Positions 1-29,833 of a stretch of DNA of 29,833 nt are shown piece by piece. Position 1 is the stretch's first letter. Every line of letters begins with the position of its first letter. The stretch spans positions 1 through 29,833 of IMG/VR virus record IMGVR_UViG_3300048929_000791, one strand, 5' to 3'. Source of the DNA: a virus. The position numbers and the translations under genes are program-made. The notes beneath the pieces were generated by a model, which saw nothing but the letters and a program-made list of their open reading frames with translations, did not search any database and was not told the origin of the DNA.

Positions 1-1
1 T

Positions 2-124
2 CAAAACGTTACTAAGTCAGCTTTAGCAAGTCTTAAACCAACATATAGAGGTAGTTGGGAGTATGTACCCGATGGTATGCTCGAGGGGCGTCCAATATGG
101 TTAAAGAGCAGATTTACAGAGTAA
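2..124 (+). CDS. C-terminal fragment of an unidentified plus-strand protein
   Basis: An open frame enters from the left edge and ends with TAA at 122-124. It encodes about 40 residues rich in aromatic and basic residues (…RGSWEYVPDG…, …RPIWLKSRFTE) with no internal stop. A perfect 10-bp terminator hairpin starts at the stop codon, which supports a real gene end. It is transcribed towards the phage operon. I do not recognise the family. It could be host DNA flanking the prophage or a phage lysogeny-side gene. The 5' part lies outside the window. Confidence 0.55.
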   Translation, partial: QNVTKSALASLKPTYRGSWEYVPDGMLEGRPIWLKSRFTE

Positions 125-162
125 GACCACACGTCATTATGATTGTGTGGTCTTATCTTTAT
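123..162 (+). terminator. Intrinsic terminator of the plus-strand gene ending at 124
   Basis: AAGACCACAC (123-132) pairs perfectly with GTGTGGTCTT (145-154) around a 12-nt loop and is followed by ATCTTTAT. The stem begins on the stop codon of the upstream plus-strand gene. The opposite orientation has a much poorer U-tract. Confidence 0.75.
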
Positions 163-176
163 AGAGGTTAATATAT

Positions 177-204
177 AAAAAGACCACCCTGTGTAAGAGT
201 GGCC
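177..204 (-). terminator. Intrinsic terminator of the ATPase/STAS operon
   Basis: Read on the minus strand, GGCCACTCT (204-196) pairs with AGGGTGGTC (190-182) across a 5-nt loop, with two G-U wobbles, followed by five U residues. It lies 17 bp beyond the stop of the STAS-like gene and converges with the plus-strand terminator at 123-162. Confidence 0.75.
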
Positions 205-220
205 CTTAGTGATGTTAATC

Positions 221-526
221 TTAAACATGCTGCAGTTCATTTTTTTTTGATACTTCAAATGAAAATCTTCTTCTAATAGCATCATTTATAGATTTTGATG
301 AATTAGCAAATCCTAAATGTTCTTTGATGTAATCAAAAGAGTACAGATCAAGAAGATCAATTAAAGCGGAATTTAGGAATGAAGTGGATACACTGTCAAT
401 ACCAGAAAAAGATAACACTACTTTCTGGTTTGAATGGAACTGTTTTAAAACTAGTTCTCGAATTGTATCACCATCATCATTCGTGTAACAATGATTCACG
501 TAATCACTAATTTTTATTGTTACCAT
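221..526 (-). CDS. STAS-like DUF4325 domain protein
   Basis: 101 residues starting at ATG 526-524. GAGGAGG lies 7 nt upstream, inside the Glu-rich tail of the preceding gene. Residues about 35-59 (KVVLSFSGIDSVSTSFLNSA) show the hydrophobic-strand/Ser-Ser-Phe pattern I associate with STAS-like DUF4325 proteins. The gene overlaps the end of the ATPase gene by 7 nt, so the two are very probably translationally coupled and act together. STAS domains usually bind nucleotide-dependent partner ATPases or kinases (as in SpoIIAA/SpoIIAB), so a regulatory partner of the ATPase is the natural inference. No catalytic motif is visible and the biological output is unknown. Function here is inferred, not shown. 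Confidence 0.7.
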   Translation of the reverse strand: MVTIKISDYVNHCYTNDDGDTIRELVLKQFHSNQKVVLSFSGIDSVSTSFLNSALIDLLDLYSFDYIKEHLGFANSSKSINDAIRRRFSFEVSKKNELQHV

Positions 527-1410
527 TCGTAATCCTCCTCTTCTTCTAATATATTTTCGATTGTGTCAGTTCTTAAGTTTATTTCAATTAATGTGCCAGG
601 ATAGAACACAGATGTTGTTATGTTTTTTAGTTTAATATCATCATTTGCATATATACAATTTAATATACCACAGTTTGAGTGTATGTAAACATCGCCACCG
701 TTGTTTTTAACAACATTATTTATCAAAGTGTCTAATCCCGCTCCCCTGTTTCTTGGAGTGCTTTTTGTAGAGAAACCTCTTTCCGTTGCCTTCTCTATCG
801 CTTCTGCATCACTAAGTTGAGGAAAACTTTTTTTGATATTATACGGTATGCCAACACCAAAATCAGATATAGCTATAGAAACCGTATTTTTACTAGGATA
901 ATGTTGAATAAACGCACTTCCTATTTGTTGTTTAGAGTGATCGCTAATGTTGTTGAATATTTCTAATAAGCACATCTTTATGTCAGCAAGAGATCTGACA
1001 TTAACTCTAATTTTTCCAGCTAACCATTGTGCCACTTTATCAGACCATTGATAACTGGTTTCTAACCTTACTAATTCTAAAGGAATTGTAGTCCCACGAA
1101 CAGCAGCATTCTCTCTAATTGTCTTTTTTAAATAATGTTTAAAGTATTGGGAATCGTCTAAAAACCGCAATGACTTATTTTTGATAAATTCTTTATGAGG
1201 AGGACAACTGTATCTAACTTTTACATTATTATAAATTAGCCAATGTGTGATATTGCTTAATACTGTAATTCCAGATGGTTCAATAAATCCCAAGCTATCA
1301 AATATAAAATTAATTTTAGGTGATTTAGGTTGCAGATTATCATCAACAACTTGTTCAATCAATTCATACATTGAGTGCCTATTTAAATGAGATGGCAACT
1401 GTACATCCAC
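520..1410 (-). CDS. GHKL (HATPase) family ATP-binding protein with STAS-like N-terminus
   Basis: 296 residues, GTG start at 1410-1408 with GAGGAG 8 nt upstream. The N-terminal part (about 32-60) has a β-strand followed by FDSLGFIEPSGITVL, which resembles the core of a STAS fold. The C-terminal half carries GHKL motifs: N-box LLEIFNNISDHS (148-159), G1 box DFGVGIP (183-189), G2 region ending GAGL (223-226) and a late GTLIEI strand. No phospho-acceptor His/dimerisation helix of a classic sensor kinase is seen, so it looks more like an anti-sigma/SpoIIAB-type ATPase. The last residues are very acidic (EEEEDYEW). It is the first gene of a two-gene operon downstream of an SOS-type promoter and after the phage lysis cassette, a typical lysogenic-conversion ('moron') position. 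Confidence 0.75.
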   Translation of the reverse strand: MDVQLPSHLNRHSMYELIEQVVDDNLQPKSPKINFIFDSLGFIEPSGITVLSNITHWLIYNNVKVRYSCPPHKEFIKNKSLRFLDDSQYFKHYLKKTIRENAAVRGTTIPLELVRLETSYQWSDKVAQWLAGKIRVNVRSLADIKMCLLEIFNNISDHSKQQIGSAFIQHYPSKNTVSIAISDFGVGIPYNIKKSFPQLSDAEAIEKATERGFSTKSTPRNRGAGLDTLINNVVKNNGGDVYIHSNCGILNCIYANDDIKLKNITTSVFYPGTLIEINLRTDTIENILEEEEDYEW

Positions 1411-1445
1411 TTAGCAAACTCCTCTTTTCACATGATATAAGGAAA

Positions 1446-1473
1446 ATTATACCACGCATCAAGAGATATTCAA
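1446..1473 (-). promoter_or_regulatory. Proximal sigma-A-type promoter of the ATPase/STAS operon
   Basis: On the minus strand, TTGAAT (1473-1468), a 16-bp spacer and a perfect TATAAT (1451-1446) lie about 36 bp before the GTG start. It would give an mRNA with a ~30-nt leader that lacks the 8-codon ORF. It carries no LexA box, so it could supply basal expression in the lysogen. Confidence 0.55.
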
Positions 1474-1501
1474 TAATAATTATAGTCCTGTAGAACTACT
1501 G

Positions 1502-1528
1502 TTACACATAGTATGCTGTCTTTATCAT
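1502..1528 (-). CDS. Putative 8-codon leader peptide
   Basis: ATG at 1528-1526 is preceded by a near-perfect Shine-Dalgarno AAGGAGGTG (1543-1535) at 6-nt spacing. The frame encodes MIKTAYYV and stops with TAA. It is the first reading frame on the transcript from the SOS-type promoter at 1552-1580. A small hairpin (TAGTTCT…AGGACTA, about 1495-1480) follows before the second promoter. It could be a regulatory leader, a peptide, or the remnant of a truncated gene; only the very strong ribosome site argues for translation. Confidence 0.4.
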   Translation of the reverse strand: MIKTAYYV

Positions 1529-1551
1529 TTTTGACACCTCCTTATATTTCT

Positions 1552-1580
1552 ATTATATAGAACACATGTTCCCATTTCAA
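1552..1580 (-). promoter_or_regulatory. Strong sigma-A-type promoter with an embedded LexA (SOS) box
   Basis: Minus strand: TTGAAA (1580-1575), a 17-bp spacer and TATAAT (1557-1552). The spacer contains GAACATGTGTTC (1571-1560), which matches the Gram-positive LexA/DinR core GAAC-N4-GTTC with the expected purine/pyrimidine positions. A repressor bound here would block RNA polymerase. It drives the 8-codon leader and then the ATPase/STAS pair. The promoter follows directly after the late-operon terminator, making the operon an independent unit. Confidence 0.75.
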
Positions 1581-1584
1581 GAAA

Positions 1585-1617
1585 TAAAAAAGCCCCCAAC
1601 CATTTAAGGTCAGGGGC
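1585..1617 (-). terminator. Intrinsic terminator ending the late/lysis operon
   Basis: On the minus strand GCCCCTGACC (1617-1608) pairs along its whole length with GGTTGGGGGC (1601-1592), with two G-U pairs and a 6-nt loop, and is followed by six U residues. It starts 8 bp past the amidase stop codon. Confidence 0.9.
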
Positions 1618-1624
1618 TTCGCTG

Positions 1625-2410
1625 TTACGAATTAACTTTAGGTTGTCCAGATGCTACACGTAAGGCATCCGCTATACGTCCAATACGGTCTTTTGTTGTT
1701 TGGTCTGTAGCTTCTTCCCACGCTTTTTTAAGATAGTCTATAGCGGCGTTTGCGTGCGTTACAGATAGAGTGTATTTTTGTTCTGACACTTTAACCCCTC
1801 CATTTTTAATGCGGTCTACCTCTGCCTTTACAGCAGGGACAAAGCCTTTATTAGCCGCTACCTTTGTATTGCCATCACCCCAAAATAAAGTGCCTGGGCA
1901 TGTCTTACTTGACTTGCCTTGTACATAATCCCCTAACCATGTGCCACTTGCTGTATACCAAGCGTGATAAACGATATGGGACGTATCTACAGGTATATTT
2001 AGTTTGATAGCTAGACAAGCATACAAGTGCGTTACAGCCTGTTTCTGTGCCGCTGTCATGATGTTACCGCCCTTATCAAAGTTACCTATAATCTCTACGC
2101 ATAGTGCGCCTGTGTTGGCTCCTTTAATGCCAGCAGGGGTTTTATTTAAGTCACGATCTAAACTAATAGCTATCTTTCCATCCTCAAATACTGTGATGTT
2201 TTGCCCTGTTGCGCTCCATCCATTACGCAAATGAGTGTTACGCATACCTTCCAAGCATTTAAAATGGTCTTGGTTAACTCTAGTAGAGTAATTGGGTAAC
2301 CACGTATGGTGAACCTGCAGTTTTGTTATAGGACGTGTAATCTTTTGGTTATCAAGCCACCCTTTAAATTCGGATGGATCCATTAATAAGAAGTTGCCTT
2401 TAGTAATCAC
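1625..2410 (-). CDS. Endolysin: N-acetylmuramoyl-L-alanine amidase (Amidase_2)
   Basis: 261 residues. It should cleave the amide bond between N-acetylmuramic acid and the stem peptide, lysing the host at the end of infection. Zinc ligands of the Amidase_2/PGRP fold are apparent: His34 or His35 in LQVHHTW, His149 in HIVYHAW and Cys171 in KTCPG. The catalytic domain spans about 20-200. The remaining 60 residues are helical and charged (…AAIDYLKKAWEEATD…) and probably serve as a wall-binding or linker tail. The GTG start at 2410-2408 overlaps the holin stop as GTGA, so translation is coupled to the holin. No signal peptide is visible, which fits export through the holin. A terminator follows directly. 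Confidence 0.9.
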   Translation of the reverse strand: MITKGNFLLMDPSEFKGWLDNQKITRPITKLQVHHTWLPNYSTRVNQDHFKCLEGMRNTHLRNGWSATGQNITVFEDGKIAISLDRDLNKTPAGIKGANTGALCVEIIGNFDKGGNIMTAAQKQAVTHLYACLAIKLNIPVDTSHIVYHAWYTASGTWLGDYVQGKSSKTCPGTLFWGDGNTKVAANKGFVPAVKAEVDRIKNGGVKVSEQKYTLSVTHANAAIDYLKKAWEEATDQTTKDRIGRIADALRVASGQPKVNS

Positions 2411-2805
2411 TTGCGATCACCAGACTTCCCTTTCAGGACTTCAACCATTTGCACAATAGCTGGTGGTATAGGTGCGCCAAGCTTGCCTCCATTTTCAATG
2501 ATGCTCAATACCTCGTTTGCGATATAAAAATAAGCCGCCGCATCACGAAACATATGAGCATCACCTAAGATACCATCCACTAAATGTGCTACAGCTACCA
2601 TTGCAAAAATAAAAACTTTACGGGCAATGCCGATCATACCTACTTTACTTTTTAATTCCCCTGCTGATCCAGCCGCCGCTACTCCTGTTAAAAAGTCCAC
2701 CACTACAAATACAAGTAATGCACTAAGCACACCAGACCAACCACCAAATAAATACGTTGTGACACTTACTGTAAAGGCTCCTAACCATTTTAAAACTTCA
2801 TTCAT
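2407..2805 (-). CDS. Holin, phage_holin_4-type
   Basis: 132 residues with three predicted membrane segments, near 5-22, 25-47 and 60-82, and a polar C-terminus (KGKSGDRK). The pattern FVVVDFLTG…SAGELKSKVG…RKVFIFAMVAVAHLVD is characteristic of the phi-Cp1/TcdE-like holin family. It should oligomerise in the cytoplasmic membrane and set the time of lysis. ATG at 2805-2803 has AAGGGG 7 nt upstream. The amidase start overlaps its stop, forming the classic two-gene lysis cassette. Confidence 0.88.
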   Translation of the reverse strand: MNEVLKWLGAFTVSVTTYLFGGWSGVLSALLVFVVVDFLTGVAAAGSAGELKSKVGMIGIARKVFIFAMVAVAHLVDGILGDAHMFRDAAAYFYIANEVLSIIENGGKLGAPIPPAIVQMVEVLKGKSGDRK

Positions 2806-2827
2806 GTATAAACCCCTTCTCTCTATT

Positions 2828-2857
2828 AAAATAGCCCAAGAGCGACGCTCTCAGGCT
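2828..2857 (-). terminator. Terminator/attenuator between ejection genes and lysis cassette
   Basis: Minus strand AGCCTGAGAGC (2857-2847) pairs with GCTCTTGGGCT (2843-2833), 11 bp with two wobbles and a 3-nt loop, followed by ATTTTAAT. The U-tract is short, so partial read-through into the holin gene is likely. I see no convincing promoter between it and the holin. Confidence 0.65.
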
Positions 2858-2859
2858 TG

Positions 2860-5800
2860 TTACTTCTTCATATATTTGTTTGCTAGTTCGTTACCCGTTT
2901 CTGCGTAGTTGTTTATTTTTTCTTGGAGTTCTCGTAAACGGTCACGTTTTGTCGCATTACTCATATCGGTATCGTTTTGTACGTCTCTGATTTCTTTGCG
3001 CACACTTGACATGCTTTTACTTATCTTATTCATTCGTTTTCGTAGTGGATCGCTATACCAATCAGGTAATTTTTTAAATTCTCTGTCCGCATATGCTTGA
3101 TCAAGCTTATCTTTGTTTTCATAAAATTTACTTGATAAATCGTTGCTAAACGTTGAATCAGCTACCATTGTGCTTGCAAGGGATGAACCTAGATCACCAC
3201 CAGGAGTAAGTAACGGTAATGCTAATTGACCTAAACCGCCTGTATATTGTTTTAATAGATAATCTATTTTTTTAGGCGAGTATCCAAGCATCTCGCCTAG
3301 CTTGATTGCTGGTGTTGATGTTTTGGCATCTGACTGTAATTCAGGGGATAAACGCTCTAAGTTACCTGGAACAATTGGCGATCCGTTCCATGATTTATTG
3401 GCTACTGTTTGTACAGCAGCACCAAAAATCGTATCATTTAACACTCCTGAAATTACGTCTTTGCCATCAACTAAACCTTTTATGCCAGGAGGCAATAACG
3501 TATCTTTTAACCTGTCTGCAAAGTCCCTAAAGGCGTCGGGGTCTTCCTCGTAAAACGCACGCATAAGACGTTCGGGAAGGTCTGCAAACACTGTTCCTTG
3601 CTCCTGAGGTTTGGCGATTTTCAGGAACTTTCCATTTCCTAAAGGGATGTTAAAGAAAGCATCCTTTGTGCGATTGCTCAGCTTTTGATAATCTGGGTTG
3701 TCATAGTTAAGTGCATATAAAGCCATGGCAGGCAAAGACATAGATAAGGCCGTTTTAGTTAATGCTTTTACAGGATTATCTTTGTATACACGTGCGATTT
3801 GATCCATCCCCTGTAAAGCAGCGTTGAAATATGGAAAAACCTTATCAAATTGTCTAGTTAATGTTCCTCTACGTTTAAAGTTAGTAGTTACGTCTTGGGC
3901 AGCGTATAAAGCCTTTTGGATGTCTCCCGACATTTTTCCAGTACGCTTAAATTCCGCTAATCTCGGAGCAACCTCCACAGCATTAAGAAAGTTTTCATAT
4001 GCTCTGTATCCCTTTGGTAACGCTCCTTTAAGTGGATTGTTATTGGGTAGGATAGCCCCCTTGCTTTGCGCCATTAAATTACGATTAGCAGCGATAGGCG
4101 AAGCGTGGCCACCACCGATATTTAAATATTGTTTATAGGCATCCTTTTTAAATAAGGTTTCATATGCCGCTGCAATCAAATCACCTGCAAACTTAATGGG
4201 ATTGCTGGTTGTTTTTGATGCAATATATGCTTGTGGAATGTCTCTAAATAAATTTCGTGTCAATGAAAACACTGGGTTACTCCCAGTTGTTAAGTTCTTC
4301 ATTACATTTGTAAGACTACCGACCTTATCAAGCAACCAAACTCCTTGTTCTGGCCCTAATGCTGTGATTGCGTTTAGCAATGCTTGGTCTTTGATCTTAA
4401 CGTGTACCGGTTCACCGTTTACCAAGACTCGAACAATATTGTCTCTATCTAGTCTTGTTTTTTGGAATCCTGCATCAAAATCACTTGCAAATCTATCCAG
4501 CACCTCATCTATTCCATCGCCGTCCAAAAGCATCTTTGTAATGTCATCTACCTTTTCGGGCTGTTTAACAATCTCCGCCCAATCAGCAAACGCTTCTGGA
4601 TTTGCTTCGATGTTTTTAACATACTGTTGCATTACCTTGTTTCGCTTAGCCGTTTTAACAAAAGCGTCTACGTTTTCAATAGTTGCTTCAATAGGGCTGA
4701 TGATCTTCTGCTGTCCTCCGCCTTTGCTGTATCCCTTGATAGGCACGCTTTGACCGCCGAAACCTTGCTTGGATTTGGTTATTCCTCTACTTCCTTTTTC
4801 AAGCTCTGTAAAGGATCGCTTGTTAGGCACGTAGTAAGGGTTAGCGTCAAACATGGCTTGTGCTTGTTGCGGTGTAATAATCCCCTCGTCAACCATCCAA
4901 GTTTGTACCATGTTGCGATTAAATTCATATAGCTTGTCAGCGGTGTCTCTGAACTCAGGGAACATCGCTTCATACTCTGCCACTTTCTGCGATCCATATT
5001 CAGGCGTCCAATTAAGAGAGTCCCTAAATACTTTTTCACCACGTTCGGCACGAGTAATGGCGTGCTTGTTCAAAAGATAGTCCTCAAAGTCAACATAGAT
5101 GTTTTTGTATTTGGTTCCTTGTTGCTTGGGTAATCCCTTTAAAATATCCTTTAAGCTCTCCCCGACCACATTCCCGTTTGCATCAACAAGACCATCCGTA
5201 ATAATTCGCTTAGAAATCACATCTGCCCCACGACTTCCCAACGCTAATGTATGAGTGCGTTGTGATGCTGGTAACTCTTTGCCCATAATCTGTTCCAACA
5301 TTTTATCCTGTTGGTTAAGTGGATTAAGATCATCAAATAAGGCTGTATACATTTTATTCAGCCAATTAGTTAATGATTTAGGTTCCTTGACTTGTCTTGT
5401 GGTTAATTGGCTACGTGTATCTGTACTAAGGCTATCATAGGGTTTGATCTTGGAGTTTGGCATGATACCTATGCCTGTTTGCTCCTGAAATTGTCCTGGT
5501 CTTAAAATAGGTTGCGCGTTTGGATCAAATGCAGGTAATTCAGGTTGTGCAGGAGCTATTAGCGCGTTATCTGTTTGATTGCTTATAGTTGATGTTGGTC
5601 TTTCTACAACGGCGTTAGAGGGCAATTCTGTGTTTCTAGCAACCTGACCAATTCCTTTATCAACCGCATTGCCTCCACCTTTTATAAGTCGCTTAATCCC
5701 AGATGCAACAGCAGGCACAGCACCACCCAATCCTGCGCCAAATGCACTACCTAATAAAGCTGATTCAGCAAGTTCACTATTAGTGCGTTCGGGATTCATT

Positions 5801-6663
5801 TGTAAGTCTAAAGCAGGCGATTGCAACCCTCCTGCTAAACCTTCCCTTACAACACCACTTGCCACGGCGTTAGTGGTATTAGGATTCATTACCTTTCCTA
5901 ATCCATTTGCTAAGCCACGCTCAACCGCTGATCCCACTCTAGTTCCTTGTATTAGTGCGTCAGCCGCTTTATAAGGAGCGACCAAGGGACCACTACCAAT
6001 AGGCGCGCCTGTGGGCTGTGCCACTGACATTAACGACCTAATAATATCCGTTGTTTTATCCAATGCTTTATTCCCTGTTGATTCCCGAATAACCATGTTG
6101 TCATCAGATGGTAATGATCTTGTTATGGTACGCCCTACAGGGTTTCCGTAAAAAGCCCAATCAATAGCATTAGGAACGGCATTTACCCAATCTGGATTTC
6201 CGTCTAACTCCCTCTCTTGTATCCTTCTCTCATATTCTGTTTTAGGTGTTAGGTTACGTCCGAACGCTTGATTCTGTTGCAATAGATTAGCTACTGGATC
6301 ATTATTTCTCTGCAGCATATTAGGAACAGAATTACTAACAGAAGATGCAGGCGGCGAACCTGCATCCATGCGACTGATTGGGTTAAAGTTTGATGAGTCT
6401 ATATAATTTCTAGCTTGCGCTTCTTTTTGTGCTTTGTCTTTTGCTGCCTGTTCTCTTAATCCAAACAGGTTAACGGGGTTTAGTATTTCTTTAGCTATAC
6501 GTTCGTTTTGTTGTTTCTCTAGTGAACGTTTTTCTTGGGCTGCGCGCGAAGCGGCGGTACGTTTGTTTACGGGCTGTGATGTACTGATATTATCCATTTC
6601 ACCACTTAAGATTTTACGCTTAAACTCACGCCCTAGCTCTCTACCTTCTTTTGGTGATAACAT
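2860..6663 (-). CDS. Very large internal virion / DNA-ejection protein (polyvalent-type, LPD38-like)
   Basis: 1267 residues, the largest product in the window. ATG at 6663-6661 shares one base with the stop of the lysozyme gene (TAATG), and GGGGAG lies 9 nt upstream. The N-terminal ~350 residues are Q/N/P-rich and low complexity, with a glycine/alanine hydrophobic stretch near 300-330 (SAFGAGLGGAVPAVASGIKR) that could insert in a membrane. The region around 900-1020 (…FPYFNAALQGMDQIARVYKD…, …FFNIPLGNGKFLKIAKP) resembles the 'large polyvalent protein-associated' LPD38 domain of phage proteins injected with DNA. The C-terminus is a charged coiled coil. Its place after the tail genes and beside a lysozyme mirrors T7 gp15/gp16-type ejection proteins. 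The domain name is from memory; the role is inference. Confidence 0.75.
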   Translation of the reverse strand: MLSPKEGRELGREFKRKILSGEMDNISTSQPVNKRTAASRAAQEKRSLEKQQNERIAKEILNPVNLFGLREQAAKDKAQKEAQARNYIDSSNFNPISRMDAGSPPASSVSNSVPNMLQRNNDPVANLLQQNQAFGRNLTPKTEYERRIQERELDGNPDWVNAVPNAIDWAFYGNPVGRTITRSLPSDDNMVIRESTGNKALDKTTDIIRSLMSVAQPTGAPIGSGPLVAPYKAADALIQGTRVGSAVERGLANGLGKVMNPNTTNAVASGVVREGLAGGLQSPALDLQMNPERTNSELAESALLGSAFGAGLGGAVPAVASGIKRLIKGGGNAVDKGIGQVARNTELPSNAVVERPTSTISNQTDNALIAPAQPELPAFDPNAQPILRPGQFQEQTGIGIMPNSKIKPYDSLSTDTRSQLTTRQVKEPKSLTNWLNKMYTALFDDLNPLNQQDKMLEQIMGKELPASQRTHTLALGSRGADVISKRIITDGLVDANGNVVGESLKDILKGLPKQQGTKYKNIYVDFEDYLLNKHAITRAERGEKVFRDSLNWTPEYGSQKVAEYEAMFPEFRDTADKLYEFNRNMVQTWMVDEGIITPQQAQAMFDANPYYVPNKRSFTELEKGSRGITKSKQGFGGQSVPIKGYSKGGGQQKIISPIEATIENVDAFVKTAKRNKVMQQYVKNIEANPEAFADWAEIVKQPEKVDDITKMLLDGDGIDEVLDRFASDFDAGFQKTRLDRDNIVRVLVNGEPVHVKIKDQALLNAITALGPEQGVWLLDKVGSLTNVMKNLTTGSNPVFSLTRNLFRDIPQAYIASKTTSNPIKFAGDLIAAAYETLFKKDAYKQYLNIGGGHASPIAANRNLMAQSKGAILPNNNPLKGALPKGYRAYENFLNAVEVAPRLAEFKRTGKMSGDIQKALYAAQDVTTNFKRRGTLTRQFDKVFPYFNAALQGMDQIARVYKDNPVKALTKTALSMSLPAMALYALNYDNPDYQKLSNRTKDAFFNIPLGNGKFLKIAKPQEQGTVFADLPERLMRAFYEEDPDAFRDFADRLKDTLLPPGIKGLVDGKDVISGVLNDTIFGAAVQTVANKSWNGSPIVPGNLERLSPELQSDAKTSTPAIKLGEMLGYSPKKIDYLLKQYTGGLGQLALPLLTPGGDLGSSLASTMVADSTFSNDLSSKFYENKDKLDQAYADREFKKLPDWYSDPLRKRMNKISKSMSSVRKEIRDVQNDTDMSNATKRDRLRELQEKINNYAETGNELANKYMKK

Positions 6664-7250
6664 TAGTAACCACTCCCCAGCATTTTAAATGCGTCTTTCA
6701 ATTCAGACTTAAATCGATTTACTACACCCTTACGAACTGCTTCTGATGATGAAGGGAAATATTTTTTTCCGTTATTAGCCGATCTTTCTTGGTATACCCT
6801 TCTAATAATTTCAGCATCAGACATACTTGGTGTAACACCAGCATTCCTCAAAATTTTATTTGCTCCACTCTGTCCATGTTGTACTGCAGTACTCCATATA
6901 GCGTTCTGAACAGCTATTGAACGGTTGTTTACATCTAAACCAGTGCTTTTTTTAATTGATGCTACAGCAGGTGAATAAAATCTTTGCTGTATAAAATCAT
7001 GCTGATATTTCTCAAAACTCCCTACAGATGCAGCCCGTTTCCACGCTTTATCAAAATCGGTAGAACCTACGGTTTTGCCTGCAAACAGTTCGTAAATAGT
7101 GGGATTTGCAACACGCAAGTAGTTTACAAATGACTGTGCTGATCCTGTATTTTTAGTGAGTTGATACAATCCGTAGCTAGCACCACCTGGGTCACCCTTC
7201 GTTCGGCTGATCGTTGCAGAGTTACCACTAGCTTCATACTTTCTTGACAA
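6663..7250 (-). CDS. Virion-associated peptidoglycan hydrolase (lysozyme-like)
   Basis: 195 residues from a TTG at 7250-7248, the only usable start in this frame. The opening LSRKYEASGN…GDPGGASYGLYQL matches the glutamate-containing lysozyme/transglycosylase-like domain of VgrG-related and phage tail-tip proteins. Glu6 is the candidate catalytic acid, and the GDPGG-SYG-YQL signature is strong. It probably opens a local hole in the wall during DNA injection. The domain appears to begin upstream of the TTG (GAIGQ precedes LSRKYE in the same open frame). That same frame is entered by a -1 slip at the end of the 494-aa gene, so this product may be made as a fusion (see the frameshift site). GGAG 11 nt before TTG is a possible but hairpin-buried ribosome site. 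The stop overlaps the next gene. Confidence 0.75.
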   Translation of the reverse strand: MSRKYEASGNSATISRTKGDPGGASYGLYQLTKNTGSAQSFVNYLRVANPTIYELFAGKTVGSTDFDKAWKRAASVGSFEKYQHDFIQQRFYSPAVASIKKSTGLDVNNRSIAVQNAIWSTAVQHGQSGANKILRNAGVTPSMSDAEIIRRVYQERSANNGKKYFPSSSEAVRKGVVNRFKSELKDAFKMLGSGY

Positions 7251-7258
7251 TTGCCCAA

Positions 7259-7295
7259 TAGCTCCATTGGTGGTTTTGGAGCTAGTTAGTTTTTT
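7259..7295 (-). promoter_or_regulatory. Candidate -1 programmed frameshift site (A AAA AAC + stem-loop)
   Basis: Reading minus, the 494-aa gene ends TCA AAA AAC TAA. Positions 7295-7289 form the canonical slippery heptamer A AAA AAC in the correct phase, followed at once by the 0-frame stop (7288-7286). Four bases after the heptamer a perfect 7-bp stem begins: TAGCTCC (7284-7278) with GGAGCTA (7265-7259) and a 12-nt loop. After a -1 shift the ribosome reads CTA ACT AGC… into the lysozyme frame with no stop, giving a ~700-residue fusion. The spacer is slightly short compared with classic sites. The stem also hides the GGAG of the TTG start. Confidence 0.6.
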
Positions 7296-8770
7296 GATTT
7301 TTTTAAATCTTCGTTATAAAGATTATCAACATCTTCTTTCGTTAAACCTAACGCGAATAATGCTTGGTCATCTAGTCCATCGGGCATATTCATGCCAGCT
7401 ACATAATCATAAATTCTGCGCTTTGTTTCAGGATCGTTAGGGATTGTTATGTTATCTCCATCACCTTGTCCAAATAATTTTGTGGCTGAACTTACAACTT
7501 GAGGAATGCTCATGCCTGCATACTTTCCGTTTTGTCCCATCTGCCAACCAAATGTAGCCCAATCTCTCAAGCTTCCATCTTCTTGTGCTTCTCGTTGCAA
7601 CGCTAGTCGTGCTTGATCGTTGCTGAGATTACCCAATTGGACTTGTTGGTTAAGCGCAAATTGCAAACCAAACTGACTAACATCACGATCAAACTGAGCT
7701 TTCCATTGTTGATCTTGGATGAGGTCTCTAGCTTGTTGGTACCCAAATTGTTGTTTAGAGAAGTCTTGGTTAAACTGTTGTCCTTGTCTTGCAAGGTCAA
7801 GTTGTTGTCCTTGTAATGTTCTAATTCCTTGGTTGTTATTTCTAGCAGTAGCAGAGCTTACGTTAGCTCCATAACCGCTTGGATCAATCCCTAATGCTTG
7901 TAACTGTGCTCTAATAGCATCAGCTTGTTTACTTAGTCCTGACCGTTCCTGCGCTGTTATTCCTGGGCTCTCTGCTTGTTGTTTTAAATTAAGTAAATTG
8001 GTAATTGCTTGCCTTGCTTCACCAGGTAAATAATTCCCTGTTAGTTCAGCTTCTTGCATTGGTCTAGTTACATCATATTGATATTGATTAGCAAATAGAT
8101 TAGCAAGATTACTTAATTGATCTTGTTGTGCGCCATAGTTTAATTGTTGTACTTGTAAATCACGATTAGCATTATCGGTATAGCGTTGATATGCTTGATT
8201 CATGAGCGTTGGAACTAAGTTGTTAGCAATGCTGTCCATGGCATTAGTTCCAATCTGATTGGCTACTGATTCGCTCCATGACGATTTGCCTTGTCCTGTT
8301 GCTCTCAACTGTGCATTAGTATTTGATTGCTGAGTAGCAACGTTCTTTCTTGCTTCGGCTAGTTGTGATATATATGCTGGATCATTTTGTGGATCATAAG
8401 TAAATTCTGTCGGCCCCTTAAATTGATATGGTAGTTGCTTAGCAAAATCACCCATACTATTCAGAGTTGAATCTGCTCTACTCGTAGGTGGTGTGTACAC
8501 CGCTTGCTGTGTGGTGTTTTGTGCAGCTTGTACCATTGGAGATACATTTGGTTCTTTGTAACCCAAGTTAACGTTTAAATATTTTTGCTGTGCAGATGTA
8601 TCCATACCTTGATTCTTACGGTTAGCAATCACTTGTAACGTTCTGTTAATTTCGTCTTGCTTGTATCCTTGGTTGTTAGCAATGTTGCTCTGATTCTGCA
8701 CTATCTTATTTCTGGTGTCCTTATTGGCTGTACCATAATTAGTACCGCCATATCCTAAGTTTGTTGCCAT
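7286..8770 (-). CDS. Q/N-rich internal virion (ejection) protein
   Basis: 494 residues from ATG 8770-8768, with GGGGTG about 4 nt upstream. An in-frame extension further upstream would run through the moron terminator, so I reject it. Composition is strikingly rich in Gln, Asn and Ala with little order predicted: GTNYGTANKDTRN at the start, then long stretches such as RDLQVQQLNYGAQQDQLSNL and TLQGQQLDLARQGQQFNQDF. Such sequence is usual in podoviral internal core proteins that must unfold to pass through the portal. I recognise no named domain. It is the first of three consecutive ejection-type genes, and its 3' end carries the putative -1 frameshift signal joining it to the lysozyme-like domain. 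Confidence 0.65.
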   Translation of the reverse strand: MATNLGYGGTNYGTANKDTRNKIVQNQSNIANNQGYKQDEINRTLQVIANRKNQGMDTSAQQKYLNVNLGYKEPNVSPMVQAAQNTTQQAVYTPPTSRADSTLNSMGDFAKQLPYQFKGPTEFTYDPQNDPAYISQLAEARKNVATQQSNTNAQLRATGQGKSSWSESVANQIGTNAMDSIANNLVPTLMNQAYQRYTDNANRDLQVQQLNYGAQQDQLSNLANLFANQYQYDVTRPMQEAELTGNYLPGEARQAITNLLNLKQQAESPGITAQERSGLSKQADAIRAQLQALGIDPSGYGANVSSATARNNNQGIRTLQGQQLDLARQGQQFNQDFSKQQFGYQQARDLIQDQQWKAQFDRDVSQFGLQFALNQQVQLGNLSNDQARLALQREAQEDGSLRDWATFGWQMGQNGKYAGMSIPQVVSSATKLFGQGDGDNITIPNDPETKRRIYDYVAGMNMPDGLDDQALFALGLTKEDVDNLYNEDLKKSKN

Positions 8771-8792
8771 TTTGCACCCCATTTCTGGACAT

Positions 8793-8820
8793 AAAAAAGA
8801 GCCCTCATTGAGGACTCTTT
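8793..8820 (-). terminator. Terminator of the moron cassette
   Basis: Minus strand AAAGAGTCCTC (8820-8810) pairs with GAGGGCTCTTT (8806-8796), 11 bp with one wobble and a 3-nt loop, running into six U residues. The stop codon of the 65-aa membrane protein lies in the loop, so the gene end and the terminator evolved together. Confidence 0.9.
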
Positions 8821-9002
8821 CTCTTTGATTTTTCTTCTTTATGGTCTGCGTATTTCCTACACACCCATGCAATTAAACATAAAACAGCTATTACGCTATA
8901 CATCAGCACAGGAGAAGTTGCAATAAAACCACCAACGGCGATAAGAAGCCACAAAACAGGTATACCTATAACATAAGAAATAACTGTTTTGAGCTTCTTC
9001 AT
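8805..9002 (-). CDS. Small two-TM membrane protein (moron)
   Basis: 65 residues, ATG 9002-9000 overlapping the stop of the stalk-domain gene as ATGA. There are two hydrophobic helices, near 8-30 (ISYVIGIPVLWLLIAVGGFI) and 33-48, then a strongly basic/charged tail (CRKYADHKEEKSKRKSPQ). The positive tail predicts both ends on the cytoplasmic side. No family recognised. It shares a promoter and terminator with the secreted stalk-domain protein, so the two probably form a lysogenic-conversion unit acting at the cell envelope. Confidence 0.7.
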   Translation of the reverse strand: MKKLKTVISYVIGIPVLWLLIAVGGFIATSPVLMYSVIAVLCLIAWVCRKYADHKEEKSKRKSPQ

Positions 9003-9493
9003 TTAAGTTTAGCTTGGAGTTCTTTAAGTTCATTTTGTAATTCAGTAAGTTTCTGTTTTTGCTTATCTAAGTTTTTCATTAAAGCATCTTTGCTAATGCT
9101 CTCAGCAAAAGCTTTATACCCATCTTCCTCTATTGCTTTTATTGTCACTTCAAAATCGCTTATGCTTGACTCTAAATTTAAAATCCTATTTTCGGTATTG
9201 TCTATTTCATTTTTTACTTTTTCTATTTCTTTTTTGATTGGGTTTTCTGTGGTTAAGGCGATTGAGCCATCTTTATCAAAGGATATAGTCGCTCCGATTT
9301 TACTTGAAATGTCCCTGACTGGCAAAAAGCTCTTACCATCAATAATAACCGCCTTGCCAGCTTCTTCACCGTTAACCTTTACTGTAGTTTCACTTGAAAC
9401 TTTTTTTCCAATATATCCAATTCCAGCCGCAAAAGATTGAGTACCTATCATTAGTAAGGCACCAACAATAATGCCCGTTATAAACTTTTTCAC
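8999..9493 (-). CDS. Secreted stalk-domain (copper amine oxidase N-terminal-like) protein (moron)
   Basis: 164 residues from a GTG at 9493-9491, with a GAGGGG ribosome site 7 nt upstream. Residues 1-22 form a signal peptide (KKFITGIIVGALLMIGTQSFA with AxA-type cleavage). Residues about 36-82 (VNGEEAGKAVIIDGKSFLPVRDISSKIGA…) match the short β-stalk domain often annotated as copper amine oxidase N-terminal, which is common on Paenibacillaceae surface proteins. The last 75 residues form a Lys/Glu coiled coil (EIEKVKNEIDNTENRILNLE…). It is not a virion gene: it has its own promoter at 9524-9552 and terminator at 8793-8820. It could alter the host envelope or block superinfection; that is inference. 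Confidence 0.75.
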   Translation of the reverse strand: MKKFITGIIVGALLMIGTQSFAAGIGYIGKKVSSETTVKVNGEEAGKAVIIDGKSFLPVRDISSKIGATISFDKDGSIALTTENPIKKEIEKVKNEIDNTENRILNLESSISDFEVTIKAIEEDGYKAFAESISKDALMKNLDKQKQKLTELQNELKELQAKLK

Positions 9494-9523
9494 ATAAATT
9501 CCCCTCTCCCCGATTTTAATGAC

Positions 9524-9552
9524 ATTATATCAGGAAGATTAAGGAAAGTTAA
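9524..9552 (-). promoter_or_regulatory. Sigma-A-type promoter of the moron
   Basis: Minus strand: TTAACT (9552-9547), a 17-bp spacer and a perfect TATAAT (9529-9524). The -35 box overlaps the stop codon of the upstream tail gene, and the -10 lies about 31 bp before the GTG of the stalk-domain gene. It should allow expression in the lysogen while the late genes are silent. Confidence 0.75.
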
Positions 9553-10175
9553 GATGATATATTTACACCATTTACATAAAACCCTTCTGAACAATCTACG
9601 TTCACTCTTTTAGAAGTCGTTAAATTAATATCAAAATCGTTAGAGCCAATAGTTAAAGCTCCTGTATTTGTGTTGAAATATACATAACCTTCTCCCAATG
9701 GTGTCTCAAATTTTATCACCGGTGAGAACATATCATCAGGAGAATAAATTTGAATATGATTATCTGGTGATCTATACGCCCCCATCATGTTGAATGTATT
9801 AGACATTTCTACTCTAGGATAAGATTGACTAGTGGCAATGTAGGAACCGTATATATTAACTGACTCAATCAATCCAGCTACGATATGACCTAAGTTAGCA
9901 CTAATAGCTGATAGCTCATTAACGCTGATCTTATCGGCCGTAACCGCACCAGCCTGAATCTTTTCAGATGTAATAGATTCTGCTTTGATATTCTTGGCTT
10001 CAATTCCGTTTGCCCTAACATTATCAAAGGCAACGTTACCGTTAAGAATGAATTCTAATTCTTTAGCCATCTTAGCGGTTACGTTAGCTAAGTTCTTTAC
10101 ATAGTTTTGCAATACGTTTATATCATCTGTTTGTGGTGGTGCTGTAATGCGTGGTGCATCAGTCCACATTGTCAT
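9549..10175 (-). CDS. Tail tip/fibre-attachment-like structural protein
   Basis: 208 residues, ATG 10175-10173 with GAGGTGA 6 nt upstream. The N-terminus (NVLQNYVKNLANVTAKMAKE) is helical. The middle contains the repeating …NIKAESITSEKIQAGAVTADKISVNELSA motif (about 61-90) seen in tail-tip and fibre proteins of many Gram-positive phages. The C-terminal ~100 residues are β-rich (VEMSNTFNMMGAY…GEGYVYFNTNTGALTIGSND) and probably trimerise. It sits directly after the hub protein and before the ejection genes, so a tail needle, tip or spike role fits. Which of these is not decided by the sequence. Confidence 0.65.
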   Translation of the reverse strand: MTMWTDAPRITAPPQTDDINVLQNYVKNLANVTAKMAKELEFILNGNVAFDNVRANGIEAKNIKAESITSEKIQAGAVTADKISVNELSAISANLGHIVAGLIESVNIYGSYIATSQSYPRVEMSNTFNMMGAYRSPDNHIQIYSPDDMFSPVIKFETPLGEGYVYFNTNTGALTIGSNDFDINLTTSKRVNVDCSEGFYVNGVNISS

Positions 10176-10189
10176 ACTTAATCACCTCA

Positions 10190-11587
10190 TTAATAAAGTG
10201 GTAACTGTCTTGTTTGTCTTGTGAATTCATGTAGTTTGATTTGTCCTGTTCCTGACAATTTGATTCTAACCCAATTTTCAAGAGTGAATTGGGTTACAGG
10301 AATAATAATGCGTTGTGCGCTCAGTCCAGTAGATGTAATGCTATCTATTAACGTCCAATCTTCTCCACTTACTTTGTTTGACATGTGGATGTTTATGGTT
10401 CCGCTAAACTCAGCAACCAGAAACATTTTGTACCATCTGCTCATTTGAGCGGCAGAATTGTTGTTAAACGGCTTGAATGTCACGCTCCAAGGAATAGCAT
10501 TGGTTCCATCCTGTGAACCTCCTAATCGAAGCACACGACCATTAGAATCACCGATGTACAAGTCACTACCAATGCGTATAAACTCTACTGCATTAATCCC
10601 TGACCAGCGTGTCCAAGCCTGCACAGATGGACGAGTATCATAAACAAGAAGTTTATCATTTGGAATGTTGAAATAAAGATTAGTGCCATCATTGCCAGCA
10701 CAAGCCTGTGGCGTTACACCAGTTACCAGTGATCCGACAATCTCGGAAAATGATTTGTCTGGTGATACCCCACCAGCATATTCATATACACCCGACAAAT
10801 GTATGAATCTCATTAATCCTTCTAGTGTTGTAATTGCTTTGTTACTAGACACGCCAGAAGCTTCCGTAATCAATTTAACGTTAAAGTCGGCAGGTATACC
10901 GCCGTATAACTCATGAAGGCTTGTAGGCATCCCTATAGTTAGTTTGGATAGGCTTCCAGATAACATTGATATATCTTCACCATGTGTGGACTCAATTGTC
11001 TTGCGGTAACTGTCTTCTTGATCTACCTGGAATCTATTCCACTCATTGGGTTGATCTAAAGCAGATGCCCACAACTCACGCCCTACAGCACACCACAAGC
11101 GATTTTGATAAGTGGTAATGTATTTACCCTGACTTGGAGCACCGCTTAGATCTTGCACCGTAGAACCGTTATAACGCTTCATTGGATTAACACCGTTGCT
11201 GCCAATTAGATTTATCTGATCAAGGTTACCCTCAAAGTTAGTGAATGACCATTCTGCCGTTGTGCTTAATCCGCTTGCTAGTGTAGTCCATGCTGATCCA
11301 TTCCACCGCCGCCATGTGCCATCATTAAACACTACATGTAATTCTTTGTTTTGCCATGCTCCCATGCCTAAAACCCTAGTTCCGAATGTCCCTAGCACAC
11401 TGTAACCCTTACGAGTGGATAAGGCTGGAAAGTTTTCCGTTGACATGTTTTGCATGTCTGTAAAGTAGCTATCATTTATAGTTAACGGATCGAATGTATT
11501 AAGCCCCCTGAACTCACGTATGGAGATAGGGGGCATTAATCCAGATACTTGATTATATTGTGGCATCTGATATTGTACATTTCTCAT
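10190..11587 (-). CDS. Tail hub / packaged-DNA stabilisation-like protein
   Basis: 465 residues. I take ATG 11587-11585, which overlaps the preceding stop as ATGA, over an earlier in-frame ATG at 11629 that lacks a ribosome site. The protein is β-rich with many repeated short strands containing W/N (LHVVFNDGTWRRWNGSAW, LYFNIPNDKLLVYDTRPS, LYIGDSNGRVLRLGGSQDG), as expected for a β-propeller-like hub. Position and size match P22 gp10-type proteins that close the portal channel in podoviruses: two adaptor-like genes precede it, and the tip and ejection genes follow. Assigning gp10 equivalence is inference by context and fold type, not by a diagnostic motif. Confidence 0.6.
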   Translation of the reverse strand: MRNVQYQMPQYNQVSGLMPPISIREFRGLNTFDPLTINDSYFTDMQNMSTENFPALSTRKGYSVLGTFGTRVLGMGAWQNKELHVVFNDGTWRRWNGSAWTTLASGLSTTAEWSFTNFEGNLDQINLIGSNGVNPMKRYNGSTVQDLSGAPSQGKYITTYQNRLWCAVGRELWASALDQPNEWNRFQVDQEDSYRKTIESTHGEDISMLSGSLSKLTIGMPTSLHELYGGIPADFNVKLITEASGVSSNKAITTLEGLMRFIHLSGVYEYAGGVSPDKSFSEIVGSLVTGVTPQACAGNDGTNLYFNIPNDKLLVYDTRPSVQAWTRWSGINAVEFIRIGSDLYIGDSNGRVLRLGGSQDGTNAIPWSVTFKPFNNNSAAQMSRWYKMFLVAEFSGTINIHMSNKVSGEDWTLIDSITSTGLSAQRIIIPVTQFTLENWVRIKLSGTGQIKLHEFTRQTRQLPLY

Positions 11588-12141
11588 GACTGTACACCAA
11601 CTTGATAGTTTTGTGATGCTACATTCCATGCTGCTTTATATTGTGCTTCATAGTTTGCTGCCTTAATCGCATCATCTTGTGTATGCGCTAGATAAGCTGC
11701 TAGAGCAGGTACGAATGTCCAGTGATATTCAGGCGGTGCATCTGGTTGAACATCTAATGAGCTTTGTACAAATGTGGTTGTTGCTATACGCCTGTGTCTG
11801 ATAACACCCTTTAAGTTAGAATATGGGGCAGGATAAACAGACAGCGTATGTGACACATCATTAAACGTATACATATTTTGTGTTGGGTTAACGTCGTCAT
11901 GGTCCAGACTACGATGCTGTGACATACCAATCATGCACCTATCTATATTTTTAGATCGCACATCACTGTCTAATACATAGTCACTTTGTGCTGCAACGCA
12001 GTCAAACATAACTATTTTTGGTATCTTTACCACGTTAAAAAAATCATGGTTGAGTGCATTCAGTTGAGTGATCTTATCAGCTAAAGGAACTCGGTTGGGA
12101 ACAAGAATATCCGCTTCGGAAATGATTTCAGATAGAAGCAT
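11584..12141 (-). CDS. Head-tail adaptor-like protein 2
   Basis: 185 residues, ATG 12141-12139 with AGGAGG 5 nt before it. It opens MLLSEIISEADILVPN and later has VIRHRRIATT and an alanine-rich helical end (FVPALAAYLAHTQDDAIKAANYEAQYKAAW). The plan (helical start, β-centre, C-terminal helix with Tyr/Ala) resembles podoviral connector proteins (tail tubular protein A / gp4 type). It looks like a diverged paralogue of the product at 14490-15056, which opens MLLKDVVEEISEKSPN. It is translationally coupled to the hub gene. Confidence in adaptor function is moderate. Confidence 0.55.
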   Translation of the reverse strand: MLLSEIISEADILVPNRVPLADKITQLNALNHDFFNVVKIPKIVMFDCVAAQSDYVLDSDVRSKNIDRCMIGMSQHRSLDHDDVNPTQNMYTFNDVSHTLSVYPAPYSNLKGVIRHRRIATTTFVQSSLDVQPDAPPEYHWTFVPALAAYLAHTQDDAIKAANYEAQYKAAWNVASQNYQVGVQS

Positions 12142-12191
12142 GGCTACCTCCTTTTAAAACTAAGAAAAAAATAATTATATATTTAATGTGG

Positions 12192-12515
12192 TTATACTGT
12201 ATTAGCTTTCAAAGTAGCCACTTCGTTTTTCAACATATCCACCGTTTCCTCTAGTGCGGTTAATGATGTCTTTATGTCCTTATTTTCAGTTTCTGTTGTA
12301 ATCAATCTTTGCTCAACTTCTTCCGTAGTCACAACTTTTGGACGTAATTCAGGGTATTCGATAACTTTCCCGCCTTCCAATTTAAATGATCCGTTAATGA
12401 TTCCAAGAGGTAGTGGTATTTCCATTTCAACCGGAATATACCCTGCATGTTCGTATTCGATAATGTCTCTAATAACATCATTTAAATCTTTTTGCACATA
12501 CATAATTTTTTTCAC
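12192..12515 (-). CDS. Small structural protein with C-terminal coiled coil
   Basis: 107 residues if the GTG at 12515-12513 is used; it has GGGAGGG 6 nt upstream. An ATG 15 nt earlier sits inside that ribosome site, so I reject it. Residues 10-60 contain KDLNDVIRDIIEYEHAGYIPVEMEIPLP. The last ~45 residues form heptads (EEVEQRLITTETENKDIKTSLTALE…), suggesting an oligomer. It follows the fibre gene by 2 bp, so a fibre accessory or chaperone role is plausible. No family recognised. Confidence 0.6.
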   Translation of the reverse strand: MKKIMYVQKDLNDVIRDIIEYEHAGYIPVEMEIPLPLGIINGSFKLEGGKVIEYPELRPKVVTTEEVEQRLITTETENKDIKTSLTALEETVDMLKNEVATLKANTV

Positions 12516-12517
12516 GT

Positions 12518-14488
12518 TTAACCCTCCCATATAATAGCGATTTCTTTTGTTTCTCCTGCCACCCCATCTTCTTTGGCATATCCTAATTTATCAGACTCAA
12601 TCATTTCTTCATAAGTATTATCAATCTTAACAGCCTGTGAACTAATCTTATAAATATAAAGAAAAGGAATTGCTCCTGCTGTTACAGCCATATAGTCAGT
12701 AGAAATACTAGCTTGAAAGATCCTATTTTCTAATGGGGTTACAGACTTACGAGGAACAGTCGTTCCATTTTTAAATTTGTAAGGAATAAGACCTCCGTCA
12801 TAAGCACCAACTGTTAACCAAGTTCCAGTAGTATCAAATGAAACCCCCTGTCCCCATGTCCCTCCAAACGCAAAAATCTGTTCAAGTAATTCATCTTTAA
12901 TTTGATAAACAAATCGAACACTAGGAGTATTATTAGCTCCGCAAATGAAGAATTTCCCATCTGGACTGAACCTACACATTCTAGGATACGGACTAAAATC
13001 AGGAGAAAGACTAATGCTTATACGGTTATAGGTATCTCCTGTACGCTTATAAACATACATATACGGTGTAGAAATTGATCCAAGAAATAGATAACTCCCA
13101 TCTGGGCTAAGTGCTACACTTTGAGTTGTTACTGTTGGCATCCCTCCATTGATTGTAAGTTGTGTAAAGGTATCTCCCGTTCGCTTATAAACATAACCAT
13201 AGGTTGGTGCATAACCACTAGTTGTGGCTAAATAAACTCCATCTGATGATATTCCCATGTCATACATAGTCTGTGCAACATCATTTAATTGAATATTGGG
13301 CTGATTTAACTTAGTAAAGGTATCCCCACTACGTTTATAAATATTTACGTGTGGAGTGGAGCTTGATGAATGAGTGAACATATACAATCCATCCGAACTA
13401 AATGATACGACCTGACACTGTCCCTGTGGCAACACACTAGGATTGGGTAATTTAGTCCAACTATCTCCATTGCGTTTATAAATATACAAAAATGGCGAAG
13501 CATTATTTGACACAGCCAGATAACTTCCATCTGGCGTAAGACCAACACCAACGGTTGTAGAATCAGGCATAACTAGCGGATCAGCTAACTTAGTATATAT
13601 TGTTCTAATCCCTACAGGATCACCCTTAGTTACGCTGGTAGCTAGTAGTATTTGTTCTAAGGTTTCACCTGTAATTTCTCCACCTGTTTCAATGGCTTCA
13701 ATATTTGTAGCCATCTGACCAAATGTATCCGTAGCCGATGTTGGCACGCCCTTGTCGGTAATCGCATCGGCTATTAATGTCTTACCGTTACCGACTGATT
13801 GAAAAACCTCATTGATAGCTACAACTAAATTAGATTTAGTGGAAGTTTCTAATTCGTCTATATTTCCAATCATTGTTTCAACTGAAGACTTTGCTAAGTC
13901 TACCTTTTCTTGTGCGCCTGTAGGTGTTTCTGCTCCAATTTCACTAGGAGTAAGATTATCAAAGTCCTCTCTTAGTTGAACTAGGTCAGGAATAGGGTCT
14001 GATCCATCAATGATGTTATGAGATCCTCCGTGTGGTCCCGGCAAAGCTTCTCCTGTGGCTGAAAATGTTACTGCATTAGTAACTTCATTTGTAGTAATTG
14101 CAATACCTGTGCCACCAACTAAATTCAAGTAGTCTTGTTTTAGTTTTGCATTAACATCATTTCTCCCAGGTGATTTAATAACAGCAAAAGCATTTTGATT
14201 TACTTCCGCTCCATCTTGAATATTTGTTAATTTGGTGTGTTCTGCTGATGTTAAGTGCTTTACAGTATCCTCAATATGATTATTCCAACGATCCTTGTCG
14301 TTCTGTGTTACATGGATAACGGTGTTTTCGATGTGATCATTGAAGTTTTGGTTTTGTTCATCTGTGTACTCTTTGGCATCATCTAAAGCTTTGTCAGCCT
14401 TTTCCTGCGCTCCTGCTGGTGTCTCCCATTGTGATTCAGATTGTTTTGCTATGTCCTCGCTTGTATCTCTCCATGGATATCTGCTCAT
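12518..14488 (-). CDS. Tail fibre / receptor-binding protein with seven-bladed propeller
   Basis: 656 residues. I take ATG 14488-14486, 1 bp after the upstream stop, with AGGTGG inside the last codons of that gene; an earlier ATG at 14527 lies within it. The N-terminal ~150 residues are helical with phage-fibre repeats (DHIENTVIHVTQNDKDRWN, HLTSAEHTKLTNIQDGAEVN). From about 310 to 625 there are seven repeats of about 45 residues. Each has [FLI]S.DG.YL…S, then an aromatic strand such as YVYKRTGDTF, which is the signature of a seven-bladed β-propeller. The propeller is presumably the receptor-binding head. It lies between two adaptor-like genes rather than at the end of the tail module. Confidence 0.75.
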   Translation of the reverse strand: MSRYPWRDTSEDIAKQSESQWETPAGAQEKADKALDDAKEYTDEQNQNFNDHIENTVIHVTQNDKDRWNNHIEDTVKHLTSAEHTKLTNIQDGAEVNQNAFAVIKSPGRNDVNAKLKQDYLNLVGGTGIAITTNEVTNAVTFSATGEALPGPHGGSHNIIDGSDPIPDLVQLREDFDNLTPSEIGAETPTGAQEKVDLAKSSVETMIGNIDELETSTKSNLVVAINEVFQSVGNGKTLIADAITDKGVPTSATDTFGQMATNIEAIETGGEITGETLEQILLATSVTKGDPVGIRTIYTKLADPLVMPDSTTVGVGLTPDGSYLAVSNNASPFLYIYKRNGDSWTKLPNPSVLPQGQCQVVSFSSDGLYMFTHSSSSTPHVNIYKRSGDTFTKLNQPNIQLNDVAQTMYDMGISSDGVYLATTSGYAPTYGYVYKRTGDTFTQLTINGGMPTVTTQSVALSPDGSYLFLGSISTPYMYVYKRTGDTYNRISISLSPDFSPYPRMCRFSPDGKFFICGANNTPSVRFVYQIKDELLEQIFAFGGTWGQGVSFDTTGTWLTVGAYDGGLIPYKFKNGTTVPRKSVTPLENRIFQASISTDYMAVTAGAIPFLYIYKISSQAVKIDNTYEEMIESDKLGYAKEDGVAGETKEIAIIWEG

Positions 14489-14489
14489 G

Positions 14490-15056
14490 TTACCACCTCT
14501 CATCCACGCTATACTTTTCAAATCCATTGGATGCCGTTTTATATTCCATCAATAATGTTTGATATGTTTCTTCGTATCCCTGTGCAATCTCTCTTAACAC
14601 GCCGTATACCAGCAACATGTCATAGTCTGGATCAAAGCCAGTAGGAGATTCAAAGTCATTAATAGTTAACTCAGCCAATACAGGTGTATGAAATATCTTA
14701 ATGCCCATAGTCACATCTTTGTCGGGCGTTGGTACAAAACCAATTTTTCCAGCCTGAAAGTAGTAATAAGGTTTAATTGAATCGTTGTGATATTGGCGAT
14801 AAACCAACCTCTTATACCGATCGTTAATTAGCACGGTCACATCAGTTACACTACTAGGAGGACAAGGCAAAATGTACTGAGCTTGATCTTTTTTTAAGTC
14901 AATACCGGTACATACCGCTTCTACCTGCTGTTGTGCTGAACCATATAAACGAATCAATCTATCACGTACTTGTGTAACCTTACGGACTATTGAAGCAGGA
15001 GAAAGGAAGTTAGGTGACTTCTCGGAAATTTCCTCTACTACGTCTTTCAATAACAT
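14490..15056 (-). CDS. Head-tail adaptor-like protein 1
   Basis: 188 residues, ATG 15056-15054 with AGGAG 7 nt upstream. It opens MLLKDVVEEISEKSPNFLSP and includes RDRLIRLYGSAQQQVEAV, a β-region (QAQYILPCPPSSVTDVTVLI) and a C-terminal helix (LREIAQGYEETYQTLLMEY). This α/β/α organisation and the position directly behind capsid genes fit a podoviral connector (gp4/TtpA/gp11 type). Compare the probable paralogue at 11584-12141. The assignment is by architecture and context. Confidence 0.55.
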   Translation of the reverse strand: MLLKDVVEEISEKSPNFLSPASIVRKVTQVRDRLIRLYGSAQQQVEAVCTGIDLKKDQAQYILPCPPSSVTDVTVLINDRYKRLVYRQYHNDSIKPYYYFQAGKIGFVPTPDKDVTMGIKIFHTPVLAELTINDFESPTGFDPDYDMLLVYGVLREIAQGYEETYQTLLMEYKTASNGFEKYSVDERW

Positions 15057-15066
15057 TTGACCACTC

Positions 15067-15477
15067 CTATAGCATAATGCCAGCGGTCTTCAACTTAGCT
15101 AACAAGGCATTGAAATCAGCTAATAGTCCTGCCACATCGGTTGCTGTGCTATTTGCTTGTGTCGCCGCTTTAGTCGCCGTTAACTTTGCGTCTAGCGCCG
15201 TTTGTAATCCTGTGATTGCCGCTACTGCGTGAGTGTGGTTACCTGCCGCCGCTGTAGATGCAGTAGAGCCAATTGTTGGTGCAAAGGTAGTTGGCTTTCC
15301 TGTGATAGCATCCCATGTTACCGTTGCGCTTCCACCGCCCATATCAATGGGATTGCCATCAGCATCAATGAACACCACATATGTTGGTTCACGTTTTTCT
15401 GGTATTGGATTTGCGTCCGCTGCTGTTATCGGAAGTAGATATGTCGGACTTCGTTTCTCGTTTAGTTGGTATCTCAT
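15067..15477 (-). CDS. Head-fibre-like decoration protein
   Basis: 136 residues, ATG 15477-15475. The N-terminus holds an internal duplication (EKRSPTYLLPITAADANPI / EKREPTYVVFIDADGNPI). It is followed by VTWDAITGKPTTFAPTIG and GNHTHAVAAITGLQTALDAK, which are fibre-shaft-type repeats, and an alanine-rich helical end. The ITGKP..F.P.IG pattern immediately after a major capsid gene is typical of 'head fiber protein' entries in Gram-positive podoviruses and some siphoviruses. It probably decorates the capsid surface. The AGGAG ribosome site lies inside the overlapping 59-aa gene. Confidence 0.65.
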   Translation of the reverse strand: MRYQLNEKRSPTYLLPITAADANPIPEKREPTYVVFIDADGNPIDMGGGSATVTWDAITGKPTTFAPTIGSTASTAAAGNHTHAVAAITGLQTALDAKLTATKAATQANSTATDVAGLLADFNALLAKLKTAGIML

Positions 15478-15568
15478 TCAAACTCTCTCCTATCTTTTCT
15501 AGTAGTTTGTTTTGCTTATCTAACAGCGCATATATGCCGTTTAAGGCATCCAATTCATCACGAAACAT
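15389..15568 (-). CDS. Small coiled-coil protein overlapping the head-fibre gene
   Basis: 59 residues from ATG 15568-15566, with an excellent GGAGGT 6 nt upstream. It overlaps the next gene by 89 nt in another frame. Residues 1-30 (FRDELDALNGIYALLDKQNK…) make an amphipathic helix. The overlapped part is hydrophilic and low complexity (…DISTSDNSSGRKSNTRKT). It sits directly after the capsid-gene terminator. Its product may be short-lived, or its translation may serve mainly to open the next ribosome site. Family unknown. Confidence 0.55.
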   Translation of the reverse strand: MFRDELDALNGIYALLDKQNKLLEKIGESLNEIPTKRETKSDISTSDNSSGRKSNTRKT

Positions 15569-15580
15569 GTTTGTACCTCC

Positions 15581-15607
15581 AAAAATAAAAGGGGCTGATT
15601 AGCCCCT
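15581..15607 (-). terminator. Intrinsic terminator after the major capsid gene
   Basis: Minus strand AGGGGCT (15607-15601) pairs perfectly with AGCCCCT (15596-15590) around a 4-nt loop and is followed by TTATTTTT. It lies 3 bp past the capsid stop codon. It probably enriches capsid mRNA over the distal tail genes and must be read through for those to be made. Confidence 0.85.
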
Positions 15608-15610
15608 GTA

Positions 15611-16573
15611 TTAGTCCTCAACCTTATGTCCGTAAATGAATGAATGATTAATGAATCCGTATGCCCAACGTCCAATGGCTTTGAATTTAGAAACTTCTGT
15701 GTCAAAGTCTGTAATCGTTCCATTTTCGATCTTACGACGGTTCTGCCAAATGTTTAGATTCTTCATTCTAGCAGAGTCAGCAGCATACCAGTTTTTGCGA
15801 TTTTTAGGGTCGATGAATGGGTTGACAATAACCTTGATATTACCCATGTACATATTGGCATCAAAGTTATTGCTTCCTGGTTCGTACTTAGGTAGTTCCG
15901 CATCAGGCAAACCAGCAATTTTAAAAGCCGCTCTAGCATTATAAGGCGCAACAATAAGTGTGTCTGGAATTACTGCCATAGGGTTACCACGATCATCTTT
16001 CCACTCTTGCATAGCTACCGCGGTCTCGTCCCAACTATCTAGCGTTAAAGCTTGGTTACCTAAATTAGATTGTGTATCTACACTGTTTGTTGGGCTTAAT
16101 GGGTGGTCTGCTGCAAATAAAGGCTTACCATCTGGGCCCACGTAACTATCAGTGCGTCCTCTCCAGTTTGGCCCTTGTGTTACGAATCCATTGTTCAGAA
16201 ATTCAACAGCTTGTAATTGTTGAGTTTTATATACCGCATCTGCCAAGCCTTCAATGCGTCGCTTGATTTCAGTTAATTTCAAGTCGTCTACAAAATCTCG
16301 TTCAATGATACGACCAAGCGAGAATTTACGGTTTTTAATGTACTTCTGCCATAATTCCTCTACATCTTCATAGGCTACTTGATTATTTGAGTATCCCCAT
16401 TCTTCGAGCAATCCTTCTCCACCAGCACCATTATAAGATTCAGTATCCTTAACAGAAGAAGCGACATTATACATTAATGGAATAAAGTCTTTTCTGTTCG
16501 CCATTGCCAAACTATATAATTCCTTAAACACAGGTTCAAGGACTTGGGGGTTCCACTGTAATTTTGTTTGCAT
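15611..16573 (-). CDS. Major capsid protein (HK97 fold, Mu gpT-like)
   Basis: 320 residues, ATG 16573-16571 with GGAGG 8 nt upstream. The layout is an N-terminal helical arm, KFSLGRIIERDFVDDLKLTEI (about 82-102), GLADAVYKTQQLQAVEFLNNGF, then PDGKPLFAADHPLSP (about 148-162) and a β-rich P/A-domain (MAVIPDTLIVAP…GNIKVIVNPFID). The F..DHP element after a long helix is what I associate with gpT-like HK97-fold coat proteins. Gene order portal–scaffold–decoration–this protein supports the call. There is no obvious N-terminal delta domain, consistent with a separate scaffold gene. Confidence 0.8.
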   Translation of the reverse strand: MQTKLQWNPQVLEPVFKELYSLAMANRKDFIPLMYNVASSVKDTESYNGAGGEGLLEEWGYSNNQVAYEDVEELWQKYIKNRKFSLGRIIERDFVDDLKLTEIKRRIEGLADAVYKTQQLQAVEFLNNGFVTQGPNWRGRTDSYVGPDGKPLFAADHPLSPTNSVDTQSNLGNQALTLDSWDETAVAMQEWKDDRGNPMAVIPDTLIVAPYNARAAFKIAGLPDAELPKYEPGSNNFDANMYMGNIKVIVNPFIDPKNRKNWYAADSARMKNLNIWQNRRKIENGTITDFDTEVSKFKAIGRWAYGFINHSFIYGHKVED

Positions 16574-16589
16574 AGTCTAATCCTCCGTA

Positions 16590-17009
16590 TTATGAAAATT
16601 GGCGTGATTTTACTTTGACACGCGCTACTTTTTTATTTGTGTTTACTTGAAGCACAGACAATTGACCGCCTGTAACTGTAGCTGAGTTAGCACTTAATCC
16701 ATCTGTAGCTAATACAACACCAACAACGCCAGGCACAAAACCAGCGGCAGGCGTACCAGTGTAGGGCGTATCATACCAATCGCCCTCACGCGCTAAGATG
16801 ATTTCAGTTGGTTTATTGACTCCGGCTGTAACATTAGAGGTTAAAAAACCAGCGATAGGATCAGTTGCACCAGCCTTTGTTACTCTACCAGCTACGATTT
16901 TTACCGCTTCGCCTGCAAAACCAGCTTCACTGTCAGTCATTAAAAACTCTGTAATCCGTGTTGGGTCTTTACCATAATCGTTATATACGTATTTAAATCC
17001 TTGTGGCAT
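16590..17009 (-). CDS. Head decoration / capsid-stabilising protein
   Basis: 139 residues, ATG 17009-17007 with GGAGGG 6 nt upstream. It is Gly/Ala/Val/Thr-rich with short alternating strands (GEAVKIVAGRVTKAGATDPI, GVVGVVLATDGLSANSATV) and a basic end (KKVARVKVKSRQFS). It is placed between scaffold and coat, where small β-barrel decoration proteins normally lie. No specific family motif is seen; the assignment rests on composition and order. Confidence 0.6.
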   Translation of the reverse strand: MPQGFKYVYNDYGKDPTRITEFLMTDSEAGFAGEAVKIVAGRVTKAGATDPIAGFLTSNVTAGVNKPTEIILAREGDWYDTPYTGTPAAGFVPGVVGVVLATDGLSANSATVTGGQLSVLQVNTNKKVARVKVKSRQFS

Positions 17010-17020
17010 GTTTAGCCCTC

Positions 17021-17989
17021 CTACTTCCGTTTAATGTGTTTTTTTGCTTTACTTGGGTCAAGCCCGAATAAGCGGAATGCTTCTGATACATCATTTGGTA
17101 TTTCTTCTTCCAAGTCAGATGATTGACCATCCTTAACAACAGCAGCGCGCTTATTGAGTCGTTGGTTTTTAATTGCTGCTTGTTCTGCCTTTTTTCGTTG
17201 GTCTACCATAATGGCATCTTTGTTACTTAATTCGTAAGCGTCAATTGGGTCATATCCACGTTCAATGCGACTAAGCATATCCTGAGTCAGCCAAGGAGCC
17301 GAACCACTAGACTGGTCTATTTGTTCGCTAAGTTGAGGGTACTTATTAAATAAGTTCTCCCACCCTTGTATTTGTCGTTGCTCTGTTTCTTGTTGCTTTC
17401 TGGCTTCCTGTGCTTTCTGATTTTGTTCAAGTACCTCTTTGGCTTGTTGTAACAACGGATGATTGTCAATGTAGTTGTCCAATACTTCTGGATCAATGCC
17501 TGCGTTTTCCGCTTCATTTCTTAGATGCTGCTTTAATTGATCGAATTGATTTTGTTCGTGTTGAGCCTGACGTTGCTCAATTAAATCCAAGTTATCCATC
17601 AATTCAGCATGATTCTTAAATCCATGTTGTTTGGCTAGACGATCAAGGGCGGTTGTATAACGCTCTGATTCGCCTTTTAACTTGTCGTAGTTAAGTCCCT
17701 TCTGTACATTGGTCTTGATCTCTTCATCATCACTGATAACCATCTCTTGGCCGTTGTACTTTACGGTAACACCTTGTGAGTGGTGTGCAGGTTCATCAAC
17801 TATGGTTGGTTGTTCCTCTGCTTCGTCCTCGTCTTCTGTGTCGTCCTGTTCGTCCTCTTCTCCCTCTTCGGGAAAGTCAATTCCAAATGCTGAGTAATAA
17901 TCTCTTACGCTTTGTTCTTGTTCGCTATGGTTGGCGTCCAATTGTTCCTCGTCACTATGGTTGGTGACATCTTGATTTTGGTCTTCCAT
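17021..17989 (-). CDS. Capsid scaffolding protein
   Basis: 322 residues. Very acidic start: residues 1-70 carry an almost unbroken Asp/Glu run (EEGEEDEQDDTEDEDEAEEQ). Then comes a long helical/coiled-coil middle with many Gln (EQRQAQHEQNQFDQLKQHL, EQNQKAQEARKQQETEQRQI), and a basic C-terminal helix (LDPSKAKKHIKRK) such as binds coat subunits in P22-type scaffolds. It lies between portal and coat. ATG 17989-17987 is preceded by AGGAG at 10 nt. The first residues contain a 10-residue repeat (TNHSDEEQLD / ANHSEQEQ) encoded by the repeated DNA at 17923-18022. Confidence 0.8.
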   Translation of the reverse strand: MEDQNQDVTNHSDEEQLDANHSEQEQSVRDYYSAFGIDFPEEGEEDEQDDTEDEDEAEEQPTIVDEPAHHSQGVTVKYNGQEMVISDDEEIKTNVQKGLNYDKLKGESERYTTALDRLAKQHGFKNHAELMDNLDLIEQRQAQHEQNQFDQLKQHLRNEAENAGIDPEVLDNYIDNHPLLQQAKEVLEQNQKAQEARKQQETEQRQIQGWENLFNKYPQLSEQIDQSSGSAPWLTQDMLSRIERGYDPIDAYELSNKDAIMVDQRKKAEQAAIKNQRLNKRAAVVKDGQSSDLEEEIPNDVSEAFRLFGLDPSKAKKHIKRK

Positions 17990-18022
17990 TCTTCACACTC
18001 TCCTAATCCGCTATGGTTGGCG
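17923..18022. repeat. Three-copy 14-bp repeat CRCTATGGTTGGYG
   Basis: Copies at 17923-17936, 17953-17966 and 18009-18022 (plus strand CGCTATGGTTGGCG, with CACTATGGTTGGTG in the middle copy). Two copies encode the NHS repeats of the scaffold N-terminus. The third lies in the untranslated leader, and there the repeat is flanked by CCGC/GCGG. The presence of a copy outside the gene means protein sequence alone does not explain it. Confidence 0.6.
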
Positions 18023-18030
18023 GCAGAATT

Positions 18031-18059
18031 AAAAGGCCCACAGATTCTCACTGTGAGCC
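18031..18059 (-). terminator. Intrinsic terminator after the portal gene
   Basis: Minus strand GGCTCACAG (18059-18051) pairs with CTGTGGGCC (18043-18035), 9 bp with one wobble, then TTTTAATT. The portal stop codon TGA lies in the loop. It separates the portal from the scaffold/capsid genes. Confidence 0.75.
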
Positions 18060-20147
18060 AGGCAATTTCGTCATTAAGTCGCTTGCTGTCTTAGCTGCAT
18101 CCAATTCTAATTTTTGCTGTTGCATTTGTTGGTTAAAGTCTTCACGCTGATTCTGTCTTTGTGCTTGTTCACTTGTCAATTGTTGTAATGCTTGTTGCAT
18201 TTCTTGACCTTGCATTTGTAATTGCTGATTTTCTTGTGCTAATTGTTGGGCTTGCTGTTGTGCCTGCATCATCTGCTGTTGTACGCCTGACTCTTGTTCG
18301 ATGCGTTCTTTGATTACATCCATAGGCTCCATACGTCCTGTTTGGATAACGTAACGAACAGCTTCGGCATCAACCATTGGCAATCCACTAATAGGATCTT
18401 TTACATTGAGCAAGTTAAACGCTAACTGCATCCAATATTCTCTGTCCTGCGGCTTGTCTACACCTATGTTAACTATGACATCGAACTCTGGTACGAATTC
18501 CTCTTCTACAGTTGTCGGTTCGCTAGGTACGAGTTGCCCTTGTTCATCCGTTATAGGTTCGCCTGTGTCTATTTCCGTAGGGACTCTTGATACAATGGCA
18601 TCCCTGCTGATAGTTACGGTTCCGCGCCCTGTTACACGCGCTATACGCTCAGTGGTATAAAATTGAGCTATCAACTCTACATACTGACCAAACACATCTG
18701 CTAACGCTTCGCTGATTAAGTCTGACACTGTATTTAGCCTAGTGCCTGCCGCTGCCATTAAAGCTTTTGCTTGTTCACCTGACGTGACATTACTATTGGA
18801 TTGACCATTAGCACTATCAAACATGCCTGGTATCTTCTGCAACATTTCATCATAGTAGTTGAGCAAATTAAAAACAGACGATGGCACGTTAGCCCCGTCC
18901 ATTTCTTTAACTCCGTTTATTCTGCCCATAGCAACTGGCAACATTGCTCCTGGTAAACTTCTTTGCTCCTGCCATGTTCTAGGCTTAGATATAGCTCCCT
19001 CTTCGTACATGATCGCTGCGTTTCCTTGCTTTGCCATGATTTCCATAGCAAGTTCAGCGTACTTGTTTTTAAAAATCTGAGGTTTGATCATGTCGCGCAT
19101 AAATCCCTTACCGTATGCATTCCCTTCCTCTGGAAACAAAGTGCGTGCTGTAAATGGATATTTACCATGGTCATATATATAAGCTTTGTGTTCTAAAAAC
19201 ACGCCACTAGTAGAAATATAAATACAATGAATTCCTTCCATGTCGCCTTTTGACTTAGCTAAATATTCGGAAGGATCAACGCCTTGCTCTAATTTCTCAT
19301 TAGCGATATCTTTAAACAGTTCTTTATCCTCGCTTGTTACGATCTTTGGTAATCCTCTATACCAATACTCTATCAGTCCAGATGTTTTATTCTGAACAGA
19401 CGCACTAAGAATAGTCGGTTGGTGATTATCGTAAGCATCAGTACTAAATATTTCTGCGTCAGATGATCCGTTGTCTGACTCAACTTTTTCTCCTTGCTTC
19501 GGCCAACGCTTTTTAAAGTATTCTAATGTTTTTCTTTGATGAATAATAATGGCAGACATTTCTTGCAAATAGATAAAGTCAGTAATACGTGGATCAATAA
19601 AGAAGCTTCCTAAATCTACAGGGATAATATCATTACGTCCCTCATAACGGTTTAGCCCGCGACCGCCTTCAACTGTAGGATCAAAAATTGTTTTGTATAC
19701 CAACGGACCATGTATTACGCAACGTCTAACCGCACGAGTGTGCTTATGTCTAAAGTTAATCTGTCTTAGTTCATATGGCATGTAATCATTAAGATCACGC
19801 ATCTTGCGTTTATCCCTTTCCTCCATTTCTGAATAGTCAGGATAAGGCATCCATCCAGTCAACTTCCCTACAATAGCTTCAATTTGCGAAAATGTTATGT
19901 TCTCCACAGCGTCAGGTCTCATTTTAGACGCCGTATCCGTTCTCAGCCCATGCCAGTGATCACCCATATAAAACCTTTGTTCCTTCTTCCAAAACTCTTC
20001 TATGGGCTGTCTAGCCGACTTAAAAACTTGATAATCTTGCAATACTTCATCAACTATTTTTTGTTGTTCAGGCGTATTAGGATTAGCATCATTACTTTCT
20101 TTTTGACCATCACTAAATATACCTAACAACTTATCCTTTATACTCAT
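18048..20147 (-). CDS. Portal protein, P22-like
   Basis: 699 residues, about the length of P22 gp1 (725), far longer than siphovirus portals. Features: EEFWKKEQRFYMGDHWHG and FSQIEAIVGKLTGWMPYPDY in the N-terminal clip/wing, the central DMIKPQIFKNKYAELAMEIMAKQGNAAIM stretch broken by ordered β-strands, the SNVTSGEQAKALMAAAGTRL helix, and a Gln-rich C-terminal coiled coil from about 620. In P22 the C-terminus forms the barrel inside the head. ATG 20147-20145 overlaps the previous stop as ATGA. It forms the dodecameric DNA channel, binds TerL during packaging and later the adaptor. This is the strongest single sign of a short-tailed phage. Confidence 0.85.
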   Translation of the reverse strand: MSIKDKLLGIFSDGQKESNDANPNTPEQQKIVDEVLQDYQVFKSARQPIEEFWKKEQRFYMGDHWHGLRTDTASKMRPDAVENITFSQIEAIVGKLTGWMPYPDYSEMEERDKRKMRDLNDYMPYELRQINFRHKHTRAVRRCVIHGPLVYKTIFDPTVEGGRGLNRYEGRNDIIPVDLGSFFIDPRITDFIYLQEMSAIIIHQRKTLEYFKKRWPKQGEKVESDNGSSDAEIFSTDAYDNHQPTILSASVQNKTSGLIEYWYRGLPKIVTSEDKELFKDIANEKLEQGVDPSEYLAKSKGDMEGIHCIYISTSGVFLEHKAYIYDHGKYPFTARTLFPEEGNAYGKGFMRDMIKPQIFKNKYAELAMEIMAKQGNAAIMYEEGAISKPRTWQEQRSLPGAMLPVAMGRINGVKEMDGANVPSSVFNLLNYYDEMLQKIPGMFDSANGQSNSNVTSGEQAKALMAAAGTRLNTVSDLISEALADVFGQYVELIAQFYTTERIARVTGRGTVTISRDAIVSRVPTEIDTGEPITDEQGQLVPSEPTTVEEEFVPEFDVIVNIGVDKPQDREYWMQLAFNLLNVKDPISGLPMVDAEAVRYVIQTGRMEPMDVIKERIEQESGVQQQMMQAQQQAQQLAQENQQLQMQGQEMQQALQQLTSEQAQRQNQREDFNQQMQQQKLELDAAKTASDLMTKLPGSQ

Positions 20148-20383
20148 TCGTCTTCATCCTCTGGTGCGTTGACATCATCAAACCAACTAAGTGGTTTCTT
20201 CCCCTTTATCTCTGGTGGTGGGTCTTCCCTTGCATTAGTAGCTACCACGTACTCACTAAAACTCTTTGCAATCAGTTTATCTGTCAATTTATCTACTGTC
20301 CTGTGATGTAGGTTAGAAACAAACAGCATAGCAACCGATTGAATTAAAATCACTAGTCCTAAAGCTATAGAAACATAGATCAT
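20144..20383 (-). CDS. Small N-anchored membrane protein ahead of the portal
   Basis: 79 residues, ATG 20383-20381 with GAGGTG 8 nt upstream. One membrane segment (about 4-23, VSIALGLVILIQSVAMLFV), a basic helix (HHRTVDKLTDKLIAKSF), and an acidic end (SWFDDVNAPEDEDE) of a sort often seen in small phage proteins upstream of portals. Its stop overlaps the portal start, and the portal ribosome site lies in its last codons. Family unknown; it could tether packaging or assembly to the membrane. Confidence 0.6.
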   Translation of the reverse strand: MIYVSIALGLVILIQSVAMLFVSNLHHRTVDKLTDKLIAKSFSEYVVATNAREDPPPEIKGKKPLSWFDDVNAPEDEDE

Positions 20384-20405
20384 CTACACGTCACCTCTCT
20401 GCATA

Positions 20406-20433
20406 AATATAAATTTTGACTGTTATATAACAA
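20406..20433 (-). promoter_or_regulatory. Possible promoter for the portal/head genes
   Basis: Minus strand: TTGTTA (20433-20428), a 16-bp spacer and TATATT (20411-20406), placed just after the terminator at 20431-20461 and about 23 bp before the small membrane protein gene. The match is imperfect (4/6 and 5/6). Confidence 0.35.
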
Positions 20434-20461
20434 AAATAAAAACCCCATAACAATGCGGTTT
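20431..20461 (-). terminator. Probable intrinsic terminator downstream of TerL
   Basis: Minus strand AAACCGCAT (20461-20453) and ATGGGGTTT (20448-20440) pair at 8 of 9 positions (one G-G mismatch) around a 4-nt loop, followed by TTATTTTTG. It separates terminase from portal transcription. Confidence 0.6.
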
Positions 20462-20468
20462 GTTTGTC

Positions 20469-20487
20469 TATGCATACAATATGCATA
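20469..20487. repeat. Twin TATGCATA palindromes, 11-bp period
   Basis: TATGCATA occurs at 20469-20476 and again at 20480-20487, exactly one helical turn apart, in the non-coding gap between TerL and the head genes. This is operator-like geometry. The protein that would bind is unknown. Confidence 0.45.
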
Positions 20488-20543
20488 ATGTATTTTGTTA
20501 TTTTGCTAAATAACCCCTTATATATCAACGTTTCTCACTAATG

Positions 20544-20580
20544 GACATATGCACAAAATCTTGGGTTTTGTACATATGTC
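20544..20580 (-). other. 15-bp hairpin after the terminase gene, no U-tract
   Basis: Minus strand GACATATGTACAAAA (20580-20566) pairs with TTTTGTGCATATGTC (20558-20544) with a single wobble and a 7-nt loop. It starts 17 bp past the TerL stop codon. The lack of a U-run argues against simple termination. RNA processing, mRNA stabilisation or a packaging-recognition element are alternatives. The rest of the 20384-20596 gap holds only the terminator, promoter candidate and repeats listed separately. Confidence 0.6.
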
Positions 20581-20596
20581 TTGCATACCGTATTCA

Positions 20597-22144
20597 TTAC
20601 CATGACCATCCGTTTGAATTAGAATCTTCGTCTTCATCATCAAAATCCATTGTTCTCCTTGGTAAACTTTCTGGGTTGGCGTTCCAAGCTTCTTTTTGAT
20701 TGTGATTGACTGTGTGAACCAGTTCACCAGCTATAGACATTGTGTCAACTTGGTCATCGTTTCTTCCTTTCGGGAAACTCAATAACTCGGTTTCAAAGTC
20801 ATTCAACCATTCCCCATCTTCCCTGTGAAAGACTTTTCCTAATTCGTACCTTGCTGATATCGGTAAAGATCGTGTCACTTTGTCTCTATCAACTTTTATT
20901 GGCAATATAGTCATACCGTCTCTTTTGCATTCTTGAATAAGATTAGTACCGAACGTAATATCCTCAATAGCTTGGAATTTAGGTTTGTACCGATGTTCCA
21001 TTTGTTTCATAAGCCCTTTTTGTTCAGGTCCTTCTATATGTGTGCGATATACATCCCTAACTAAAATATCATGTTCCGTTGTTACCATTATTGTTGTAAC
21101 TACAAAGTAATCATTAATTGTCTTTGTGCTATTAGCTGTATCTACGGTTTGGAATATCCAACAATCATTGCTTGTGAACCTTCTGCCATCTGACAAAACC
21201 ACATACTCAACATTGTGGATCCACTCAAACTTAAAGTACTTGAAATACTTCCGTTGGAATATAGTGCCTCCTGCTGCTGTTGGTCTTTGTTGATACAATG
21301 CACTGAATACATAAGAACCAACATCGTGTTTTATTTGTTGTAACCGTGTAGAATCAAAACCAAATTCAGGCCATAATGGTTCCCCTACACTTCTTCCTAA
21401 TGCGTCACCTTCCTCTGCTATTGCTGGAAAGTTAATGATATGCCATTTATCTCCTTGATGAGTTCCGTTTTTAATTGCCTTTTCTTCTTCTTTTAACAAC
21501 CTTCCTACAAGGTCATCCTCGTGCCACCTAGTCATAACAACTATTATTCTTCCATCTGGTGTTAGTCGTGTGTATAGCGTTGATCTGTACCATTCCCACA
21601 CCTTTTCACGCATTACTTCTGAACTGGCTTCCTCGCTGTTTTTAACAGGATCATCAATAATTGCTATCTTTGCACCCTTACCCGTTATTGCTCCACCCAC
21701 ACCAGCGGCAGTTACTCCACCCCTGTGTCCTTCTAGTGTCCATGATTCGGATGATTTATTGTTTTTATCAAGCTCTTGATGGAATATATCTGCACTTGCG
21801 GTCAAGGTGTCACGTGCTATCCTGCTAAATCCTCTAGATAGGTCAATACTATAGGATGCAACTATAATTTCATCATCTGGATTTCTGCCCACATGCCATG
21901 ACGGAAATTTCTTACTCACTCTTTCAGATTTCCCATGTCTCGGTGGCATTGTAACAATTAATCTCTTTATTTCACCTTCACTTACTTTTTGCAGGCTTTC
22001 ATCCAATAAATCCAAGTGGCGTCCAGGCTTATCTAAAAAACCGCTGTCATAATCCATGAAGTACGAAAAGCTTTGATACGCTCTCGCTTGTCTAACTTCT
22101 TCAACTGTCGGGAGCGTCAGTAGCTTTTGTGATAATTCCTTCAA
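20597..22144 (-). CDS. terL: Large terminase subunit (TerL)
   Basis: About 515 residues. The packaging motor: an N-terminal ATPase pumps DNA and a C-terminal RNase H-like nuclease cuts the concatemer. Numbering from the TTG at 22153: Walker A PPRHGKS (70-76), Walker B IAIIDDP (163-169), coupling motif VVMTRWHEDD (205-214), nuclease acidic residues Asp338 (FQTVDTA), Glu397 (AIEDITFG) and Asp467/Asp470 (NDDQVD). No ATG exists near the conserved LPTVEE start. Of two TTGs (22153, 22144) the second is 10 nt from AGGAG and is preferred. The gene overlaps the end of TerS by about 44 nt. The acidic/Ser-Asn tail is typical of podoviral TerL. Confidence 0.92.
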   Translation of the reverse strand: MKELSQKLLTLPTVEEVRQARAYQSFSYFMDYDSGFLDKPGRHLDLLDESLQKVSEGEIKRLIVTMPPRHGKSERVSKKFPSWHVGRNPDDEIIVASYSIDLSRGFSRIARDTLTASADIFHQELDKNNKSSESWTLEGHRGGVTAAGVGGAITGKGAKIAIIDDPVKNSEEASSEVMREKVWEWYRSTLYTRLTPDGRIIVVMTRWHEDDLVGRLLKEEEKAIKNGTHQGDKWHIINFPAIAEEGDALGRSVGEPLWPEFGFDSTRLQQIKHDVGSYVFSALYQQRPTAAGGTIFQRKYFKYFKFEWIHNVEYVVLSDGRRFTSNDCWIFQTVDTANSTKTINDYFVVTTIMVTTEHDILVRDVYRTHIEGPEQKGLMKQMEHRYKPKFQAIEDITFGTNLIQECKRDGMTILPIKVDRDKVTRSLPISARYELGKVFHREDGEWLNDFETELLSFPKGRNDDQVDTMSIAGELVHTVNHNQKEAWNANPESLPRRTMDFDDEDEDSNSNGWSW

Positions 22145-22592
22145 GCTGCTCAAGCTCCTTTGCTGTTAAATTCCTTAGATCCGTCTTCATCTTTAATTCA
22201 CCATTAATATTTGTATCAATATCCTTTTTATCTCTCCATGTCTCAGGACGACGATTTTTGAGCCAAAATATCTGGGCTGTTACATCTGGTTGAACTTCTT
22301 TAGTAACTCGCTTGGTTTCAAACCCGCCTTCGCATGTCACTTCATCGTATCTATAACCCATCGCCCTCTTAAGCAAGGCATTTTCCACTTCAATGTCAAC
22401 TACTTCTTTACCTCTTTTTAAGGCCTCCGATAACTCTTCATGTTTGTTTTGATAATCATAAAAAGTTGATGGCGCTATATCTAAGTTCTTTGCAATCTGT
22501 TCGATGATCAATCCATCTCTTGCCCAAGCTTCTATAAGCAGGAGCTTAGGCTTTACATGCGTTTCGTATTTTCCTTTTGGACCTCCTGCCAT
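22101..22592 (-). CDS. terS: Small terminase subunit (TerS)
   Basis: 163 residues, ATG 22592-22590 with AGGTGATC just upstream. The N-terminal ~60 residues hold a helix-turn-helix (LIIEQIAKNLDIAPSTFYDY, about 28-47) for recognising the packaging site. A central oligomerisation helix follows (LSEALKRGKEVVDIEVENAL), then FWLKNRRPETWRDKK, a hallmark of this TerS group, and a C-terminal TerL-binding tail (ELEQLEGIITKAT). It starts the packaging/virion operon. Confidence 0.88.
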   Translation of the reverse strand: MAGGPKGKYETHVKPKLLLIEAWARDGLIIEQIAKNLDIAPSTFYDYQNKHEELSEALKRGKEVVDIEVENALLKRAMGYRYDEVTCEGGFETKRVTKEVQPDVTAQIFWLKNRRPETWRDKKDIDTNINGELKMKTDLRNLTAKELEQLEGIITKATDAPDS

Positions 22593-22608
22593 GGGATCAC
22601 CTCTTTCT

Positions 22609-22719
22609 TTATTTCTTTTTGTTCATTAACAGAGTCGAATACAAAATACATATCGCCAACACAACCAACCATAACCACCAGTAAGATATTAATTTTTCGC
22701 CCTCTGTCATATGGATCAT
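22609..22719 (-). CDS. Possible 36-aa single-TM protein ahead of TerS
   Basis: Frame from ATG 22719-22717 (or 22710-22708) to TAA 22611-22609. It encodes one strong hydrophobic helix (LISYWWLWLVVLAICILYST) and a basic end (MNKKK). Neither start has a clear ribosome site, and the nearest G-rich stretch lies 20 nt or more away. Its end abuts the TerS ribosome site. Membrane-protein composition is the only argument for it. Confidence 0.35.
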   Translation of the reverse strand: MIHMTEGEKLISYWWLWLVVLAICILYSTLLMNKKK

Positions 22720-22841
22720 GTCATTAATAAAACGTTTTATCTTTGACCACCCCTTTTATATAGTCTCTTATGTACACCACATTACTATGTTTGCGAATCT
22801 CTTAATTTCTGCTTTTTTAGCATATCTTGTATAATTTAATT

Positions 22842-23206
22842 ATCCCTCAAAGGGTGAGAAAGGTGCTGGTCTTCTTGGCAAAATTTTTGTTCTCCCCTTG
22901 TTCCTTAATGTTAGTGTGATTATGTAAAATAGAGAGTATTAGCCACCTCTCCACGTTAGACAGATCGTGTTCTAAAAAGGGAGATGCACCGTTACTGTCA
23001 GTCGGTGTTTCTATGGCTCATATTTCACCCTAGCAATCACTTGCAATAAGGGGATTAAACTAGGCATCCCACATCTGCCGTTAAGTTGTGATAACCACAA
23101 GAACTATGAACTGGTACTTCATAGGCTTTATAGCTGCATGGTCATAAGGTATACATATGTGGAAGAGTAGTCGATCTAAGTACCATAGGTCGGCTATTTT
23201 CTTTTC
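22842..23206 (+). ncRNA. Structured non-coding RNA B (plus strand, ~365 nt)
   Basis: No protein frame of note on either strand. A TATAAT at 22830-22835 (no good -35) precedes it and a 9-bp terminator with U-run ends it. Paired elements: AAGGG-t-GAGAA (22850-22860) with TTCTC-CCCTT (about 10 bp, one bulge); a three-way junction closed by TAT-t-AGCC / GGCT-c-ATA enclosing TCTCC/GGAGA and CACCG…CGGTG hairpins; CCTAG-c-AATC…GATT-aaa-CTAGG; TTGTG/CACAA; CTATGAA/TTCATAG. It is transcribed against all neighbouring genes and lies just upstream of the packaging operon. I do not recognise the class. Confidence 0.5.
23169..23206 (+). terminator. Terminator of structured RNA B
   Basis: AGTCGATCT (23169-23177) pairs with AGGTCGGCT (23187-23195), 9 bp with two wobbles and a 9-nt loop, followed by ATTTTCTTTTC. 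There is no plus-strand protein gene upstream, so it implies a plus-strand non-coding transcript. It converges with the minus terminator at 23213-23237. Confidence 0.7.
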
Positions 23207-23212
23207 CCATAA

Positions 23213-23237
23213 TAAAAAGCACCCTGTTAAGAGTGCT
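23213..23237 (-). terminator. Terminator downstream of the zinc-ribbon gene
   Basis: Minus strand AGCACTCT (23237-23230) pairs with AGGGTGCT (23225-23218) with one wobble and a 4-nt loop, then TTTTTATT. It lies about 23 bp past the zinc-ribbon stop. Confidence 0.85.
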
Positions 23238-23260
23238 GAATAAACTCATATGTTTTCTAA

Positions 23261-23455
23261 TCAATCAGGATACAAGCACCCATATACAACTCCACGTTCT
23301 TTTGCATCTGGATTTTCATGTACTGTCGCTTCTGCAGTTGAACCACAAAACGGACAAATCAAATCCTCTTCATTCGCTCTGTCCTTATTTACCAAGAATG
23401 ACCCGGTACATTCTTCTCCCATACATTCATACTTTTCTAATAGAGGTTGGCTCAC
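23261..23455 (-). CDS. Small zinc-ribbon protein
   Basis: 64 residues from GTG 23455-23453, the first possible start after an in-frame stop, with GAGAGG about 10 nt upstream. Cysteines: YECMGEEC (Cys11, Cys16), ICPFC (about 34 and 37), and a late YGCLYPD. The arrangement suggests a four-Cys zinc ribbon similar to small phage proteins of unknown role. Bracketed by terminators at 23478-23502 and 23213-23237, so it is either expressed by read-through or from an unrecognised promoter. Confidence 0.65.
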   Translation of the reverse strand: MSQPLLEKYECMGEECTGSFLVNKDRANEEDLICPFCGSTAEATVHENPDAKERGVVYGCLYPD

Positions 23456-23477
23456 GTTTGTTCATCCTCTCAGTAAT

Positions 23478-23502
23478 TAAAAATGCCACCCCGAAGGATG
23501 GC
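23478..23502 (-). terminator. UUCG-loop terminator of structured RNA A
   Basis: Minus strand GCCATCC (23502-23496), TTCG loop, GGGTGGC (23491-23485), then ATTTTTAATT. A 7-bp stem with a stable UUCG tetraloop and good U-run. No protein gene lies upstream between here and 23939, so it must end a non-coding transcript or attenuate read-through. Confidence 0.85.
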
Positions 23503-23872
23503 TATATAAAAGGTTATGGATAACTAATTTATGATGTGGGCAAGGATTTGCACCTTGCATATTGGTTTCCCCAAGGCGTGTATGCTTCTATACCAACAAA
23601 GTTAGGAGTGTTTCACTCTCTCAATGCCCTTGCAAGATATGTCTACCTTTTCCATCACCACATCATTTACCCCTCACAAACTAAGCTAAGTGGCACTTAA
23701 CCGTCAATCACTTGTAACAGGTATTGGATAAGGTGACAAGCGATAAGCCGTTTACGTTTATTGTTTGCCACCTTGATATATATAGGAGATTTACACCGCT
23801 TTTGTTATGGACTCTTTAGGTCAAGTGATGAAGTATTATTACTTCTGCGGTGCGTCCTATATATTTATCACA
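23478..23872 (-). ncRNA. Structured non-coding RNA A (minus strand, ~395 nt) with tRNA-like 3' domain
   Basis: Starts just after the activator-type promoter at 23878-23932 and ends at the UUCG terminator. Three nested domains: (1) TATATAGGA/TCCTATATA (23863-23855 with 23787-23779) plus CACCGC/GCGGTG (23852-23847 with 23799-23794); (2) TGCCAC/GTGGCA (23766-23771 with 23690-23695); (3) a 9-bp closing stem (23666-23658 with 23539-23531). Domain 3 looks tRNA-like: a D-arm-like ATG-GAAAAGGTAGA-CAT (23655-23639) and a T-arm-like CAAGG-TGCAAAT-CCTTG (23557-23541) next to the acceptor-like stem. But the middle is about 85 nt, with no clear anticodon arm and no CCA. Function unknown; a leader RNA for late antitermination or a tRNA mimic are possible. 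Confidence 0.5.
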
Positions 23873-23877
23873 ATACT

Positions 23878-23932
23878 ATTGTATATCATTTATTTGCAAA
23901 CAACCTGCCAATATCCTGCCAAATTACTGCCA
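23878..23932 (-). promoter_or_regulatory. Putative activator-dependent late promoter with three 11-bp direct repeats
   Basis: On the minus strand TGGCAG recurs three times at exactly 11-bp spacing (plus-strand CTGCCA at 23927-23932, 23916-23921, 23905-23910). It is followed 19 bp later by TATACAAT (23885-23878) with no proper -35. Measured from a start near 23872 the repeats sit at about -35, -46 and -57 on one face of the helix. They begin immediately after the stop of the ArpU-like regulator gene, the expected place for its target. Confidence 0.6.
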
Positions 23933-23938
23933 CTTTTT

Positions 23939-24391
23939 TTATTCGGCATCTTCTTTGTATACCTCTAGTCGCATAGCGAATGCTAATTGATAGATTGCTC
24001 TTGATTTACGTCTGTAGTAACTGCGCTCTGATATATGCAACTCATTATAGACGTTGTAGTCTGTTAACTCTTCGTTACCAAGGTAATAGAGTTCAATTAT
24101 TTGTCTCTCTACCTTCTTTAAGCCACTTATCGCCCTCATTACTCTATCATATGATTGCCGTAACCTTTGTTCGTTATCTACATTCCAGACGGCTGTGTCT
24201 TCGGCAGGCTTGCTTATAGCGTTGGTTCCTTGGTGTTCCCTTGGTTCGTAACTTGGTGTGTTCTTGATTTCTTTTCTCACAAAGCCCACACGTTTGTATG
24301 TGTTGGCTCTTGCTAACTCATCCTCTGTACGCTTCCACGTTTCCTGCCGATCTATTTCCATTAGTGATAATTGATAGGCATCATTCTTCAT
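23939..24391 (-). CDS. ArpU/RinA-type late transcription regulator
   Basis: 150 residues, ATG 24391-24389 with GAGGTGA upstream. The N-terminal half is charged and helical (RQETWKRTEDELARANTYKR). The C-terminal part (about 85-140) resembles sigma-70 region 4: GLKKVERQIIELYYLG, then NVYNELHISERSYYRRKSRA, a helix-turn-helix. ArpU/RinA proteins are encoded just upstream of terminase genes in many Gram-positive phages and switch on late transcription. Here the gene is followed within 10 bp by three 11-bp repeats and a -10 box, a very likely target. Confidence 0.8.
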   Translation of the reverse strand: MKNDAYQLSLMEIDRQETWKRTEDELARANTYKRVGFVRKEIKNTPSYEPREHQGTNAISKPAEDTAVWNVDNEQRLRQSYDRVMRAISGLKKVERQIIELYYLGNEELTDYNVYNELHISERSYYRRKSRAIYQLAFAMRLEVYKEDAE

Positions 24392-24426
24392 TTATTCACC
24401 TCATTTGTACTTATTTTTTAAGTTTT

Positions 24427-24456
24427 CCGTTATTTCGGGTATAACGGTTTGTTTTT
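24427..24456 (+). terminator. Plus-strand terminator-like hairpin upstream of the ArpU gene
   Basis: CCGTTAT (24427-24433) pairs perfectly with ATAACGG (24441-24447), followed on the plus strand by TTTGTTTTT. The minus side has A-runs only, so as a terminator it would work on antisense transcripts crossing the regulator gene. No plus-strand gene is visible upstream. It could instead be an operator palindrome. Confidence 0.5.
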
Positions 24457-24463
24457 GGGCACT

Positions 24464-24604
24464 TCATTTGTGTTTATCTACATCTTTTTGGGAAATTTTT
24501 AGAAGTTTGTATCTATAATAATTAGTTGCTGTATTGCCTACTGCTGATATAACCAGCACAGCAAGTATAAAAGTTAGTATCGGATGCTCTAATGCCCATT
24601 GCAT
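24464..24604 (-). CDS. 46-aa single-TM protein
   Basis: ATG 24604-24602 with GAGGTGAT 3 nt upstream, a very good ribosome site; TGA at 24466-24464. A short N-terminus (MQWALEHPIL), a hydrophobic helix (TFILAVLVISAVGNTA) and a basic tail (YYRYKLLKISQKDVDKHK) predict one membrane span with the tail in the cytoplasm. Proteins of this size and style commonly precede late regulators in Firmicute phages. Function unknown. Confidence 0.65.
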   Translation of the reverse strand: MQWALEHPILTFILAVLVISAVGNTATNYYRYKLLKISQKDVDKHK

Positions 24605-24613
24605 GATATCACC

Positions 24614-24817
24614 TCACAAGAATTCAAATAGATCAGTCTGACCTTCTTTTACATAATCACTGTTATCGACTATCAATCCTTCATCCAACCACTCTTTAGG
24701 CGCTACCTTCATATGGTGATACCATATAGGATCACCTGCTTTAGAGTGGTTATGGTTTAAACTCTCAGCCTTATCTGTCCATACCCAATAGCTTTTAGCG
24801 GTTACTGTTTCATTCAT
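24614..24817 (-). CDS. Hypothetical phage protein, 67 aa
   Basis: ATG 24817-24815 with AAGGTGAT upstream; a GTG three codons earlier lies within that ribosome site and is not used. Aromatic-rich (KSYWVWTDKAESLNHNHSK, DPIWYHHMKVAPKEW) with an acidic end (DLFEFL). Its start overlaps the stop of the preceding gene, so it is part of the small-gene operon. No family recognised. Confidence 0.6.
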   Translation of the reverse strand: MNETVTAKSYWVWTDKAESLNHNHSKAGDPIWYHHMKVAPKEWLDEGLIVDNSDYVKEGQTDLFEFL

Positions 24818-25022
24818 GTCTATCACCTTCTGGCGGTTTGATAACCATCCAATGTGTTACGTTTTTGATCGTATAACCGCCAACACCGTACCATACATAA
24901 CCACCATCCATTAGAGAGTGTGCGCGCTGTCCAACGTGATAGAAACCGTTACTCGTTACAACCAAATGTTCAACATGACTTTCAATGCTTCTATCGTTTG
25001 GATCATACTTCTTCCATTCCAT
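24810..25022 (-). CDS. DUF551-like small phage protein
   Basis: 70 residues from ATG 25022-25020, with GGAGGGG 8 nt upstream; the frame can be extended by 11 codons to a GTG, but that start lacks a ribosome site. The sequence …SNGFYHVGQRAHSLMDGGYVWYGVGGYTIKNVTHWMVIKPPEG ends with the NVTHWM..(K)PPE pattern I associate with DUF551, frequent in phage accessory regions. Function unknown. Confidence 0.6.
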   Translation of the reverse strand: MEWKKYDPNDRSIESHVEHLVVTSNGFYHVGQRAHSLMDGGYVWYGVGGYTIKNVTHWMVIKPPEGDRHE

Positions 25023-25026
25023 TTGT

Positions 25027-25218
25027 TTATCCCCTCCTATGGGAAAGAGGTTCACCCTCTATCTCCTTTGATTTATAATCGTCTCTTGCACGTATGAGCA
25101 TTGCTTTGTAGTCACACATGATATGTGCAAGTTCTCCGTATTTGTCTAGTGTCCAGTTATCCTCAAATATCAATCTTTTGCAGTAAGGACACTCGCCTAT
25201 AATTGATCCACTAGCCAT
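25027..25218 (-). CDS. Small Cys-rich (zinc-binding?) protein
   Basis: 63 residues, ATG 25218-25216 with AAGGAG 9 nt upstream. CPYC at about 10-13 and a later HIMC (Cys35) with His31 could bind one zinc. The tail is charged (RDDYKSKEIEGEPLSHRRG). It ends 4 bp before the next start, with that gene's ribosome site in its last codons. Family not recognised. Confidence 0.6.
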   Translation of the reverse strand: MASGSIIGECPYCKRLIFEDNWTLDKYGELAHIMCDYKAMLIRARDDYKSKEIEGEPLSHRRG

Positions 25219-25241
25219 TGGTTATATCTCCTTTTATCAAT

Positions 25242-25634
25242 TTATTTAATTTTTAAATCAATGTCTGGCAGTATTGTTTGTGGTTTAAATGTAACCCGAT
25301 AGTGGTACGCACTCGCATTAGCTGACTCTAATTGCTCCGCAAAATACGTAACATTGTCCGACAATCCTAGTAAATGCTTTTTGTATTGATTATCTCCAGT
25401 CTTGCAGGTCACCGTTACTTGTTTAGATCGGTCATCATTATTGCCTAAAGAGCAACGCCCCTCGATGGACAGCAGATACGTATCTGTTATCCCGTTGTAA
25501 AATACTACACGCCTGTTAATCTCGAAATTGTCTGCTGCTTTTGACAAGTTTGTAGATGCAACATCTGCATCCGTACAAGCAGTTAATCCAATAACCATTC
25601 CAAGCAATACGATTAAAAATGAAAATCTCTTCAT
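25242..25634 (-). CDS. Beta-sandwich lipoprotein
   Basis: 130 residues, ATG 25634-25632 with AAGGAGATAT upstream. A lipoprotein signal peptide (FSFLIVLLGMVIGLTAC) has its lipobox LTAC with Cys20 as lipidation site. The mature part (TNLSKAADNFEINRRVVFYN, EGRCSLGNNDD, VTCKTGD, FAEQLESANASAYHYRVTFK) closely matches my memory of the 'beta-sandwich lipoprotein' family carried by many phages of both Gram-negative and Gram-positive hosts. It has two cysteines that may form a disulfide. Anchored outside the cytoplasmic membrane, it might block superinfecting phage; that is inference. Confidence 0.75.
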   Translation of the reverse strand: MKRFSFLIVLLGMVIGLTACTDADVASTNLSKAADNFEINRRVVFYNGITDTYLLSIEGRCSLGNNDDRSKQVTVTCKTGDNQYKKHLLGLSDNVTYFAEQLESANASAYHYRVTFKPQTILPDIDLKIK

Positions 25635-25673
25635 GTCATATCTCCTTTTATTTGTTATCCCTTAAAATAGAGT

Positions 25674-26753
25674 TTAAAAAATCATAGTAGGTTGAATCAC
25701 CTCTGTGAACCTTTTTGCAATATCGACATGATGTTCGCCTAATTCAATCACAGTGCATTCCCTGTTGTTTTCATACGCCACTTTGAGAGTGGTTGCACGC
25801 CCTCCGAACGGATCCAAAACCATGCCTCCAACTGGACATCCTGCTAGGATCATTGGCTCTATTAAATCTTCGGGGAACACTGCATAATGGGCTTCTGAAA
25901 AATGAGCAGTGGGAACTGTGAATACTGATCTTCTATTTCTTGCTGTCGGTAATTCATAAATATTTTCATCATTCCGGATCCCGCTATTTAAAGATTTGCC
26001 ACCTTTTGAACCACGAACTGAAAATACAGCTTTCATATTTCCGTTACTCTTATTTCCTCCGTTAGCTCTACTTGATCCGTTTTGATTTTCTATATCTTGG
26101 CTAAGTCTAGCAATAGACGACTCTGCCAAAGGTTCCATGATAGATTCTTTGTCGTAATAGTATTTTTCTGACTTTGATAATAAAAAGACATATTCATGCG
26201 CTTTAGTAGGACGATCAGTTACACTCTCAGGCATACAATTAGGTTTGTTCCAGATGTTATCCATACGTAGATACCATCCATCAGCTTGCAGTGCAAAGGC
26301 AACTCTCCAAGGTATACCAACTAAATCTTTATTCTTTAATCCAGAGGGATTCTTGGGTATTTTCGTCAATGGTGTACCTGGATCAACAACGTATATTTCT
26401 TTCTGGCCATCTTTATTTTTCCAAGCTCCTTTTCCACTTCCTGCGTAGGTATCGCCATAGTTAAGCCATAACGTTCCATCTGGACGCAATAACCGCCAAA
26501 CCTCTCTGAACACAGCTACGCTATGAGCAACAAACATTTCAGGCGTTGGCTCAAGTCCTAAACAGCCTTTCCAAGCAGGAACAGTTATAGGAGACAGTCC
26601 AGACATAGGAATGTAAGTTATTTGTGGCCAATCTGTAGGCGGTACACCATAATCGCGCAATCCCCAATAAGGAGGACTTGTTACGCATGAATGAAAGGAT
26701 TCTGTTTCAAGTGTTGGCATGATCTTCATGTTGTCACCTTGTAGGATACTCAT
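25674..26753 (-). CDS. Site-specific DNA methyltransferase (N4-cytosine/N6-adenine, beta-type order)
   Basis: 359 residues, ATG 26753-26751 with GGAGGGG 7 nt upstream. Catalytic motif IV TSPPYWGLRDYG lies near the N-terminus (25-36), and AdoMet motif I DPFGG near the C-terminus (about 314-318), with the target-recognition region between them. This is the β-class order. Support comes from VWRLLRPDGTLWLNYGDTY and VFPEDLIEPMILAGCP. The SPPY form favours amino-methylation of cytosine, but adenine cannot be excluded. No restriction enzyme is beside it, so it is an orphan, likely protecting phage DNA from host restriction. Confidence 0.88.
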   Translation of the reverse strand: MSILQGDNMKIMPTLETESFHSCVTSPPYWGLRDYGVPPTDWPQITYIPMSGLSPITVPAWKGCLGLEPTPEMFVAHSVAVFREVWRLLRPDGTLWLNYGDTYAGSGKGAWKNKDGQKEIYVVDPGTPLTKIPKNPSGLKNKDLVGIPWRVAFALQADGWYLRMDNIWNKPNCMPESVTDRPTKAHEYVFLLSKSEKYYYDKESIMEPLAESSIARLSQDIENQNGSSRANGGNKSNGNMKAVFSVRGSKGGKSLNSGIRNDENIYELPTARNRRSVFTVPTAHFSEAHYAVFPEDLIEPMILAGCPVGGMVLDPFGGRATTLKVAYENNRECTVIELGEHHVDIAKRFTEVIQPTMIF

Positions 26754-26786
26754 GTCTTCTCCCCTCCTTGTTATCCCTTATAGGGG

Positions 26787-26987
26787 TTATTGGGTAATCA
26801 TTTCGCCTTCCCATCCACAATTACAAAAATAATTCCAGCATTCTGTATCTAAATAACCTTCATGCTTTAAAACTCTTCTTGTTCGGGCTGATAAGATTAC
26901 ACCAATTTTTCTTTGCTCATATATTTTTAACTGCTCATTCCCACACACAGGGCATCGTTTATAGTCAACCACTTGATCATCTTCCAT
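26787..26987 (-). CDS. Small zinc-ribbon protein
   Basis: 66 residues, ATG 26987-26985 with AGGAGGT 8 nt upstream. CPVC (12-15) and a distal CNCGWEG, with Cys50 and the flanking aromatic residues, suggest a zinc ribbon with a basic middle (KIYEQRKIGVILSARTRRVL) that could contact nucleic acid. It overlaps the preceding gene by 11 nt. Unassigned function. Confidence 0.6.
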   Translation of the reverse strand: MEDDQVVDYKRCPVCGNEQLKIYEQRKIGVILSARTRRVLKHEGYLDTECWNYFCNCGWEGEMITQ

Positions 26988-27357
26988 TGCTTTGTACCTC
27001 CTGTAATGTTATATAAGATGCTTCACATATTTGTCGTGGAGTAGCTTGGATCATAAGGGATAGATAGTGTAGGTTAAAAACATAAAGATCGTTTATTTTG
27101 TGCGTAACTGCATCACCTGTAATAATTTTAGTGAGGTTTTCAACGTATTCCTTTGGTTTTCTTGCTATAGCCTTTGCTTGGGCTTCTCTAGCGGTTTCTA
27201 GGTCATGCGTATATCCTCTCCATACATCTTGTGTAAGGCACATTTTAGACCACTCACCATTTACAAACTCCATGCAACTGTCTGTGTATCCTGTTAGCAC
27301 AGATAACTTGCGGTTTAACTCTATCTCGCTTAATTGTTTTACATCCTCTATATTCAT
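26977..27357 (-). CDS. Hypothetical protein, NinX/DUF2591-like
   Basis: 126 residues, ATG 27357-27355 overlapping the preceding stop as ATGA. It opens MNIEDVKQLSEIELNRKLSV and ends LMIQATPRQICEASYITLQE. An L..EIN/LNRK start and an ATPRQ..EA end are features I associate with the DUF2591 (NinX-like) phage proteins, though the middle is not diagnostic. No enzymatic motif. Confidence 0.5.
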   Translation of the reverse strand: MNIEDVKQLSEIELNRKLSVLTGYTDSCMEFVNGEWSKMCLTQDVWRGYTHDLETAREAQAKAIARKPKEYVENLTKIITGDAVTHKINDLYVFNLHYLSLMIQATPRQICEASYITLQEVQSNGR

Positions 27358-27605
27358 TCCGCACCGTCCTTTGGATGTATTCTTTGAACATCAATATCAA
27401 AACAATCGCAGATGTCGTTTAAGTCAAGTGCCACAACACCTCTACTTAGGAGTGTTACTTCTATGCTTCCCTCGCAGAAGTAGTCATCACTTATCAAATC
27501 TGTAAACTCCTTCAACTCAGTGGGCTCGATCCAAATAATAAGTTCGTTTCCGCACCAATCCAACTCTTTACCTTGTACGAATCTATATAAATCTAGTTCA
27601 TTCAT
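27354..27605 (-). CDS. Hypothetical acidic phage protein, 83 aa
   Basis: ATG 27605-27603 with GGTGAT in the repeated junction motif. Strongly acidic (ELKEFTDLISDDYFCEGSIE, LDLNDICDCFDID) with three cysteines, probably a compact α/β domain. It sits in a chain of four genes joined by 4-nt ATGA overlaps. Not recognised. Confidence 0.6.
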   Translation of the reverse strand: MNELDLYRFVQGKELDWCGNELIIWIEPTELKEFTDLISDDYFCEGSIEVTLLSRGVVALDLNDICDCFDIDVQRIHPKDGAE

Positions 27606-27775
27606 TCCTTATCACCATCCTTGAATTGCCCATGTGTGTCATAACCACATCTAGTGCAATATCCCGCCTGCTCTATGTCATAGCTCCAATATCCTGTACT
27701 AACTGTGTATGTTTCCCAATTGTGACCTTTGTATTTGCAAACAACACGCTTAACCCAATTGATTAGCTTGTTCAT
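27602..27775 (-). CDS. 57-aa zinc-finger protein, DUF1660-like
   Basis: ATG 27775-27773 overlaps the stop of the coiled-coil gene, and its own stop overlaps the next start, both as ATGA. Possible zinc ligands: VVCKYKGHNW (Cys13, His18) and YCTRCGYDTHG (Cys40, Cys43). The C.x4.H…CxxC pattern with GHNW/CTRCG resembles DUF1660 phage proteins. It ends DGDKE exactly like the gene before it. Confidence 0.6.
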   Translation of the reverse strand: MNKLINWVKRVVCKYKGHNWETYTVSTGYWSYDIEQAGYCTRCGYDTHGQFKDGDKE

Positions 27776-28047
27776 TCTTTATCACCATCCTCTACCAAAA
27801 ACGGAAGCACAGAATAAAGCCAATCTAAAAATTCCTCCGCTGTTTTCATCCCTGCTGGAACGCCATCGTGCAATGCTTTATTTAAGCTTTCAACCCTTGT
27901 GTTTGCACTAGTTAGTTCGCTTGTTAGACGATTATATTCAGATAATAGATAAACTAATTGTTCCTCTTGCCAACTCCACATAATCGGTGGATAGTCTTCT
28001 TTAAGTTTTTCCATACGCTTTTTAAGTTCTTGTATCTTGTTATTCAT
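27772..28047 (-). CDS. Coiled-coil phage protein, 91 aa
   Basis: ATG 28047-28045. A basic helical start (NNKIQELKKRMEKLKEDY) and a central coiled coil (LLSEYNRLTSELTSANTRVE) are followed by AAEEFLDWLYSVLPFLV-like helix and the DGDKE tail. It is likely an oligomer. Unknown function. Confidence 0.6.
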   Translation of the reverse strand: MNNKIQELKKRMEKLKEDYPPIMWSWQEEQLVYLLSEYNRLTSELTSANTRVESLNKALHDGVPAGMKTAEEFLDWLYSVLPFLVEDGDKE

Positions 28048-28062
28048 CTACACTCACCGTCC

Positions 28063-28353
28063 TCATCCGTTTATGATTCTGTTGATTTCAATCGCCTTTG
28101 CTGATGTGTCATCCGTCAATACTTCTGCAATTTCTTCTAGTTTTTCTTTGAGTCGATCGAGTTCGGATTCAGTTGGTTCAAATGTTTCAGCGACTTCATG
28201 TAGATTTTTAGCCAATTCTTTCGCTTCACTCACTGGCATTTCTATTTCAATAACAGACCCTAAACCATCATATTTCAGCCTAATAACATCAGCATTTGGA
28301 CTTCTTCTGTACAAATCTTGCGCATATCTAGTAGTTTCAACTACTTCAAACAT
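28063..28353 (-). CDS. Hypothetical protein, 96 aa
   Basis: ATG 28353-28351 with GAGAGGAAG upstream. A β-rich first half (FEVVETTRYAQDL…VIRLKYDGLGSVIEIEMP) and a helical acidic second half (ELDRLKEKLEEIAEVLTDD). No recognised family. It follows a 160-bp gap (28354-28515) that contains no gene but includes the 17-nt repeat at 28436-28452. Confidence 0.6.
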   Translation of the reverse strand: MFEVVETTRYAQDLYRRSPNADVIRLKYDGLGSVIEIEMPVSEAKELAKNLHEVAETFEPTESELDRLKEKLEEIAEVLTDDTSAKAIEINRIING

Positions 28354-28435
28354 TTTTCATCTTCCTCTCAATTTTTAGTTAACTGATGCGAAAACTATGA
28401 TTTATAATTGCACCCTTGCACAAATCGTCTGTAAG

Positions 28436-28452
28436 GCGTTTTGTTTGTCTAT
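28436..28452. repeat. 17-nt dispersed repeat GCGKTTTGTTTGTCTAT (second copy 20455-20471)
   Basis: The two copies agree at 16 of 17 positions, have the same orientation, and both lie in non-coding gaps: here before the 96-aa gene, and at 20455-20471 between TerL and the head genes. A weaker relative (CGGTTTGTTTTTG) is at 24445-24457. Possibly a binding site for a phage regulator. Confidence 0.4.
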
Positions 28453-28515
28453 CCTTGTGTTTATATTGGTTTGCGATTTAAATAGATTCTAGCTATGTTT
28501 CTGTTCGTCTGACGA

Positions 28516-29076
28516 TTAATAATTAGTGTCTTGTCGTTCGTGATTGATCTTGTTTTTGGTCATGTAGGCTTCTTCAATGGTTTCTGTACTAAACCCAAGC
28601 ATTTTTCCTAATCCAGCGAATCTATCAAACATTTGTTCATATTCCCAGTCGTCAAAGTCTTCTGAAAAGAGAGTTATTGCATCAAAAACACTCGAGAAAC
28701 TTTCAATAACGCTATCGCTAGTAACTGCTACAATTCCAAATGCATATATGTCTATATCTAAATCCAAACCGATAGACAATATAAAGTGTAAACAATCAAT
28801 ATATTCTTCTAAGAGTGGATGCGATTCATAACCGTATTCAGGATTCCATTCAAGGTTTGATCCGTCTTCATTTGGTTTCCAATTAAATTTCGGTTCTGTA
28901 GGAGTTTGTCTGCTACTCCAAAACTTAAACCCTCGCCACTCATTAGCGCACTCTCCTAGCTCCACTTGCAAAGCTAATATCTTTTGTGGCAGTAAATCCT
29001 GCCCTTGTAATCCATGTTGCTCTACTATCCTTGCATCTAGTGTGCGTTGCATATCAAATAGTTTTGTTAGATTCAT
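28516..29076 (-). CDS. Dimeric dUTPase (dUTP diphosphatase, all-alpha NTP pyrophosphohydrolase)
   Basis: 186 residues from ATG 29076-29074, overlapping the RusA stop. It converts dUTP to dUMP and pyrophosphate, limiting uracil in new DNA. The fold signature is clear: FDMQRTLDARIVEQHGL, the metal site QVELGECANEWRGFKFW (about 37-53), the second acidic helix LLEEYIDCLHFILSIGLDL (Glu90, Glu91, Asp94), and AYMTKNKINHERQ at the end. This is the MazG-related dimeric class common in Firmicute phages, not the trimeric β-barrel dUTPase. Confidence 0.88.
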   Translation of the reverse strand: MNLTKLFDMQRTLDARIVEQHGLQGQDLLPQKILALQVELGECANEWRGFKFWSSRQTPTEPKFNWKPNEDGSNLEWNPEYGYESHPLLEEYIDCLHFILSIGLDLDIDIYAFGIVAVTSDSVIESFSSVFDAITLFSEDFDDWEYEQMFDRFAGLGKMLGFSTETIEEAYMTKNKINHERQDTNY

Positions 29077-29681
29077 TTCATATCTACTCCCCACATTTGT
29101 TTTACTAAATATCTAACTATCGCCTGTTTCCTGCTTTGAGTCCCTCTACATAGAGTTACACTGCCGTTTGCCCTTGTTTTAATGGGTTTAGGCTTTCCAT
29201 CCCTACTGTTACGAGTGCTATATACTTGACCTTCTTTTGTGATATAATAGTCTGGATAGTTCGGTATTCGTTTAGCTTTTGATAATATTTCCTCTGCTTC
29301 TGACTTAGTTTTTATCTTTTCAAACTCTATTTCGATTCGCGGATTGTTCTTGTCATATTCAAAATCTATAATCTGTGGCAGTGCAAATTTATCATCTTCA
29401 TAAATGCCTGCATCCTCTAACGCATCCAGAAGCACTTTTAAGCCATTGTGAGTGTCACGCCTACGTTTGTCGGGAAAGTAGAACCAAAGCCTTACAATGG
29501 TCTTTTCTGTGGCTGTAGACCATTGATTATCTTTCATCCATTGGTTAGCCCTGAACGTTGTATCTTCAACCCATGCTTTTGCTTGGGTTTTTAGTATCTT
29601 CATGCGTCTGCCTTTGATATAGGCATTTACATACATGTGATTAACGCTCGGTACTGTGCCAGGTAATATCAGCCTGTTCAT
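29073..29681 (-). CDS. RusA-family Holliday junction resolvase with NUMOD4-like C-terminal extension
   Basis: 202 residues from ATG 29681-29679, with AGGAG 7 nt upstream. Residues 1-120 are RusA: PGTVPSVNHMY near the start and the acidic core FYFPDKRRRDTHNGLKVLLD…IYEDDK (Asp71, Asp76, Asp86, Asp90, Asp96/97). It should resolve recombination or replication intermediates before packaging. RusA is normally about 120-140 residues. Here about 65 more follow (139-197: YPDYYITKEGQVYSTRN…NGSVTLCRG…VRYLVKQMWG), matching the NUMOD4/HNH-associated DNA-binding pattern but with no HNH nuclease. It may be a fusion or a captured homing-endonuclease piece. Confidence 0.82.
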   Translation of the reverse strand: MNRLILPGTVPSVNHMYVNAYIKGRRMKILKTQAKAWVEDTTFRANQWMKDNQWSTATEKTIVRLWFYFPDKRRRDTHNGLKVLLDALEDAGIYEDDKFALPQIIDFEYDKNNPRIEIEFEKIKTKSEAEEILSKAKRIPNYPDYYITKEGQVYSTRNSRDGKPKPIKTRANGSVTLCRGTQSRKQAIVRYLVKQMWGVDMK

Positions 29682-29833
29682 GCCATCACTCCTAACGCAC
29701 CGCCTTGGCGCTTTTTTATATATCCACTCCTGCATTGATCTATTGCTAGTATTAATACCTCATCTGGATCACGATCTAATATGATTGCTATTTGATTTAT
29801 GCTTTTACCTTCATTCCACATTGATTTAAAACT
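29678..29833 (-). CDS. C-terminal part of an HTH-like early phage protein
   Basis: An open frame enters from the right edge and ends with TGA 29680-29678, overlapping the RusA start. The 51 residues include MWNEGKSINQIAIILDRDPD, a helix-turn-helix-like pattern, then EVLILAIDQCRSGYIKKRQGG. Similar tails occur on small phage proteins next to RusA or replication genes. The N-terminus is outside the window. Confidence 0.6.
   Translation of the reverse strand, partial: SFKSMWNEGKSINQIAIILDRDPDEVLILAIDQCRSGYIKKRQGGALGVMA

Follow-up and report, generated by a model that had tools for sequence, protein, structure and literature searches.

A slippery heptamer and hairpin at the end of a Paenibacillus phage late gene point to ribosomal frameshifting into exchangeable lysozyme domains

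The late gene examined here, called gene A, ends in an in-phase slippery heptamer that directly abuts its stop codon, is followed at close distance by a hairpin, and overlaps an open -1 frame coding for a lysozyme-type domain; it is highly likely that programmed -1 ribosomal frameshifting at this point would yield a long, enzyme-tipped form of the protein. The gene lies in a viral DNA of 29,833 nucleotides (IMG/VR record IMGVR_UViG_3300048929_000791), which was analysed over its whole length and is referred to as the window. Support for the proposal is drawn from sequence, namely the conservation of the heptamer, the fixed spacing of the hairpin, the open -1 frame, the absence of start codons for a separate enzyme, the existence of in-frame fusions, and the swapping of enzymes behind the site; from these we infer the occurrence and efficiency of the shift, the presence of the long form in virions, and a role in DNA entry. 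The relevant features of the window are as follows.

7286 to 8770, minus strand: gene A, 494 amino acids, predicted all-helical, Q/N-rich and of late virion type, with its ATG at 8770 and a zero-frame end of ...KKSKN-stop.
7299 to 7305, minus strand: A_AAA_AAA, another heptamer in phase, which the ribosome reaches before the first; slippage on it would lead into the same -1 frame.
7289 to 7295, minus strand: slippery heptamer A_AAA_AAC, in phase and abutting TAA, as read from the sequence.
7286 to 7288, minus strand: zero-frame stop codon TAA, as read from the sequence.
7259 to 7284, minus strand: putative stimulatory hairpin TAGCTCCA-(10 nt)-TGGAGCTA, starting 4 nt after the heptamer.
7248 to 7250, minus strand: TTG, the only possible common in-frame start for a separate lysozyme, with GGAG 11 nt upstream, in the hairpin.
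6663 to 7289, minus strand: -1 frame from the shift point, 208 amino acids, with a VgrG3-like muramidase domain (PF21277) by profile match.
2860 to 6663, minus strand: next gene, a 1267-amino-acid protein with an LPD38 domain, homologous to large proteins of Bacillus phage Page and others.
1625 to 2805, minus strand: separate lysis module (holin and amidase endolysin), from matches in the window.

The 3' end of gene A reads GAT TT[A AAA AAA] TC[A AAA AAC] TAA, and the in-phase A AAA AAC that a preliminary description of this DNA had placed directly before the stop is thus indeed present. Read through this heptamer, the -1 frame begins LTSSKTTNGAIGQLSRKYE... and stays open for 208 codons, to position 6663; it matches the PF21277 profile (VgrG3-like_C) with an E-value of 9e-46 and 156.6 bits (cut-off 27), over positions 1-182 of 183, in agreement with the earlier claim that it runs into a lysozyme-like domain. 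The relatives of the appended domain in the PDB are 4NOO and 4NSO, and no viral relatives of the lysozyme were found in a scan with this single protein. In the proposed mechanism, most ribosomes would terminate gene A at the TAA, while a fraction would be held up by the hairpin when A_AAA_AAC occupies the P and A sites; the two tRNAs there would then re-pair one base back, bypass the stop and read 208 more codons, resulting in a predicted trans-frame product of 494+208 = 702 amino acids with a C-terminal muramidase. The junction peptide needs a correction, since simultaneous slippage of both tRNAs would produce ...KSKN-LTSSK, and the KSKKLTSSK junction suggested previously (KSKK-LTSSK) would arise only if the slip precedes decoding of the AAC.

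Relatives of gene A were retrieved by several routes. A first scan returned two, of about 34% identity, in both of which gene A ends in TC[G GGA AAC] TGA with a 9-bp hairpin at the same distance, and in both the -1 frame leads to a different enzyme, a glucosaminidase-type domain; the A1 profile scan added two more, with a transglycosylase-type domain. A scan for the pattern of heptamer plus stem returned 35 contigs, 28 of them with the architecture of gene A and a -1-frame lysozyme, and these were left out of the counts because such a scan selects for the signal. The counts given below therefore rest on gene A profile searches alone, not on the heptamer. These searches gave 10 matches in genome contigs, all Paenibacillus, and 60 loci in viral contigs; in the host family (Paenibacillaceae) 53 of 396 genomes were positive, and in a Bacillota-wide sample 2 of 398, both already among the host-family matches. 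After removal of duplicates, 95 distinct gene A homologues remained from the viral contigs and Paenibacillaceae genomes; L numbers below denote individual loci from the scans. In 78 of the 95, the overlapping -1 frame codes for a lysozyme-type domain; the rest consist of 8 called in-frame fusions, 8 loci with no enzyme domain nearby, and one with a broken frame (L067).

A canonical in-phase X XXY YYZ heptamer was found within the overlap in 64 of the 78, abutting the stop in 58, and its sequence includes GGGAAAC, GGGAAAG, GGGAAAA, AAAAAAC and CCCAAAC. A few of the canonical calls away from the stop, such as TTTAAAG 9 nt upstream in L168, may be due to chance. With G_GGG_GAG, which occurs in a further 12 of the 78, a slip-type heptamer is present in 76 of 78, although the homologues are related and such counts are not independent trials; L104 and L166 have a -1-frame lysozyme and no recognised heptamer. 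As controls, other ORFs of 150 or more codons from the same loci were used; among these, 1 of 338 ended in a canonical heptamer, and in no case was this combined with a -1 frame open for at least 100 codons. Slippage requires a particular base at the third position of the codon preceding the XXY YYZ pair, and this base is present irrespective of the amino acid encoded; where that is serine, the codon is TCG in 36 of 37 cases, TCG making up 12% of the serine codons in these genes. The second heptamer of the window, A_AAA_AAA, is not generally conserved. On this comparison, which the preliminary description had proposed, the slip-at-stop arrangement is a conserved feature of the family rather than an oddity of a single sequence, and is usually accompanied by the hairpin at its fixed spacing. 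Homologues with an ATG-started lysozyme and no heptamer, which the preliminary description had named as a refutation of its reading, were looked for, and the result was the opposite.

The G_GGG_GAG heptamer stands before the stop in L050, L086, L096, L097, L100, L103, L106-L108, L160 and L165, and 3 or 18 nt before it in L159 and L095. It is non-canonical, and unusual in that tRNA-Glu, once shifted, would have to form a G-U pair at the middle position; nevertheless, it apparently acts as the slip site of this subset of sequences, and one of its members, L050, has no start codon at all before the catalytic motif. Natural variants of the heptamer, G_GGG_GAG included, are thus available for slippage work in Bacillota. 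As a separate observation, the genes of L104 (at 5710) and L166 end in GTT TTT CAG TAG and GAG TTT TTT CAG TAG, respectively, with no canonical heptamer, and a strong 12-bp stem starts 2 nt from the stop.

The hairpin of the window pairs TAGCTCCA (7284-7277) with TGGAGCTA (7266-7259), and the segment from heptamer to hairpin folds with -13.4 kcal/mol (z -2.8). It had been described as a perfect 7-bp stem-loop 4 nt downstream; the spacing was right, and the stem is one pair longer, i.e., 8 bp. Among the 78 homologues with a -1-frame lysozyme, the best stem begins 4-7 nt past the heptamer in 70 and has at least 6 pairs in 67, a good hairpin being missing in a few homologues (L046, L068, L168). 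The stems of 6 bp or more comprise 23 distinct paired arm cores, as exemplified across phages by GCCCCA/TGGGGC, GCTCCG/CGGAGC, CCAGTG/CACTGG and CTGGCG/CGCCAG. Since loop lengths differ too much for a formal covariance model, arm-swapping was used, in which arms were exchanged with phages of a different 5' arm; the phages' own arms outpaired those from other phages (mean 7.6 bp; Wilcoxon p 2e-13). The stop is displaced downstream by 3-18 nt in L062, L105 and L095, and the distance from hairpin to heptamer is unchanged; the hairpin thus stays with the heptamer, as expected of a structure that stimulates frameshifting but not of one whose position is set by the stop. In a different gene (L013, at 5796, plus strand), a serine-rich protein ends in GGGGGAAAC TAA; the TAGCCCC hairpin is found after it as well, with a -1 frame open for 183 codons, possibly an unrelated frameshift.

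The lysozyme might instead be made as a separate protein from the TTG at 7250, by termination-reinitiation or from a weak ribosome-binding site of its own. The necessary elements are present in the window: as noted previously, the domain has no ATG, and this TTG is the sole start-type codon (ATG, GTG or TTG) before the catalytic region, with its weak GGAG 11 nt away and hidden in the stem's 3' arm. The PF21277 match starts at residue 11 of the -1 frame, 3 residues before the TTG, as was also anticipated, so that a start there would cost the domain only 3-4 profile residues. However, seven homologues of the same anatomy (L047, L048, L050, L058, L061, L073 and L078) lack any ATG, GTG or TTG before the catalytic motif, and the -1 codon at the stop varies among CTG, CTA, GTA and ATA while the heptamer is conserved, such that a concealed near-cognate start also lacks conservation. 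Moreover, gene A is fused in frame to an SLT domain in L060, L071, L076, L135 and L149, to a glucosaminidase-type domain in L139 and to a VgrG3-like domain in L091; L110, also among the eight fused calls, is a distant match to be read with caution. These fusions indicate that a protein of the fused kind is genuinely made. On all of these grounds, a separate start is very improbable. The fusions also place the enzyme on every copy in the eight called fusions, and a fixed minority ratio is therefore not strictly required.

Transcriptional slippage on the seven-A and six-A runs of the window (7289-7305) could also restore the frame, although such runs are short for polymerase slippage. Most relatives, however, have GGGAAAC, GGGAAAG or GGGGGAG, with no long homopolymer, and a downstream hairpin at fixed spacing suits ribosomal rather than transcriptional slippage, which leaves this explanation very unlikely. 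Least probable of all, to the point of being barely tenable, is that a frame error or pseudogene has split a once fused protein, for while fused forms do occur and the enzyme frame of L067 is truly broken, 78 distinct loci share one and the same relation between the two frames; almost every one of them has a heptamer, the heptamers vary in sequence, and the enzymes come from several unrelated families. In L067 (at 5791) the heptamer and hairpin are intact, and the enzyme frame is broken after 26 codons, the rest being in another frame.

Returning to programmed ribosomal frameshifting, the enzymes that follow the site have changed often. A tree of gene A with 90 rows, on which enzyme type was scored as six subtypes (several of them SLT subtypes), requires at least 41 changes of enzyme type, against 24 changes of heptamer sequence and 11 of the shifted, fused or none state. 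Two prophages of one Paenibacillus bouchesdurhonensis genome, L043 and L044, have gene A proteins that are 95% identical and enzymes that differ, VgrG3-like in one and SLT in the other, and similar pairs of near-alike gene A with different enzymes are L052/L084, L069/L073 and L096/L097. The persistence of the signal in front of swapped enzymes suggests that the shift site behaves as a junction for enzyme replacement, a socket behind which unrelated lysozyme domains would be exchanged. On balance, we favor the broader proposal that the frameshift site is an evolved socket. In this view, a junction conserved in the ejection protein of Paenibacillus phages would allow recombination to replace one peptidoglycan hydrolase by an unrelated one, while the slip signal would set the number of enzyme-bearing copies in the virion; such phages would possess an interchangeable virion lysin under the control of recoding.

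The late genes of the window are on the minus strand, in the order small and large terminase, portal, scaffold-like, capsid, neck and fibre genes, which are followed by gene A, the lysozyme frame, the LPD38 protein, holin and amidase. Also among the late structural genes, at 8999-9493 (minus strand), is a 164-amino-acid protein with a signal-like N-terminus and, as judged by eye, a copper-amine-oxidase-N-like sequence; its sole match is a PHROG of unknown function. The AlphaFold model of gene A is all-helical (pLDDT 82), with an 80-residue helix. Fold searches of the PDB and BFVD returned nothing significant, and no significant match to a known ejection protein was found by fold or sequence; thus, its assignment as an internal or ejection protein, which we regard as probable, derives from gene order and predicted helical make-up. 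Three queries of phage and plasmid records with gene A gave no match, and hence no link to a cultured phage with proteomics. Relatives of the LPD38 neighbor occur in Bacillus phage Page and allied phages, which we take to be podoviruses, and only podovirus relatives were seen. If gene A belongs, as seems most likely, to the internal or ejection-type proteins of short-tailed phages, its long form would be a virion-associated enzyme that takes wall-cutting activity to the site of infection. Since a holin and an amidase are encoded separately in the window, the appended enzyme is probably not the main lysis enzyme, and we infer that only a minority of gene A copies would carry it.

If true, the frameshift would mete out an enzyme, attached to a protein predicted to be internal to the virion, across a large, little-studied phage family, with the in-frame fusions as natural controls, and the reason for a phage to keep its enzyme-bearing copies sub-stoichiometric would become a testable question. 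Several of these lysozymes lack a start codon, and automatic prophage annotation will therefore miss or mis-start them. No description of a frameshift-appended lysozyme on a phage virion protein was found in the literature consulted, of which subscription journals formed a small part, and the portion of the Atkins frameshift review available to us contains no lysozyme case (PMC5009743). PRFect names lysins among frameshift-containing genes, in detail insufficient to equate them with the gene A arrangement (PMC10885494). The paper on the P. larvae podovirus API480, a phage absent among the portal matches of the window, does not mention frameshifting (PMC6937236).

When placed among known systems, gene A shares features with several. 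The T7 gp16-type ejection proteins carry a transglycosylase domain in every copy; gene A is similar in having a wall-cutting domain on a predicted internal or ejection protein of a short-tailed phage, but most of its relatives would add the enzyme by frameshift, and no homology of gene A to gp16 was found. Programmed frameshifting in phages is textbook knowledge for tail assembly chaperones. The lambda-type G/GT pair likewise uses a -1 shift, on heptamers of the GGGAAAG or GGGAAAC type; gene A differs in that it is not a chaperone, its extension is an enzyme, and it precedes the LPD38 protein in a window with no match to a tape measure or tail tube. Tail-chaperone-like genes turned up as bycatch in six loci, L009-L012, L024 and L030, with an identical GGGAAAC before TAA and an open -1 frame. 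The muramidase domain of Vibrio cholerae VgrG3 (PF21277, PDB 4NOO) matches that of the window over 170 residues (E 5e-19); in VgrG3, it extends a type VI secretion spike without any change of frame. In the portion of the review referred to above, A_AAA_AAC is described as less shift-prone than A_AAA_AAG in E. coli, and Ig-like C-terminal domains are listed as added by frameshift to the T3 coat protein and in Lactobacillus phage A2 and Listeria phages, the same kind of domain being sometimes obtained by in-frame decoding (PMC5009743). Gene A resembles these extensions, and that of T7 gene 10, in that a shift in a late gene would add a C-terminal domain to some copies. In contrast to the Ig-like extensions, its cargo consists of peptidoglycan-cutting enzymes of several unrelated families, and the Paenibacillus phage protein that carries it is predicted to be internal, with a single conserved type of site for exchangeable enzymes. 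We therefore rate the mechanism as known, and the class of cargo, the carrier and the modular exchange at the site as new.
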